DNA from: Clostridia bacterium
GTDB lineage: Bacteria > Bacillota > Clostridia > Oscillospirales > Acutalibacteraceae
NCBI GenBank assembly: GCA_017621885.1
Contig: JAGASD010000015.1
Location: 1 to 53,193, forward strand
DNA length: 53,193 bases
Direction of reading: 5' to 3'
Both the position numbers and the translations under genes were made by a program. Position 1 is the first letter of the stretch, and each line of letters opens with the position of its first letter. The notes beneath the pieces are model-generated. The model did no database searches. It worked only from the letters and a program-made list of their open reading frames with translations, and was not told the origin of the DNA. Positions 1 to 53,193 of this stretch are shown here, piece by piece.

Positions 1-31
1 AACTTTTTTATTTTCGTTAAAATTGCACAAC

Positions 32-266
32 AAAAAAGCCGTCACATAGACAGCACAAATAGCGGGAGGACATTTCATCCTCTCGCACAGTTTGCACTGA
101 AACTATGTAACGGCTTAAAGTTTAAGCTCTGATTGTCCGTATGTTACTAACCAAGTATCGGACTATACTTTTTCGGTCAGATAATATGTGTTGGCATAAA
201 GCCAATAAGTAAAAAATATGTGTTTCAGTTGATATTTAGTTGTAGGCAAATACATTATTTACCAAT
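32..266 (-). ncRNA. Putative noncoding transcript or leader ending in a long hairpin
   Basis: Transcription from the promoter at 272-300 would give about 235 bases ending in a long, nearly continuous hairpin and a T-tract (37-32 on the minus strand). Its stem has three blocks: 116-103 with 49-36, 99-91 with 59-51, and 86-78 with 70-62. The two outer blocks rely on G-U pairs that work only in the minus-strand RNA. The best small reading frame, about 30 codons starting near 253, lacks a good ribosome site. The element is either a free small RNA or an attenuating leader of a gene left of the window. I do not recognise its family. Confidence 0.4.
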
Positions 267-271
267 TTACT

Positions 272-300
272 ATTATACTGAACATTCGTTCGCTTGTCAA
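272..300 (-). promoter_or_regulatory. Consensus promoter with LexA-like box, minus strand
   Basis: On the minus strand TTGACA (300-295) and TATAAT (277-272) are separated by exactly 17 bases, a perfect sigma-A promoter. The spacer contains CGAACGAATGTTCA (292-279), which fits the Gram-positive LexA/DinR box CGAAC-N4-GTTCG in all but the last base. A repressor there would block polymerase, so SOS-inducible transcription toward the left edge is inferred. No protein-coding gene is evident between it and position 1. Confidence 0.7.
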
Positions 301-305
301 GAACC

Positions 306-346
306 TTCCCGAAAAAGAAAAGATGGTGTCGGTTTTCACCGACACC
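306..346 (-). terminator. GAAA-loop hairpin with T-rich tail, minus strand
   Basis: A perfect 9-bp stem (325-333 with 338-346) reads on the minus strand as GGTGTCGGT-GAAA-ACCGACACC followed by a T-rich tract. No minus-strand gene lies directly upstream, so it may be the relic terminator of a lost gene. Confidence 0.4.
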
Positions 347-416
347 ACAGAAACACATATAAACCATACAGCAAATAATCCAACCGTCAGTTGATTTAAT
401 ATCTCTAAACAAGTCA

Positions 417-467
417 TTGATTTATTTCTGAAAAATTGGTACGATACAGATGACAACAGCGCTGTTG
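417..467 (+). promoter_or_regulatory. Promoter and palindromic operator candidate of the XRE gene
   Basis: TTGATT (417-422) and TACGAT (440-445) are 17 bases apart. Just past the expected start of transcription lies the perfect 14-bp palindrome CAACAGCGCTGTTG (454-467), then AAGGAG (476-481) and the start codon at 491. The placement suits autorepression by the encoded XRE protein, which is inference. Confidence 0.5.
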
Positions 468-490
468 ATTTCTTTAAGGAGTTGACCAAA

Positions 491-1585
491 ATGACAATCA
501 ATATTGGCGAAACAATAAAATCAATGCGAAAAGATAAAAACATAACACAGGAGACTCTTGCGAATTTTCTCGGTGTTAGCAATCAAAGCATAAGCAAATG
601 GGAGCGTAATGAAACATATCCCGATATTACTATGCTTCCTGCAATAGCTTCTTTTTTCGGTACAAGCGTTGACAATCTTCTCGGTATTAACAAAATTGAA
701 CAGGAACAAAAAATTCAGTATTATTGCAACGAGTATTCAAGACTTTGGAGTGAGCATAAATCCGATGATGTGACGGCATTAATGAAGCAAGCGGTGTGTG
801 AATTCCCCGGCAATTTTGATTTGCTTGTAAAATATCTGAACTGCCTTACAAATGCACAGCTCAATGCAAATCGTTTGCTTGAGGTCAGAGATGAGGCACA
901 GAATATTTATGACTTAATTCAAGAGCAATGCACAACCGATAGCATCAGAATTTGGGCAAAAAAGTTGATGTGCAGATATCTGAGCAGATTAAGTGTGATT
1001 GATACAAGCGGAGTAGATATAACCCATGCCGAAAAAGTATTGTCGGGTATGCCATTAATGCAGAACTCAAGAGATATTGAAGCTATGTATATTTATCACA
1101 ATGATGCAGAAAAAAGGAAACAAGCCTGTGCAAATGGTGTTTCTGAGCTTTTAAGATTACTTGGTGAAACCTTGTTCAGAACTTATGAGGAGCCTACGGA
1201 CTATGATGAAAAGGTTTTAGAGAGTTTTATCGATTTGCTGAAAGCTGTTATGCCAGATGAGGATTACGGAAAGAGCTTCAATCATATTATTTACAATTAT
1301 GGTTATCTCGGTGTAAAGAGATATTTGAATGGTGACGAAGAAAGTGCCATCAGATGCTTTGAGGAAGAAGTGAGACTTGCCAAAGCTTTTGACAGTTTAC
1401 CTGACATTTCAGTAAGTACATCGCCTGTTGTAAATGGTGCAATATTTGAAAAGACAAAAACAAATCTCGGAACGAGTAAAATGCAGAGCAGAATAAAGCA
1501 CATTTTGACAAACAGATATCCGCTTTCAGAAGAATTCAGAGAGAAACCTGCGTTCAAAAAATTAATAAACAGTATTGAGTGCTAA
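491..1585 (+). CDS. XRE-family transcriptional regulator
   Basis: A 364-residue DNA-binding regulator. Residues 1-65 form a classic Cro/C1-type helix-turn-helix, with TQETLANFLGVSNQSISKWE as the recognition segment followed by the usual YPDITMLPAIASFF stretch. The remaining 300 residues are mostly helical, possibly TPR-like, with no membrane segment or enzyme motif, and probably serve as a sensing domain. I chose the ATG at 491 over the in-frame TTG at 482 because AAGGAG at 476-481 sits 9 bases before it and touches the TTG. A palindrome between promoter and gene (454-467) suggests autoregulation. It points away from the minus-strand array to its right and shares a terminator with it. Target genes are unknown. 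Confidence 0.85.
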   Translation: MTINIGETIKSMRKDKNITQETLANFLGVSNQSISKWERNETYPDITMLPAIASFFGTSVDNLLGINKIEQEQKIQYYCNEYSRLWSEHKSDDVTALMKQAVCEFPGNFDLLVKYLNCLTNAQLNANRLLEVRDEAQNIYDLIQEQCTTDSIRIWAKKLMCRYLSRLSVIDTSGVDITHAEKVLSGMPLMQNSRDIEAMYIYHNDAEKRKQACANGVSELLRLLGETLFRTYEEPTDYDEKVLESFIDLLKAVMPDEDYGKSFNHIIYNYGYLGVKRYLNGDEESAIRCFEEEVRLAKAFDSLPDISVSTSPVVNGAIFEKTKTNLGTSKMQSRIKHILTNRYPLSEEFREKPAFKKLINSIEC

Positions 1586-1592
1586 ATGAAAA

Positions 1593-1625
1593 ATCCGCAT
1601 CATAGCCGATTGCTATGGTGCGGAT
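1593..1625. terminator. Convergent terminator hairpin
   Basis: A 14-bp stem with one G-U pair (1593-1606 with 1612-1625) lies between the converging XRE gene and minus-strand array. Read on the minus strand it is followed by TTTTT, so it mainly ends the array transcript. Confidence 0.7.
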
Positions 1626-1633
1626 ATCTCTAT

Positions 1634-2350
1634 TTATGGTGTGTATTTTCCAACAAACTCCTCATACTCATCTTTTTCTGTTATCCAAACGATAACAGGA
1701 TATTCTTTCACACCGAGTTGAGTGAGTGCCTCAAAGCGGTGATTGCCGTCACAGAGTTCAAAGCCGTGGTCAACGAAATGCACTATCAGTGGAGGCATAT
1801 CATCATTTGATTGAAGTATTTTCTTTAATGATTGCACTCTTTTCTCAAACCATTCTGCATTTACCTGATATTTTATATCTTCTTCAGGACCGCAACAACG
1901 TGAAAACAAAGATAACGGCATTGTTAGTGGACCTAAATAATATCTATTGAAGAGTTTCAGACCATCTGAGAAAGCTTTATTATGACCATCCGAAAGTAAA
2001 AATAAATGAACCCAATCTTCGAGTTTACCCGCTTCGGCAAATTCTTTTGCAGATGATAAAGAACACTTGTATTTCAATTCCTTGTTTTCATTTTTACTGT
2101 AAACGATTTTCTTGATTGACTCAACAGAAAGGTTATATTCATCAGCAAGATTTTCAATGGTAGAGCCTGATATAAACTTTTCTTTTATCTCTTGGTTTCG
2201 TTCTGCAAGATACCGCTTATAACCCGAAGTTTTACCCCAAGATCGTTTACCTATAGTTTCAGGTACATAAATAAGCTTACCTGCAGCAAATTTTTGCACT
2301 CGTTTGAGCAAATCCTCCGGTAATATATCTGCGGCGTTTTCGTAACTCAT
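1634..2350 (-). CDS. Mor/CD3324-type HTH fused to a ParB-like domain
   Basis: A 238-residue two-domain protein. Residues 1-85 resemble the short CD3324/Mor-like helix-turn-helix family (YENAADILPEDLL, GKLIYVPE, then a predicted recognition helix ending in VESIKKIVYSK). Residues 110-238 end in a ParB/sulfiredoxin-type motif, FELCDGNHRFEAL, the nucleotide-binding signature of ParB-like nuclease and kinase folds. The start at 2350 was chosen because AAAGGA lies 9 bases upstream and the longer reading would run into the preceding gene. It begins 5 bases after the P-loop kinase stop, so the two are co-transcribed and probably translationally coupled. Function is unknown; regulation by a nucleotide or modified ligand is plausible but unproven. 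Confidence 0.7.
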   Translation of the reverse strand: MSYENAADILPEDLLKRVQKFAAGKLIYVPETIGKRSWGKTSGYKRYLAERNQEIKEKFISGSTIENLADEYNLSVESIKKIVYSKNENKELKYKCSLSSAKEFAEAGKLEDWVHLFLLSDGHNKAFSDGLKLFNRYYLGPLTMPLSLFSRCCGPEEDIKYQVNAEWFEKRVQSLKKILQSNDDMPPLIVHFVDHGFELCDGNHRFEALTQLGVKEYPVIVWITEKDEYEEFVGKYTP

Positions 2351-2355
2351 TGTTT

Positions 2356-2883
2356 TCAATCCTTTGTGAGTTTGGATTTTATCCACCTATCAACATATTC
2401 TGCTGCCTGCTCGGGAGTGAGATTAGATGTGTCAAGCAAGTCAATATTAGGTTCGGTTTTATCGTGATTTTCTTTCAGCCAATTATTAAACTGCATAGAA
2501 GAAGCAATCCAATCTTTATCGCTAACTTTTCTGCCGACTGTCATTCTTTGCATCATAGTTTCATCATCGCAAACTACAGCAAGATAATACATATCAGAAA
2601 ACAATTCTCTTTCTGGAAGATTTTCAAATTGCTTTGGTGTACACGCACCACACACAACGCAAGGCATACCAATTTGTGATATATTAGCACAAAGCTTCAT
2701 CCACATTCTGCGATATGCTCTGTAATCATCTTCTGGTGTGTTGTAAATATCATTCCAGGTTATATCACTTTCAAGAACAATGTAATCTTTTTCATTTTTG
2801 AAAAGCTCGTTACAAACAGTTGTTTTACCTGCACACGAAGCTCCCGTGATAGAGAACAAAGGTAATTTCTTAGTAGGTTTCAT
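2356..2883 (-). CDS. P-loop nucleotide or small-molecule kinase
   Basis: A 175-residue single-domain P-loop protein of the adenylate/shikimate-kinase-like group. Walker A is GASCAGKTT near residue 13, an ESD motif near residue 38 could bind the acceptor, and MQRMTVGRK near residue 115 looks like the arginine-bearing lid. The length suits a stand-alone kinase that phosphorylates a nucleoside, sugar or antibiotic; the substrate cannot be read from sequence. An AGGAGG site precedes the ATG. The flavodoxin gene ends 64 bases upstream in the same direction and the HTH-ParB gene starts 5 bases downstream, indicating one operon. C-G-A-C residues in the middle (VVCGAC) have no obvious role. Confidence 0.75.
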   Translation of the reverse strand: MKPTKKLPLFSITGASCAGKTTVCNELFKNEKDYIVLESDITWNDIYNTPEDDYRAYRRMWMKLCANISQIGMPCVVCGACTPKQFENLPERELFSDMYYLAVVCDDETMMQRMTVGRKVSDKDWIASSMQFNNWLKENHDKTEPNIDLLDTSNLTPEQAAEYVDRWIKSKLTKD

Positions 2884-2947
2884 AGTTATGCCTCCTTTTG
2901 TTCTATTGTATCATTTTAGCTTGAGGTATGTATATGTAAAGAATGGT

Positions 2948-3514
2948 TTAAATTATTCTTTGCAATTCTTCTGTTAAAAAATTTGCTATGTTTTTAATTT
3001 CTTTTATAACTTCGTTATCTTCTGTTGCAGGTAGTTCATTCGTATTAAAGCTACCAACCAAGCTATAAATGTTTGTGACATTTATATGACTCAATATGAC
3101 ACTTAGGGTATCATAGGCTTTTTGTGGGTTACCATCGCCACCGCCAACAAGGATTACTGCACCTTTCTTTGCTTTGGTTAAAGGTACTTTGTTACGAAAA
3201 TGCTTTGCTGCAAAATAGGTTTGAAATCTGCTACAAACATCAAGAAGTTTGCCTGTTGGTTGTGAAAAATAAATCGGTGAAGCGATTACAACATTGTCAC
3301 AATCCTCAATATAATCATATACTCCTGCCATCTCATCGTTGATTGCGCAACCGTCATTACTCCAACAATAACGGCAATCGACACAAGCGGAAATATTTGA
3401 ATAATAGGCATTGATTATTTTATATTCACCATTTAATTGTTCGGTCAATTTATTAATTAAGCTGATGGTTTCTCCGCACTTACGAGGAGAGCCATTTATA
3501 ATTAGTGTTTTCAT
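2948..3514 (-). CDS. Flavodoxin-family NAD(P)H-dependent oxidoreductase
   Basis: A 188-residue flavodoxin-like fold of the WrbA/NADPH-dependent FMN reductase type. The N-terminus LIINGSPRKCGET is the FMN-phosphate loop. SACVDCRYCWSNDGC (near residues 46-60) is the CxxCxxC cysteine cluster seen in iron-sulfur flavoproteins and related reductases, and VIASPIYFSQPTGKL is the conserved second FMN loop. It is expected to be cytoplasmic, reducing quinones, nitro compounds or other small electrophiles. AGGAAG precedes the ATG. The interrupted nucleotidyltransferase-like gene ends 10 bases upstream, so it belongs to the same array. Confidence 0.85.
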   Translation of the reverse strand: MKTLIINGSPRKCGETISLINKLTEQLNGEYKIINAYYSNISACVDCRYCWSNDGCAINDEMAGVYDYIEDCDNVVIASPIYFSQPTGKLLDVCSRFQTYFAAKHFRNKVPLTKAKKGAVILVGGGDGNPQKAYDTLSVILSHINVTNIYSLVGSFNTNELPATEDNEVIKEIKNIANFLTEELQRII

Positions 3515-3524
3515 AAATTACTTC

Positions 3525-4004
3525 CTATTTTGCACAATTCATTTTCTGCTTTATAAACTCAATTTTCTGATTATCCTGCTTTTCTTTCACATTCATCCTA
3601 TAACCATCTTGAGAAGATTTTTGATAAACTTTCAGATATTGTTCTAATGATAAAAGCATAAATTTAGTTCCTAATAAATTTCGAATTTCAATATCGCAAA
3701 TATCAATATCTGCAAACTCTTTCAATCCATCAATTGAAGCATAGGAATAATCAACACCATCCTTACAAAATGTGTGCTCGTGTTCATCAATTAATGTATA
3801 TCCGTGACTTTCCAAAAATAATTAAAATTCTTTCCACTTCTCACCTGTTATAAACACTTGTGGAATAAGGATATCAATATCATCAGCATTTAATGATGAC
3901 TTTGTCAAAACTTCTAATCCTAACGAGCCATAAAGCAACGGAACGATATTAAATTTTTCATTAATCATTTCTGCATTTTGTAAAAAGTTACTAAACTTTG
4001 TCAT
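3525..4004 (-). pseudogene. Nucleotidyltransferase-like gene with in-frame TAA
   Basis: Read from ATG at 4004 (AAGGTG site upstream), the frame encodes about 158 residues but meets TAA at 3824-3822 after KWKEF. Reading continues in the same frame as LFLESHGYTLI to the stop at 3525. No frameshift is involved; a single C-to-T change of CAA would explain it. Before the stop, LLYGSLGLEVL followed by NADDIDILIP matches the GS-x(n)-DxD nucleotidyltransferase pattern, so this was probably a small NTase-fold protein acting on a sugar, nucleotide or drug. A TTG eight bases past the stop (3815) could restart translation but would lack the catalytic half. Possible consensus error cannot be excluded. Confidence 0.75.
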
Positions 4005-4013
4005 AGTTTCACC

Positions 4014-4430
4014 TTACAACATTTTTTGATAAATATTCTGACCATTGATTTCAAAGATAATTTTGTAACCACACTTTTCGTAAAAAGCATCTTCTTTAGA
4101 ACCTAAAGTTATGTATTTGTATCCCAATTCTCTTGCTTTTTCTTCAAAAAGTTTCATCAATTTTTTAGTGATACCTTGTCTGCGATAGTTTTCTTCACAG
4201 GCAACAAAACCGATTACAAGACTATCTTTGTTTTCAGCACGACCTAAAACTGCTGAAATAATTTTATCATCGTCGCAAGCATATATCAAAGGTTGTAAAC
4301 CGTCTTTGAATCTACTTAGCCATGCTTCATATCAATACAAATCAGCATTATCATTTCCTAAAATCCTATAACACAATTCAAGAACAACTTTTAATTCTTT
4401 TTCTGATTTAATCTCTTTAAATTCAATCAT
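4014..4430 (-). pseudogene. GNAT acetyltransferase gene with in-frame TGA
   Basis: The frame opens at ATG 4430 (MIEFKEIKSEKEL), 6 bases after the DinB-like gene stop, and runs 138 codons to 4014. Codon 33 is TGA (4334-4332), between NADLY and YEAWLSRFKDG. Downstream, GFVACEENYRRQGITKKLMKLF is the acetyl-CoA pyrophosphate-binding motif (R/Q-x-x-G-x-G/A form), followed by LGYKYITLGSKEDAFYEKCGYK. The protein is a normal GNAT apart from the stop. Restart at TTG near 4289 would remove the first beta strand and helix. Whether the gene is dead or the stop is suppressed or a sequence error cannot be decided here. Confidence 0.75.
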
Positions 4431-4436
4431 ATTAAA

Positions 4437-4940
4437 TCATTCCCATAATCCTGATGTTGATTTACCGCTTTTACCTGTAATACCAACAACTCGTGGCCAT
4501 TGGTTTGTCTCAATTATTGTCGTTGCATTGATATTACCTAAATGTGCATAGAAATGACGGAACTGCGACATTATCAAGCCAAGTCGGTTTTGCTTACAAC
4601 CGGCGGGTATCTCATACAACATTTCATCGTCAAGGCTGTTCAGATAATCTGTGATTTTTGTTTTTATGCTATTTAAATATTCCTGTAATTGCTCTTTTGA
4701 CAATGATTCTTCACTTGCGATATCAAGAGAGTTTAAATGCTCCGTATGAAATGGTGGATGATCATATTCCTTAGGGTTTATGTACCATTGGTCTAAACTG
4801 TGTAACATATGGTAACAGTGTTTCCAAATCGGCATATCGCAGAGAACATAGTCCATATCGCAAGTCTGAAGCATTATATCTGCATTAATAAACATTGTTT
4901 CGGTATTCAGTTTTATTGCGTTTACTAAATCGTATTTCAT
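4437..4940 (-). CDS. DinB-like four-helix metalloprotein
   Basis: A 167-residue protein of the DinB/YfiT-like four-helix bundle superfamily. Candidate metal-binding histidines are in WKHCYHMLHSLDQW (near residues 39-52) and RHFYAHLGNI (near residues 131-140), the typical His-x-x-x-His placement at the end of the last helix. Members include thiol transferases and enzymes of unknown substrate induced by damage. GGGAGC precedes the ATG at 4940. It sits 18 bases after the GrpB-like gene and 6 bases before the interrupted GNAT gene, so it is in the middle of the array. It appears intact. Confidence 0.8.
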   Translation of the reverse strand: MKYDLVNAIKLNTETMFINADIMLQTCDMDYVLCDMPIWKHCYHMLHSLDQWYINPKEYDHPPFHTEHLNSLDIASEESLSKEQLQEYLNSIKTKITDYLNSLDDEMLYEIPAGCKQNRLGLIMSQFRHFYAHLGNINATTIIETNQWPRVVGITGKSGKSTSGLWE

Positions 4941-4958
4941 ATATATTGCTCCCAGTAT

Positions 4959-5849
4959 TTATTCGATTAAAATATGATGATTTTCTGTTTGCGTGATATT
5001 ACCCGTCAGGTCATTTGAAAGAAAAAATATTACATACTCATTTTCTTTAAGGTCTGTAAGTTGTTTCTTTTTTCTGCTGTAAACAAAAACTTTTATATCG
5101 TTGTTCAACTTAATATAGAGGTCAACATTATTGTAAGGTGGTTGACTGCCATCATTTACACCGTTGAAACAGGCGGTGATAACTGAAACATCTGTCAAAT
5201 CAATGCCAAGTAATTTTCCAAGAACTGATGGCAGTAATCGTTCATCCACTGAAACGCTTCGAAGATACAGATAGAAACACTTGATAACCCTCAAATGTTC
5301 ATCATTTCTGACTTTTATATCCCGCTGTTTGATAAATTCTTCTAATTTACATTCAAGATAAATCTCCTCAATGCAAGGTGATTTATAGGCAATATAATCA
5401 TCTATGCTATCGGGGAATAACTTTGCACCTTCTTCTTTGACTTTACCATATTTCTGTACAGCTTCCGGATGATTTCTCAAATAATCTCTAAAAGAAATAT
5501 GTCTATGAAGTTCTGCTGAAAATTCAGGGCAAACATATAAATGATGCTTTGGCAAATCTTCATTGCCTTTGTAATCAAAAGCTTCTCTGTCTTTTATTCC
5601 GAGATTTCCTTCGTGTATGTAACTGAGAGATGCCAACTTTTCAACTACAGTATCAAATACGGAGTAGTCTTTGATAACAATATCAATATCAATAATTGGC
5701 TTTGCAGAAAGCCCCTCAACAGATGTGCTGCCGATATGCTCAATGCCGATTACTACATCATTTATTGCAGGTAAAACATACTGTTTAATTGTCTCAAAAT
5801 CCGCTTTCCATTGCTCGCTATATGGAACAACTACAACTCGTTTTGCCAT
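4959..5849 (-). CDS. GrpB-family protein with C-terminal extension
   Basis: A 296-residue protein. Residues 1-175 match the GrpB/UPF0157 nucleotidyltransferase-fold family: VVVVPYSEQWKADFE, GIEHIGSTSVEGLSAKPIIDIDIVI and HRHISFRDYLRNHP are its signature blocks, including the GS-x(n)-DxD arrangement. Residues 176-296 form an extra domain of no family I recognise, with beta-rich segments (VDLYIKLNNDIKVFVYS, NEYVIFFLSND). GrpB proteins are usually about 170 residues, so this is a fusion. ATG 5849 was preferred to GTG 5855 because AGAGGTG overlaps the latter. The gene starts 12 bases after the primase/GNAT fusion. Confidence 0.8.
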   Translation of the reverse strand: MAKRVVVVPYSEQWKADFETIKQYVLPAINDVVIGIEHIGSTSVEGLSAKPIIDIDIVIKDYSVFDTVVEKLASLSYIHEGNLGIKDREAFDYKGNEDLPKHHLYVCPEFSAELHRHISFRDYLRNHPEAVQKYGKVKEEGAKLFPDSIDDYIAYKSPCIEEIYLECKLEEFIKQRDIKVRNDEHLRVIKCFYLYLRSVSVDERLLPSVLGKLLGIDLTDVSVITACFNGVNDGSQPPYNNVDLYIKLNNDIKVFVYSRKKKQLTDLKENEYVIFFLSNDLTGNITQTENHHILIE

Positions 5850-5861
5850 TTTCACACCTCT

Positions 5862-7187
5862 TTATAGTGATACTCTGTATCTTTGTGACCATTTTTCGTC
5901 TTCATAGAACTCATCCATTAAAGTTCCGCCGTTTTTGAGAATAGTTTTGATAGCTGATTTGTTGGACTTATACGGGACAATATCAACACTTGTCATACCC
6001 ATGTTCCTGCAAATTGCCAAGGCTAATTCAAGCATTTTTGTGCCAAGCCCTTTACCTCTGTGCCAAGGCACTATTCCTGCATGTAGATGACCTCTGTGTG
6101 TATTCTTTTGATTGATTTCAATTGCACCTAATATTTCACCTGTATCATCAACAAAAAAGTATAGAGTACAAGGTACACCTGTTGACAACATAGAACCTGT
6201 TGTTCTGTCATCCTTACACCATTCAAGCCACTTTGAATAGGATGCATTTGCCCCTAAACTTTTGCTGTACCGTCTTAATAATTCGGGTTGGATGTTTTCT
6301 TCTATTTCTTCCCATTTGTCCATCATTTGAATATATGCTTCTTCATGAGTTTCATCAGGAAGCACAAGTGAATATTTCTTTGATTCCAGAGTTTTTAGCA
6401 TAACATAAGAATCGGTGTTTGTGCCGTCTTCTGTTTTGAACTCTTTAAGTTCTGCAATACTGAAACCGCATTTCATATACAAATTTTTGGCAGCATTGTT
6501 ATCTTCTGTTGTCTGAACTCCGATTTGATTAAAACCTTTAGATTGCAGATATTCAAAAGCATATTCAACAGCAAATTTTCCGACACCTTGATGCTTATAC
6601 TTATCTGCAACAACAAGCATTGATATCCAAGCTGTATCGGCGTTTAGCAAGCCGTTTAGCTTCAACCAAGCACAGATATTGTTATCAACACAAATCAAAA
6701 AGTTTTCTTCATCAAAATCAGCACACAAAAACAGGCAGGTTTCGTCTGTCAGCATCGGATAAATGCCGACAACATCCCTGCCGTATGAATCTTTTCCTGA
6801 TAAGTGTCTGTAAATATCCTTGTCCGTTAAAACCATAAGCTTACGATTGGGGCAGGCAGAGCACTTAAACTTTTTCTTGTCGCAAAACTCCTCATTCCAC
6901 TCGTTTTTACAAACAGGCTGATAACCGCTTTTATCCGTAGCTTTACTGTACCAACGGCGAGCAAAGACATCTTCTCTGCCTTTGAAAAGAGAACGGAAAA
7001 GATTGATTTTTCCTTCGGGGGAGCTATGTTTGTTGATGGATGATATTGAAATTTGGGGAGTAGCTTCTGCTTCGGGCATAACGAGACCGGTTTTGTCTTT
7101 GAGAAGAGCCAGCTATGCTTTCAATTTTTTGTTTTCTTCGAGTAGGAGGTTGTATTTTTCTAACATATCAGAATATTCGTCTTTCAT
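5862..7187 (-). pseudogene. TOTE-type primase fragment fused to two GNAT domains, with in-frame TAG
   Basis: The frame opens at ATG 7187 with an ideal AGGAGG 7 bases upstream and encodes a coiled segment (LLLEENKKLKA) that ends in TAG at codon 25 (7115-7113). The same frame continues from 7112, with ATG 7079 as a possible restart, for 400 more codons. FRSLFKGREDVFARRW, GYQPVCKNEW, CSACPNRKL and ETCLFLCADFD are hallmarks of the archaeo-eukaryotic primase of TOTE conflict systems. That domain stops just after the first catalytic DxD, so it cannot be an active primase. It joins a GNAT core (VADKYKHQGVGKFAVEYA) and then a complete second GNAT domain (VPWHRGKGLGTKMLELAL). It heads the eight-gene array. 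Whether the GNAT part is still made from the 7079 start is unknown. Confidence 0.75.
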
Positions 7188-7210
7188 ATAAATGCCTCCT
7201 TTTTGTTTTT

Positions 7211-7238
7211 ATTATACCAAAATCCGTAATTTAATCAA
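7211..7238 (-). promoter_or_regulatory. Promoter of the eight-gene minus-strand array
   Basis: On the minus strand TTGATT (7238-7233) and TATAAT (7216-7211) are 16 bases apart, and TGG before the -10 makes it an extended -10. It lies 23 bases upstream of the start at 7187. Confidence 0.65.
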
Positions 7239-7354
7239 TAAAAACTGAATAAATGTTTTGAATAAAATGTTGACATTTTTGCAGAAATATATTAAACCGT
7301 GATTAGACAAATCGTGATTATACTGCATTCAATTACTGCACGAGGAGAATTGTT

Positions 7355-8788
7355 ATGTTTATCGGACGAGAGAATGAGTTAAGATTTTTAAACAATTGTT
7401 ATGAAAGCGATAATGCGGAATTTGTTGTTCTGTATGGACGTCGCAGAGTAGGTAAGACAGAAACTCTGTCTGAATTTTGCAAAGGCAAACCAAATGTTTT
7501 TTACTCCTGCAGAGAGTACACGACGGAAAAACAGCTCAAAGAGTTTTCTCAGGCTCTTCTTTCGTGGAAACCTAAGGTTAAAGCGTATGCAGAGAGCTTT
7601 GCTGACTGGGATAAGGCTTTTTCTTTCATCGGAGAGTTGGAAGATGAAAGAAAAACAGTAATTGTTATAGACGAGTTTCCGTATATGTGTAAAAACAATC
7701 CGAGCATACCTTCAATCTTGCAGATTATATGGGATACGGTTTTGAAGGATAAAAATATTATGCTTGTTATATGCGGAAGTTCTATGCGTTTCATCGAAAA
7801 AGAGTTGCTCTCAGAAAAAAATCCGCTTTATGGCAGAACAACAGGCATCTATAAGATGCTACCGATGCCGTATTATGACGCGATAAAATTTTTGCCGGAG
7901 TTTTCTGATGAAGACAAACTCATAGCATATTCCATACTTGGAGGCATTCCCCATTATTTAAAACAGTTTAATTCTAAAAAGTCGCTTAAAGATAATATAA
8001 TAGATAAAATTCTTACTAAGGGTACTGTTTTGTATTCTGAAGTTGAATTTCTGCTCAGGCAAGAGCTTCGCGAAACCTCTATTTACAACACTATCATTGA
8101 AGCTATTGCTTTAGGCAATACAGCATTTAATGAGATTCTGACAAAAACCTGCATCGAAAAAACCAAATTGAGCGTATATCTGAAAAATCTTATTGAGCTT
8201 GGAATTCTTGAAAGAGAGTTTTCAGTTATGGCAAGTGCTAAAGAGCACGCAAGCAGCAGTAAAGGGTTATATAATCTTACGGACAATTATTTCAGGTTCT
8301 GGTATGCTTTTGGGTATTCCAATCTGTCTGAACTTGAAAACGATGATGCTATTGGTGTATGGGAAGATTATATTGAAAATTCACTTCACGATTTTGCATC
8401 AAAATCCTTCGAAAAAGTTTGCATTGATTATATGTATAATATGAATAAGCAAAGGATGTTACCATTTAGATTTTCAAAAATTGGGCGTTGGTGGGGAATG
8501 GTTACAAAAGATATTGAAGGTAAAAAGGTAAGTCAGGCAGAAGAAGTTGATATACTTGCCACGGACAAGAATGAAAATAAATATATATTGGGCGAATGTA
8601 AATTTCGTAAGGAACTGTTTGATAATGCTGAACTCAGAAAATTAAGAGCAAAAATTAAATTCAGTGAAGAAATGTATTATTATTTGTTTTCTATGTCAGG
8701 TTTTACTGATGCAGTTATTGAAAAATCTAAAACGGATAAAAATCTATTTTTGGTAGACATCGGAAAAATAATAAATGATGTTGTTTAA
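7355..8788 (+). CDS. Archaeal-type ATPase with DUF234 nuclease-like C-terminus
   Basis: A 477-residue STAND-like ATPase. FIGRENELRFL opens the fold, VLYGRRRVGKTE (residues 25-36) is Walker A, and VIVIDEFPYM (near residue 108) is Walker B. VICGSSMRFIE carries the sensor Ser, followed by GRTTGIYKMLPM and LGGIPHYLKQF. A winged-helix segment precedes the DUF234 C-terminus, where EEVDILATDKNENKYILGECKF fits a PD-(D/E)xK nuclease core. Such proteins are common near mobile and defence genes, but their biological role is poorly known. GAGGAGA precedes the ATG. The gene diverges from the minus-strand array; the dGTPase follows 76 bases downstream. Confidence 0.85.
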   Translation: MFIGRENELRFLNNCYESDNAEFVVLYGRRRVGKTETLSEFCKGKPNVFYSCREYTTEKQLKEFSQALLSWKPKVKAYAESFADWDKAFSFIGELEDERKTVIVIDEFPYMCKNNPSIPSILQIIWDTVLKDKNIMLVICGSSMRFIEKELLSEKNPLYGRTTGIYKMLPMPYYDAIKFLPEFSDEDKLIAYSILGGIPHYLKQFNSKKSLKDNIIDKILTKGTVLYSEVEFLLRQELRETSIYNTIIEAIALGNTAFNEILTKTCIEKTKLSVYLKNLIELGILEREFSVMASAKEHASSSKGLYNLTDNYFRFWYAFGYSNLSELENDDAIGVWEDYIENSLHDFASKSFEKVCIDYMYNMNKQRMLPFRFSKIGRWWGMVTKDIEGKKVSQAEEVDILATDKNENKYILGECKFRKELFDNAELRKLRAKIKFSEEMYYYLFSMSGFTDAVIEKSKTDKNLFLVDIGKIINDVV

Positions 8789-8864
8789 TTTTCATTTTGC
8801 AGATCATTATGAAAATCATAGGTTATAAAAACTTTTTTGATATAAATATAACAGAGGTGATATT

Positions 8865-10061
8865 ATGCTGAACTATCAGAGCTTATCTGCAGAATTAACT
8901 GAACAGGTATTAACTGACAGAAAAAACGGTACTTTGCCTATGGTAGGGTTTGACGAAACTAATACCATCCGAAGAAACAATCAAAGAGATAAAGCTAATG
9001 TAATACGAACGGCATTTGTACGTGATATTGATAAAATAATGCACTGCCCTTATTATAACCGTTATGCTGATAAAACGCAGGTGTTTTCTTTCTATAAGAA
9101 TGATGATATCACTCGCAGAGGTCTGCATGTCCAGTTGGTTTCACGTATTGCAAGAACAATCGGTAAGGCGCTTAATCTGAATCTTGATTTGATTGAAGCG
9201 ATTGCACTTGGCCACGATATAGGGCATACACCCTTCGGTCACGCGGGTGAAAGGTTTCTTGATGAGTTGCTTTTTGAACACACCGGCAGGCATTTCAGCC
9301 ATAATATACACTCCGTACGTGTGCTTGACAGTATTTATCCTTATAACATAAGCCTACAGACGCTTAACGGCATTGCAGCCCACGACGGCGAGATGGAACT
9401 GTCAGAGTATTATCCGAAAGCACCGGATGATTTTGAAACTTTTGATGCACAGATCGAGGCATGCTACATTGATAAATCTAATGTAAAAAAGCTTGTTCCG
9501 GCTACTTTGGAAGGTTGCGTAATGCGGATTTCTGATATAATTGCATATCTCGGTAAAGACCGTCAGGATGCAGAAAAAGCGCAGCTTATCAACAACAAGG
9601 ATTTTGAACCGAGTGCGATTGGTACATATAACGCAGAGATAATAAACAATCTCATTGTGAATATTATCGAAAACAGTTACGGAAAGCCTTATATCAAAAT
9701 GGATGAAAATCATTTTGAGGCGCTGAAAAAAGCGAAAGCTGACAATTATATGCTGATATATAAAAATGATTCTGTAAATGATGTTTTGCAGAATACCGTA
9801 AAGCCGATGATGTCAGATGTTTACGCGAAACTACTTGATGACCTGATTAAAGGAAATCTTGTTTCACCGATTTTTAGTCACCATATTGATTATGTAAATA
9901 GTGCACATTATGCCCGCAGTATACCGTATGAGTCAACTGAACCCAATCAAATTGTTACTGATTATATCGCGAGCATGACGGACGATTATTTCATCGATCT
10001 TTATGAGTATCTGTTTCCTGGTAGCGACAAGAAAATTACCTATAAAGGCTATTTTGATTAA
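8865..10061 (+). CDS. dgt: dGTPase-like HD triphosphohydrolase
   Basis: A 398-residue HD-superfamily dNTP triphosphohydrolase, which hydrolyses dGTP (or other dNTPs) to the nucleoside and triphosphate. FVRDIDKIMHCPYYNRYADKTQVF is the conserved N-terminal block with the first metal histidine region. ALGHDIGHTPFGHAGERFL (near residues 110-128) carries the HD pair and neighbouring histidines, and MRISDIIAYLGKD holds the last metal Asp. Length is near the family norm for the short Firmicutes type. AGAGGTG precedes the ATG. It is the last gene before the tRNA-Ala fragment. dGTPases are known in E. coli to act as anti-phage nucleotide-depletion factors, so a defence role on this element is possible; a housekeeping role is equally compatible. 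Confidence 0.85.
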   Translation: MLNYQSLSAELTEQVLTDRKNGTLPMVGFDETNTIRRNNQRDKANVIRTAFVRDIDKIMHCPYYNRYADKTQVFSFYKNDDITRRGLHVQLVSRIARTIGKALNLNLDLIEAIALGHDIGHTPFGHAGERFLDELLFEHTGRHFSHNIHSVRVLDSIYPYNISLQTLNGIAAHDGEMELSEYYPKAPDDFETFDAQIEACYIDKSNVKKLVPATLEGCVMRISDIIAYLGKDRQDAEKAQLINNKDFEPSAIGTYNAEIINNLIVNIIENSYGKPYIKMDENHFEALKKAKADNYMLIYKNDSVNDVLQNTVKPMMSDVYAKLLDDLIKGNLVSPIFSHHIDYVNSAHYARSIPYESTEPNQIVTDYIASMTDDYFIDLYEYLFPGSDKKITYKGYFD

Positions 10062-10091
10062 TGCTTTGAAGGGTGCGTTTTTGCGTGTATC

Positions 10092-10150
10092 GGGAGAGCG
10101 TTTGACTGGCAGTCAAGAGGTCATGAGTTCGATCCCCACCGTCTCCACCA
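10092..10150 (+). pseudogene. tRNA-Ala(GGC) 3' fragment, candidate attachment site
   Basis: From GGGAGAGCG (10092) to the encoded CCA (10150) the sequence is the 3' three-quarters of a tRNA. It has a D-loop end, an anticodon stem TTTGA/TCAAG around the loop CTGGCAG (anticodon GGC, alanine), TTCGATC, and acceptor strand CGTCTCC-A-CCA. The expected 5' acceptor GGAGACG and the first half of the D arm are absent. The T stem (ATGAG against CCCAC) has two A-C mismatches, as if two G-to-A changes had accumulated. It cannot make a functional tRNA; it is best explained as the duplicated 3' end left by site-specific integration into a tRNA gene lying to the left. Confidence 0.8.
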
Positions 10151-10151
10151 A

Positions 10152-10184
10152 AAAATTCCGTACACGAAAGTGTGCGGAATTTTC
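10152..10184 (+). terminator. Terminator after the tRNA fragment
   Basis: AAAATTCCGTACAC-GAAA-GTGTGCGGAATTTT forms a 14-bp stem with one G-U pair and a GAAA loop followed by TCTTTT. It is probably the ordinary terminator of the tRNA gene, copied with the fragment or native to the chromosome. Confidence 0.75.
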
Positions 10185-10234
10185 TTTTAGAAAACAACCA
10201 GAAACATTCTCTACGGCTTCGAAAAATCAGCCTG

Positions 10235-10299
10235 TGCAAGTGTCACTTGACATTTGCAAGCGGTCAGTGCTTGTGTTTTTATGAGAAACGGGTTATTAT
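10235..10299 (+). promoter_or_regulatory. Imperfect palindrome and promoter upstream of XRE gene
   Basis: TGCAAGTGTCA-CT-TGACATTTGCA (10235-10258) is an inverted repeat with 11-base arms and one mismatch, the size and symmetry of an XRE operator. Downstream, TTGTGT (10271-10276) and TATTAT (10294-10299) are 17 bases apart. AAAGGAG lies near 10310. Assignment to the following regulator is inference. Confidence 0.4.
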
Positions 10300-10326
10300 A
10301 TATCCAAAGAAAGGAGAGTTAATGGG

Positions 10327-11793
10327 ATGACCCTCGGTGAAAGATTACAGCAACTAAGAAAAGAAAAACAGATGTCGCAGGAAGAGCTTGGCAATCTTCT
10401 GCTTGTCAGCAGACAAACGGTGAGCTTGTGGGAAAATAATCAGACTGTGCCCACGGTTGACAATCTTATAAGATTGAAAGAGGTTTTTGGTGTTAGTGTG
10501 GATTCTATTTTAACAGGTGAAGAGGAAGAAAAAACAAAGGTAACAGAACATAATCCGCAACAACAGCCTGAACCACAGACTCCCGATTTCTTTGATTCAC
10601 CCTTAGAAAGACATAGCTTTTCTTTAGATAAAAAAGATTTGAAATACATTTATAAAATATTCACTATGCCGTTACTGAAAAAGCTGGTTTTAAGTGCATT
10701 TTTCTTTTTCTTTTCTGTATTTGCTGCATTCAGCGACACGTCTGAAGAACAGAACACAGCTGTTCTTATTATTCTTGCTTTAATCTTCATAGGAATAAGC
10801 CTTTCGAAATATATTAACGGATTGAAGGTAACAAAAAAGAGTGTTGAATCAGTATGCAGCAGAAAATATACTTATGAAACATTCAATAACTATGTTCTTG
10901 TGAGAGTTTTTAATTCGGATGTAGAAATTAAATCACAAAAGGTATTTTTTAATGAAATTAATAGTTGTTGGGAGACTCCTTTCTGTTATTTCCTTGAATT
11001 TAAAGACAAAAAAGCTTATTTTATAATAAAAAAATCCGCCTTGGAAGAAAATTCGCGTCTGGGCTATTTTTGCCATAACCTTAAAACCTCTAAAACCGAT
11101 TTCAGTAGTACCAAAATAACAGCTTTGAAAACGTTGGGGAATGTTTTGTTTATAGGTTGCTTTATCAGCTTTTTTACAGCTATAACAATTTTGATTGATA
11201 CAGTTCCCGAAAATCCCGCTATACTTCAGGATGGGTTTGATAGCTTTAGGATTTTCCGCTATTTTCTACCCGTGCCCGTGCTTTCTATTGCTGCAGGAAT
11301 ACTTCTTAACGTGAACAAAATACGCAACAAAAAGAATATAATTTGCGGTATCGTGATAGGCTTGATGATGCTGGTTTACGGCTTTTTCCCGACAATTTTC
11401 GGAAATGTAGGTAACAGCCTTGACACTGTTGAAGCTCAACTTGGTTTTGAATTTCCTGAGACAACACAAATGAATTATAAGGTCTCAACTGATATCTCGG
11501 GTAACGAACAAGCTGTTACAACGCTCAATTTTGCAGAGTCTGATGCTAATGAATTTGAAAAGTTTATGCAAGAGGACAACAGATGGATAAAAGAAAGCAA
11601 TGAAGAAATAAAAGAAATTATTCCGGTGAACTCCGGTAATATTCCTGCTGATTATTTCCTGATTTATAACACGGGAACAAAAGAATTCGGTAAATTTCCC
11701 GAAAATGACGGAAAGTATCAATTTATATACATAGCATACAATTCGGAATTGAATATGGCGTATATATTTGAATATAGCAGCAGTGTTGAATAG
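10327..11793 (+). CDS. Membrane-anchored XRE regulator
   Basis: A 488-residue protein. Residues 1-65 are an XRE helix-turn-helix (MSQEELGNLLLVSRQTVSLWE, then TVPTVDNLIRLKEVFGVS). After a charged linker, hydrophobic segments follow near residues 115-135, 140-158, 260-285, 305-325 and 335-352, so the DNA-binding head is tethered to the membrane. The last 120 residues (from LGFEFPETTQMNYKV) are polar, predicted outside, and resemble no domain I can name. A topology with a cytoplasmic HTH and exported sensor implies a one-component regulator of envelope conditions. AAGGAG sits about 10 bases before ATG 10327; ATG 10322 is out of frame. A palindrome upstream suggests autoregulation. Confidence 0.75.
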   Translation: MTLGERLQQLRKEKQMSQEELGNLLLVSRQTVSLWENNQTVPTVDNLIRLKEVFGVSVDSILTGEEEEKTKVTEHNPQQQPEPQTPDFFDSPLERHSFSLDKKDLKYIYKIFTMPLLKKLVLSAFFFFFSVFAAFSDTSEEQNTAVLIILALIFIGISLSKYINGLKVTKKSVESVCSRKYTYETFNNYVLVRVFNSDVEIKSQKVFFNEINSCWETPFCYFLEFKDKKAYFIIKKSALEENSRLGYFCHNLKTSKTDFSSTKITALKTLGNVLFIGCFISFFTAITILIDTVPENPAILQDGFDSFRIFRYFLPVPVLSIAAGILLNVNKIRNKKNIICGIVIGLMMLVYGFFPTIFGNVGNSLDTVEAQLGFEFPETTQMNYKVSTDISGNEQAVTTLNFAESDANEFEKFMQEDNRWIKESNEEIKEIIPVNSGNIPADYFLIYNTGTKEFGKFPENDGKYQFIYIAYNSELNMAYIFEYSSSVE

Positions 11794-11814
11794 TATGTTG
11801 TAATTATATGCGAA

Positions 11815-11849
11815 CCCCCTCCTCGTAGTTTCAATCTACGGGGAGGGGG
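11815..11849. terminator. GC-rich convergent hairpin
   Basis: CCCCCTCCTCGTAG (11815-11828) pairs with CTACGGGGAGGGGG (11836-11849) around a 7-base loop, with one G-U pair. It lies between two converging XRE genes. No T-tract follows on either strand, so termination strength is uncertain. Confidence 0.5.
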
Positions 11850-11925
11850 CGGATGTTTATGATGTTATAAATTGATTGAATTCATATTTAAAGCTTGTCG
11901 GGATTTTATTCGTATTGATGTTACC

Positions 11926-12900
11926 TCATCTCGGAATGTTTATAAGTGCACAGGATGGGTTGAGGACGCCTTTGTCCGGGTTTTCAACATCTACAAAAAC
12001 AGCGACCTCAAATACCTTACCCTCAACCTGCGTAGCATTTGTAAAGGGAACAATTTCACCGTCTATATACAAATGTGAGTAATTTACGGGTAGAATTCCG
12101 TAATCGTCGCCTTCTTCTATTGTTTTCCACATATATGAATCGTTGTTGATAAAATATCCGTAGTCGGTTGTGTTGCCTGATAACTCAACAATCTTTCCTA
12201 TATCTGCTGTTGAAAGGAAATTGATGTACTTATTAAAATGAATACCATCAATATTCAAATCGGTATCATTCTGATGCATACTTATTGATGTCTGTGGGTT
12301 GCCCGTTTCGTCATTTAACCAATATTTTACGGAAATTTCTTTGAAGGTTTGGTTGTCGCATATTCTCATATCAATATAGGTGATATCCCCGTTTTTATCA
12401 TATCTTACCAAAGACTCGGTGCAGACTGCATAAGAAGAAATGTTGAATTCCTTGTATATTGCTGCTGATATTTCATAAAAAACGCTGTTTTTATTTTGAG
12501 AATACAATTTCAAAGAAATATGTTCGTTTTTTTGTGAGTTAACTGCCTGATAAACTGCAAAGAATCCTGAAATTAAGGTTATGATACTTAAAATTAAAGC
12601 GATAATGCGTCCTTTGTGCTTTTCTTTTTTTGTATCCTTCATAACATTAATAATGGTTTTGTCAGCTTCTTCCTGAACATTTTCAGGGAGAATTTTTTCA
12701 CCGTTTAAAAGCTCGTTTATGCTTACCTCGAACAGGTGACTGATTTTTTCTATTGTTTCAACATCGGGGTAACATTTGCCGGTTTCCCATTTGGAAACTG
12801 CTTTGTCCGTTACTCCCAGTTTTTCTGCCAATTCTTTTTGAGTTAATTCTTTTTCTTTTCTGAGTTGTGAAATGAACTTTCCCACGTTAACTGCATTCAT
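11926..12900 (-). CDS. XRE regulator with one membrane segment and exported domain
   Basis: A 324-residue protein. Residues 5-65 are an XRE helix-turn-helix (LTQKELAEKLGVTDKAVSKWE, CYPDVETIEKISHLFEVS). A basic stretch (KDTKKEKHKGR) precedes one hydrophobic helix (IIALILSIITLISGFFAVY, near residues 101-119). The remaining 200 residues lie outside by the positive-inside rule and have no family I recognise. ATG 12900 was chosen because AGGAGG lies directly upstream; the longer reading starts in the promoter. The gene has its own promoter containing a symmetric operator-like repeat and is divergent from the small membrane protein at 13067, which it may also control. Confidence 0.75.
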   Translation of the reverse strand: MNAVNVGKFISQLRKEKELTQKELAEKLGVTDKAVSKWETGKCYPDVETIEKISHLFEVSINELLNGEKILPENVQEEADKTIINVMKDTKKEKHKGRIIALILSIITLISGFFAVYQAVNSQKNEHISLKLYSQNKNSVFYEISAAIYKEFNISSYAVCTESLVRYDKNGDITYIDMRICDNQTFKEISVKYWLNDETGNPQTSISMHQNDTDLNIDGIHFNKYINFLSTADIGKIVELSGNTTDYGYFINNDSYMWKTIEEGDDYGILPVNYSHLYIDGEIVPFTNATQVEGKVFEVAVFVDVENPDKGVLNPSCALINIPR

Positions 12901-12922
12901 AACATCTCCTCCTTGTATCTGA

Positions 12923-12971
12923 ATTATATAACGAAACATAGAAAAAGTCACCCTACTTGTGGTAGAATGAC
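12923..12971 (-). promoter_or_regulatory. Promoter overlapped by a two-part symmetric operator candidate
   Basis: On the minus strand GTGACT (12951-12946) and TATAAT (12928-12923) are 17 bases apart. Overlapping the -35 is the symmetric array GTCA-2-CTAC-5-GTAG-2-TGAC (12947-12971 on plus). Exact symmetry over the -35 is what an autorepressing XRE dimer would need. Confidence 0.55.
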
Positions 12972-13005
12972 AGTGTGATGTAGGAATAATTAAAAATAAT
13001 GTTTG

Positions 13006-13034
13006 TTGAAATTGTTCTTTTACTGTGTTAAGAT
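13006..13034 (+). promoter_or_regulatory. Promoter for the small membrane protein
   Basis: TTGAAA (13006-13011) and TAAGAT (13029-13034) are 17 bases apart, 33 bases before ATG 13067. It is divergent from the XRE promoter, and the operator candidate at 12947-12971 lies between the two. Confidence 0.5.
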
Positions 13035-13066
13035 ATAGAAAACTGTAATGCAAAAGGGTTGCTACG

Positions 13067-13609
13067 ATGGATTTAACAGGCTATGTTATGGAATTAGAAA
13101 CTTTAATAAACCGATGTACAATTCTGTTTTTTGTTAAGCTTGTTCCGATTGTTTTATTGTTATTGTTGACTTGGGGTTTGCCGTATCCGGATAAAAAATC
13201 AAAAAGAAAAAATAAGCCAAAGACTAAAAGGAAAATCAAATCAGAAAAAGAAGAAAAACGTAAGAATCTCATTGGTCAGATTGTTGTTTCTGTTTTGTTA
13301 GTTTCTCTTGGTGTGGTTTTTGTTCATAGTGATGTTGTTACATTAAGTAATCTGAAAAAAGATATGAGTCAAAATTCTTTTGCGGTGTATGAGGGTGAAG
13401 CGTATTTATCTGACAGTGCACCTTATCTTCACTCCGGTGCGGGCTTTGATTTGATTGTTGATACGCGATTTGTTGAGTTCGAAAACAGAGATGAAACGTA
13501 TAGAATTGATATGTCTGAGACTTGGGAAGGTATCACCGATGAATCGGGAAGCTTCAGCGGAAAAATCACTTACGCAGAGAATAGTAAATATATTTTGAAG
13601 ATAGAATAA
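13067..13609 (+). CDS. Uncharacterised two-helix membrane protein
   Basis: A 180-residue protein I do not recognise. Two hydrophobic helices (LFFVKLVPIVLLLLLTWGL near residues 20-38, and IGQIVVSVLLVSLGVVFV near 69-86) flank a very basic loop (residues 43-67, nearly half Lys or Arg). By the positive-inside rule the loop is cytoplasmic and both ends are outside. The C-terminal 90 residues contain short beta-like segments (GAGFDLIVDTRFVEFEN, GSFSGKITYAENSKYILKI) and may form a small exported domain. No strong ribosome site is visible before ATG 13067. It is divergent from the XRE gene at 12900 and may be its regulatory target. Confidence 0.65.
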   Translation: MDLTGYVMELETLINRCTILFFVKLVPIVLLLLLTWGLPYPDKKSKRKNKPKTKRKIKSEKEEKRKNLIGQIVVSVLLVSLGVVFVHSDVVTLSNLKKDMSQNSFAVYEGEAYLSDSAPYLHSGAGFDLIVDTRFVEFENRDETYRIDMSETWEGITDESGSFSGKITYAENSKYILKIE

Positions 13610-13632
13610 AAATTTGTCTGTGAGGGATTTGC

Positions 13633-14763
13633 ATGAAAAAATATGATGTTGCCGCGTTTGTGTGGCCTTCTTACACAGGGGATGAGCCAAGGACCCGCAT
13701 TTTCTGGCCCGACGGAATTGGCGAATGGCAGACTGTTAAGGCTATGTCCGATAAGGGCTACAAGGGTTGCCGTTGGCCCCGTGTACCTTTATGGGGTTAT
13801 GAAAATGAAGCGGACGGCTCCGTTATGGAAAAACAGATTGATTGTGCCGTTTCTTACGGAGTAAATGTTTTTATATATGACTGGTACTGGTATGACAACA
13901 GACCGTTTCTTGAAAACTGCCTTAACGACGGATTTTTGAAGGCGAAAAACAACGATAAAATGAAGTTTTGCCTTATGTGGGCAAATCACGATGCAACCCA
14001 TTTGTGGGATAAGAGAAATTCCGACAAAGACCTTTCAACAGTTATATGGAGCGGTGTTGTAACTCCTGAAATTTTTTCAGATATATGTGACAGAACAATT
14101 GAAAAGTATTTTAAAAGAGAAAATTATTACTGTATTGACGGTTGTCCCGTTTATATGATTTTCGATATTGATAATTTCATCCGCTCTTTTGGTACGAGTG
14201 ATGAGTGCAAAAAGGGAATAGAGGAATTCAGACAAAAGACTGTTGCTGCAGGCTTTAAAGGACTCCATTTTCAGGTTGTGCATTGGCGAGACAGAGTGTT
14301 TAACTGGCTCGGTGACGGAGATTCACAAAAAGGTGTTACATCTGCAGAAATGTATAACTTTTTAGGTGTTGATTCCGTAACAAGCTATAACTGGGGCTGT
14401 TCAACGGATTTTGACGGAGAATACACCGAAGTAACCGACAGATACATAAGTGCAATAACAGAGGAGTCAAAAAGACTTGATATTCCCTTTTATCCTAATA
14501 TTTCTGTTGGTTGGGATAATAACGTAAGATTCAATGATTTTGTTCCCGGTGTGGTGGTGAATAACACACCCGAAAAATTCAGGGATGCTTGTGAAAAAAT
14601 CAAGGTGTTTGCAGATGAATCAATAGAAAAAGGTATAATGAAAGCACCTTTTATTACAGTTAACAGTTGGAATGAGTGGACGGAAACCAGTTACCTTGAG
14701 CCTGATGACCTTTATGGCTACGGCTATCTTGAAGGCATAAAAGATATTTTTGTTGAGGATTGA
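13633..14763 (+). CDS. GH99/WbsX-like glycoside hydrolase family protein
   Basis: A 376-residue protein of the WbsX/glycosyl hydrolase family 99-like group, which adopt a TIM barrel related to endo-alpha-mannosidase. Typical blocks are AAFVWPSYTGDEP at the N-terminus, PRVPLWGYENEADGSVMEKQID, GVNVFIYDWYWYD, FCLMWANHD, and near the C-terminus TVNSWNEWTETSYLEP with conserved acidic residues. No signal peptide is present, so it is cytoplasmic. It is followed 2 bases later by an esterase and then a GH36 enzyme, an arrangement pointing to breakdown of an imported or surface glycan. Substrate not determinable. The region before the ATG reads GAGGGATTTGC, a weak ribosome site. Confidence 0.75.
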   Translation: MKKYDVAAFVWPSYTGDEPRTRIFWPDGIGEWQTVKAMSDKGYKGCRWPRVPLWGYENEADGSVMEKQIDCAVSYGVNVFIYDWYWYDNRPFLENCLNDGFLKAKNNDKMKFCLMWANHDATHLWDKRNSDKDLSTVIWSGVVTPEIFSDICDRTIEKYFKRENYYCIDGCPVYMIFDIDNFIRSFGTSDECKKGIEEFRQKTVAAGFKGLHFQVVHWRDRVFNWLGDGDSQKGVTSAEMYNFLGVDSVTSYNWGCSTDFDGEYTEVTDRYISAITEESKRLDIPFYPNISVGWDNNVRFNDFVPGVVVNNTPEKFRDACEKIKVFADESIEKGIMKAPFITVNSWNEWTETSYLEPDDLYGYGYLEGIKDIFVED

Positions 14764-14765
14764 TT

Positions 14766-15587
14766 ATGGAAAATAAGCTTACTGTTTTCCCGGATGTTTC
14801 TTACGGGAATCACGAAAGACACAGGGTAGATATTTTTATTCCTCAAAAGCCAAAATCGCAGATGAGCTTAATTCTTTTTATTCACGGTGGCGGTTGGCAC
14901 GACGGTGATAAAGAAATACACCGCTCTGATGCGGAGTTTTTCTGTAATCAGGGTTATGTCTGCGCAACTATAAACTACCGTTTTGTAACGGATGAGTTAA
15001 GTGTTTTTAACGAGCTTGATGATATTACATCTGCCCTTGAAGCTATAAAAAATAAGTGTGCACAATATGGCTTTAATATTGAAAAAGTGCTTTTATCAGG
15101 CGGTTCTGCAGGGGCACATCTTGCACTTCTTTATGCATACACAAGAAAAGAAGAAGCACCCGTAACACCTGTTGCGGTTTGTGCTTACTGTCCGCCCGTG
15201 AACTGCACAAAGCCTGATTTTCTTATGGGAATTTCGGGCGAGTTTCAAGAGTGGAAATACGAAATCCTTTCAAAATGCTGCGGGGTTACCGTTAATAAAG
15301 AAAATTTATTGAGTGAACAGTCGCAAAATGCCCTTGAAAGAATTTCACCCGAAAATTATGTTTCGGGAAATGTAGTTCCTACGGCTGTTTTTCACGGGGA
15401 TAATGATGAGCTTATTCCTTTTGAGCATATAAAAGCTTTTGTTGCCTTATTGAATGAAAAGGGCGTAAAAAACGATTTTCTCGTTTATGAAAATTCGGGG
15501 CATTTGCTCGATAAAACTTGTGAAACTGCCGTAAAGGCAAAAGAAATTATAAGAAACTATGCAGAAATGTATTTAAAACAGGAGTGA
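14766..15587 (+). CDS. Alpha/beta-hydrolase esterase
   Basis: A 273-residue alpha/beta hydrolase of the hormone-sensitive-lipase/Abhydrolase_3 type. LFIHGGGWHDGDKE is the oxyanion HGGG motif. LLSGGSAGAHLALL contains the GxSxG nucleophile Ser, HGDNDELIP the acidic residue and ENSGHLLD the catalytic His. All members of the triad are present. No signal peptide, so cytoplasmic; it most likely removes acetyl or similar esters from sugars given its neighbours. ATG 14766 was preferred to the in-frame TTG at 14760 because TTGAGG lies 8 bases before it. It starts 2 bases after the GH99-like stop and ends 4 bases before the GH36 start. Confidence 0.85.
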   Translation: MENKLTVFPDVSYGNHERHRVDIFIPQKPKSQMSLILFIHGGGWHDGDKEIHRSDAEFFCNQGYVCATINYRFVTDELSVFNELDDITSALEAIKNKCAQYGFNIEKVLLSGGSAGAHLALLYAYTRKEEAPVTPVAVCAYCPPVNCTKPDFLMGISGEFQEWKYEILSKCCGVTVNKENLLSEQSQNALERISPENYVSGNVVPTAVFHGDNDELIPFEHIKAFVALLNEKGVKNDFLVYENSGHLLDKTCETAVKAKEIIRNYAEMYLKQE

Positions 15588-15591
15588 TGTT

Positions 15592-18051
15592 ATGAAAAAA
15601 TTAAAAAATAACGTTATTCTTGAATCTGTTATTACAACCGTATTGATGGGATTGTTGGTTTATGCGGCATATTCTCTCCGGTACATATTCAGCGGCAGTG
15701 AAAGCAGTTTTGACGTGCATCTTTACACAGTTCTTTCGGGTGTGGCTCTGGGCTGGTTCCTGCTTATGCTTGTAAAGACAATTTACAAAAATGCAAAATG
15801 GGTACCTCAGCTTGTTGCGTTCCTTGCGGGTAACGCCATTGTTCAGGGACTTGTCTGGGGGATTAATGCTGCAATAAACAAAGAAAACTATTTTAATTCC
15901 GAGGTTGTTATTTACACTTTTACGGTTGTTTTCTCTTTATCCGCGCTTGTTCTTCTCACAACGTTTATTATCAGAGCGAAAAATAAATACGCTGTATTGA
16001 ATATTATTCTTGCAATTGTTTATTTTGTGGTTTCTTGCGGAGGAGTGTTCGTGCTTAATATGGAAAATATAAAAGCCCTCAGCTATAAGAAAAATATACA
16101 GTTTGATACCATAAGCGCAGAGGAAACGGCTGTTACAAAAGAAGAGAAGGAGCTTTGCGCTCAATGGTTGAACGATAATTTCCTTGGAGAAGGCTTCAAA
16201 TATCCTTTTACATTCAAGCTTGACGGCAAAGAGTTTGATGCTTCAGAATGGGATTGTGATATAACACAAGCGAAAGGTGAAAATAATCCTTACACAGGCG
16301 GTCAGACAAGATATATCAATCTTACTAATCCCGATAATGCTGTTAAGGTAACCGTGGAATTAACAGCCTTTACTGATAATGCAACAAGTCAATGGGTGGT
16401 TTATCTTGAAAACACCGGTAAGGAAAATTCAGGGGTTATAAGCGATTTTTATGCTGTTGATACAGCTTTCAGGACAGGTAAAGCTGACCTTTATTACTCA
16501 ATGGGAAGCAATACTGCCGCAAGTGACTTTTCACTCATTAAAAAGAGCCTTGGTGCAGATGAAAGAAAATTCAGCGGTAATGAGGGTAAACCTACTGAGG
16601 CTTACCTTCCTTACTTTAATATTCACGGCGAGAATTACGGTATGATTCTCGGCATCGGCTGGACAGGTCAATGGTGTGCAGGTATGTCTCTAAAGAAGGG
16701 TGAAACCAATATAACGGCAAAGCAAGAGTATTTTGATGCATACCTTCTTCCGGGTGAAAAGGTTCGCTCACCCCTCGTTTCTGTAAGCTTTTACAAGAAT
16801 GACAATCCTCTTAAAGGCTTCAATTTGTTCAGAAATTGGGTTATGGATTGTGTTTATCCCGAGAACGTAACAAAGAATTATTATACCGTAATGGAGGTTG
16901 CAGGACCTACATCCGAAAGAACCTCTGATGAAATTATTGAAATATTGGACGGTACTGCTGAGTCCGTTTACAAACACACCGATGCTTTCTGGATGGATGC
17001 AGGCTGGTATGAATACAACGAAGGCTGGTACGACGGTGTCGGCAACTGGACTGTCGATAAAAATAGATATGATAACGGTATAAAAGAGCTTTCGGATTAC
17101 GCTAAGAAAAAAGGTCTGGGTCATACTCTCTGGTATGAGCCCGAAAGAGTTTACCCGGGTACGCAATTCCACAACGTAGGTTCTGAAAATTCACAATGGC
17201 TTATTACCGTTGACGGTGAAGACAACAGCATGTGGAACCTTGCAAATGAGGAGGCGTTCAAATATTATTGTGATTATCTTTTGAATTCAATGAAGGAAAA
17301 CGGTGTTACAATTTACCGTCAGGACTTTAACTTTGCGCCCCTTGAGTATTGGCAGAAGGCGGATGCGGAATACTATGGCGGCAGAACGGGTATCTGTGAA
17401 AACCACTACGTAACAAATCTTTATAAATTCCTTGATTACCTTACAGAAAATATAGACGGACTTATTATTGATAACTGTGCCTCGGGCGGTAAAAGGCTTG
17501 ACCTTGAAATGGTATACCGCAGTATTGCTTTCTGGAGAAGTGACTACAACTGCAGCTATCATCCCGATCTTTTCAATGCTACACAGTCACATACATACGG
17601 TGTTTCCTTCTGGTTACCCATTACAGGTGCAAACCTTTATATGCAGGATGAATATGCCGCAAGGTCAGCTATTATGCCCTTGATGCTTATGGATTTCTTC
17701 TCAAACACACATTCTGAATTCAGCTTCCACAATGAACAGAGGGCGCTTATGGGCGGGAATTATTATCCCCTTGATTTCGGCAGCTTTGATAATGACAAGA
17801 TGCTTGCAATGCAGTTTTCAACGGAAGATGCTCTTTCGGGTACAGCACTCATTTACAAGCGCGAAAAGGTAAATGATAAAGAATATACGGTTAAGCTCAA
17901 CGGTCTTGTTGCTTCAAAAACGTATAAAATATATGATATTGACAAGCCCGAAGCAGTTTACACGTTAACGGGCGAGGAGCTTATGAGCAAAGGTCTCACA
18001 ATAAAACTCCCTGAGGGGCAGAAGGCAATTATTCTTATGTTTAACGCTTGA
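15592..18051 (+). CDS. Membrane-anchored GH36 alpha-galactosidase-like enzyme
   Basis: An 819-residue protein. Residues 1-156 contain five hydrophobic helices (about 8-33, 43-64, 70-94, 104-128, 132-156); an odd number with a basic N-terminus inside places the rest outside the cell. From about residue 170 it is a GH36/clan D enzyme: a beta-sandwich N-domain, then the barrel with FWMDAGWYEYNEGW, LGHTLWYEPERVYPGT, IYRQDFNF (nucleophile D578) and DNCASGGKRLDLEM (acid/base D637). Ordinary GH36 enzymes read KWDMN and CSSGGGRFD there, so both catalytic Asp are kept in variant motifs. A short C-terminal beta domain ends the protein. AGGAG precedes the ATG. It is the last gene of the carbohydrate operon. 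Confidence 0.85.
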   Translation: MKKLKNNVILESVITTVLMGLLVYAAYSLRYIFSGSESSFDVHLYTVLSGVALGWFLLMLVKTIYKNAKWVPQLVAFLAGNAIVQGLVWGINAAINKENYFNSEVVIYTFTVVFSLSALVLLTTFIIRAKNKYAVLNIILAIVYFVVSCGGVFVLNMENIKALSYKKNIQFDTISAEETAVTKEEKELCAQWLNDNFLGEGFKYPFTFKLDGKEFDASEWDCDITQAKGENNPYTGGQTRYINLTNPDNAVKVTVELTAFTDNATSQWVVYLENTGKENSGVISDFYAVDTAFRTGKADLYYSMGSNTAASDFSLIKKSLGADERKFSGNEGKPTEAYLPYFNIHGENYGMILGIGWTGQWCAGMSLKKGETNITAKQEYFDAYLLPGEKVRSPLVSVSFYKNDNPLKGFNLFRNWVMDCVYPENVTKNYYTVMEVAGPTSERTSDEIIEILDGTAESVYKHTDAFWMDAGWYEYNEGWYDGVGNWTVDKNRYDNGIKELSDYAKKKGLGHTLWYEPERVYPGTQFHNVGSENSQWLITVDGEDNSMWNLANEEAFKYYCDYLLNSMKENGVTIYRQDFNFAPLEYWQKADAEYYGGRTGICENHYVTNLYKFLDYLTENIDGLIIDNCASGGKRLDLEMVYRSIAFWRSDYNCSYHPDLFNATQSHTYGVSFWLPITGANLYMQDEYAARSAIMPLMLMDFFSNTHSEFSFHNEQRALMGGNYYPLDFGSFDNDKMLAMQFSTEDALSGTALIYKREKVNDKEYTVKLNGLVASKTYKIYDIDKPEAVYTLTGEELMSKGLTIKLPEGQKAIILMFNA

Positions 18052-18063
18052 ATCTGAAATTTT

Positions 18064-18102
18064 AAAAAACTCCGTACGGTTTTCGGCTGTGCGGAGTTTT
18101 TT
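18064..18102. terminator. Bidirectional terminator
   Basis: ACTCCGTACGG pairs with CTGTGCGGAGT, flanked by six A upstream and six T downstream, so it ends both the GH36 operon and the converging DUF3021 gene. Confidence 0.85.
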
Positions 18103-18103
18103 G

Positions 18104-18529
18104 TCAGCTTTTTGCTTTTATTTTTGTGTTTATATTTTTGCTTGCTTTTCTTACACAGAGGTAGACTGTAATCCACACTACAGAATAAACTGCAATAAAA
18201 ATTACGGTGAATATTCCGAATACTTTAGCATCAAAGGGTATCCAGGTGTTTATTAAATAGCAGAGGGAATATGCAATGTAAAGTGTTCCGAAGTGAAAGG
18301 TGATAGATTTGTTCAATCCCCATTCTTCAATCTGATTAAAAACGCTTGCACCTGCGTGAGTAAAAGCGAGTAAATAAACGGAGATTATTCCCGGAAAAAT
18401 CTCGCCTCCGCTGAATGTAACGTCTGCGTGCACCTTTGAAACAACGAAATATATTATTCCTAAAACAATCGGTCCGAAACCGCCGAACATCAAGCCTCTT
18501 AATAAAAATTCTTTTAAGTATTTATTCAT
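18104..18529 (-). CDS. DUF3021 membrane protein
   Basis: A 141-residue protein with four predicted helices (LRGLMFGGFGPIVLGIIYFVV, FPGIISVYLLAFTHAGASVF, FHFGTLYIAYSLCYLINTW, VFGIFTVIFIAVYSVVWITVYL), matching the DUF3021 family. Genes of this family are typically paired with a small LytTR regulator, as here: the start overlaps the LytTR stop by 4 bases (ATGA). In such pairs the membrane protein is thought to influence activity of the regulator, but the signal is not known. The basic C-terminus (KASKNINTKIKAKS) is probably cytoplasmic. Confidence 0.8.
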   Translation of the reverse strand: MNKYLKEFLLRGLMFGGFGPIVLGIIYFVVSKVHADVTFSGGEIFPGIISVYLLAFTHAGASVFNQIEEWGLNKSITFHFGTLYIAYSLCYLINTWIPFDAKVFGIFTVIFIAVYSVVWITVYLCVRKASKNINTKIKAKS

Positions 18530-18960
18530 AATTTAATACCTAACCTTTCTTTAACATTTTTTAAATTGCGCCTTGAAATATAGTCCTTATACCCGTTTTT
18601 GAAAATAACAGATATTGCTCCCGAAAATGTTCCCTGTACCTTTTCAATCTGCCTGATGTTTGCAATGCAGGATTGATTTATTTTTATAAAGCTTTCATCA
18701 AGGATTTCTTCTAACTGATAAAGGCGAAGCTTAACCTGCAGTTTTTCATCGGTTAACGCAAAAACCTTGTTGCTTTCGCTGATAAAGCAGTTTACATTGA
18801 ATAAGTTGGGCTTTTTGGCTTCGTTGTCTTTGTAGCCTACCAATTCCTTGTTGCTCTGAAGCACAATTTTTTCAATTTCTTCAATAAGCTCCGTTTTTTC
18901 GCGGGCATAAATCAATATTTCTTCGCTTTTGTTTTTATCAATGATGATTTTAATATCCAT
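18526..18960 (-). CDS. LytTR DNA-binding regulator
   Basis: A 144-residue protein. Residues 40-144 form the LytTR domain: NKVFALTDEKLQVKLRLYQLEEIL, SFIKINQSCIANIRQIEKV and a C-terminal KDYISRRNLKNVKERLGI. There is no receiver domain, so it belongs to the stand-alone LytTR-DUF3021 operon type and probably controls its own operon. It is transcribed leftward, divergent from the membrane protein at 19137; the 176-base gap holds a promoter for the latter and the short palindrome GTGTTTGGTAAACAC (19060-19074), a possible binding site. A LytTR family member by clear motif match; target unknown. Confidence 0.85.
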   Translation of the reverse strand: MDIKIIIDKNKSEEILIYAREKTELIEEIEKIVLQSNKELVGYKDNEAKKPNLFNVNCFISESNKVFALTDEKLQVKLRLYQLEEILDESFIKINQSCIANIRQIEKVQGTFSGAISVIFKNGYKDYISRRNLKNVKERLGIKL

Positions 18961-19075
18961 TTTTCATCACCTTTCTGTGAGTGCCACTCTGTATTTTCAT
19001 TTTATGATTAGTTTTCTCAGTTTTCAAGCGGTTTTAGTTGTTCGGTTGTTTTGGCGCGGTGTTTGGTAAACACTG

Positions 19076-19104
19076 TTGAATTTTTTTGTGGCTTTTGATA
19101 CAAT
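19076..19104 (+). promoter_or_regulatory. Promoter for the 559-residue membrane protein
   Basis: TTGAAT (19076-19081) and TACAAT (19099-19104) are 17 bases apart. AAGGAG (19123-19128) and ATG 19137 follow. GTGTTTGGTAAACAC (19060-19074) lies directly upstream and could be an activator or repressor site. Confidence 0.6.
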
Positions 19105-19136
19105 AAAGATGCAGATTAACACAAGGAGTTGTAGAT

Positions 19137-20816
19137 ATGAAAAAAATTAAACCGCTTCCTTATATTCTCGGTTTGGTTTCAGCCTTGGCTGTTCTCGGCT
19201 TTAGTTTATATGCTTTTTGTCCTGCGATAAATATTCATAACCCCGGTCTGTGGGTTCTTACCATTGTTACGGTTTCGGTATTTATTGTTGTGGTGCGTCT
19301 TGCAAAGGGCGAAAAGGATTTCGGTTGGGCTGTTTACAAAGAAAAAATCGGTTCAAAGGGAAGAACAAGAACACGCAGAAAATTTAATTTTGCCATTAAA
19401 TATTATATTGCTCCGATTATTTTACTTGTGATTTTTATTTTTTACGGGCTTATGAGCAGTACCCTTATGAGTGCAACAAAGCATTCTGGAATTTTAAAGG
19501 TTACGGAATCTGATTTTTCTAAGGATATTGCGGAATCTGTGGGTACGGAATCCATTGCTTTGATGGATACGGCATCTGCGCGGATGCTCGGTGACCGTGA
19601 AATAGGTGCTCTTTCTGACGTTGTGAGCCAGTTTAACGTTTCTTATGATTACACTCAGATTGATTATAACGGCAAGCCCGTTAAGGTTTCTGCTCTGGAG
19701 TACGCCGGCTTTTTCAAATGGATGAATAACAGACAAAACGGCATAAAGGGTTACGTTACCGTTGACCCCGTTTCGATGTCAGCTTCATTCGTTGAGTGTG
19801 ACGGAATGAAATTTGTTCCGTCAGCTTGCTTTTCAGAAGATGCTTTAAGGCATATAAGAATGGAATACCCTACACTTATGCTTGATAATCTGCATTTTGA
19901 AATTGATGAAACAGGTAAGCCATATTACGTTGCATCGGTTATTGAAAAAACAATAGTGCTTTTCGGCGGCGAAACCGTCAGCGGTTGTGTTGTGCTTGAC
20001 CCCATAAGCGGTGAAATTGTGAAATATGATGTTAAGGATATTCCCCGTTGGATAGATGTTGTGTTCCACGGTGACCTTATTTGCCGTCAGTATAACTGGC
20101 ACGGAATGTTCCGCAACGGATATTGGAACAGCATTTTCGCAAAAAAAGACTGTAAGCAGGTTACAACTTATTATACAAGTGATGAGGATACCAATGACGA
20201 AACTCCTGTTTCCGATTACGGCTATGTTGCAAAGGATGGCGATATATGGATTTACACGGGTGTAACGTCCGTAAACGGTGACAGCTCAAATATCGGCTTC
20301 CTTTTGGCAAACGAGAGAACGGGCGAAAGCCGTTACTATACAATTGCAGGTGCTGATGAAAAATCTGCTATGACAGCCGCAGAGGGTGAGGTTCAGGAAA
20401 AGGGCTATCAGGCATCTTTCCCTTCGCTTATAAACATTGAGGGACACCCTACGTATATAATGGTGCTAAAGGATTCGGGCGGTCTTGTGAAGCTTTATGC
20501 AACGGTCAACGTTGAGCAGTATAACATTGTGACCACCGCAACCACTCAGGCGGAATGTATAAAAAAATACAAAGATGCTATGGGTATTGAAGCTGAGGAT
20601 GTTAAGGCGGAAGTAAAAGAAACCACAATTACAATTGCCTCGGTGAAATACATTGATATTGACGGCAACACGTATATTTATCTTATTGACAGCGGTAATA
20701 ATATATTTAAGGCAAAGGCAAGCACAAACGAAAATATGCTTTTGCTCAATGCAGGGGATAAGGTGAAAATTACATACACAGATAACATAATCAAGACTTG
20801 CGAAAGGGTTGCATAA
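19137..20816 (+). CDS. Uncharacterised membrane-anchored protein
   Basis: A 559-residue protein I cannot assign to a named family. Three hydrophobic segments lie near residues 8-28, 37-54 and 88-110, with a strongly basic loop (KIGSKGRTRTRRKFNF) between the second and third on the cytoplasmic side. The remaining 450 residues are therefore outside and beta-rich, with a possible PepSY-like feel (SFVECDGMKFVPSACF, GCVVLDPISGEIVKYDVKDIPRWID). A C-terminal 60-residue segment (ITIASVKYIDIDGNTYIYL) looks like a small beta-barrel. It has its own promoter and terminator, so it is a single-gene unit. Similar large proteins are, to my recollection, conserved in Clostridia without known role. Confidence 0.7.
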   Translation: MKKIKPLPYILGLVSALAVLGFSLYAFCPAINIHNPGLWVLTIVTVSVFIVVVRLAKGEKDFGWAVYKEKIGSKGRTRTRRKFNFAIKYYIAPIILLVIFIFYGLMSSTLMSATKHSGILKVTESDFSKDIAESVGTESIALMDTASARMLGDREIGALSDVVSQFNVSYDYTQIDYNGKPVKVSALEYAGFFKWMNNRQNGIKGYVTVDPVSMSASFVECDGMKFVPSACFSEDALRHIRMEYPTLMLDNLHFEIDETGKPYYVASVIEKTIVLFGGETVSGCVVLDPISGEIVKYDVKDIPRWIDVVFHGDLICRQYNWHGMFRNGYWNSIFAKKDCKQVTTYYTSDEDTNDETPVSDYGYVAKDGDIWIYTGVTSVNGDSSNIGFLLANERTGESRYYTIAGADEKSAMTAAEGEVQEKGYQASFPSLINIEGHPTYIMVLKDSGGLVKLYATVNVEQYNIVTTATTQAECIKKYKDAMGIEAEDVKAEVKETTITIASVKYIDIDGNTYIYLIDSGNNIFKAKASTNENMLLLNAGDKVKITYTDNIIKTCERVA

Positions 20817-20824
20817 ATAATTTT

Positions 20825-20853
20825 ACTCCGTACGGCTTCGTGCTGTACGGAGT
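20825..20853 (+). terminator. Rho-independent terminator
   Basis: ACTCCGTACGGC-TTCG-TGCTGTACGGAGT followed by TTTTT. The stem sequence closely resembles the terminator at 18064-18102. Confidence 0.85.
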
Positions 20854-20917
20854 TTTTGCATAAACAGGTACGAAACAGAATATATTATTTTTGTGATTTC
20901 AGTTATCGGGTGATGCT

Positions 20918-21466
20918 TTGAATAAATCAATGAAAATTTGGCAGAAAATCGGATTTGTGTTTACGGGAATAAGGGGAGTTTTACTGCATTTCGTTTACGA
21001 CTGGACGGATGAAAGCATTTTTGTTGCGCCTTTTTCGGCTGTTAATGAGTCAACTTGGGAGCATATGAAGCTGTTGTTTTTCCCTATGCTTACTTTTGCT
21101 TTTATTGAGTACAGATTTGTCGGAAAGAATTATGAGAATTATTGGTGCGTTAAGCTTATAGGCATTTCGGTAGGTCTTGCGGTAATTCCGACGCTTTATT
21201 ACACATATACCGGGGCTTTGGGGGTTTCGGCGGATTGGTTTAATATTACTATTTTTTTTATTGCTGATGCGGTTGCTTATTTTGTTGAAGCAAGACTTTT
21301 TATAAATGAATTTTCATTATACAAAGGGAAGCGCATCCCCATTGTTATTCTGCTTATTATTTTTGCGCTTTTCGTTGTGTTTACGTTCTTTACACCTAAG
21401 ATACCGATTTTTATGGACCCGGTTACGAAGGCTTACGCAGGTGGTATTTTGCCTTACGGAAAGTGA
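20918..21466 (+). CDS. DUF6512-like integral membrane protein
   Basis: A 182-residue protein with about five hydrophobic helices (IWQKIGFVFTGIRGVLLHFVY, LLFFPMLTFAFIEYRFV, VKLIGISVGLAVIPTLYYTY, FNITIFFIADAVAYFVEARLF, IPIVILLIIFALFVVFTFF). The segment PFSAVNESTWEHMKLLFFPML between the first two is characteristic of a small family of Clostridial membrane proteins I remember as DUF6512; function unknown. It starts with TTG (20918), with GGGTGAT 4 to 5 bases upstream; the ATG four codons later has no ribosome site. It stands alone between two terminators. Confidence 0.7.
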   Translation: MNKSMKIWQKIGFVFTGIRGVLLHFVYDWTDESIFVAPFSAVNESTWEHMKLLFFPMLTFAFIEYRFVGKNYENYWCVKLIGISVGLAVIPTLYYTYTGALGVSADWFNITIFFIADAVAYFVEARLFINEFSLYKGKRIPIVILLIIFALFVVFTFFTPKIPIFMDPVTKAYAGGILPYGK

Positions 21467-21474
21467 TAGTACAG

Positions 21475-21509
21475 AAAAAAGCCTCTCTGCAAAAACAGAG
21501 AGGCTTTTT
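21475..21509. terminator. Bidirectional terminator
   Basis: GCCTCTCTG pairs with CAGAGAGGC around a 6-base loop, with six A before and five T after. It ends the DUF6512-like gene and could also stop leftward transcripts. Confidence 0.85.
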
Positions 21510-21682
21510 CCTTTAGGGGTAAATATGGAAATAAGGAGATAGGAATGAAAACGTGCAATCAACAGGAACGGTTTTGTTATTTCCCGTTCCGTTGATTACA
21601 CTATACAGCATATTATTAAATTGCGTATTAAAAAGATGTGAACAATTTAAAACAAACGGTTAATAAATTGTGAATTAGCAAG

Positions 21683-22858
21683 TTATTTTAAAAATCTTGC
21701 GTTTTTCTTTTGCTCAAGGGTAATAGAGCCGTCTTCTTTTAAAGTGGTGAGGGTTGAGCCCTGAAGCCAATCCTTTTCTTCCCAGAAGAACGTGTCATTA
21801 TATGCGCCCATTCCGTAGCAGTTGTATCCGCCTGCCTGAGTATAAACGAGCCATATTCCTTCAAGCTTTGCCGCCCAGTCATTTACGTGGTCGTGACCTG
21901 CAAAAATCGCCCGGGCACCGTTGCGCTTCATTGCCTCAAAAAGGCCGCTGTTGTAGGGGGAGCTGCCGACACCCTCGTATTGCACACCGTAAAGCACCTC
22001 GGCCTTTCCCGTGGGTGCATAAGAGCCGTCCTCTTCCTTCTCGGGCTTGAAAACCTCTTTGTATTCGGGGATCGGAATATGCATATAAAGCATTGAAACA
22101 ACCTCGGGGAACTGTGTTCTCAATGCTGCCATTTCGCCCTCGTACCAGGAAATCTGTGAAGGCTTGATGTAATCGTAGCCGTCATCAGGGCCGAAAGGGA
22201 CACCGTCATTTGTAATATGCGGCTCGGTCATATCTCTGCCCGAGTCAAAAAGCACAAGGCTTTTTCTGAGTGTGCTTTCAGAGTCCATAATGTTTATAAG
22301 AAAATTACCGAATCCGTAAAGGAAGGGCTTACCGAATTTTGAAAGGCAATGAGGATAATCGGAAAGGCTTTTGAATATAAGGTATTTGAAAAATTCTTTT
22401 TCTTTTCTTGCCTCATGATTGCCGAAAACATAAGCCCAGTAAACACCTATTTCTTCCATCATCCGGCCGAACATAACCGCATCTATCTGCTGGAATTTAC
22501 CGCAGATGCAGTCACCCGTAAATATTACAAGGTCCGGCTTTTCTGCGCGGATATTATCAATCATAAGCTGAAGGGTTTTATCGTTTAAGTCATAATCCTC
22601 ATCCATATGAAGGTCGGTGAAGGTGAGAATTTTGAAATCATCCTTACTGTACGTGCCGTCCTCGTTGAATTTTGCGATGAAGGTTGCGTTATCGGTTTCT
22701 TTAACAATTTTTACGGATGTACCGACATGGGGAATGTCAAGCGAAGAGAGAAAACGGCTTCTTGCAAGCTTGCCCTTAGTTAAATCATATATGGGCTTTT
22801 GTATTTTTATACAAGCTCTGATGCCGTTTTGCTGGATAAATGTACGAATGGGTTTCAT
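21683..22858 (-). CDS. Metallophosphoesterase
   Basis: A 391-residue calcineurin-like phosphoesterase. The five metal-site blocks are visible in order: FTDLHMDED, VIFTGDCICG, YVFGNHEARK, LYMHIPIPEY and IFAGHDHVNDW. All metal ligands are conserved, so a dinuclear phosphoesterase is expected. Residues 1-75 precede the catalytic domain and have no signal peptide, so it is cytoplasmic. The nearest characterised relatives, as I recall, are purple-acid-phosphatase-like and Icc-like proteins of broad phosphodiester specificity; the substrate cannot be assigned. A GGTATCC stretch before the ATG gives only a weak ribosome site. It is a single-gene unit. Confidence 0.85.
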   Translation of the reverse strand: MKPIRTFIQQNGIRACIKIQKPIYDLTKGKLARSRFLSSLDIPHVGTSVKIVKETDNATFIAKFNEDGTYSKDDFKILTFTDLHMDEDYDLNDKTLQLMIDNIRAEKPDLVIFTGDCICGKFQQIDAVMFGRMMEEIGVYWAYVFGNHEARKEKEFFKYLIFKSLSDYPHCLSKFGKPFLYGFGNFLINIMDSESTLRKSLVLFDSGRDMTEPHITNDGVPFGPDDGYDYIKPSQISWYEGEMAALRTQFPEVVSMLYMHIPIPEYKEVFKPEKEEDGSYAPTGKAEVLYGVQYEGVGSSPYNSGLFEAMKRNGARAIFAGHDHVNDWAAKLEGIWLVYTQAGGYNCYGMGAYNDTFFWEEKDWLQGSTLTTLKEDGSITLEQKKNARFLK

Positions 22859-23059
22859 AAGGATACCTCTTTTGTTTTTTTATGGCAAAATACTACCATA
22901 TAATGATGCATATTTCAACTGTTTTAACGCATATTTTTAGCATATATGGGGGCGTTTTTTGTGGAAATTTGCAAATATATACAAAGTATTGTGGTTTTGT
23001 TTGTGCAAGAGGTAGAAAATGTGTTTTTTTGTAAAAAACGGGACTTTTTGTTGTATTTA

Positions 23060-23068
23060 TGGTATACT
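23060..23068 (+). promoter_or_regulatory. Extended -10 promoter element
   Basis: TGGTATACT is an extended -10 (TGn-TATACT) with no good -35. It lies 67 bases before the start at 23135 in the otherwise empty 275-base gap. Confidence 0.45.
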
Positions 23069-23134
23069 ATATGTAGTTGTAAATTAGGATAGTTTTGACT
23101 ATATGTTGTTTTTAAGTGAATGTGAGGTGTTTGT

Positions 23135-23605
23135 TTGAATACTTTGTTTGTGTACTGCTCAGACGATGATACAGTTAATTCGCTTTGTAACGAAAGCGCT
23201 CTTAAAAAACGCGATACAAAAGCCCTCAAGCTCAGCAATTCCCGCAACCGTTCAACATTCAGCAGATATTTCGGTATCAACAGACCCAGAAGATATTCTT
23301 CCCTTGATAAATACGACGTTGATATCGATGTGTTTGATAAAATCATTTTTGCCTGCGATGGCTTTATGGGAGAAATTCCTCCCGAGATTTCCGCTTTTAT
23401 AACAAAAAACAATTTGCGCTATAAAACTATTGATTGCATTGTTTTCGGTGACGGCAAAAGCGCCGAAAGAGCAAAGGATTCTTTGCGGGTGAGGGTTTCG
23501 CTTTCCGGCGGTACTGTCAGGAACGTTGTCAGCGTTTCACGCAAAGAATTGAAGTATGAGGAAGAGGACGTGCTTTTCAGCGTGCGTCACAGACTTGCAG
23601 TATAG
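23135..23605 (+). CDS. Hypothetical protein, possibly flavodoxin-like fold
   Basis: A 156-residue protein I do not recognise. The start LFVYCSDDDTVNSLC, then DVDIDVFDKIIFACDGFMGE and KTIDCIVFGDG, alternate beta strands and helices in a way reminiscent of a degenerate flavodoxin, but no FMN-phosphate loop is present. A basic region (RNRSTFSRYFGINRPRR) near residues 37-54 could bind nucleic acid. The start codon is TTG at 23135, with GAGGTG about 6 bases before it. It has its own promoter element and terminator. Base composition is like that of its neighbours. Confidence 0.6.
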   Translation: MNTLFVYCSDDDTVNSLCNESALKKRDTKALKLSNSRNRSTFSRYFGINRPRRYSSLDKYDVDIDVFDKIIFACDGFMGEIPPEISAFITKNNLRYKTIDCIVFGDGKSAERAKDSLRVRVSLSGGTVRNVVSVSRKELKYEEEDVLFSVRHRLAV

Positions 23606-23657
23606 TTTTTTGTATAAAATTCACACATCTTTTTTGGTTAATTTTACATTTAGATTT

Positions 23658-23690
23658 AAGCCGTTTTCGTTGACACGAAACGGCTTTTTA
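23658..23690 (+). terminator. Rho-independent terminator
   Basis: AAGCCGTTTTCGT pairs with ACGAAACGGCTT with one bulged T, followed by TTTTT. Confidence 0.8.
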
Positions 23691-23772
23691 TGTTATATTT
23701 ATAATGTACACGACTATATAGGGTGGATTGCGCCCTGTTGCGCAAAAACCCGAAAATTTAAATCCGCAGTCG
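23670..23772 (+). promoter_or_regulatory. Promoter and structured leader of the first cohesin-FN3 gene
   Basis: TTGACA (23670-23675) and TATATT (23694-23699) are 18 bases apart; the -35 lies in the loop of the preceding terminator. The leader contains nested complementary pairs: CGACT (23711-15) with AGTCG (23768-72), GGATT (23725-29) with AATCC (23761-65), TTGCGC (23728-33) with GCGCAA (23740-45). GGGT (23721-24) with ACCC (23748-51) would cross the GGATT/AATCC pair. No known riboswitch consensus is recognised. Confidence 0.35.
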
Positions 23773-23793
23773 ATGGAAAGGATGTAAACACTT

Positions 23794-25647
23794 ATGAAGA
23801 AATGTCTTTCTCTTCTTTTGTGTCTTGCAATGCTTGCTTCGGTGTTCTCTCTTTTGGGGGTTACCGCAAGTGCTGCGAACGCAAACAACGTAATGTATGT
23901 TGAAAGCAGCGGCTTTACGGATAACCTTGTAACATACACGGTTTATCTTAAAAAGAACATATCAATAACGGGTGCTGTTGTTAAAGTACAATATGACCCT
24001 AATGTGCTTCAGCCTGTAAGCGGTGGCGCTTATCAGATAACTGATGCTTACGGTGACCCTGTTGATAATATTTCAGGCGTTTATGCGTACGGTAATGTTG
24101 CGGGTTCAAATAATGCCTGCTCTTTGGGTTTTGTTCGTATTGATACCTATAACACAGGCTCATCTGACAAAGCTTTTATGAAAATTACTTTTAAGGTTAT
24201 TGATAAGAGCTATCCTGTTACCAACGTTAAGTTCCATTGTGTTGAGTACAATGGTGCAGATGAAACTCTCAATATTCCAAAAAATGAAACTAATCCTCAG
24301 CTTTTCTTTAACCACACAACAGCTACTCTCGATAAGGTAACCATTTCAAGCATCTATTCTGAAGAAAACGGCTTGAGAATCAACTGGAATAAGGTTGACG
24401 GTGCAGAAAAATACCTTGTGTTCAAAAAGACTGCAACAGGTCATGAATGCCTTGGCACAGTAGCTTCAACAGTTAATTTCTTTATTGACACAACTGCAAG
24501 ACCTAATGTTGTTGAATATTATCTTGTTCGTGCACATAATGGTGCGTATGATTCCGGTGCAGTAGAGTTCACGGCTTCCGGTATTTATGTTAAGGCTCCC
24601 GACAGAGTTGCAGTTTCACTTCAGCCTGACAGTGTTAAACTTGGCTGGACTAAGGTTACGGGTGCAACCGGCTACAAGCTTTTCAGACGTGACGTTAAAA
24701 ACGACGGCTCACGCGGTCAATGGGTTGAGCTCAGCACTGCGGCGGCAACAGCAACAACCTATTTTGATAAAACAGTTATAAGCGGAAAGCATTATGAATA
24801 CACAGTGCGTTCGGTTATGAATTCAGGTGCAAGCGCTGTTTGCAGATATGCCGATATTTATTATTATAAGGCTCCCACGGTAAGCGCAGTTTCTGCGGTT
24901 GGCGGTGTAAATATTACATGGGATTCAATCGGCGGTGCGGAAACCTACAGAATTTACCGTAAATATAACGGTGCAAGCTCATGGACATATATTGCAACGG
25001 TAGATAAAAACACTCTTAAATATCTTGATACTGCGGCAATTACGGGCAGAAATATTGACTATGCTGTAAGAGCATTTGCAAGCAACGGCAGCAGTACATT
25101 TGTTGCAAAGCGTTGTGCTTACGTTGCAACACCCATTCTTAAAAGCGTTTCCAATGCAGTAAGCGGCGTTTCTGTTAAATGGAATGCAGTAAGCGGCGCA
25201 ACAGGCTACAGAGTTTATCGCAGAGGTGCAGGCGCTACTTACTGGACATATCTCGGCACTGTTAAAACAACGAGCTATCTTGATACCAAGGCTGCAAGCG
25301 GTGCATATTGGAGATACACTGTTATTACAGAGTTCTATAGTGTAAGAAGCGGATTTGATACAACCGGTCTTTACCTTAAATACGTTGCAACACCCAAGCT
25401 TACAGGCATAAGTAACCTGAGCGCAGGTGTAAACATCAAGTGGAATGCAGTCGGCGGTGCAACAGGCTACAGAGTTTACCGCAGAGGTGCAGGTCAGACA
25501 AGCTGGCTTTACCTCGGCACGGTTTCATCAACAAACTTCACAGACAGAAACGTTGTTAAAAATAATTATTACAGATACACTGTAAGGGCTGTTTCAGGTA
25601 ACGTTTACAGCGCATTTGATACAAACGGTCTTGTGATTAAACGATAA
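23794..25647 (+). CDS. Secreted cohesin-like protein with five FN3 repeats
   Basis: A 617-residue exported protein. Residues 1-27 are a signal peptide (MKKCLSLLLCLAMLASVFSL, cleavage after TASA). Residues 30-165 resemble a cohesin or related beta-sandwich: NLVTYTVYLKKNISITGAVV, VQYDPNVLQPVSGG, CSLGFVRIDTYN and AFMKITFKVID follow the usual strand order. Five fibronectin-III repeats of 85-90 residues follow, each with the pattern PxLxSV..xxGVxVKWNAVxGATGYRVYRR and ending YRYTVRA. There is no LPxTG, SLH or dockerin, and the last repeat ends at the C-terminus. It is the first of three paralogues. A weak GGAAAGGA precedes ATG 23794. A role in cell-surface adhesion or docking of dockerin enzymes is inferred. 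Confidence 0.85.
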   Translation: MKKCLSLLLCLAMLASVFSLLGVTASAANANNVMYVESSGFTDNLVTYTVYLKKNISITGAVVKVQYDPNVLQPVSGGAYQITDAYGDPVDNISGVYAYGNVAGSNNACSLGFVRIDTYNTGSSDKAFMKITFKVIDKSYPVTNVKFHCVEYNGADETLNIPKNETNPQLFFNHTTATLDKVTISSIYSEENGLRINWNKVDGAEKYLVFKKTATGHECLGTVASTVNFFIDTTARPNVVEYYLVRAHNGAYDSGAVEFTASGIYVKAPDRVAVSLQPDSVKLGWTKVTGATGYKLFRRDVKNDGSRGQWVELSTAAATATTYFDKTVISGKHYEYTVRSVMNSGASAVCRYADIYYYKAPTVSAVSAVGGVNITWDSIGGAETYRIYRKYNGASSWTYIATVDKNTLKYLDTAAITGRNIDYAVRAFASNGSSTFVAKRCAYVATPILKSVSNAVSGVSVKWNAVSGATGYRVYRRGAGATYWTYLGTVKTTSYLDTKAASGAYWRYTVITEFYSVRSGFDTTGLYLKYVATPKLTGISNLSAGVNIKWNAVGGATGYRVYRRGAGQTSWLYLGTVSSTNFTDRNVVKNNYYRYTVRAVSGNVYSAFDTNGLVIKR

Positions 25648-25685
25648 CAAATTTGTTTCGTACCATATTGATAGGAGGATTTAAA

Positions 25686-28600
25686 TTGAAAAAATTTATC
25701 TCTTTATTGCTTTGCGTGGTTATGTGTATGTCAATATTCACAGCAACAGCAGGTCAGGTTCTTGCTGCGGGCAACGCAAGTGATATTTTCACAGTTACAA
25801 ACACAGAGTTTGCCAACAACGAAATAACCTATACGGTTAAGGTTGCGGCAAATCAGACTAAAATTACAGGTGCCATAATCAATGTGTGCTTTGACAGCAA
25901 CCTTCTTGAGGTTAAAGAGGGCGGCGCTGTAGGCTCTTACAATTCAGACGGTGAGTTCATTCCCTCTGTTTCGGGTGTGTACGAATCCGGAGCATTGCAT
26001 AACGACAATGGCGTTTATGCGATAGCTTTTATGAACCTTAACGGTGTTAACGTGGGTTCATCCGCTAAGGATATGTTTACAATCACATTCCGCGGTAAGT
26101 CTGACAACAGACCCTTTGTTAACGTTGATTTTAAATGTATTGAATACATTACCGATGACGGCAATGCTGATAACGACGTTAAAAAGAGTGACGGCGCCCA
26201 GACATTCGCTACTCATTCCTTCCATACACTTGCAATGCCCATGGTTACAGAGGTTAACTCTTACGGTGACGGCCTCAGAGTTGTATGGACTGCTTCTGAG
26301 GGTGCAGAAAGCTATGCGCTTTACAAAAAAGCGGCAAACGAAACAGCTTGGTCTCTTGTAAGCGATACCCTTACACAAAACGAATATGTTGATAATTCAG
26401 TCAACAAAGGCACAGAGTATTATTATACAGTTGCCGCTTCAAACAGCTTCGGTGATACAAAATACGATAATGCAGGTCTTTCAGGTATGAATTTCGGCAG
26501 TATTGCTTCAATCAGCGCAGTTCTTGACGGAGCAAGCGCAGTGATTACCTGGTCAACTCTTGCAGGTGCAGAAAAATACGAGGTTTACAGAAAAGCCTCA
26601 GCTTCATCAGAATGGCAGAAATTAACAACAGTTACGGCTGCTTCTTATACAGATAATTCTCTCAGCAGCGGTGTTGAATACAGCTACAAGGTAAAAGCAA
26701 TCAGCGGTAAATATACTGCAGATATTGCTTGTGCTCCTGCAACTGTAAAATATCTTGCAGCTCCCGTTGCTGTTGCTTCAAACACTAATGACGGTATCGA
26801 AATCAGCTTCCCTGCAGTCGGCGGTGCTGAAAAATACATTATTGAAAGAAAAACAGGAAACGGCGCTTACTCAGTTATTGCTGAAATAGAAGCAGAAGAT
26901 GATATTGCTTACGTTGACGAAAACGTGACAGCTGACGCTCAGTACACATACAGATTGCAGACTGTTGCTTCTGATATGACAAGCGCTAAGTCTGAAACAG
27001 CTTCCGTAACAAGACTCGGTACACCCGTTCTTAAATCAATTGTTAATAAGGCAAACGGCCTTGAAATCAGCTGGAATGCAGTTAACGGTGCAACATCTTA
27101 CGTAATTTACCGCAAGGTTATCGGTGAAAGCGTAATGAATGTTTGCACAAGAGTTTCCGCAACAACATACCTTGATACAAACGTTGTAAGCGGTGAAGGC
27201 TACGTTTACATTATAAGTGCAGTAAACGCTTCAGGCGAAGGCGGTTATGATGCAAACGGTATTTCAAGAGTTTATCTTGCTACACCTTCATTGACAGAGG
27301 CTTCTTCTCAGGGTGAGAACATTGTTGTTACCTGGAGTGAGGTGCTCGGTGCCGAAAGCTACAACGTTTACCGCGTTGAAGCAGGTGAAACAAACTGGAC
27401 TAAGGTAGCAAACGTTACAGAGCTTACTTATACAGATGTAAGTCCTGCAAGAGGTGTTGTTTACAAATATACAGTAAGCGCAGTTAAGGGTGCTTATGAA
27501 AGCTTGTATAACACAACAGGTCTTGAGGGTATGAACTTCGGCAGTGTTGAATCAATCAGCGCAGTTGCTGTTGAAAACGGTGCAAAAATCACATGGAGCA
27601 AATTAGAAAGTGCTACTTCATACGAGGTTTACAGAAAGCTTGCTTCCTCCTCAGATTGGCAGAAAATTGCAACGGTAAGCACAACAGAATATAACGATAC
27701 AGCAATCAGCAGCGGTGTTGTTTATAATTACAAGGTTAAAGCCATCAACGGCAAATATACTGCAGAAATGGCCTGCGAGCCTGCTACGGTAAAATTCCTT
27801 GCTATGCCTTCAATCAGCAGTGCAGTTATTACAAACGGTGCGCTCAAGCTTGAATGGAATGCAATTCAGGGTGCTGACAGCTACAACGTTTACCGCGTTG
27901 AAGCAGGTAAAACAAACTGGGTTAAGATCGGCAACACAGAAACACGCAATTTCTCTGATACAACTGCTGTTCTTAACGTGAATTACAAATATTCAATCAG
28001 TGCTGTAAGCGGAGACGTTGAAAGCAAATACGGTATCAACTGCAAGGATGCTGTTAATTTCGGCAGTATCACAACAATTACCGCAACTCCCGTTAACGGC
28101 GGTGCACAGATTTCCTGGAATGCACTTACAAAGGCAACCTCCTATGAGCTTTACAGAAAAGCGGGCAGCGGTGCCTGGACTAAGCTTGCAACATTAACAG
28201 CTGCAACCTACACAGATACAACTCTTGCAAGCGGTGTGTTGTATCAGTATAAAGTAGATGCTTATTGCGGTACTCTGAAGTCAGAAATGACAGCTTCGCC
28301 CGCACAGGCTAAGATTCTTGCAGCTCCCGCAGCTACTGCTAAAAACGTAGCAAACGGTATTCAGATTACAATTACACCTGTTAACGGTGCCGAAGGCTAC
28401 ATCGTTGAAAAAGAGGTTGACGGCAAATACGTAGTTGTAAAAAATCTCGGTGCAAACGAAACTGTATTTGTTGATACAGAGGTTGAATCCGAAAAAACAT
28501 ACAAATATAAGGTTTACGCAACATCAAGCGTTACAACAAGCTTTGCTTATGAGGTTGCTCCCATTTTAAGACTCAGCCATCCTAAGATTACATCAGCATC

Positions 28601-29636
28601 AAACCTTGTTCCCGGTATAACAATGACATGGACAGCAATCGAAGGTGCTGAAAGCTACACGGTGCTTCGTAAAGCTCCCGGTGAAACAGCTTGGAAAACA
28701 GTTAAAACAGGTGTTACAGCAAACACTTATACCGACGGTACTGTTGACAACGGCATTGTTTACACATATACAATCAAGGCGGTTATGGAAGACGGCGAGG
28801 AAACAGGCTTTGACCCCGTGGGCAGAAGCGTTACCTTCGTTGAAACTCCCGACCTTATCAGTGTTTCAAACGCTGTTAACGGTGTTCTTGTAAAATGGAC
28901 AGCAATTGATTATGCTACAAGCTACCGTGTTTACAGACGTGGTGCAGGTACAAACTATTGGTACTATCTTGGCGACGTTAAGGGCACATCATTTACAGAT
29001 ACAACAAAAGAAATCAAGAGCGGTGAGTATTACAGATATACAGTAAGAGCCGTTAATAACTATTACAGCGGCTTTGATACAAACGGTCTTTATCTTAAAT
29101 ATGTTGCATCACCCAAGCTCGTAAGCATTTCTAACAGCACAAACGGTATTTATATTAAATGGAATGCGGTTGCAGGCGTTACAAACGGTTACCGAGTATA
29201 CAGACGCGGTGCAGGTGCTACTTACTGGTACTATCTCGGTACTGTTAAAACAACATATTACACAGACACGGCAATCAAGAACGCAAGCGGTAATTACTAC
29301 AGATACACAGTAATTGCCGACGCAGGTAAGCACAGTGCATTTGATACAACCGGTCTTTATATCAGACGTCTTACAGATCCCGTACTTGTAAGTGCAAAGA
29401 GCTATTCATCAGGTATCAGCGTTTCATGGAAGGCTGTTACAGGGGCTCAGGGCTACAACGTTTACAGAAAGACGGGAAGCTCGGGCTGGACGTATATCGG
29501 TAAATCAACATCAACGTCTTACGTTGATAAAACTGCAAGAAAGGGTTACACCTATACTTACACAGTAAGAGCATATTCAGGTGCAACTCTCAGCTCGTAT
29601 AATACAAGAGGTATTTCCTGCAAGGACCTTTATTAA
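25686..29636 (+). CDS. Secreted cohesin-like protein with thirteen FN3 repeats
   Basis: A 1316-residue exported protein, the longest paralogue. I start it at TTG 25686 because AGGAGG (25673-25678) lies 7 bases upstream and the residues MKKFISLLLCVVMCMSIF form a proper signal peptide; the earlier in-frame TTG at 25653 would spoil it. A cohesin-like domain spans residues 25-165 (GAIINVCFDSNLLEVKEGG, MFTITFRGKS). Thirteen fibronectin-III repeats follow. Repeats 1, 5 and 7 end in NFGS and are followed by a second type ending ATVKxLA-like; repeats 3 and 9 are a third type, so blocks of two to three repeats were duplicated. The last three repeats match those of the first gene. No wall anchor. It lies 38 bases after that gene. 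Confidence 0.85.
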   Translation: MKKFISLLLCVVMCMSIFTATAGQVLAAGNASDIFTVTNTEFANNEITYTVKVAANQTKITGAIINVCFDSNLLEVKEGGAVGSYNSDGEFIPSVSGVYESGALHNDNGVYAIAFMNLNGVNVGSSAKDMFTITFRGKSDNRPFVNVDFKCIEYITDDGNADNDVKKSDGAQTFATHSFHTLAMPMVTEVNSYGDGLRVVWTASEGAESYALYKKAANETAWSLVSDTLTQNEYVDNSVNKGTEYYYTVAASNSFGDTKYDNAGLSGMNFGSIASISAVLDGASAVITWSTLAGAEKYEVYRKASASSEWQKLTTVTAASYTDNSLSSGVEYSYKVKAISGKYTADIACAPATVKYLAAPVAVASNTNDGIEISFPAVGGAEKYIIERKTGNGAYSVIAEIEAEDDIAYVDENVTADAQYTYRLQTVASDMTSAKSETASVTRLGTPVLKSIVNKANGLEISWNAVNGATSYVIYRKVIGESVMNVCTRVSATTYLDTNVVSGEGYVYIISAVNASGEGGYDANGISRVYLATPSLTEASSQGENIVVTWSEVLGAESYNVYRVEAGETNWTKVANVTELTYTDVSPARGVVYKYTVSAVKGAYESLYNTTGLEGMNFGSVESISAVAVENGAKITWSKLESATSYEVYRKLASSSDWQKIATVSTTEYNDTAISSGVVYNYKVKAINGKYTAEMACEPATVKFLAMPSISSAVITNGALKLEWNAIQGADSYNVYRVEAGKTNWVKIGNTETRNFSDTTAVLNVNYKYSISAVSGDVESKYGINCKDAVNFGSITTITATPVNGGAQISWNALTKATSYELYRKAGSGAWTKLATLTAATYTDTTLASGVLYQYKVDAYCGTLKSEMTASPAQAKILAAPAATAKNVANGIQITITPVNGAEGYIVEKEVDGKYVVVKNLGANETVFVDTEVESEKTYKYKVYATSSVTTSFAYEVAPILRLSHPKITSASNLVPGITMTWTAIEGAESYTVLRKAPGETAWKTVKTGVTANTYTDGTVDNGIVYTYTIKAVMEDGEETGFDPVGRSVTFVETPDLISVSNAVNGVLVKWTAIDYATSYRVYRRGAGTNYWYYLGDVKGTSFTDTTKEIKSGEYYRYTVRAVNNYYSGFDTNGLYLKYVASPKLVSISNSTNGIYIKWNAVAGVTNGYRVYRRGAGATYWYYLGTVKTTYYTDTAIKNASGNYYRYTVIADAGKHSAFDTTGLYIRRLTDPVLVSAKSYSSGISVSWKAVTGAQGYNVYRKTGSSGWTYIGKSTSTSYVDKTARKGYTYTYTVRAYSGATLSSYNTRGISCKDLY

Positions 29637-29740
29637 GCCAATATGCCCTCGCGCGTATGCGCGGGGGATTGCCCTTTACACACTTTGAGTGTATCAGCCG
29701 GCAAATGCCCTGATATACGGTACTGTTCACAGGAGGTTTT

Positions 29741-32700
29741 ATGATAAAAAAATCTTTATCCTTATTGTTGTGTATAATAATGATTTTTTCCTGCTTCAGC
29801 GTTGTTGTTCCCGAGGTTTATGCGGCAAACGGAGCAAAAGCATTGTTTTCCGTTAAAGGCGAACCCGTTGCAGGTAATAAAATTGTATATACAATTTCGC
29901 TTACAAAAGACCGCAAAAACGTTGGCGGTATGATTGTACACGTTGCTTTTGACAGTAATGTTTTAAAACCAACGTCAAACAGCGCTCCCGTTGAAAAAAC
30001 AACTGCGGCTGAGGGTACTGTGTATAACCTTCAGGGAAATTACGTTTACGGCGTAAGAGAAAACAACCCGGATTTATATTCCATTGCATATATGAATACT
30101 ATTGCTGTATCCACAACACAGGCAACAAGCTTCTTTAAGCTGGAATTTGAGGTTGTTGACCCCGAAAGACCTACCACAGACATCGCCTTCTACTGCAGAG
30201 AATATTTCTCGACAACAGAGGTCAACGAAAATATTTATACAAGTGACGTACCCCAGCTTATTGCAGAATATAAAAAGGTTTCTACACTTGCTATGCCTAA
30301 GCTGAAAAGTGTAGAACCTCATATTGACGGACTTCAGTTTTCATGGAATCCCGTAGAAGGTGCGTTGGGATACGAGATAATACGTATGGCAGAGGGTGAA
30401 ACCTGGGAAAGTCTTGCGGCAGTGGAGGCATCCTCAACGGCTTATGTGGATTCGAGTCTTACAAGCGGTAAGGTTTACACATATACCGTCAGAGCGTTTA
30501 ATAATTACGGCTACAGCCTTTATGATTCGATTGGTGTTTCGTGCAAATATATTGAAAAACCTGCAATAGCATCATTGAAAAATGCTGTGGGCGGTGTTGA
30601 TATTGCCTGGAATACTACGGACGGTGCAGAGCATTACATTGTTTACCGCCGCGCAGAGGGCGAAGCTCAATGGCAACAGATAACCAAAAGGGGTTATTCC
30701 TTAGGTACAAATTATAAGGATACAACGGTTGTTGATGGTGTTACATACGAATATGACGTGAATTCCGCAACTGACAGCTTTGAAAGTGCCCTTTCTCCCA
30801 ACGGTGAGAGCATAACCTACATCAGCGCACCCGGTATAAGCAAGGTTGCTAACGTGCTGAGCGGTATTGAAATTACCTGGTCTGCGCATCCTCAGGCAAC
30901 CCATTATACTATTTACAGAAAATTACGCGGTATTGATGCAGAGCTTCTTGAGTATGCGGAGGTAACGGGAACAAAATTTGTCGATACAAACGTTGCTCCC
31001 GGTAAATCCTACACGTATTCCGTTAAGGCTTGTACGAATAAGGGCGAAAGTGCATACAGCCCGACGGGTTACACAATCACCTGTGTTCTTCCTACAGACG
31101 TTACGTCACTTTCTGTTGAAAAAAACGGTATAGCAGTTACCTGGAGAGCTATTGAAAACGTTGACGGCTACGCAATTTACAGAAGACCTTTAAACGATAA
31201 TTCGTGGGTTAAGATTGCTACCGCAAGCAAGGATACTTACACATACACCGACACAACCGTTGCAAGCGGCGGTGAATACATTTATGCGGTTTGCCCATAC
31301 GTTTCAACCTCCGAAAGTGTAAAAATAGAGTCAGCACCGATTTATTATATCAAAGCGCCTACGGGTGCGGCTGCCGAAAACGTGATTGACGGTATAAAAA
31401 TCACATGGGAGCCTTCAAACGGCGCATATTGTTATGATATTTTCCGCGTTACAGATAATGGCAGCTACGAAAAAATAGCCGATGTGAATGCAGACGATGA
31501 GTTGTCATTTGTGGATACAGACGTGCAGTGGGCACAGAGCTACACATATGCGGTTAAAGCTATCAGCATAAAGGGCGAAAGCCTTGTGGGTGACAGCACA
31601 GTGGCGGTTATGCGCATTGGTTCAATGGGTATAGCAACACCTGAAATCACAGACGGCGGAATTAAAGTCAGCTGGGAAGCGGTTGACGGTGCAACCGGCT
31701 ACGCTCTTTACAGAAGCGTTGACGGAGTATGGTCACAGCTTACAACGGTTGAAGATGCATTTTACATTGATGAAAACGTTGAAAACGAAAAAGCTTATGC
31801 TTATGCAGTTGCGGTGGTTATAGGAGAAAGCCGCGGTATTCTTATTACAGATAACGCACCGTCTCTTACGTATGCTGCACCTGCAAAAATTTCCGGAGCT
31901 TCAAACGGCTCCAATTATTCCAAAATTACCTGGAGTGCGGTTGACGGTGCCGTTTCTTACGAGGTGTACAGAAAAGAAGCGGTTGACGGTGCTGAATACA
32001 GTCTTGTTGCTTCAGTCGGTGCACAGCAGTTAAGCTTTGTTGACTATAATGTGCAAGCAGGTAAAGCTTATATTTACAATGTGAAAACAGTAAGCTCAGA
32101 AAACACAAGCGCTTTTTCCGAAGGCTTCAGAAACACGTTCCTTACAATTCCTCAGATTAAAAGCATTGCAAATGCATACGGAGGTATAACCTTTACCTGG
32201 GGTGCGGTTGACGGTGCTGAAAAATACCACGTTTACCGTAAAATTTACGGCGCAACTTATTATACATATATTACTACGGTTGATGCCGATACGCTTTCAT
32301 TTACTGATACGGGTGCAACAAACGGCAAAATTATGTGCTATACGGTTAAAGCAGTAAGCGGACAGAGTACAAGTGCATATCTTGCAAAATGTATGACTTA
32401 CGTTAAAGCTCCCGTTGTTTCATATTCAAATTCCGCAAGCGGTGTTTTCCTTAAATGGGATAAGAATGACAGTGCCGTTGGTTATTGGGTTTACCGCAAA
32501 GCAGGTAATGCAAAAAGCTGGACACGTATTGCGGTTGTTACAACACCCTATTATACAGACACCAAGGTCACAAGCGGAACGAATTACACATACACCGTAA
32601 AAGCATATACGGGAAAAATTCTTTCAGCCTGCAATATGGCAGGTTGGACAGTAAAGCATCTGAGTGTACCTGAACTTGTTGCCGCAAACAACGGCTACGG

Positions 32701-33451
32701 TGCTGTTACGGTATCGTGGAAAAAGGTTCCCGGTGCGGCGGCATATTACGTATACCGTAAGGCTAACGGTGTCGGAAGCTGGTCTTACATCGGAAAAACA
32801 ACAGCACTTTCTTACAGAGATACAAACGTAAGAAACAGAAATACCTACGAATATACCGTAAGGGCTTATTACGGCACAGACACATCGTATTTCAAAACAA
32901 AGGGTGTTACCGCAAAGTTCATTGAAGCTCCCACATTGACGGTTGCAAACAGAACGGGTAACGTTCAGTTATCATGGAATGCCGTTACGGGTGCCACAAG
33001 CTACTATATTTACAGAAAAGCAGGAAACGCAACCTCCTGGACTCAGATTGCAACAGTTACCTCAACCTCTTACGTGGATAAAAACGTGGTTAACGGTACA
33101 ACGTACCGTTACACAATAAGGTCATACGTACAGAAAACTCTTTCAGGCTACAATATGTACGGTTGGGCAACTGTTTATCTTGCAACACCTAAGCTCGTTT
33201 CTGCAGTGAGTGCAAATGCGGGTATTACCGTCAAATGGCAGTCGGTAAAATGGGCAACGGGCTATATGATTTTCAGGAAAACCGGTAACGGTGCTTGGGT
33301 TCATATAGGTACGGTAAACGGAACTAATACCCTCGCTTATCTTGACAGAACTGCCGAATACGCAACAAAATACACTTATACAGTCCGCGCTTATTACGGT
33401 AATTACAGAAGCTGGTATGAACCGGGTCTTTCCTGCGTTGATAATTATTAA
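29741..33451 (+). CDS. Secreted cohesin-like protein with twelve FN3 repeats
   Basis: A 1236-residue exported protein. The signal peptide is residues 1-29 (MIKKSLSLLLCIIMIFSCFS, cleavage after VYA). A cohesin-like domain covers residues 30-175 (GKIVY-type opening, GGMIVHVAFDSNVLKP, SFFKLEFEVVD). Twelve fibronectin-III repeats of 85-92 residues run to the C-terminus; the middle ones (4-7) have diverged most, the last four are tyrosine-rich. No dockerin, LPxTG or SLH. AGGAGG precedes ATG 29741 at good spacing. The 104-base gap before it holds a GC-rich hairpin (CCTCGCG/CGCGGGG near 29648-29667), perhaps weakening expression relative to the second gene. A terminator follows, so the three genes form one unit. 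Confidence 0.85.
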   Translation: MIKKSLSLLLCIIMIFSCFSVVVPEVYAANGAKALFSVKGEPVAGNKIVYTISLTKDRKNVGGMIVHVAFDSNVLKPTSNSAPVEKTTAAEGTVYNLQGNYVYGVRENNPDLYSIAYMNTIAVSTTQATSFFKLEFEVVDPERPTTDIAFYCREYFSTTEVNENIYTSDVPQLIAEYKKVSTLAMPKLKSVEPHIDGLQFSWNPVEGALGYEIIRMAEGETWESLAAVEASSTAYVDSSLTSGKVYTYTVRAFNNYGYSLYDSIGVSCKYIEKPAIASLKNAVGGVDIAWNTTDGAEHYIVYRRAEGEAQWQQITKRGYSLGTNYKDTTVVDGVTYEYDVNSATDSFESALSPNGESITYISAPGISKVANVLSGIEITWSAHPQATHYTIYRKLRGIDAELLEYAEVTGTKFVDTNVAPGKSYTYSVKACTNKGESAYSPTGYTITCVLPTDVTSLSVEKNGIAVTWRAIENVDGYAIYRRPLNDNSWVKIATASKDTYTYTDTTVASGGEYIYAVCPYVSTSESVKIESAPIYYIKAPTGAAAENVIDGIKITWEPSNGAYCYDIFRVTDNGSYEKIADVNADDELSFVDTDVQWAQSYTYAVKAISIKGESLVGDSTVAVMRIGSMGIATPEITDGGIKVSWEAVDGATGYALYRSVDGVWSQLTTVEDAFYIDENVENEKAYAYAVAVVIGESRGILITDNAPSLTYAAPAKISGASNGSNYSKITWSAVDGAVSYEVYRKEAVDGAEYSLVASVGAQQLSFVDYNVQAGKAYIYNVKTVSSENTSAFSEGFRNTFLTIPQIKSIANAYGGITFTWGAVDGAEKYHVYRKIYGATYYTYITTVDADTLSFTDTGATNGKIMCYTVKAVSGQSTSAYLAKCMTYVKAPVVSYSNSASGVFLKWDKNDSAVGYWVYRKAGNAKSWTRIAVVTTPYYTDTKVTSGTNYTYTVKAYTGKILSACNMAGWTVKHLSVPELVAANNGYGAVTVSWKKVPGAAAYYVYRKANGVGSWSYIGKTTALSYRDTNVRNRNTYEYTVRAYYGTDTSYFKTKGVTAKFIEAPTLTVANRTGNVQLSWNAVTGATSYYIYRKAGNATSWTQIATVTSTSYVDKNVVNGTTYRYTIRSYVQKTLSGYNMYGWATVYLATPKLVSAVSANAGITVKWQSVKWATGYMIFRKTGNGAWVHIGTVNGTNTLAYLDRTAEYATKYTYTVRAYYGNYRSWYEPGLSCVDNY

Positions 33452-33460
33452 AAAGAAAAA

Positions 33461-33487
33461 GGCAATCCGCGAAACGGATTGCCTTTT
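33461..33487. terminator. Convergent terminator
   Basis: GGCAATCCG-CGAAA-CGGATTGCC flanked by A-rich and T-rich stretches. It ends the cohesin-FN3 genes and the converging transporter transcript. Confidence 0.85.
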
Positions 33488-33502
33488 AATATTGCCGAAT
33501 AT

Positions 33503-34993
33503 TTATTCAAATATACCGTTAAGCTGGTCGTTGGCTTTTTTGTCAATTTCTTCCTGAGAGGCTGATTTCATAAATTCAGCCATAGCCTGACGGCGCTCCG
33601 TGAGCTCCTCGTACATCTGTTTGCGCTTGTCGGCTGAGAGGGGGTAAAAGAATTTCGGAATAATACCGAGGCTTGATGAGATGATGGGAATGCCCGTTCC
33701 TAATGCGAATATCCACCACTTTGTTTTATCTGTCTGTGTGCCGATTTCTTTACCCTGAACGTAACCGATTTTACCCATAACGACGTTGTTGATGCCCCCC
33801 ATAACTGCAGACTGAAGCTTGGAGATAAGATCCATTGAAACACCCGTCATAGCCTCTGAGCGGTAGCCGTGCTTCCATTCGGAATAGTCAAGAGCTTCAT
33901 TTTTGATTTCTGCAGGGATAACTCTTCTTAAACCGTAAACGCACATTTCAAGAATTTCTTCAATTGCCATCATCGGCAGTATTACGTGCTTTTTCTGGAA
34001 ATTACCCTTAATTGAGCCGAGGCCGAAAACGGTCAACCACAGCATATCCGTCCAGGCATCTTCAAATATCCACAATGCCTTTGTCGAAAAGCGTTTGCGC
34101 AAGGGCTCTACAAAGCTGTAGCTTATAAATTTCACGGGGAATGCAGGGATACCTACGATTGTTTTCCAAGTGACGGAGCCTAAAACGTCTATGTAGAAAT
34201 TGGTTCTGCTTTTGCCTATGCTGAAGCCTGAAAGGAAGGATGAAATGAGGTAGGTCAGCATTGGCTTGTTGTGTACAATAGCCTTGAAGCAATGCTTTAC
34301 GGTGGGTTGCTTGATGGACTGAGTAACTCTTTCTCTCGAATTCATTACAAAGTACAGTGCAAAGCCTGCAGAAAGTGCAGCGCAAGCGATACCGAATGAA
34401 GCAAAGAGCTTAGGGAGTTTTACAACAAACTTTTTGTTCGCTACAAGGTCATATATAATACCGAAAATCTGCTTAGGCAGGTCTTCAACAAGATGAGAGG
34501 CTACGTTTGCCGTGGCAATTAGCCGCGATCGTTCAAGCGGCTCGGGTGTTATGGTTGAAAGATAACCCGTTTTAGCAACCGCAGTAAAGGTTGTTGCGGT
34601 TTCGGTAATTATGCTCATTGTAAAGTAAAAAATCCATTTCGGCAGATAGTTACCGGGTGTGCCCGGGAATATGAAGGGTATAAGCCAATACCACATACCG
34701 AGCGCGGTGAGGGGGATTTCACCTAAAATAACATAAGGTCTGAATTTTCCCCATCGGGTACGGGTTTTGTCAACGAGCACACCGATAAAAGTATCGTTGA
34801 CAGAGTCCCATACGGTGGCAAAAACGTTCTGTATGGCTAAAAGGTTGAAATCGATATTTACAACGTCGTAAATATAACGCTCTTTGTAATCATCAATGTT
34901 AAGGCTTGCAGCAACGTCGTTCAGGACATAGGCAATTGTTTCCTTTTTACCTACGTAACGCCTTACTTCTTTTGTCTGAATGGTTTCAGCCAT
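33503..34993 (-). CDS. GPH-family sugar/cation symporter
   Basis: A 496-residue integral membrane protein of the major facilitator superfamily, glycoside-pentoside-hexuronide (MFS_2) type. Signatures are NVFATVWDSVNDTFIGVLVDKTRTRWGKFRPYVILG near residues 56-91, with the D-x-(T/R)-x-T-R-W-G-K-x-R-P-Y motif, and SRLIATANV after helix 4. Roughly 10-12 hydrophobic helices are present and the tail is charged (KRKQMYEELTERRQ). It imports a sugar with Na+ or H+. It lies 18 bases after the PHP gene and is the last gene of the operon headed by the DRTGG and sensory-hydrogenase genes, an unexpected partner. AAAGGGG precedes ATG 34993. Confidence 0.8.
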   Translation of the reverse strand: MAETIQTKEVRRYVGKKETIAYVLNDVAASLNIDDYKERYIYDVVNIDFNLLAIQNVFATVWDSVNDTFIGVLVDKTRTRWGKFRPYVILGEIPLTALGMWYWLIPFIFPGTPGNYLPKWIFYFTMSIITETATTFTAVAKTGYLSTITPEPLERSRLIATANVASHLVEDLPKQIFGIIYDLVANKKFVVKLPKLFASFGIACAALSAGFALYFVMNSRERVTQSIKQPTVKHCFKAIVHNKPMLTYLISSFLSGFSIGKSRTNFYIDVLGSVTWKTIVGIPAFPVKFISYSFVEPLRKRFSTKALWIFEDAWTDMLWLTVFGLGSIKGNFQKKHVILPMMAIEEILEMCVYGLRRVIPAEIKNEALDYSEWKHGYRSEAMTGVSMDLISKLQSAVMGGINNVVMGKIGYVQGKEIGTQTDKTKWWIFALGTGIPIISSSLGIIPKFFYPLSADKRKQMYEELTERRQAMAEFMKSASQEEIDKKANDQLNGIFE

Positions 34994-35011
34994 CTTAAAA
35001 CCCCTTTCTGT

Positions 35012-35719
35012 TTATTTTAAATAATCTAAAATTGCACTTATCGTGTTTTCGGGGATTTCAATAGTCTGCTCGGGTAAGCGCATTTTTTCCAGATAATGCG
35101 CATCTGAGTCGGATATAATCTTTAAAGAGTTAATGTAAGGATGCTTCTCTTTCAGCTCTTTTTCCTTTGCCATATCAAATATCTCTGCACAGCTGAAGCC
35201 GAAGGATTCGTCAATTGTGCCTAAGTTTGAAATAATGCTGAAGGAGGAGCGGTCAATATGAGCAGGGTAGCATACACCACCGAATTTTTTCACCGTTTCA
35301 ACAACCTTCATACAGCTAATGCCGCTTGCGGTAATAAGAAGCCTTTCCTCTGTTGCGGTAACCTCATCCGATTCGTTGCAGACTAATTGGTCACCGAAAA
35401 CGGAGGGTCTGTTTTTTACGGGCGGCAGGGTGGAGTAAACGTAATCTGAAAAAATCAGGGCGTTTTCAAGGGTTGGAAAAAGGCAGACTATGTGCACCTC
35501 TTCCGACGTGCAAAGCTCCATACCGGGAATAACGGTTATACCAACCTCTTCGCCTACCTTCATAACCGCGGGACAGTTGCGTGAGGTGTTGTGGTCCGTA
35601 AGAGCAATTGCGTCATAGCCCATAATTTTTGCCATATTGACAATATTTTGCGGAGTCATATCGTTATCGCCACAAGGACTCAGGCATGAGTGAATGTGGA
35701 AATCGTAGCTGATTTTCAT
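35012..35719 (-). CDS. PHP-domain phosphoesterase
   Basis: A 235-residue PHP protein. The metal-binding blocks are YDFHIHSCLSPCGDND (HxH), ALTDHNTSRN, GMELCTSEEVHIV, YPAHIDRSS and IISDSDAHYLEKM. All expected ligands are present, so a trinuclear phosphoesterase is likely. As I recall, proteins of this type occur beside DRTGG and sensory [FeFe] hydrogenase genes in Clostridia and are suspected to act on nucleotides or signalling molecules; no substrate is established. The ATG overlaps the stop of the preceding DRTGG gene by 4 bases (ATGA), so translation is coupled. Confidence 0.85.
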   Translation of the reverse strand: MKISYDFHIHSCLSPCGDNDMTPQNIVNMAKIMGYDAIALTDHNTSRNCPAVMKVGEEVGITVIPGMELCTSEEVHIVCLFPTLENALIFSDYVYSTLPPVKNRPSVFGDQLVCNESDEVTATEERLLITASGISCMKVVETVKKFGGVCYPAHIDRSSFSIISNLGTIDESFGFSCAEIFDMAKEKELKEKHPYINSLKIISDSDAHYLEKMRLPEQTIEIPENTISAILDYLK

Positions 35720-36048
35720 ATTATCTTTGAAATCTCGGATGCCAGTTGATAGGAGTTTTTTGCAGAGGTAAGAATAACAACGTCGTTTTCTTCGGCGCGT
35801 TTTTTTGCATCCTCATCAAGGGCGGCATTTTCTGTAAGAATGATGCAGGATATATCTGCAAGGACCGCAACGCCTATTGAATTCACGTTACCCATTACCG
35901 TGAGCCATATATTGCCGGATTCTGCACGGGACATAACCCAACTGAGTAAATCTCCGCAATAGCAACCTTCAATTTCCTTTTCGTGTGCGATACCTTCTCC
36001 GCATAAATATGTAAGCTGAAGTTTTTCTTTTAATTCGTTAACTGTCAT
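35716..36048 (-). CDS. DRTGG-domain protein
   Basis: A 110-residue single DRTGG-type domain: TVNELKEKLQLTYLCGEG at the N-terminus, GCYCGDLLSWVMSRAESGNIWLT, then VAVLADISCIILTENAALDE and a C-terminal TSAKNSYQLASEI. DRTGG domains are found with CBS and phosphotransacetylase domains and are thought to sense small ligands. ATG 36048 was selected (AAAAGGA 9 bases upstream) over TTG 36054, which overlaps the hydrogenase stop. The start lies 2 bases after that stop. A second, related DRTGG protein opens the operon (38193-37843), so the two may act as a pair or ligand-bound dimer. Confidence 0.75.
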   Translation of the reverse strand: MTVNELKEKLQLTYLCGEGIAHEKEIEGCYCGDLLSWVMSRAESGNIWLTVMGNVNSIGVAVLADISCIILTENAALDEDAKKRAEENDVVILTSAKNSYQLASEISKII

Positions 36049-36050
36049 AA

Positions 36051-37391
36051 TCAAGAGTCCTTTTTATCTCTGAACGGCGCAGGAATAATGCGCTCAAGCT
36101 TTTCCGTATCGTCTAAATTGTCTGTATCCTGAAGCTCCTGAAGCTCTTGGCGTGCTCTGAAAACACAGTCGTGCTCCGTTGCAAAGCCGCGGACAACGTC
36201 CTCTGCGAGAGCTTTACAGCCGGGCGCACCGCAGGTGCCGCAATCAAGCCCCGGGAAGGTCTTTAAAAGCTCTTCCATACGTGCCATTCTTTCCATTGCT
36301 TCCTGAAGATTGTCTGCAAGTCGCATAACGTCGTCACAGGGCTCAATGGGTGATGTCCACAGCATTTCTTCGGGAATATCCACTGATAATAAGTGGTTGC
36401 AGGATACGGGATTGTATTTTCTCAGCTTCATAAGCCTGGATTTTGCAATGAAGGGGTTTTCTGCAGTAAGGCTTCCGCCGACGCAGCCGCCCTGACAGGC
36501 ATTGAGCTCGATGAAATCAACGTTGTCAAGGTTGCCTCTTTCAACCGCTTCAAGAATTTTTATACAGTTTTCAATTCCGTCTGCCGCTAAGGCGTTATCG
36601 TTAAGCGTGCCCGATGCTTCACCGCCGCTTGTTGCCCAGCCTATGCCTATAACACCCGATTCGTGAAGTGCTTTCATTTCGTCGTGTTCGCTGATTTTTT
36701 CCATAGCCTTGAGAAGATGCGGATATATATCGTTTATGGCAATTGCACCGTCGATATTTGATTTTTCCGTGCCGATAGGTTGCTTGAACGATGTGATTTT
36801 TGCAGGGCAGGGAGAAATAAAGAAAACACCGATTTCCTCAGGCTTCAGGCCTGTTTTAGCAACGGCTTTATTACGGGCGAGCCTGCCTGCTTCTTCAACG
36901 GGTGCGTTAACGAGAATTATATTTTCAATAAGCTCGGGGAAGCACACGCGTATGAGCCTTGCAACTGCAGGACAAGCGGATGAAATTGCAGGCTTTACGG
37001 GGTTTCTGGTTTCAAGATATTTTCTCGTTGCTTCAGAAACAAGCTCAGCCGCCTTTGAAACCTCAAAAACAGCATCAAAGCCCAAAGAGGGTAATGCGTT
37101 GAGGATTATGTTAACGTCATCAAGATTGTGAAACTGACCGTATAACGCAGGGGCGGGGAGCGCAATTCTGTATTTATAATTTTCAAGCTGTTCCAATGAA
37201 TCTCGGCTTGCATATTTTGCGTGATGAGGACAAACACGGATGCATTCGCCACAGTCTATGCAACGCTCTTTTATTATTGTTGCTTTTCCGTTACGTACAC
37301 GTATTGCCTGAGTGGGACAACGCTTTATACAGTTTGTGCAACCGCGGCATTTGTCTTTATCAAGACGCACCGAATGGAAATATTTATCCAT
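36051..37391 (-). CDS. Sensory-type [FeFe] hydrogenase (HydS-like)
   Basis: A 446-residue iron-sulfur protein. Residues 10-56 hold two [4Fe-4S] motifs (CRGCTNCIKRCP and CIDCGECIRVCP). The H-cluster domain follows with ISSACPAVARL, ISPCPAKITSF and ELNACQGGCVGG, giving the four cluster cysteines. The residue before the first ligand, normally the proton-relay Cys (CC), is Ala, and the SACP/SPCP spellings match the sensory (HydS, group C/D) rather than catalytic enzymes. A C-terminal FPGLDCGTCGAPGCKALAED is an extra [4Fe-4S] module. No PAS domain is fused; the neighbours instead supply DRTGG, HATPase and PHP proteins. It probably senses H2 or redox and signals to the divergent hydABC operon. AAGGAG precedes the ATG. 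Confidence 0.8.
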   Translation of the reverse strand: MDKYFHSVRLDKDKCRGCTNCIKRCPTQAIRVRNGKATIIKERCIDCGECIRVCPHHAKYASRDSLEQLENYKYRIALPAPALYGQFHNLDDVNIILNALPSLGFDAVFEVSKAAELVSEATRKYLETRNPVKPAISSACPAVARLIRVCFPELIENIILVNAPVEEAGRLARNKAVAKTGLKPEEIGVFFISPCPAKITSFKQPIGTEKSNIDGAIAINDIYPHLLKAMEKISEHDEMKALHESGVIGIGWATSGGEASGTLNDNALAADGIENCIKILEAVERGNLDNVDFIELNACQGGCVGGSLTAENPFIAKSRLMKLRKYNPVSCNHLLSVDIPEEMLWTSPIEPCDDVMRLADNLQEAMERMARMEELLKTFPGLDCGTCGAPGCKALAEDVVRGFATEHDCVFRARQELQELQDTDNLDDTEKLERIIPAPFRDKKDS

Positions 37392-37423
37392 AAAAATGCT
37401 CCTTTCTTTCAGTTGTCGCCAAC

Positions 37424-37843
37424 TTATTTAACAAAAACCTTGAGTCTGATGGTTGTTCCCTTTCCGACCTCAGATTCGATAATCATTTCGTCAGTATATT
37501 TTTTTATGTTGGGCAGACCCATACCGGCACCGAAGCCTAATTGGCGCACGTTGTCGGGGGCGGTTGAATAGCCCTCCTGCATTGCCAGAGATATATCAGG
37601 GATACCGGGCCCCTGATCTGCAAGAACAACGGAAACACACTCAGGGGATATTTCTGCATCAATAACACCGCCGCCGCCGTGAATTACCATATTTATTTCG
37701 CCTTCGTATACGGCGATTGCCACGTTGCGGATAAGGCTTGCGGGGAAGCCTAACTCCTTGAGTGCTTTTTTGATTTTACCCGAAGCCTCACCGGCGCAGG
37801 TGAAATCAGTTCCGCTAACGTCATAATGTAAAGAGAGCAGCAT
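37424..37843 (-). CDS. Anti-sigma-factor/RsbW-like ATPase
   Basis: A 139-residue GHKL ATPase of the HATPase_c_2 (RsbW/SpoIIAB) type. RNVAIAVYEGEINMVIHG is the N box, VVLADQGPGIPDISLAM the G1 box and LGFGAGMGLPNIKKYTDEM the G2 box with the ATP-lid glycines; VGKGTTIRLKVFV ends the fold. No kinase dimerisation or receiver domain is attached. RsbW-like proteins bind sigma factors or phosphorylate anti-anti-sigma partners; the partner is not in the window. ATG 37843 overlaps the TAA of the DRTGG gene (TAATG), so it is coupled. A TTG at 37855 is rejected since it abuts AAGGAGG. Confidence 0.8.
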   Translation of the reverse strand: MLLSLHYDVSGTDFTCAGEASGKIKKALKELGFPASLIRNVAIAVYEGEINMVIHGGGGVIDAEISPECVSVVLADQGPGIPDISLAMQEGYSTAPDNVRQLGFGAGMGLPNIKKYTDEMIIESEVGKGTTIRLKVFVK

Positions 37844-38193
37844 TATAATCCGCAACCTCCTTTGAGACCGTTTTTATATAACAGGCCGCAGGAGGTAAAC
37901 ATTTCATAGCTTGTGCGTAAAAGGACGATTTCACGCTCTTTTGCAAGGTCGATGATATCTGTGTCGGGCTGTTTGCCGCGAACGAAAACAATACATTTCA
38001 TATCCATCATTTCAGCAGTTCTTACAACCTGAGGGTTTACAAGACCCGACAAAAGAACAGCCTGTTCTTTTACGTACGCAAGAACGTCACTCATCATATC
38101 GCTTCCGCAGGCGGTAAAAACCTCTTTTTCAAGGTATTCTTCACCGCAGATAAGGTCGGCATTTAAAATTGATTTGATTTCACTTATTTTCAT
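37843..38193 (-). CDS. DRTGG-domain protein, first gene of sensory operon
   Basis: A 116-residue DRTGG-type protein: MKISEIKSILNADLICGEEY, CGSDMMSDVLAYVKEQAVLL, GLVNPQVVRTAEMMDMKCIV and FVRGKQPDTDIIDLA, with a cysteine-rich tail (TSCGLLYKNGLKGGCGL). It is a paralogue of the protein at 36048-35716. ATG 38193 was chosen because GGAGG lies 9 bases upstream; the longer reading has no ribosome site. It opens a minus-strand operon that diverges from the electron-bifurcating hydrogenase genes over a 325-base gap. Ligand and function are unknown, but the shared regulatory region implies coordinated expression. Confidence 0.75.
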   Translation of the reverse strand: MKISEIKSILNADLICGEEYLEKEVFTACGSDMMSDVLAYVKEQAVLLSGLVNPQVVRTAEMMDMKCIVFVRGKQPDTDIIDLAKEREIVLLRTSYEMFTSCGLLYKNGLKGGCGL

Positions 38194-38399
38194 TAACAAC
38201 ATCCTCCATAGTAGAGTATTCAATACCATTTAATATTCTATCATAAAATTTAGTTTATTTCCACAAAAAATAATTCAAAAAAGGTTGTTTGCGGGAGTGG
38301 TAAAGGTGTATTTTGCATAGAAATTTCCTTTGCGGTTTTGTGCAATAGGACAAAATGTTAAAAAAATGTCAAAAACCCTTAAAAAGTCGAATTTTAGTA

Positions 38400-38429
38400 T
38401 AGACAACGGGCTGTTTCTTGTGCTATAAT
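38400..38429 (+). promoter_or_regulatory. Promoter of the hydrogenase operon
   Basis: TAGACA (38400-38405) and TATAAT (38424-38429) are 18 bases apart, with TGC giving an extended -10. A leader hairpin GCTCTGTTT/AAACGGAGC (38466-38485) and GGAGG precede ATG 38519. The 325-base gap (38194-38518) also must hold the divergent promoter; I see only a weak TATGAT there and no clear Rex site. Confidence 0.65.
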
Positions 38430-38518
38430 CACGATATATGTGTTATGTTAAACTAATATATATATGCTCTGTTTCAAAACGGAGCAGTCAAACATATTTT
38501 TGAATGGAGGAAATCTGA

Positions 38519-39016
38519 ATGGTCAAGAAAATCAGCACAATACCTTTTAAAGGTACGCCTGAGCAGAAAGCACAACTTGACGCAGTAATTGCAGAGTGCA
38601 AGGGTGACAAAAGTCAGCTTATGCACGTAATGCAGGAGGCACAGGGTATTTACGGTTATCTCCCTCGTGAGGTGCAGGTAATGATTGCAGAGGGTATGGA
38701 CGTACCCCTTGAGAAGGTTTACGGTGTTGCCACCTTCTATGCACAGTTCTCACTTTCACCCAAGGGCGAATATGATATTTCTGTTTGCCTCGGTACAGCT
38801 TGTTATGTTAAAGGCGCACAGCAGCTTACCGACAAAATCAGCGAATTACTCGGTATTGAACCCGGTGAATGCACAGCAGACGGTAAGTTCTCTCTTGAAG
38901 AGTGCCGTTGCATCGGTGCTTGCGGTCTTGCTCCCGTTTTCACGGTTAACGGTGAGGTTTACGGTAAGGTTACTGCAGACGATGTTCCCGGTATCCTTGC
39001 TAAATATATGAACTGA
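38519..39016 (+). CDS. hydC: NuoE-like [2Fe-2S] subunit of bifurcating hydrogenase (HydC/HndA type)
   Basis: A 165-residue thioredoxin-like [2Fe-2S] protein, the small subunit of NAD(P)-linked bifurcating [FeFe] hydrogenases and complex I (NuoE). Helical N-terminus LMHVMQEAQGIYGYLPREVQ is characteristic. Cluster ligands are in CLGTACYVKGA (C-x4-C) and ECRCIGACGLAP (C-x3-C). It passes electrons with HydB near the FMN site. A good promoter and GGAGG precede it; the next gene starts 5 bases later. This is the first gene of the five-gene plus-strand operon. Clear family match; symbol by analogy to Thermotoga/Acetobacterium nomenclature. Confidence 0.9.
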   Translation: MVKKISTIPFKGTPEQKAQLDAVIAECKGDKSQLMHVMQEAQGIYGYLPREVQVMIAEGMDVPLEKVYGVATFYAQFSLSPKGEYDISVCLGTACYVKGAQQLTDKISELLGIEPGECTADGKFSLEECRCIGACGLAPVFTVNGEVYGKVTADDVPGILAKYMN

Positions 39017-39021
39017 GTCCT

Positions 39022-39570
39022 ATGCGTGAATTATCGCTTAATATCCTCGACATTGCCCAGAATTCCATTGCCGCAGGGTCTTCTTTAACTGAGATAAGGG
39101 TTGAAGAAAACACCGCTGAGAAAACCCTTCTTATCGGTATTTATGACAACGGCAAGGGGATGACACAGGAGCAGGTCAGAAACGTTCAGGACCCGTTTTT
39201 TACAACACGTACCACACGCAAGGTGGGGATGGGTATACCGCTTTTTAAAATGGCGGCAGAGCAAACGGGCGGAAGCTTCACTCTCACTTCTCAGGTAGGT
39301 GTGGGCACAAACGTTGAAGCTGTTTTTAAAACGGACAGTATTGATTTTACTCCCTTGGGTGACGTTGCCGCTACAATTTCAACAATTGTATGTATGAACG
39401 AGGATAAGGATTTCATCTACACCCGAAAAATTGACGGTGCGGAGTTTAAATTCTCATCGGCTGATATAAAGAAAATTCTTGACGGTGTGCCCCTTTCGGA
39501 GCCGACTGTTATGAATTGGGTTGAAGGCTATATCAGCGAACAGACCGAAGAATTATTTAATAATCTTTAA
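39022..39570 (+). CDS. Histidine-kinase-like ATPase in hydrogenase operon
   Basis: A 182-residue GHKL ATPase. LSLNILDIAQNSIAAGSS is the N box, IGIYDNGKGMTQEQV the G1 box and RKVGMGIPLFKMAAEQTGGSF the G2 box; VGVGTNVEAVF ends the ATP fold. Residues 110-182 form a small extra region without a recognised domain. No dimerisation His or receiver is present, so it is not a normal sensor kinase. Its place between the NuoE-like and HndB-like genes is, as I recall, typical of Clostridial hydABC operons, and suggests a role in assembly or regulation of the enzyme rather than catalysis. It starts 5 bases after hydC. Confidence 0.8.
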   Translation: MRELSLNILDIAQNSIAAGSSLTEIRVEENTAEKTLLIGIYDNGKGMTQEQVRNVQDPFFTTRTTRKVGMGIPLFKMAAEQTGGSFTLTSQVGVGTNVEAVFKTDSIDFTPLGDVAATISTIVCMNEDKDFIYTRKIDGAEFKFSSADIKKILDGVPLSEPTVMNWVEGYISEQTEELFNNL

Positions 39571-39587
39571 GAAAAGGATTGAATGAT

Positions 39588-39962
39588 ATGAAATCATTAG
39601 AAGAGTTACTTGCTATAAAAGAAAAGGCTCAGGCTCAGATTGCAGCACGCGATGCTGACGGTCAGGACGGTATCAGAGTGGTTGTAGGTATGGCAACCTG
39701 CGGTATCGCAGCAGGTGCACGTCCCGTTCTTAAAGCTCTCACAGACGAGCTTGCTAAAAGAAACGTTATGCACGTAAGCGTTACACAGACCGGTTGTATC
39801 GGTATGTGCCAGTATGAGCCCATTGTCGAGGTTTATGAACCCGGCAAAGAAAAGGTTACTTATGTTCAGATGACAGCCGAAAAGGCTGCAAAGGTTGTTA
39901 ACGAGCATCTTGTTAACGGCAACCCCGTAATTGAGTATACAGTTGGTGCTGTAACAGAATAA
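39588..39962 (+). CDS. HndB-like thioredoxin-fold ferredoxin
   Basis: A 124-residue [2Fe-2S]-ferredoxin-like protein of the HndB family. VVVGMATCGIAAGARPVLKAL and VTQTGCIGMCQYEPIVEV are the family blocks. Three of the usual cysteines are visible (TC, GC, MC); a fourth in the first motif is replaced (CGIAAGA), which as I recall is common in HndB proteins, so cluster binding is uncertain. ATG 39588 was preferred to TTG 39579 because AAAAGGA (39573-39578) is about 9 bases before it. The next gene begins 13 bases later with AGGAGG. It probably is a component or assembly partner of the bifurcating hydrogenase. Confidence 0.8.
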   Translation: MKSLEELLAIKEKAQAQIAARDADGQDGIRVVVGMATCGIAAGARPVLKALTDELAKRNVMHVSVTQTGCIGMCQYEPIVEVYEPGKEKVTYVQMTAEKAAKVVNEHLVNGNPVIEYTVGAVTE

Positions 39963-39975
39963 GGAGGAAAAAGTA

Positions 39976-41781
39976 ATGTATCGTTCTCATGTACTTGTCT
40001 GCGGCGGTACCGGATGTACCTCCAGCCACAGCGGAGAACTCATCGAGGCGCTTGAAGCTAACATTAAGGAAAAAGGCCTTGAAGAGGAAATTAAAGTTGT
40101 AAGAACAGGTTGTTTCGGACTTTGTGCTTTAGGTCCGATTATGATCGTTTATCCCGAAGGCTGTTTCTACAGCGAGGTTAAGGTTGATGATATTCCCGAA
40201 ATCGTAGAAGAGCATCTTCTCAAGGGTCGTATTGTTAAAAGACTTCTTTACAAAGAAACAGTTGAAGCAGAAAACGTTAAGCCCCTTAACGAAACAAATT
40301 TCTATAAGAAGCAGCACAGAGTTGCTCTTCGTAACTGCGGTGTTATTGACCCCGAAAATATTGAAGAATATATCGCTTATGACGGTTATGCAGCACTTGC
40401 GAAGGCTCTTACCGAAATGACTCCCGAGGACGTTATTCAGACAGTAATTGATTCAGGTCTTCGCGGCCGCGGCGGCGGCGGATTCCCCACAGGCCGTAAA
40501 TGGAGCTTTACTGCAGCTAACAAGGCTGACCAGAAATACGTTGTTTGTAACGCTGACGAAGGTGACCCCGGTGCATTTATGGACCGTTCGGTTCTCGAGG
40601 GTGACCCCCACTGTATCGTTGAAGCTATGACACTTTGCGGTTATGCAACCGGTGCAACAGAGGGTTACGTTTACGTTCGTGCAGAGTACCCCATCGCTGT
40701 TCAGCGTTTACAGAAGGCTATTGATGATGCCCGTGCATACGGTCTTCTCGGTAAAAATATTTTCGGTTCAGGCTTCGATTTCGATTTGTTTATCCGTCTT
40801 GGTGCGGGTGCATTCGTTTGCGGTGAGGAAACTGCACTTATGACATCAATCGAAGGTAACCGCGGTGAGCCCAGACCCCGTCCTCCCTATCCGGCAGTTA
40901 AAGGTCTTTTCGGCAAGCCCACAACTGAAAACAACGTTGAAACATTTGCTAACATTCCCCAGATTATTCTTCACGGTGCTGAATTCTTCAACACAATGGG
41001 TACTGAAAACAGCAAGGGTACAAAGGTATTTGCTCTCGGCGGTAAAATCAACAACACAGGTCTTGTTGAGGTTCCCATGGGTACAACCCTTCGTGAAATT
41101 GTTGAAGATATCGGCGGCGGTATCCCCAACGGTAAAAAATTCAAGGCTGCTCAGTCAGGCGGTCCTTCAGGCGGATGCCTTCCTGCAAGCCTTCTTGATA
41201 TTGAAATCGACTATGATAACCTTGTAGCTAAAGGTGCTATGATGGGTTCAGGCGGTCTTATCGTTATGAATGAAGACGACTGTATGGTTGATATTGCTAA
41301 ATTCTTCCTTAAATTTACTGTTGACGAATCCTGCGGTAAATGTACTCCCTGCCGTGTCGGTACAAGAAGACTTCTTGAAATTCTTGAAAAAATCACAAGC
41401 GGTAAGGGTACAATGGAAGACCTTGACAGAATGGAATATCTTTGCAAATATATCAAAGAAAATTCCCTTTGCGGTCTCGGTCAGACAGCTCCCAACCCTG
41501 TGCTTTCAACATATCAGTTCTTCAAGGATGAATACATTGCACACGTTGTTGACAAGAAATGTCCCGCAGGTGCATGTAAGGACCTTGTTACTTACTCAAT
41601 TGATAAAGATAAATGTATCGGTTGCGGTATCTGTGCTAAAAATTGCCCTGTTGATGCAATTACAAGAACAGAATACATTGCTCCCGGTCATAAGCTCGCA
41701 TCATTCTCAATTGACACAGACAAGTGCGTTAAGTGCGGTGTTTGTGTTGGTAACTGTAAATTTAAAGCGGTAATTAAATAA
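39976..41781 (+). CDS. hydB: NuoF-like flavoprotein subunit of bifurcating hydrogenase (HydB/HndC)
   Basis: A 601-residue NADH-binding flavoprotein. Residues 1-90 are a thioredoxin-like [2Fe-2S] domain (CGGTGCTSSHS, RTGCFGLCALGP). The NuoF domain has GLRGRGGGGFPTGRKW (NADH/FMN loop), CNADEGDPGAFMDR, and a SLBB-like segment. ESCGKCTPCRVGTRR with SLCGLGQ is its [4Fe-4S] site (N3). Residues 545-601 carry two more [4Fe-4S] motifs (CIGCGICAKNCP, CVKCGVCVGNC). FMN is the proposed bifurcation centre linking NADH and ferredoxin. Length and domain order match HydB. AGGAGG precedes the ATG and the gene ends 10 bases before hydA. Confidence 0.92.
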   Translation: MYRSHVLVCGGTGCTSSHSGELIEALEANIKEKGLEEEIKVVRTGCFGLCALGPIMIVYPEGCFYSEVKVDDIPEIVEEHLLKGRIVKRLLYKETVEAENVKPLNETNFYKKQHRVALRNCGVIDPENIEEYIAYDGYAALAKALTEMTPEDVIQTVIDSGLRGRGGGGFPTGRKWSFTAANKADQKYVVCNADEGDPGAFMDRSVLEGDPHCIVEAMTLCGYATGATEGYVYVRAEYPIAVQRLQKAIDDARAYGLLGKNIFGSGFDFDLFIRLGAGAFVCGEETALMTSIEGNRGEPRPRPPYPAVKGLFGKPTTENNVETFANIPQIILHGAEFFNTMGTENSKGTKVFALGGKINNTGLVEVPMGTTLREIVEDIGGGIPNGKKFKAAQSGGPSGGCLPASLLDIEIDYDNLVAKGAMMGSGGLIVMNEDDCMVDIAKFFLKFTVDESCGKCTPCRVGTRRLLEILEKITSGKGTMEDLDRMEYLCKYIKENSLCGLGQTAPNPVLSTYQFFKDEYIAHVVDKKCPAGACKDLVTYSIDKDKCIGCGICAKNCPVDAITRTEYIAPGHKLASFSIDTDKCVKCGVCVGNCKFKAVIK

Positions 41782-41791
41782 GGAGGAACTA

Positions 41792-43546
41792 ATGATGGAA
41801 AATGCAGTAAATATTAAAATCAACGGCTTTGATTATCAGGTTCCTGCCGGAAGCACTATTCTTGAAGCCGCTCATATGGTAGGTATTGAAATTCCTACAC
41901 TTTGCTATCTTAAAGAAATCAACGCTATCGGTGCCTGCCGTATTTGTGTTGTTGAGGTTAAAGGTGCAAGAAGCCTTGTTGCAGCTTGCGTATTCCCCGT
42001 TAACGAGGGTATGGAAATCTTCACAAATACTCCCAAGGTTATCGAAGCAAGAAAAACAACCCTTGAGCTTATTCTTTCAACTCATAAGAAGGAATGCCTT
42101 TCCTGCGTAAGAAGCGGTAGCTGCGAATTGCAGAAGCTTTGCAAGGATTACGGCATTGAAGATGAAAACACATACAAGGGCGACTTTGTAAACTATGCTA
42201 TTGATTCAAGCGCTACACATATGTACCGCGATAATGAAAAATGTATTCTTTGCCGTCGTTGCGTTGCTGTTTGCGATAAGCTCCAGAGCGTATCCGTAAT
42301 CGGTGCGAATGCCCGTGGCTTTGATACACACATCGGCTCTGCTTTTGAATACGGTCTTGGTGACGTTGCTTGTGTAAGCTGCGGTCAGTGTATCACAGCT
42401 TGTCCCACAGGCGCTCTTGCTGAAAGAGATGATACTCAGAAGGTATTTGACGCTATTAACGACCCTGAAAAGCACGTTGTTGTTCAGACTGCTCCTGCAG
42501 TTCGTGTCGGCTTGGGTGAAGAGTTCGGTTATGAAATGGGCTCAATCGTTACAGGCAAAATGGTTTCTGCTCTTAAAATGCTCGGCTTTGACGGTGTGTT
42601 TGATACAAACTTTGCCGCCGACCTTACAATTATGGAAGAAGCAACAGAATTCCTCGGCAGACTCAATAAGGGTGAAAATCTTCCCCTTATTACATCCTGT
42701 TCACCCGGTTGGATTAAATTCTGCGAGCACTATTACCCTGAATTTATCCCCAATCTTTCTTCATGTAAGTCACCTCAGGGTATGTTCGGCTCAGTAGCAA
42801 AAACATTCTACGCTGAAAAAATGGGTATCGACCCCAAGGATATTTTTGTTGTTTCCGTTATGCCCTGTACAGCTAAAAAGTTTGAGGCTGAAAGAACAGA
42901 TCATTCTGCAGTTGCAGGTCTTGCTGATATTGATGCTTCAATCACAGTAAGAGAGCTTGCAAGAATGATTCGTAAAGCAGGTATCAACTTCAGAGCAATT
43001 CCCGATGCTGAATTTGATTCACCCTTCGGTCTTGCTTCAGGTGCAGGTACAATCTTCGGTGCTACCGGTGGCGTTATGGAGGCTGCTCTTCGTACTGCTT
43101 ACGAGGTTGTTACAGGCAATGAGCTTGAAGACTTTGCTGCATTCAGCGCAGTTCGCGGTGTTGAAGGTGTTAAGGAAGCTACATATAATCTTAACGGTAC
43201 AGAGGTTAAGGTTGCAGTTGCTTCAGGTCTTGCAAACGCAAAGAAGGTTCTTGAAATGGTTAAGTCCGGCGAAAAGAAGTATGATTTCATTGAAATTATG
43301 GCTTGTCCCGGCGGTTGCGTAAACGGTGGCGGTCAGCCTATCGTTCCTGCTTCAGTTGCTAACTTTACTGACGTAAGAGCTGAACGTGCTAAAGGTCTTT
43401 ATAAGGATGACGAAAATCTTCCCTTGAGAAAATCTCACCTTAATCCCGACGTTAAGGCAGTTTATGACGAGTTCTTCGGTGAGCCCGGCAGCCATAAGGC
43501 ACATCAGATTCTCCACACAGGTTACGTTGAGAGAAAGAAATACTAA
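41792..43546 (+). CDS. hydA: [FeFe] hydrogenase catalytic subunit (HydA/HndD)
   Basis: A 584-residue M3-type [FeFe] hydrogenase that makes or oxidises H2. In order: plant-type [2Fe-2S] ferredoxin domain (residues 1-80; CYLKEINAIGACRICVVEV), a His-ligated [4Fe-4S] motif (HKKECLSCVRSGSCELQKLC), two [4Fe-4S] motifs (CILCRRCVAVC and CVSCGQCITACP) and the H-cluster domain. The three H-cluster motifs read TSCSPGWIKF, MPCTAKKFE and MACPGGCVNGGGQP; the first is TSCSP rather than textbook TSCCP, a variant I recall in NAD-linked enzymes. With HydB and HydC it forms the electron-bifurcating complex. ATG 41792 or 41795 is possible; AGGAGG at 41781-41786 fits the second slightly better. No maturase genes (hydEFG) are in the window. 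Confidence 0.93.
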   Translation: MMENAVNIKINGFDYQVPAGSTILEAAHMVGIEIPTLCYLKEINAIGACRICVVEVKGARSLVAACVFPVNEGMEIFTNTPKVIEARKTTLELILSTHKKECLSCVRSGSCELQKLCKDYGIEDENTYKGDFVNYAIDSSATHMYRDNEKCILCRRCVAVCDKLQSVSVIGANARGFDTHIGSAFEYGLGDVACVSCGQCITACPTGALAERDDTQKVFDAINDPEKHVVVQTAPAVRVGLGEEFGYEMGSIVTGKMVSALKMLGFDGVFDTNFAADLTIMEEATEFLGRLNKGENLPLITSCSPGWIKFCEHYYPEFIPNLSSCKSPQGMFGSVAKTFYAEKMGIDPKDIFVVSVMPCTAKKFEAERTDHSAVAGLADIDASITVRELARMIRKAGINFRAIPDAEFDSPFGLASGAGTIFGATGGVMEAALRTAYEVVTGNELEDFAAFSAVRGVEGVKEATYNLNGTEVKVAVASGLANAKKVLEMVKSGEKKYDFIEIMACPGGCVNGGGQPIVPASVANFTDVRAERAKGLYKDDENLPLRKSHLNPDVKAVYDEFFGEPGSHKAHQILHTGYVERKKY

Positions 43547-43554
43547 GAACAAAT

Positions 43555-43580
43555 GCTCCGCAGAAATGCGGAGCTTTTTT
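43555..43580 (+). terminator. Terminator of the hydrogenase operon
   Basis: GCTCCGCA-GAAA-TGCGGAGC followed by TTTTTT, 8 bases after hydA. Confidence 0.9.
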
Positions 43581-43587
43581 GAATTCA

Positions 43588-43860
43588 AAATGCAAAATTC
43601 AGAATGCAAAATTAAGGGGCGCAAAGCGCCGAATATAATTAAAGTGTCAAGTTGAAAGTGATAAACTTCGGGATTGAGTTTGTAAAATCAGCACATAAGT
43701 AAGTAATTTGTGTGAGACATGGGTAAGCCGGTTGGCACCTTCGGGAACTGCATTGGCGATTATAATGCGGAGTGCGAAATGGAGTTGCGGTGGTGCGAAG
43801 CGTAAATATAATCGGCGTGAGCCCCGGAATTTTGAATTTTGCATTTCGAATTTTGCATTA
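43588..43860. repeat. MITE-like inverted-repeat element
   Basis: The ends are inverted copies: AATGCAAAATTCAGAATGCA followed by AAATTAAGGGGC on the left (43589-43620), and on the right (from 43819) GCCCC, then the complement of AATGCAAAATTCGAAATGCA. Between them is about 200 bases without coding signal, containing short hairpins (GGCGCAAAGCGCC near 43617). Related TTTTGCATT repeats occur at 51814-51844. It lies between hydA and trmO. This accounts for most of the 367-base gap. Confidence 0.55.
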
Positions 43861-43913
43861 AATTGACTAACAGGGTTGTTTATGATAAACTTTATAGAAA
43901 GGGCGGTGGTAGT

Positions 43914-44600
43914 GTGGATGAAATTACAATAAAGCCTGTGGCATATATCAAAAATGCATATAAAGAAAAGTTCGGTGTGCCGCGTCAGAGCGGTCTTGCA
44001 CCTTCCGTTAAGTCTGTTATAGAATTTTGTGAAGGCTTTACAGACGAAAACATCATCAGGGGGATTGAGCAGTATTCCCATTTGTGGCTTATCTGGGGCT
44101 TTTCCGAAAATAACGGTCAATGGTCACCCACAGTAAGACCTCCGCGCCTTGGCGGTAATAAAAGAATGGGGGTTTTTGCGACCCGTTCACCGTTCCGTCC
44201 CAACGGATTGGGGCTTTCCTGCGTTAAGCTTGAAAAAGTACAAAAAGAGAATAACAGAATTACTCTTGTGGTGTCGGGCGCTGACCTTGCGGATAACACT
44301 CCTATTTATGATATAAAGCCGTATTTACCGTATGCGGACAGCATCCCCGGGGCTTCAGGGGGCTTTTCAGATGAGCACAAAGATGATTTTGTTGCTGTTG
44401 AATTCAGCGAAGAGGCCAAAAGCAGACTTTCAACCGAGCAGCTTGAAACACTTTATGAGGTTTTGTCTTTAGACCCGAGGCCTTCTTATCAAGCGGATGA
44501 AAGCAGAATATACGGAATGAGTTTTGAGGATTTTCAGGTGAAATTCCGTTTTGATAATCAGATGATTTACGTTATCGGAACAGAGGATGATAAAAATTGA
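43914..44600 (+). CDS. trmO: tRNA (N6-threonylcarbamoyladenosine) methyltransferase TrmO
   Basis: A 228-residue protein of the TrmO/TsaA/YaeB family, which methylates t6A37 of tRNA using S-adenosylmethionine. Conserved blocks: VAYIKNAYKEKFGVPRQSGL, YSHLWLIWGFSE, KRMGVFATRSPFRPNGLGLS (the family signature) and DNTPIYDIKPYLPYADS. The C-terminal domain ends DPRPSYQADESRIYGMSFEDFQVKF. The start is GTG 43914: an AAAGGG site lies about 10 bases upstream, and the longer frame would read into the repeat element. It overlaps the next gene by 4 bases. Confidence 0.88.
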   Translation: MDEITIKPVAYIKNAYKEKFGVPRQSGLAPSVKSVIEFCEGFTDENIIRGIEQYSHLWLIWGFSENNGQWSPTVRPPRLGGNKRMGVFATRSPFRPNGLGLSCVKLEKVQKENNRITLVVSGADLADNTPIYDIKPYLPYADSIPGASGGFSDEHKDDFVAVEFSEEAKSRLSTEQLETLYEVLSLDPRPSYQADESRIYGMSFEDFQVKFRFDNQMIYVIGTEDDKN

Positions 44601-45586
44601 TATATATTATGCCGTCGTTTTATAAAAAGTTTAAGTGCATTGCAGATAAATGCACAGATAATTGTTGTATCGGTTGGGAAATTGACGTTGACGACGATGC
44701 ATTTTTGAAATATGAAAGGCTTAACACACCTTTAGGTGAAGAAATACGTAAAAAAATAACTGTTTCTTCCGATGGCAGCAGATGCTTTGAGCTTTCAGAA
44801 AATGACCGTTGCCCTTTTCTCAATGAACAGAAGCTTTGCAGAATTATTATAGAATGCGGTGCGGACGCCCTTTGTGAAATATGTAAAAACCATCCTCGCT
44901 TTTATGAGTGGTTCCCGGGTGTAACTGAGTGTGGTCTGGGGCTTTCTTGTGAAGAGGTTTGCAGAATTTTGCTCAGTGACGAAAAGCATTTCTATCTGGA
45001 TGAATTTAATGACCGTAAAGGCATTAATTTAGAAACAAAAGAGGATGTTGCGGAATCCGATATTTATATTTTCCTTGCCGCATATCGTGAAATTTTGTTC
45101 AAAAAGATTTTCAGCAAAGAAATGACTTTTAAAGAAAAAATTGATGACGTGCTCAAGACAACGGAGAATTTTCTTAAAGAGAAAATTGAAGACAGAAGCC
45201 TTGAAAATATTGCAGAAGATTATAAAAAGACGGAGCCGATAGATGAAAGCTGGACTCTGTTTATAAATTCTTTGAGTGATAATCTGCAGGACGTTTTGAA
45301 AGCTGAAGATGAGTTTAATAAAGAAACAAAGGGCGATATACTTTATTCAAAAATTTTTGCATATATAATTTACCGTCATTTTATAAAAGCGGTTTTTGAT
45401 ATGAGCATAAAAGAGCGCGTTCGCTTTGCAGTTGAAAGCGTAAGATTTATTTACCTTTGCGATATGTATACATATTACCGAAAAGGTGAGCTTACATTAA
45501 ACGACAGAATAGAAAATCTTAAAAACTGGTCAAAGCAGATTGAGTACAGCGATGAGAATACAGATTATTTAATATATGGGGAATAA
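44597..45586 (+). CDS. FliB-family lysine-N-methylase-like protein
   Basis: A 329-residue cysteine-rich protein matching flagellin lysine-N-methylase FliB (YkgJ-like zinc/iron-sulfur N-terminus). Cysteine groups: KCIADKCTDNCCIGWEID, SRCFELSENDRCPFLNEQKLC, LCEICKNHPRF and CGLGLSCEEVCRILL. The rest is helical. The start is TTG 44597, overlapping the trmO stop (TTGA) with AGAGG 10 bases upstream; ATG 44609 is an alternative with no ribosome site. No flagellar genes are in the window, so the target may not be flagellin. Cofactor and reaction are not deducible beyond the family. Confidence 0.8.
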   Translation: MIYIMPSFYKKFKCIADKCTDNCCIGWEIDVDDDAFLKYERLNTPLGEEIRKKITVSSDGSRCFELSENDRCPFLNEQKLCRIIIECGADALCEICKNHPRFYEWFPGVTECGLGLSCEEVCRILLSDEKHFYLDEFNDRKGINLETKEDVAESDIYIFLAAYREILFKKIFSKEMTFKEKIDDVLKTTENFLKEKIEDRSLENIAEDYKKTEPIDESWTLFINSLSDNLQDVLKAEDEFNKETKGDILYSKIFAYIIYRHFIKAVFDMSIKERVRFAVESVRFIYLCDMYTYYRKGELTLNDRIENLKNWSKQIEYSDENTDYLIYGE

Positions 45587-45587
45587 T

Positions 45588-46064
45588 ATGAAAAAGCAAG
45601 AGAAAACAAACGTAATGCGTATACTCGACCAAAAGAAAATTGATTACATAATGCACGATTATAGCGGCAGCGGAGCAATAGCGGGGGATGACGTGGCAAA
45701 AACTCTCGGTGAAAACCCCGAAGAGGTTTTTAAAACCCTTGTAACCGTGGGCAAAACAAAGCAATATTACGTTTTTCTTGTGCCCGTGTGTAAGGAATTA
45801 AATCTGAAAAAAGCCGCAAAGGCTGTTGGTGAGAAAAAAATTGAAATGATAAAAGCCAAAGAGCTTTTGCCCCTTACGGGCTACGTGCACGGGGGTTGCT
45901 CACCAATAGGAATGAAAAAAGCCTTCCCGACTACCGTTGAAGCTTCTGCAAGGACTCTTGAAAAAATCTGTTTCAGTGCAGGGAAAATCGGTTTTCAGGT
46001 AGAGGTGAAGGTTGCGGATTTAGATAAAATCGGTGATTTTAAATTTGAAGATGTAGCAGAATGA
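45588..46064 (+). CDS. ybaK: Cys-tRNA(Pro)/Cys-tRNA(Cys) deacylase YbaK
   Basis: A 158-residue YbaK/EbsC-type trans-editing domain that hydrolyses mischarged Cys-tRNA(Pro). It shows EKTNVMRILDQKKIDYIMHDY, VFKTLVTVGKTKQYYVFLVPV (with the catalytic-pocket Lys), LNLKKAAKAVGEKKIEM and TGYVHGGCSPIGMKKAFP, the family signatures. Cytoplasmic. ATG 45588 was chosen because GGGG lies just upstream, while ATG 45576 has none. It follows the FliB-like gene by 1 base, completing a trmO-fliB-ybaK tRNA/protein-modification operon. A type I toxin-like module follows. Confidence 0.88.
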   Translation: MKKQEKTNVMRILDQKKIDYIMHDYSGSGAIAGDDVAKTLGENPEEVFKTLVTVGKTKQYYVFLVPVCKELNLKKAAKAVGEKKIEMIKAKELLPLTGYVHGGCSPIGMKKAFPTTVEASARTLEKICFSAGKIGFQVEVKVADLDKIGDFKFEDVAE

Positions 46065-46067
46065 TAT

Positions 46068-46097
46068 TGTTTTTTTAGTGCTTGGTGTTAGTATAGC
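46068..46097 (+). promoter_or_regulatory. Candidate promoter of the small hydrophobic peptide mRNA
   Basis: TTGTTT (46068-46073) and TATAGC (46092-46097) are 18 bases apart. The expected RNA would begin near 46103 with a short 5' hairpin, GGGG-GTGT-CCCC (46103-46114). Confidence 0.4.
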
Positions 46098-46115
46098 AGT
46101 AGGGGGTGTCCCCTT

Positions 46116-46215
46116 GGAGCTATTCTGATACGGGTAGGTGGTTAGTCTCTTTAACAGAGATACTGAACTCTCTGATTACATAGAAATCCTACAAGGAAAT
46201 TTGCAATCAGAAGAG
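46116..46215 (+). promoter_or_regulatory. Structured leader that hides the ribosome site
   Basis: CTCT-CTGATTACA (46168-46080 onward, i.e. 46168-46180) pairs with TGCAATCAG-A-AGAG (46202-46215), with one bulge and one mismatch. This covers most of the ribosome site AGAAGAGG (46209-46216). Upstream GGAGCTATTC (46116-46125) is complementary to GGATAGCTCC (46368-46377) in the mRNA 3' end, with further matches GATA/TATC and GGTTAG/CTAACC. Such end-to-end pairing and SD masking are typical of type I toxin mRNAs. Confidence 0.55.
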
Positions 46216-46224
46216 GTGATAGCT

Positions 46225-46290
46225 ATGAGCGAAGTAATCGTTATTTTAGCCATCATTTTCTTTACGGTTCTTATCATTAGAACAAAATAA
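46225..46290 (+). CDS. Small hydrophobic peptide, candidate type I toxin
   Basis: A 21-residue peptide, ATG 46225 to TAA 46290: MSEVIVILAIIFF then TVLIIRTK. It is one membrane-spanning helix with an acidic N-terminus and basic C-terminus, the shape of Ibs, TisB, BsrG and other type I toxins, although I match it to no named family. AGAAGAGGTG lies 8 bases before the ATG but is predicted to be sequestered. The mRNA 3' end is complementary over about 90 bases to a convergent antisense RNA with its own promoter and terminator. A regulatory leader peptide or a phage-relic holin fragment are alternatives. The module sits alone in a 390-base gap between ybaK and a HAD phosphatase gene. Confidence 0.7.
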   Translation: MSEVIVILAIIFFTVLIIRTK

Positions 46291-46330
46291 GAAAACAACC
46301 GCCTGACTTCCAAATAAGGCGATTGTTTTC
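46291..46330. terminator. Hairpin directly after the peptide gene, minus-strand terminator
   Basis: GAAAACAACCGCCT pairs with AGGCGATTGTTTTC across an 11-base loop. On the minus strand it is followed by TTATTTTGTTC, so it is placed to end the antisense RNA close to the stop codon. On the plus strand it may protect or slow the mRNA 3' region. Confidence 0.65.
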
Positions 46331-46349
46331 AATAATCAAATTATTAAGT

Positions 46350-46382
46350 GGGGGCTAACCGTCTATCGGATAGCTCCTTTTT
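46350..46382 (+). terminator. Terminator of the peptide mRNA
   Basis: GGGGCTAACC pairs with GGATAGCTCC (one G-U, one mismatch) followed by TTTTT (46378-46382). The 3' arm is also complementary to the mRNA 5' end (46116-46125). Confidence 0.65.
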
Positions 46383-46389
46383 CATTTAT

Positions 46390-46418
46390 ATTATATTCTA
46401 TTGTTTTGTGAAAAACAA
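46390..46418 (-). promoter_or_regulatory. Promoter of the antisense RNA
   Basis: On the minus strand TTGTTT (46418-46413) and TATAAT (46395-46390) are exactly 17 bases apart. Confidence 0.6.
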
Positions 46419-46453
46419 CGCTTTTGCCCAAATTTATAACATTTTTGTGACAT

Positions 46454-47134
46454 TTATAAAAACTTCTTAATATCAGACAATTTATTTACTGTAAACTTAG
46501 GTTTAATATCATCGTTTACAGGCTCATTGTTTTTATTGAACCATATTGTATCAATGCCGTAATTTACGCCGCCGAGGATATCGGCTGAAAGGCTGTCGCC
46601 GATAAGCACAACATCATTTTTATCGGGATTTCCGAGATTTTCAAAGCAATAGTCAAAAAACTCTTTTGCCGGTTTTGGGATTCCGATATCTTCAGAAACG
46701 AAGAGCCCGTCAAAATATTTTTCAAAGCCGCCTATTCTGAGTCTGCTTTCCTGAACAAAGCGGAAGCCGTTTGAAACTATGTACATTTTATATTTCCCGT
46801 GAAGGTGATTGAGTAATTCATAAGCACCCTCAACAGGATAAGCACCCTTTGCAACACCGTTTTCAAACATTTCTTCAATGATTGTGCCGGCAAAGTCAAT
46901 TCCCAGACGACTGAGGATTAAATTCCAACGGTCAGCGCGTAATTGCGGTTTTGTTATTTCGCCCCTTTCAAGGCGCTTCCATATTTTCACGTTTTCTTCG
47001 ATGAACGTTTCAAATACCTTTTCGGTGTAAGAAAAGCCCAATTCTTCAAAAGCATTCATAATTGAATGGCGGGCGCATTCATTGAAGTCAATAAGTGTGT
47101 TATCAAGGTCTATAAGCAGGATTTTTTTATTCAT
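46454..47134 (-). CDS. HAD-superfamily nucleotidase, YjjG type
   Basis: A 226-residue haloacid-dehalogenase hydrolase. LLIDLDNTLIDFNE has the nucleophile Asp and general acid, MYIVSNGFRF the motif II Ser/Thr site, IGIPKPAKEFF the motif III Lys and VVLIGDSLSADILGG the motif IV metal Asp. The helical cap (residues 20-85) and overall length match YjjG-type noncanonical pyrimidine nucleotidases, which dephosphorylate dUMP, dTMP and damaged nucleotides. A weak AAAGG precedes the ATG. It is the last gene of the right-hand minus-strand cluster, separated from mrp by a terminator. Confidence 0.85.
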   Translation of the reverse strand: MNKKILLIDLDNTLIDFNECARHSIMNAFEELGFSYTEKVFETFIEENVKIWKRLERGEITKPQLRADRWNLILSRLGIDFAGTIIEEMFENGVAKGAYPVEGAYELLNHLHGKYKMYIVSNGFRFVQESRLRIGGFEKYFDGLFVSEDIGIPKPAKEFFDYCFENLGNPDKNDVVLIGDSLSADILGGVNYGIDTIWFNKNNEPVNDDIKPKFTVNKLSDIKKFL

Positions 47135-47146
47135 AAGTACCTTTCA

Positions 47147-47176
47147 AAAAAAGACTGTCGAAGGGACAGCCTTTTT
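47147..47176 (-). terminator. Terminator of the mrp transcript
   Basis: On the minus strand AAAAAGGCTGTCC-CTTC-GACAGTC is followed by TTTTTTT; an A-C mismatch is tolerated in the stem. Confidence 0.75.
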
Positions 47177-47183
47177 AACGTTA

Positions 47184-48011
47184 TCATAACAGCTTTTCAA
47201 TCTTATCAGCAACACTGTCAAGCCAATCGCCCTCGAAAAGCTCAATTGCGCCTGCGTCAACTGCTGCTGCAAGCTTGTTGTTGATGGGGATTTGCGCAAC
47301 CGTATCAACACCGTATGCCTTTGCAATTTCTTCAATATGGCTTTCACCGAAAATACTGTGCTTTTTACCGCAATCGGGGCAGAGGAAGTAAGCCATATTT
47401 TCGGCAAGAGCAATAATTGGAATGTTCATAAGCTCTGCCATTTTTGCTGCCTTTTCAACAATCATACCAACAAGCTCCTGGGGAGAGGCAACAATAACGA
47501 TTCCGTCAACGGGGATGCTCTGGAAAACCGTGAGGGGAACGTCACCTGTTCCGGGAGGCATATCAACAAACATAAAGTCAACGTCATTCCAGATAACGTC
47601 TGTCCAGAACTGCTTTACTGCGCCTGCAATAACGGGACCGCGCCATACAACGGGGTCTGTGTCATTTTCGAGAAGAAGGTTTACGGACATAATTTCAATA
47701 CCCGTTTTTGTTTTGCAGGGGAAAATGCCGTTTTCCGTTCCCTGAGCCTTTTCTTTGATACCGAATGCCTTGGGGATTGAAGGACCTGTAATGTCAGCAT
47801 CAAGAATTGCGGTCTGATAACCTTTTCTTTGCATTGTTACTGAAAGAAGTGTGGTAACCAATGATTTACCGACACCGCCCTTTCCGCTTACAACACCGAT
47901 AACCTTTTTGATGTTTGAAAGCTCGTGGGGTTTTTCAATCAAGCTTTCGGGCTCTTGTCTTGAAGAGCAGTTCTGCGAGCAGGTGCTGCAGTTGTGTGTG
48001 CATTCACTCAT
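47184..48011 (-). CDS. mrp: Mrp/NBP35 family P-loop iron-sulfur carrier
   Basis: A 275-residue Mrp/ApbC/NBP35 ATPase that helps assemble iron-sulfur clusters. VIGVVSGKGGVGKSLVTTLL is the deviant Walker A (GKGGVGKS), LDADITGPSIPKAFG the switch I, FMFVDMPPGTGDVPLTVFQS the Walker B/switch II, and FLCPDCGKKHSIFGESH the CxxC cluster site. The N-terminal 15 residues add a cysteine-rich tail (CTHNCSTCSQNC), a variant common in anaerobes. Cytoplasmic. Its neighbours (rluA-type, whiA) are not functionally linked. In an organism with many [4Fe-4S] hydrogenase subunits its role is plausible. AGGAG precedes the ATG at a slightly long distance. Confidence 0.9.
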   Translation of the reverse strand: MSECTHNCSTCSQNCSSRQEPESLIEKPHELSNIKKVIGVVSGKGGVGKSLVTTLLSVTMQRKGYQTAILDADITGPSIPKAFGIKEKAQGTENGIFPCKTKTGIEIMSVNLLLENDTDPVVWRGPVIAGAVKQFWTDVIWNDVDFMFVDMPPGTGDVPLTVFQSIPVDGIVIVASPQELVGMIVEKAAKMAELMNIPIIALAENMAYFLCPDCGKKHSIFGESHIEEIAKAYGVDTVAQIPINNKLAAAVDAGAIELFEGDWLDSVADKIEKLL

Positions 48012-48055
48012 TTTTTGTCATCTCCTGAATTTATATAATGTAAAATTTTATATTA

Positions 48056-49021
48056 TTATATTGTTCCCTCATAAAAAGCCTTTTTGAACCAGACGTCTTC
48101 AACCTCAAACTCCTTGCGGTTAAGGTACTCAAGAATACCTGCATCGGTTTTGAAATCAAAAGCCAATTTATATGAATAAAGGAACTGTTTTTTATACGAA
48201 CCGAATTGCTTGTTCTGTGCATTTGTGCCGTATTTTCCGTCACCTAAAAGGGGGTTGCCCAGGTGTGAGAAGTGGGCACGTATCTGATGAGTTCTTCCCG
48301 TAAGAAGCTCAACCTCAACCAGTGATAAACCTTCTTTATAGCCCAGAACCTTGTATTTAGTCGAAATATGCTTTGTGTTGTCACCTGACTTGTCGCTGAC
48401 GTACACTCTGTTTTGCTTTTCGTTTTTTTCAAGGTAACCCTCGATTATTCCGCTCTCTTTTTTTACTTTGCCTATTACCACACATAAATATAATTTATGT
48501 AATTCTCGGTTTTTCAGCTTTTCGTTGAGAATACGAAGAGCTTCGGCGTTTTTTGCACCTATTATTATACCGCAGGTGTTTCTGTCAATACGGTTTACAA
48601 GAGCAGGTGCAAAGGAGGTTTCGCTGTCGGGGTTGTATTCACCCTTTTCATACAAATACCTTTTAACACGGGTAATTGCCGTGTCGGTATAATTGCCCTC
48701 ATCGGGATGGGACAAAAGACCGGCAGGCTTGTCTATGAGAATGATGTTTTCATCCTCGTAGACGATTTTAAGGCTTTTACCTGCACTCAGAAAATCATAA
48801 CGCGGCTTGACGGGTTCAAAAAATTCGTCGTTTATATAAAGCGAAACAACGTCATTTTCTTTGAGTCTGTAAGATATTTCGGAGCGCTTTGAATTCACCT
48901 TTATGCGCTTACTGCGGATGTATTTATACATAAGCGACTGAGGCAGAAGAGGAAAGGATTTTGTAAGATATTTATCAAGCCTTTGCCCCGAATCGTTTTT
49001 GTTTATAATAAACTCTTTCAT
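48056..49021 (-). CDS. RluA-family pseudouridine synthase
   Basis: A 321-residue RNA pseudouridine synthase with an N-terminal S4 RNA-binding domain (SGQRLDKYLTKSFPLLPQSLM, residues 10-75). The catalytic domain has ILIDKPAGLLSHP, ALVNRIDRNTCGIIIGAKN (catalytic Asp in RIDR) and LLTGRTHQIRAHFSHLG, the RluA signatures. The target base (23S rRNA positions of RluC/RluD types or tRNA) cannot be assigned. Its start overlaps the whiA stop by 4 bases, so translation is coupled. Confidence 0.88.
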   Translation of the reverse strand: MKEFIINKNDSGQRLDKYLTKSFPLLPQSLMYKYIRSKRIKVNSKRSEISYRLKENDVVSLYINDEFFEPVKPRYDFLSAGKSLKIVYEDENIILIDKPAGLLSHPDEGNYTDTAITRVKRYLYEKGEYNPDSETSFAPALVNRIDRNTCGIIIGAKNAEALRILNEKLKNRELHKLYLCVVIGKVKKESGIIEGYLEKNEKQNRVYVSDKSGDNTKHISTKYKVLGYKEGLSLVEVELLTGRTHQIRAHFSHLGNPLLGDGKYGTNAQNKQFGSYKKQFLYSYKLAFDFKTDAGILEYLNRKEFEVEDVWFKKAFYEGTI

Positions 49022-49923
49022 TTTGCGTTCAATTCCTCTGCAATTTTTTCAAGCTTTTTGAACCGCCTGCTTACTGCTGAGCGTGAAAGGGGAGGGTTTA
49101 CGAGCTTTCCCAATTCGTCAAGCGAAAGCTCGGGGTTTTCCAGTCTCAGCTTGCAAAGGGCAGATAAATCATCAGTCATATCATTAAGTGAAATTTTTTC
49201 TAAAACAGACTCGATAAGCGAAACCTGCTTTAAGCCTGCTTCAATTGACCTGCTCATATTTGCAGATTCAAAGTTGGAGCGTCTGTTAATCTGATTTTTT
49301 AAATCCTTTATGGCACGTGTCTGCATAACTGTCATAAACGCTTTGTTTGCACCCATTGTGCCTATGAAATCCTCAACGGATTCAGCATCCTTGCTGTACA
49401 GGACGTATCCGTTGTTTCGGATTATTTTTTTCGCCTTTAAGCCTGAATCGTCAATTATCTGCATAAGGTCATCACAAAGCTTTGCCTTTGCAACGTTGAA
49501 TTCAATGTGATAATCCTTTTCCGGGTCGGTAACACTTCCGCAAACGAGGAAAACACCGCGCAAAAATGCCCTTGAGCAACAATCATTGTTTGTCTGGTCG
49601 AGATTAGCAAGATTTATTCTCAAAGCAAGCTCTTTGCCCGTGTAACCGAAATATTCAAGAATTTTTATTCTGTCAGCTCTTTCGGGTACGGTTATTTTGT
49701 AATTCCCGGCAGCAGATTTCTGCATAAGGGGAGTAATGTCGGTTAAGTCACGTATGCAGGCACAGTAACGCTCGGCAACCTCCTGCATTTCTGTCATAAG
49801 AGAGATTTCCGAAAGGCTGAAGGACCTTCCGAAAAGAATCATACCGAAAGCCTCCGCCTTATAACAGCAGGCGGAGGATATAGTTTGTGTAAGCTCGTTT
49901 TTTACATCTGATGAAAAAGACAT
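49018..49923 (-). CDS. whiA: DNA-binding protein WhiA
   Basis: A 301-residue WhiA protein, a DNA-binding regulator of cell division and chromosome segregation in Gram-positive bacteria. The N-terminal 200 residues are the LAGLIDADG-like domain (FSSDVKNELTQ, CCSRAFLRGVFLVCGSVTDPEKDYH, MGANKAFMTVMQTRAIKDLKN). The C-terminal HTH is SLDELGKLVNPPLSRSAVSRRFKKL. GAGG lies 6 bases before the ATG. It lies 3 bases after murB; in other Firmicutes rapZ and yvcK usually come between or next to these. Confidence 0.92.
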   Translation of the reverse strand: MSFSSDVKNELTQTISSACCYKAEAFGMILFGRSFSLSEISLMTEMQEVAERYCACIRDLTDITPLMQKSAAGNYKITVPERADRIKILEYFGYTGKELALRINLANLDQTNNDCCSRAFLRGVFLVCGSVTDPEKDYHIEFNVAKAKLCDDLMQIIDDSGLKAKKIIRNNGYVLYSKDAESVEDFIGTMGANKAFMTVMQTRAIKDLKNQINRRSNFESANMSRSIEAGLKQVSLIESVLEKISLNDMTDDLSALCKLRLENPELSLDELGKLVNPPLSRSAVSRRFKKLEKIAEELNAK

Positions 49924-49926
49924 AGG

Positions 49927-50850
49927 TTACCTCAACACAATAACTTCCGGTTCAAGAGCGATACCGGTTTGGACTTCAACTGTGGTTTTTATAAGGTCAA
50001 TAAGCTTCAGAATATCCGTGGATGTGGCACCGCCTTTGTTGATAATAAAGCCTGCGTGCTTTTCACTTACCTGAGCACCGCCTACGGATTTACCTTTAAG
50101 GCTGCATTGTTCAATAAGTGCGCCTGCAAAATAACCGGTGGGACGCTTGAAGGTGCTGCCTGCGCTGGGGTATTCCAACGGCTGCTTGTCTTTTCTTCTG
50201 CCGAGGAAATCATCCATACGTGCTTTTATATCTTCTTTTTTATCCTTATGAAGCTTAGCCTTTGCGCTTAAAACAACACAGCCGTTTGTTTTGTAAACAG
50301 AGTGTCTGTAGGAAAGGTCTGCATCCTTTGCGGAAATGGTTTCAATTTTCATATCCGGGGTGAGGTGAGTGATTTCTGTTAAAACATCCTTCATTTCACC
50401 GCCGTATGCACCGGCATTCATAAACACTGCACCGCCGCAGGTGCCGGGAATACCGAATGCAAATTCAAGTCCGCTCAGGCTGTTTTCGAGAGCAAAGCGG
50501 CAAAGAGAAACAAGGTTTGTGCCTGCTGAGAAGGAGATTGTTTCATCATCCTCAAGGGTAATCTGTGACATTTTATCACCGATTATAATAACAGCCTTTT
50601 CGATGCCTTCGTCGGGTACAAGTATGTTTGTGCCGTTGCCTAAAACAACAAACGGGATATTTAATTCGTTTGCCTTACCGATTATGGCTTTAACCTGCTC
50701 CGAATCGGAGGGGGAAAGACGCACACCGCAAGGGCCGCCCGTTTTAAAGGAGGTGTTGCGGCTCATCTCTTCACCCATAACCGCATCGCAGTTTACGGAT
50801 AAAGCATAATCATACAAAGCTTTGAAATCGTAAGAATTGTTCATAGTCAT
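49927..50850 (-). CDS. murB: UDP-N-acetylenolpyruvoylglucosamine reductase MurB
   Basis: A 307-residue FAD enzyme that reduces UDP-GlcNAc-enolpyruvate to UDP-MurNAc in peptidoglycan synthesis. NTSFKTGGPCGVRL starts the FAD domain, VLGNGTNILVPDEG and GIPGTCGGAVFMNAGAYGG are its binding loops, SAGSTFKRP contains the catalytic Ser and LEPEVIVL the catalytic Glu near the C-terminus. Length and motif order are normal for MurB. ATG 50850 starts 1 base after the glucokinase stop; ATG 50844 is an alternative. No strong ribosome site, so coupling to the upstream gene is likely. Confidence 0.93.
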   Translation of the reverse strand: MTMNNSYDFKALYDYALSVNCDAVMGEEMSRNTSFKTGGPCGVRLSPSDSEQVKAIIGKANELNIPFVVLGNGTNILVPDEGIEKAVIIIGDKMSQITLEDDETISFSAGTNLVSLCRFALENSLSGLEFAFGIPGTCGGAVFMNAGAYGGEMKDVLTEITHLTPDMKIETISAKDADLSYRHSVYKTNGCVVLSAKAKLHKDKKEDIKARMDDFLGRRKDKQPLEYPSAGSTFKRPTGYFAGALIEQCSLKGKSVGGAQVSEKHAGFIINKGGATSTDILKLIDLIKTTVEVQTGIALEPEVIVLR

Positions 50851-50851
50851 A

Positions 50852-51799
50852 TTATTCGTCAAGTAAAGCGGCACCGATGATTCCTGCATCATTGCCGAGG
50901 AGTGCGGGAACAATGTTTGCCTGTTTATCTGCGTATACGCTGTAACGCTCTGCTTTCACTATGTCACGGATGGGCTTGAGGATTTTTTCACCCTGACCGC
51001 TGATGCCGCCACCCACACAAACAGTTTCGGGCTGGAGTGCGTTAACTACATTTGCAATACCGATGGAAACGTAATAAAGGTATCTGTCAACAACAGCTTT
51101 TGCCGTTGCGTCGCCTAAATCAAGGGCGTCGAAAATAGATTTGCCGTCAACCTTGTTAAGGTCACCGTCGCAGGTTTGCCACAAAAGACTTGCTTTGTCG
51201 CCCTGCATTGCTTCAACAGCCTGTGAAACGAGTGCAGTTGCAGAAGCGTATTTTTCCCAGCAGCCCTTTCTTCCGCAGTTGCAGGGGATACCGTCAACGT
51301 TTATAACCATATGACCCATTTCACCGCCGCAGAAGTTGCTTCCGCGATAAATTTTGCCGTCGATAATAATACCGCTGCCTACGCCCGTGCCCAGGGTAAC
51401 CGCAACAAAGTTTTTAACTCCGTTACCGCTGCCGGCAACTGCTTCACCGAGAGCAGCCGCGTTAGCGTCATTTTCAAGATAAACGGGCTTTTTAAGCCTT
51501 TCCTCAAGCATTGCCTTTGCAGGAACGTTGTGGAATTTAAGGTTGTTTGAAAATTCAATTGCGCCTGTGTCCTTGTTTACCGAGCCGGGTGTACCGATAC
51601 CTACCGAAACAATATCGTCGTAAGAGATACCTGCATTAACAACAGCCATATCAACAGCTTCCTTGATTGAATCGAAAATTGCTTCTGCAGGACGGGGAGC
51701 GCGGGTTTTAACCTTGCCTCTGCCTATAATTTTATAATTTTCATCAATAACACCTGTGGCGATATTTGTGCCGCCAAGGTCTACACCTATTCTGTACAT
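50852..51799 (-). CDS. glcK: ROK-family glucokinase
   Basis: A 315-residue ROK sugar kinase. YRIGVDLGGTNIATGVID is the phosphate-1 motif, YLENDANAAALGEAVAG includes the catalytic Asp region, VAVTLGTGVGSGIIIDGKI the phosphate-2 motif, and GHMVINVDGIPCNCGRKGCWEKYAS the ROK zinc site (C-x-C-x4-C form). VCVGGGISGQ is the adenosine site. It phosphorylates glucose (or similar hexoses) with ATP. ATG 51799 has AAGGAG 7 bases upstream; the longer frame reads a repeat tract. Following hprK it links sugar phosphorylation with catabolite control. Confidence 0.9.
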   Translation of the reverse strand: MYRIGVDLGGTNIATGVIDENYKIIGRGKVKTRAPRPAEAIFDSIKEAVDMAVVNAGISYDDIVSVGIGTPGSVNKDTGAIEFSNNLKFHNVPAKAMLEERLKKPVYLENDANAAALGEAVAGSGNGVKNFVAVTLGTGVGSGIIIDGKIYRGSNFCGGEMGHMVINVDGIPCNCGRKGCWEKYASATALVSQAVEAMQGDKASLLWQTCDGDLNKVDGKSIFDALDLGDATAKAVVDRYLYYVSIGIANVVNALQPETVCVGGGISGQGEKILKPIRDIVKAERYSVYADKQANIVPALLGNDAGIIGAALLDE

Positions 51800-51811
51800 A
51801 AAAATTCTCCT

Positions 51812-51849
51812 TAAACATTTTGCATTTTTAAATTTTGCATTTCGCATCT
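51812..51849. repeat. Short TTTTGCATT repeat tract
   Basis: The gap between glcK and hprK contains TTTTGCATTTTTAAATTTTG and a following CATTTCGCAT, a fragment of the same repeat type that forms the ends of the element at 43588-43860. Possibly a remnant of a similar insertion. Confidence 0.4.
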
Positions 51850-51850
51850 T

Positions 51851-52813
51851 TTATTGCCAGACCTCAACCTCTTTGGGTGATGTGTCAACATCCTCCATAC
51901 CGAGCTGCTGCATAAGCTCACGGGCACCGTTGTAGCCCATTCGCTTCTGACGGTTGTTCATAGCTGCAATTTCAATGATAATCGCAAGGTTACGTCCGGG
52001 CTTTACGGGTACGGTTGTTGCAGGAACCTTTATTCCTAAAATTGAAATGTATTCATCCTCAAGACCGAGCCTGTCATAAGCCTTTTCGCTGTCCCATTGC
52101 TCAAGCTGAATAACCATATCAATTTTTTCCGTAAGCTTAACCGCACCTATACCGAAGATGTTTCTTGCATTGACAATTCCGATACCGCGCAGCTCAATGA
52201 AATGGCGGATATTATCGGGGGCAGTTCCGACAAGAGTTTTAGATGAAACCTTTCTGATTTCAACTGCGTCATCCGCGATAAGACGGTGACCTCTTTTTAT
52301 AAGCTCGACCGCTGTTTCGCTTTTACCTACACCGCTGTCGCCTACAATAAGAATACCTTCACCGTAAACCTCAACCATAACACCGTGACGGGTTATACGC
52401 TCGGCAAGCTGTGTGTTGAGATACGAAATCAGCGTCGCCATAATTTCAGATGTAGGCTCAGAGGTTCTCAAAAGAGGTACCTCATATTTCTGAGCCATTT
52501 CAACCATTGCAGGTAAAACGTCAATATTACGGGTGATAATGACAACAGGGGGCTTGAGGCTGAAGAAAAGCTCCAGTCTTTCACGCAGTGTCTGCTCGTC
52601 AAGCTCCTGAAGATAGCTCATTTCTGCAAGACCGATGAACTCAACGCGCAGATTATCGAAGAATTTTTCGTATCCTGCAAACATAAGTCCGGGTCTGTTT
52701 ACATCCTGAGATTGTATCACAAGCTCGCTTTCGGGTTTGTCGGGGATATATATGGTTTCAAGGGAATGAGCCTTGATAACCTTGCTTAATTGAACAGAGT
52801 ATTTTCCGCCCAA
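51851..52813 (-). CDS. hprK: HPr(Ser) kinase/phosphorylase
   Basis: A 320-residue HprK/P, which phosphorylates Ser46 of HPr and controls carbon catabolite repression in Firmicutes. The N-terminal domain (residues 1-130) includes GLMFAGYEKFF. The kinase has ILIVGDSGVGKSETAVEL (Walker A), RLIADDAVEIRKV, ELRGIGIVNARNIFGIGAV (family signature) and KVPATTVPVKPGRNLAIIIE. The start is TTG 52813, with AAGGAGGG 8 bases upstream. It opens an operon with glcK, murB, whiA and the rluA-type gene. A good promoter lies upstream within repeat DNA. Confidence 0.93.
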   Translation of the reverse strand: MGGKYSVQLSKVIKAHSLETIYIPDKPESELVIQSQDVNRPGLMFAGYEKFFDNLRVEFIGLAEMSYLQELDEQTLRERLELFFSLKPPVVIITRNIDVLPAMVEMAQKYEVPLLRTSEPTSEIMATLISYLNTQLAERITRHGVMVEVYGEGILIVGDSGVGKSETAVELIKRGHRLIADDAVEIRKVSSKTLVGTAPDNIRHFIELRGIGIVNARNIFGIGAVKLTEKIDMVIQLEQWDSEKAYDRLGLEDEYISILGIKVPATTVPVKPGRNLAIIIEIAAMNNRQKRMGYNGARELMQQLGMEDVDTSPKEVEVWQ

Positions 52814-52851
52814 GAAAATCCCTCCTTATATATATTATTGTATAATACCAT

Positions 52852-52880
52852 ATTATAACATCACGGAATGGGGAATGCAA
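52852..52880 (-). promoter_or_regulatory. Promoter of the hprK operon
   Basis: On the minus strand TTGCAT (52880-52875) and TATAAT (52857-52852) are 17 bases apart, about 40 bases before the TTG start. Confidence 0.65.
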
Positions 52881-52890
52881 TATAAAATTA

Positions 52891-52918
52891 GGAATTAGGA
52901 ATGAGGAATTAGGAATGA
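52891..52918. repeat. Tandem 14-base repeat
   Basis: GGAATTAGGAATGA occurs twice in perfect tandem, with partial copies on either side (from 52880 to about 52930). Confidence 0.85.
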
Positions 52919-52976
52919 GGAATAAGGAATTTCGGAACTGCGTTGCAAATATAAATAGCGTTGCTGAGAACAATAG

Positions 52977-53053
52977 CACCGTAGGGTACGCATCCATGCG
53001 TACCGCCCGAAAACGATAACACCGTAGGGTACGCATCTATGCGTACCGCACGA
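52977..53053. repeat. Two palindromic direct repeats
   Basis: The unit CACCGTAGGGTACGCAT-YY-ATGCGTACCGC starts at 52977 and again at 53020 (43-base period). Each holds a perfect 9-bp inverted repeat GGTACGCAT/ATGCGTACC. They resemble REP-like intergenic palindromes. Confidence 0.85.
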
Positions 53054-53059
53054 TAAAAT

Positions 53060-53193
53060 TTAAGTGATGCGAAGCTTATCCTCCTTGCGAGCTTTAGCTC
53101 GGAGGGAGGGGGACCACCGCAGGTGGTGGAAGGTACCATTGTTTCGCGTAGCGGAATATATCGCATACGTAAGTATATATCGTATCGCAGATA
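53060..53193. other. Noncoding palindrome-rich tail
   Basis: The last 134 bases hold GCGAGCTTTAGCTCG, CCACCGCAGGTGG and AT-rich near-repeats (ATATATCGCATACG, TATATATCGTATCGC). No gene is visible. It continues the repeat cluster that starts at 52880 and probably extends beyond the window. Confidence 0.5.

What the first reader, a model, noticed from the sequence alone, without database searches (positions are those of the whole stretch)
46068..46418. Compact type I toxin-antitoxin-like module, possibly undescribed
Within 350 bases there is a 21-residue single-helix peptide (46225-46290) and a plus-strand promoter. A hairpin masks the ribosome site. The mRNA ends share a complementary stretch (46116-46125 with 46368-46377, plus shorter matches). 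A convergent minus-strand promoter with exact 17-base spacing and a terminator hairpin ending next to the stop codon complete the set. This is the architecture of txpA/RatA or bsrG/SR4, but the peptide fits no named family I know.
Basis: partly seen in the sequence, partly recalled or inferred. Interest (0 to 1): 0.8.

Follow-up and report, generated by a model that had tools for sequence, protein, structure and literature searches.

The report
Gut-bacterial membrane-peptide toxin–antisense RNA cassette
A 300-base unit in a gut Clostridia genome encodes a 21-residue membrane peptide and, on the other strand, a small RNA that probably keeps it switched off; it belongs to a large, apparently undescribed group of such units that share one RNA framework but carry many different peptides, some from a known family of putative toxins.

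Summary
At 46067-46418 there is an extended-minus-10 promoter, a leader hiding the ribosome site, a 21-aa single-helix peptide, a bidirectional hairpin terminator touching the stop codon, and a convergent promoter for an antisense RNA of about 100 nt. A covariance model of the antisense RNA finds relatives in 12 of 22 genomes of the genus, 43 of 250 sampled from the family and 45 of 295 from the order. The antisense promoter keeps a perfect TTGACA in 75 of 92 matches, though the model does not cover it. The scaffold carries 111 distinct peptide sequences; 31 match Hol_Tox at E<=0.05, and the second copy in this genome passes Pfam's cut-off. The window peptide matches no family. The unit behaves as a cassette: present between two convergent genes in three genomes, absent there in three others read. 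Its two RNA starts are co-evolving inverted repeats, unlike the direct repeats of par/Fst. Best reading: a type I toxin-antitoxin module, TxpA/BsrG-like in logic. Transcription and toxicity are untested, the codon test of the window's own peptide group is inconclusive (P=0.20), and both -35 boxes of the window copy are weak.

The parts
46067..46094 (+). Toxin-mRNA promoter: TTGTTT (-35, 3 of 6), 16-nt spacer, extended TGtTAGTAT (-10, 4 of 6)
   Evidence: Sequence; T, A, A, T of the -10 are invariant in 18 aligned sequences, 17 of them relatives
46101..46114 (+). 5'-terminal hairpin of the toxin mRNA (transcription start about 46101, inferred)
   Evidence: Fold of the window mRNA; GGAAC/GUUCC, GAGC/GCUC and GGGG/CCCC versions in some relatives, absent in others (read)
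46116..46145 (+). Leader repeat IRa (GGAGCTATTC...GGTAGGTGGTTAG), inverted copy of the antisense RNA's 5' leader
46168..46215 (+). Hairpin that pairs AATCAGaAGAG, including the start of the Shine-Dalgarno, with CTCTCTGATT
   Evidence: over 90 modules the Shine-Dalgarno has mean unpaired probability 0.10 against 0.29 with shuffled leaders
46213..46220 (+). Shine-Dalgarno GAGGTGAT
   Evidence: Sequence; aligned
46225..46290 (+). 21-aa single-helix peptide MSEVIVILAIIFFTVLIIRTK, presumed toxin
   Evidence: Frame open, without insertions or deletions, in five distinct relative sequences
46291..46330 (.). Bidirectional intrinsic terminator T1, shared by both RNAs
   Evidence: 96.7% of cells paired over 19 sequences, 6 of 13 pairs with changes on both sides
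46350..46382 (.). Antisense 5' hairpin / sense second hairpin T2 followed by T5 on the plus strand; holds inverted repeat IRb (46354-46377)
   Evidence: (helix 1: 75.1% of cells paired, 3 of 11 pairs with changes on both sides)
46284..46383 (-). Antisense RNA, about 100 nt, presumed RNA antitoxin (start about 46383, end at T1)
   Evidence: Covariance model R1; transcript ends inferred
46390..46418 (-). Antisense promoter: TTGTTT, 17 nt, TATAAT
   Evidence: Sequence; among 92 distinct matches TATAAT is exact in 77 and TTGACA exact in 75; this copy's -35 matches 3 of 6

Best explanation
A type I toxin-antitoxin cassette. A sigma-A-type promoter drives an mRNA whose ribosome site is folded away, so that the hydrophobic 21-residue peptide, a presumed membrane toxin, is made only slowly or after refolding. 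A convergent promoter, near consensus in most relatives, makes a short antisense RNA that ends at the shared bidirectional terminator. It is complementary to the 3' part of the mRNA, and its complex with the mRNA would be cut by RNase III or kept untranslated. If the mRNA reads through the first terminator, its 5' leader can pair with its own 3' tail (about 28 bp in the predicted fold of the window copy), giving an inert closed form as also predicted here for bsrG. Supported by computation: parts, conservation, RNA structure, scaffold shared with Hol_Tox peptides, presence and absence at one site. Inferred: both transcripts, their ends, toxicity, antitoxin action, RNase involvement.
For: Relatives with the same antisense RNA in 12/22 (genus), 43/250 (family sample) and 45/295 (order sample) genomes. 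The antisense -35 lies outside the model, yet is exact TTGACA in 75/92 (60 of 73 leaving out the loci the model was built from). Terminator covariation. 31/111 scaffold peptides match Hol_Tox at E<=0.05; 8 of 20 looked at singly pass its cut-off. Shine-Dalgarno less accessible than with shuffled leaders, 90 modules. All 111 peptides have K/R in the last four residues. Similar antisense leaders with dissimilar peptides. The two RNA starts co-evolve: 788 against 619+-11 permuted. Presence/absence at one site.
Against: No expression or toxicity data. The window peptide itself matches no family. Codon-position test of its own group not significant (P=0.20). Both -35 boxes of the window copy match 3/6. 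29 of 154 scaffold units gave no membrane ORF by my rule; at least two of these are rule misses (L093, L130). PepG1 and ComI matches of siblings, where scores were seen, lie far below NCBIfam's cut-offs (at most 25.6 of 70 and 22.1 of 55 bits). R1 does not detect the RNA opposite bsrG.
Confidence: 0.8

Rival explanations
1. A par/Fst-type module: the antitoxin represses translation by pairing of direct repeats DRa/DRb around the start codon.
For: Convergent promoters, shared bidirectional terminator, hidden Shine-Dalgarno and a 5' hairpin are all par features (passages of PMC7472228). Direct repeats are slightly above permuted pairs (7 of 5000 permutations as high).
Against: The direct-repeat signal is small (9.14 against 8.95 of 12), the inverted one large (10.77 against 10.07; 0 of 5000). 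The window peptide has no proline or glycine, hence no PXXXG motif.
Confidence: 0.07
2. A regulatory RNA pair or terminator island between convergent genes; the peptide ORF is incidental.
For: The window unit fills the junction of two convergent genes; two other genomes have a plain hairpin there and one has nothing. Some scaffold units lack a recognised ORF. Codon test of the window's group not significant.
Against: The scaffold occurs in many settings: 39 of 111 convergent, 16 divergent, 56 co-directional neighbour pairs. 125 of 154 units have a hydrophobic ORF at the same place, 31 of 111 peptides matching Hol_Tox. Codon signature in a 21-sequence sister group.
Confidence: 0.08
3. A miniature mobile element (MITE-like) whose inverted repeats serve transposition.
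For: About 300 bp, multicopy, presence/absence at one site, inverted repeats, a tandem array of five.
Against: The repeats lie inside the promoters and co-evolve within a copy while differing between copies; no target duplication is evident by eye at the one site read.
Confidence: 0.04

Closest known systems
bsrG/SR4 and txpA/RatA (TxpA/BsrG family, Bacillus subtilis)
   Same: Small membrane peptide, convergent antisense RNA overlapping the mRNA 3' end, Shine-Dalgarno in a short helix (passages of PMC6562991); predicted 5'-3' pairing of bsrG mRNA.
   Different: Peptide 21 aa against 38 for the ORF taken as bsrG (the record does not name it, identification recalled) and 59 for TxpA; no peptide family match; R1 does not detect the RNA opposite bsrG.
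par/Fst (RNA I/RNA II)
   Same: Convergent promoters, bidirectional terminator, hidden Shine-Dalgarno, 5' hairpin.
   Different: Inverted instead of direct repeats; no PXXXG motif.
Hol_Tox (PF16935) peptides
   Same: Carried on the same RNA scaffold by relatives (31 of 111 at E<=0.05), including the second copy in this genome, MITYSELFLFCSLIVSIIALVVNLTKKK, which passes the cut-off.
   Different: The window peptide itself does not match.
PepG1 (NF041589) and ComI (NF052249)
   Same: 14 of 111 scaffold peptides each match at E<=0.05.
   Different: Scores seen are far below the curated cut-offs: distant resemblance only; the window peptide matches neither.
aapA/IsoA of Helicobacter (and hok/Sok)
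   Same: Predicted long-distance 5'-3' pairing of the toxin mRNA and hairpins hiding the Shine-Dalgarno (passages of PMC6733600).
   Different: No processing evidence here; peptide and RNA sequence relation not tested.
Clostridioides difficile type I modules (CD2517.1-RCd8 and others)
   Same: Clostridia, convergent toxin and antisense RNA genes (PMC6563280, headings 2 and 3).
   Different: 34-59 aa toxins, eight modules in prophages or the skin element; sequence relation not tested here.

Membership tests
Type I toxin-antitoxin (general) | Small hydrophobic peptide with charged C-terminus | tested here: met
   Window peptide ends IRTK; all 111 scaffold peptides have K/R in the last 4
Type I toxin-antitoxin (general) | Antisense RNA gene complementary to the toxin mRNA | tested here: inconclusive
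   Promoter, structure and terminator conserved; no transcript data available
Type I toxin-antitoxin (general) | Toxicity on expression, relieved by the antisense RNA | not testable with these tools
   Needs a growth assay
TxpA/BsrG family | Antitoxin overlaps the toxin mRNA 3' end | tested here: inconclusive
   By position the antisense RNA covers T1 and the 3' tail, not the ORF start; transcript ends are inferred
TxpA/BsrG family | Toxin sequence homology | tested here: not met
   Window peptide: 0 Pfam, NCBIfam and PHROGs families at E<=10. Siblings match Hol_Tox, and PepG1 weakly
TxpA/BsrG family | RNA scaffold homologous to bsrG/SR4 | tested here: not met
   R1 best match in 45 kb of SPBc2 is E 0.0072 (five sources searched together) at 21203-21340; nearest to the ORF taken as bsrG (12739-12855) is E 0.35 at 12916-13031
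par/Fst | Convergent promoters and bidirectional terminator | tested here: met
par/Fst | Direct repeats DRa/DRb | tested here: not met
   direct 9.14 against 8.95 permuted (7 of 5000 as high); inverted 10.77 against 10.07 (0 of 5000)
par/Fst | PXXXG(C) motif in the toxin | tested here: not met
   No P or G in the window peptide; motif as quoted in PMC7472228
Hol_Tox (PF16935) | Score above Pfam's cut-off 23.3 bits | tested here: not met
   Window peptide: no match at E<=10. Eight of 20 scaffold siblings chosen as likely pass, 24.7-35.8 bits
Any Rfam RNA family | Match at gathering score | tested here: not met
   0 in the window, 0 in 20 relative loci; six matches at E<=5, all well below their gathering scores

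The most novel reading that the evidence does not exclude
A single, undescribed RNA-control cassette, widespread in Oscillospiraceae-like gut Clostridia and reaching other lineages of the phylum, into which many dissimilar membrane peptides have been swapped. Its antitoxin RNA begins with a co-evolving copy, not a complement, of the toxin mRNA's own leader. Antitoxin and leader therefore compete for the same 3' tail of the mRNA: the antitoxin would open the closed mRNA by strand exchange and channel it to decay, and the variable part of the repeat would set specificity between the up to 13 copies in one genome.
Probability: 0.3. Interest if true: 0.7.

Novelty: new variant of a known kind. Interest (0 to 1): 0.55.

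Why it matters
[quoted passage not shown] difficile, besides a few TxpA-like and Fst-like sequences predicted in other Clostridia (PMC6563280 heading 2). Here one RNA model, with no Rfam counterpart, exposes a family across gut Clostridia by its RNA and not by its toxins: 80 of 111 peptides have no Hol_Tox match at E<=0.05. It gives a handle for annotating membrane peptides as small as 21 aa, a natural set for asking how RNA antitoxins keep specificity among many paralogues, and named hosts (Roseburia inulinivorans DSM 16841, Lachnospira eligens ATCC 27750) in which to test it.

Tried and rejected
Rfam at permissive threshold gave six matches well below their cut-offs (GibS, STnc410, L20 leader and others). 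No close copy on plasmids or phages: distant blastn gave one 22-base phage match and the two L. eligens megaplasmids; tblastn of two Hol_Tox-like sibling peptides gave nothing useful (no match; one E=2 match); one search gave short partial matches in the rows listed. One IMG/VR contig carries a unit. PDB by sequence, window peptide only: none. PADLOC: no family in more than one of 111 peptides. Preference for convergent junctions is modest: 39 of 111 against 129 of 567 adjacent pairs in the same loci, that background including the units' own junctions. A longer in-frame start (GTG, 50 aa) is open in the window but not in L007, so it was dropped. No structure prediction was run.

Selections made: one search covered 82 of the 117 loci then held; of its 96 matches 94 were used (L010, a duplicate of L060, and the second-strand match in L111 left out). 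Of 79 matches, 75 were used (L121, L151, L168, L173, cut or short, left out); those loci had been fetched with a sequence pattern, so promoter counts are given only from the 94. Of the 169, one search kept 154 distinct; one search kept 122 with both anchors found; one search kept 112 with the leader motif, in 75 clusters; one search used 92 representatives of 112. Start codons were chosen by rule (ATG preferred, shortest of at least 20 aa), which truncates a few peptides, such as that of L140.

Full report
OBSERVATION. The folding energy is far below that of shuffles on both strands (z -6.0 and -7.4). The Shine-Dalgarno is paired in the predicted mRNA. Both -35 hexamers of this copy are weak (3 of 6), and the consensus scan lists neither promoter nor this hairpin.

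RELATIVES. DNA search found near-full-length relatives (79-91% identity) in the genus, and partial matches in which only the ends are conserved. Reading those loci showed the same layout with other peptides. In an alignment of 19 antisense regions the terminator has 96.7% of cells paired and changes on both sides in 6 of 13 pairs; the 5' hairpin is weaker (75.1%, 3 of 11). Over both, paired cells and covariation score exceed all 500 shuffles, pairs with two-sided change are reached by 11 of 500, and the number of pair types is not above shuffles (440 of 500 reach it). A covariance model (R1) was then searched in whole genomes: genus 12 of 22 with a match (E<=0.01), family 43 of 250 (E<=1e-5), order 45 of 295, phylum 13 of 398. 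These samples overlap and include the own genome. Genomes hold up to 13 copies. One holds a tandem array of five, period 332 bp, 89% match. The own genome has two clear copies; the second encodes MITYSELFLFCSLIVSIIALVVNLTKKK. Equal contig lengths identify some relatives with Oscillospiraceae/Clostridia MAGs of ruminant gut (for example G014:C48 and JAFSDL010000052.1); this is inference.

INDEPENDENT EVIDENCE FOR THE ANTISENSE GENE. The model reaches only about ten bases upstream of the -10. In the 92 distinct matches from loci fetched without a sequence pattern, TATAAT is exact in 77 and, outside the model, TTGACA is exact in 75 at 16-18 nt; a shuffled control reached 6 of 6 in 0 of 92. Split by origin, it is exact in 15 of 19 loci the model was built from and in 60 of 73 others. 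The window copy itself has 3 of 6.

PEPTIDES. Of 154 distinct units, 125 have a hydrophobic ORF ending at the terminator and 29 do not by my rule. Of those 29, L093 fell to the hydropathy threshold and L130 to the stop-position window (its ORF reads MITTSELLQLMSLLISVAGLFYLIGKDN... and ends past the hairpin); L025 looks decayed. The 125 give 111 distinct sequences of 21-45 aa, not 111 families. Scanned one by one, 31 of 111 match Hol_Tox (best 7.2e-9), 14 of 111 PepG1 (best 6.7e-6) and 14 of 111 ComI (best 1.1e-6), at E<=0.05. Of 20 likely ones looked at singly, 8 pass Pfam's Hol_Tox cut-off, the own genome's second copy among them. The PepG1 and ComI scores seen are far below NCBIfam's cut-offs, so these are distant resemblances. 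The window peptide matches nothing. Its group has six distinct coding sequences, the window's included, all open, with variable columns 7/7/10 by codon position (P=0.20): not decisive. In a 21-sequence sister group of 23-mers the mean entropies are 0.74/0.39/1.19, a coding pattern.

PEPTIDE SWAPPING. Among the 125 units, 460 pairs have antisense leaders more than 80% identical but peptides less than 35% identical; the pairs are not independent, and truncated starts add a few. The window's sister L036 (MNETIVVLAIIFFIVLLIRTK) and L157 (MQYVTYGDMFTFAIVIVGILSLVFTILTFTHKK, Hol_Tox 16.7 bits, below cut-off) share 93% of the leader and 30% of the peptide. The 36 nt of antisense leader shown are identical in L036 and L124, whose peptide MQYVTYENLFAFCTVIISIIGLCISIFKHKK passes the Hol_Tox cut-off (24.7 bits). 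The window copy's own leader is 0.91 identical to L036 and 0.70-0.78 to four units with cut-off-passing peptides. This ties the family-less 21-mer to the scaffold that carries Hol_Tox.

CASSETTE. In the window, G013 and G014 the unit lies between a tRNA-editing-domain gene and a HAD hydrolase gene (Pfam), convergent; the gap in the window is 389 bp. In G005, G008 and G006 the same two genes meet with 0, 25 and 45 bp between their stop codons and no unit. The other genomes were not read at this junction. Gain versus loss was not resolved.

MECHANISM. In 90 modules the Shine-Dalgarno is less accessible than with shuffled leaders (mean unpaired 0.10 against 0.29; below 0.2 in 76% against 36%). 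The 5' leader of the mRNA and the 5' leader of the antisense RNA are near copies of each other, that is, inverted repeats in the DNA. Over 75 clusters the cognate match summed to 788, against 619 (sd 11, maximum 657 of 5000 permutations). In clusters with at least 9 of 13 identical, 69 transitions would be G.U pairs in a folded-back mRNA and 14 would not; 66 further differences are transversions. Part of the G/A excess may reflect A-rich antisense starts; T/C alone is 28 against 6. Part of that may reflect the antisense hairpin's own needs. Direct repeats of the par/Fst kind are weak (9.14 against 8.95 of 12; 7 of 5000 permutations as high; 8.67 with shuffled leaders), inverted ones clear (10.77 against 10.07; 0 of 5000). 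Predicted full-length mRNAs pair end to end (more than 8 bp) in 111 of 112 cases, but swapped-tail controls do so in 108 of 112 as well; the cognate advantage is in extent, 23.8 against 18.3 bp. Whether the mRNA reaches the second hairpin is unknown, and if it stops at T1 this closed form does not exist. For bsrG of phage SPBc2 the same kind of closure is predicted (about 32 bp; gene place and transcript ends from recall), although R1 does not recognise its antisense region.

LITERATURE. Seen: passages of PMC7472228 (par/Fst features), PMC4147584, PMC6733600, PMC5608710 and PMC6562991; abstract and headings 2-3 of PMC6563280. The last reports TxpA-like and Fst-like sequences predicted in two further Clostridium species, and PMC7472228 places Fst in commensal Clostridia, so type I toxins in Clostridia as such are not new. 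In the held library I found no paper describing this RNA scaffold (search listings); most subscription papers are not held, so this is weak evidence of novelty.

VERDICT. It is best filed as a new variant: one RNA scaffold, many exchangeable peptides, TxpA/BsrG-like logic, not par/Fst. Transcription, toxicity and antitoxin action remain to be shown.

Noticed in passing
L108 806-2477 (G370:C1): Tandem array of five toxin-antitoxin-like units, 332-bp period, 89% match, with near-identical peptides.
   Followed up: partly
window 46065-46453: The unit fills the junction of two convergent genes (tRNA-editing domain; HAD hydrolase) that meet with 0, 25 and 45 bp between stop codons in G005, G008 and G006.
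   Followed up: yes
L025 1494-1628: Scaffold copy without any membrane ORF, apparently decayed.
   Followed up: no
L195 about 1800-2110 (Lachnospira eligens ATCC 27750, NC_012780): Complete unit, not in the plasmid collection's gene table, between two MATE transporter genes on a 627-kb plasmid; peptide MLTTELFIAIISLCITCFALGYTIGSKSKK.
   Followed up: partly
L002/L047 and other Hol_Tox-type leaders: Leader shows GGAGGG-CCCTCC-GGAGGG, so the middle segment could pair either upstream (ribosome site free) or with the ribosome site: a possible switch (read).
   Followed up: no
L194 1078-1344 (IMG/VR contig): Viral-collection contig with two neighbouring matches to the antisense model; the stronger goes with MTSYETLSVVIGVSTLIVLILTYTSNKK, read from a TTG start, which passes the Hol_Tox cut-off.
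   Followed up: no
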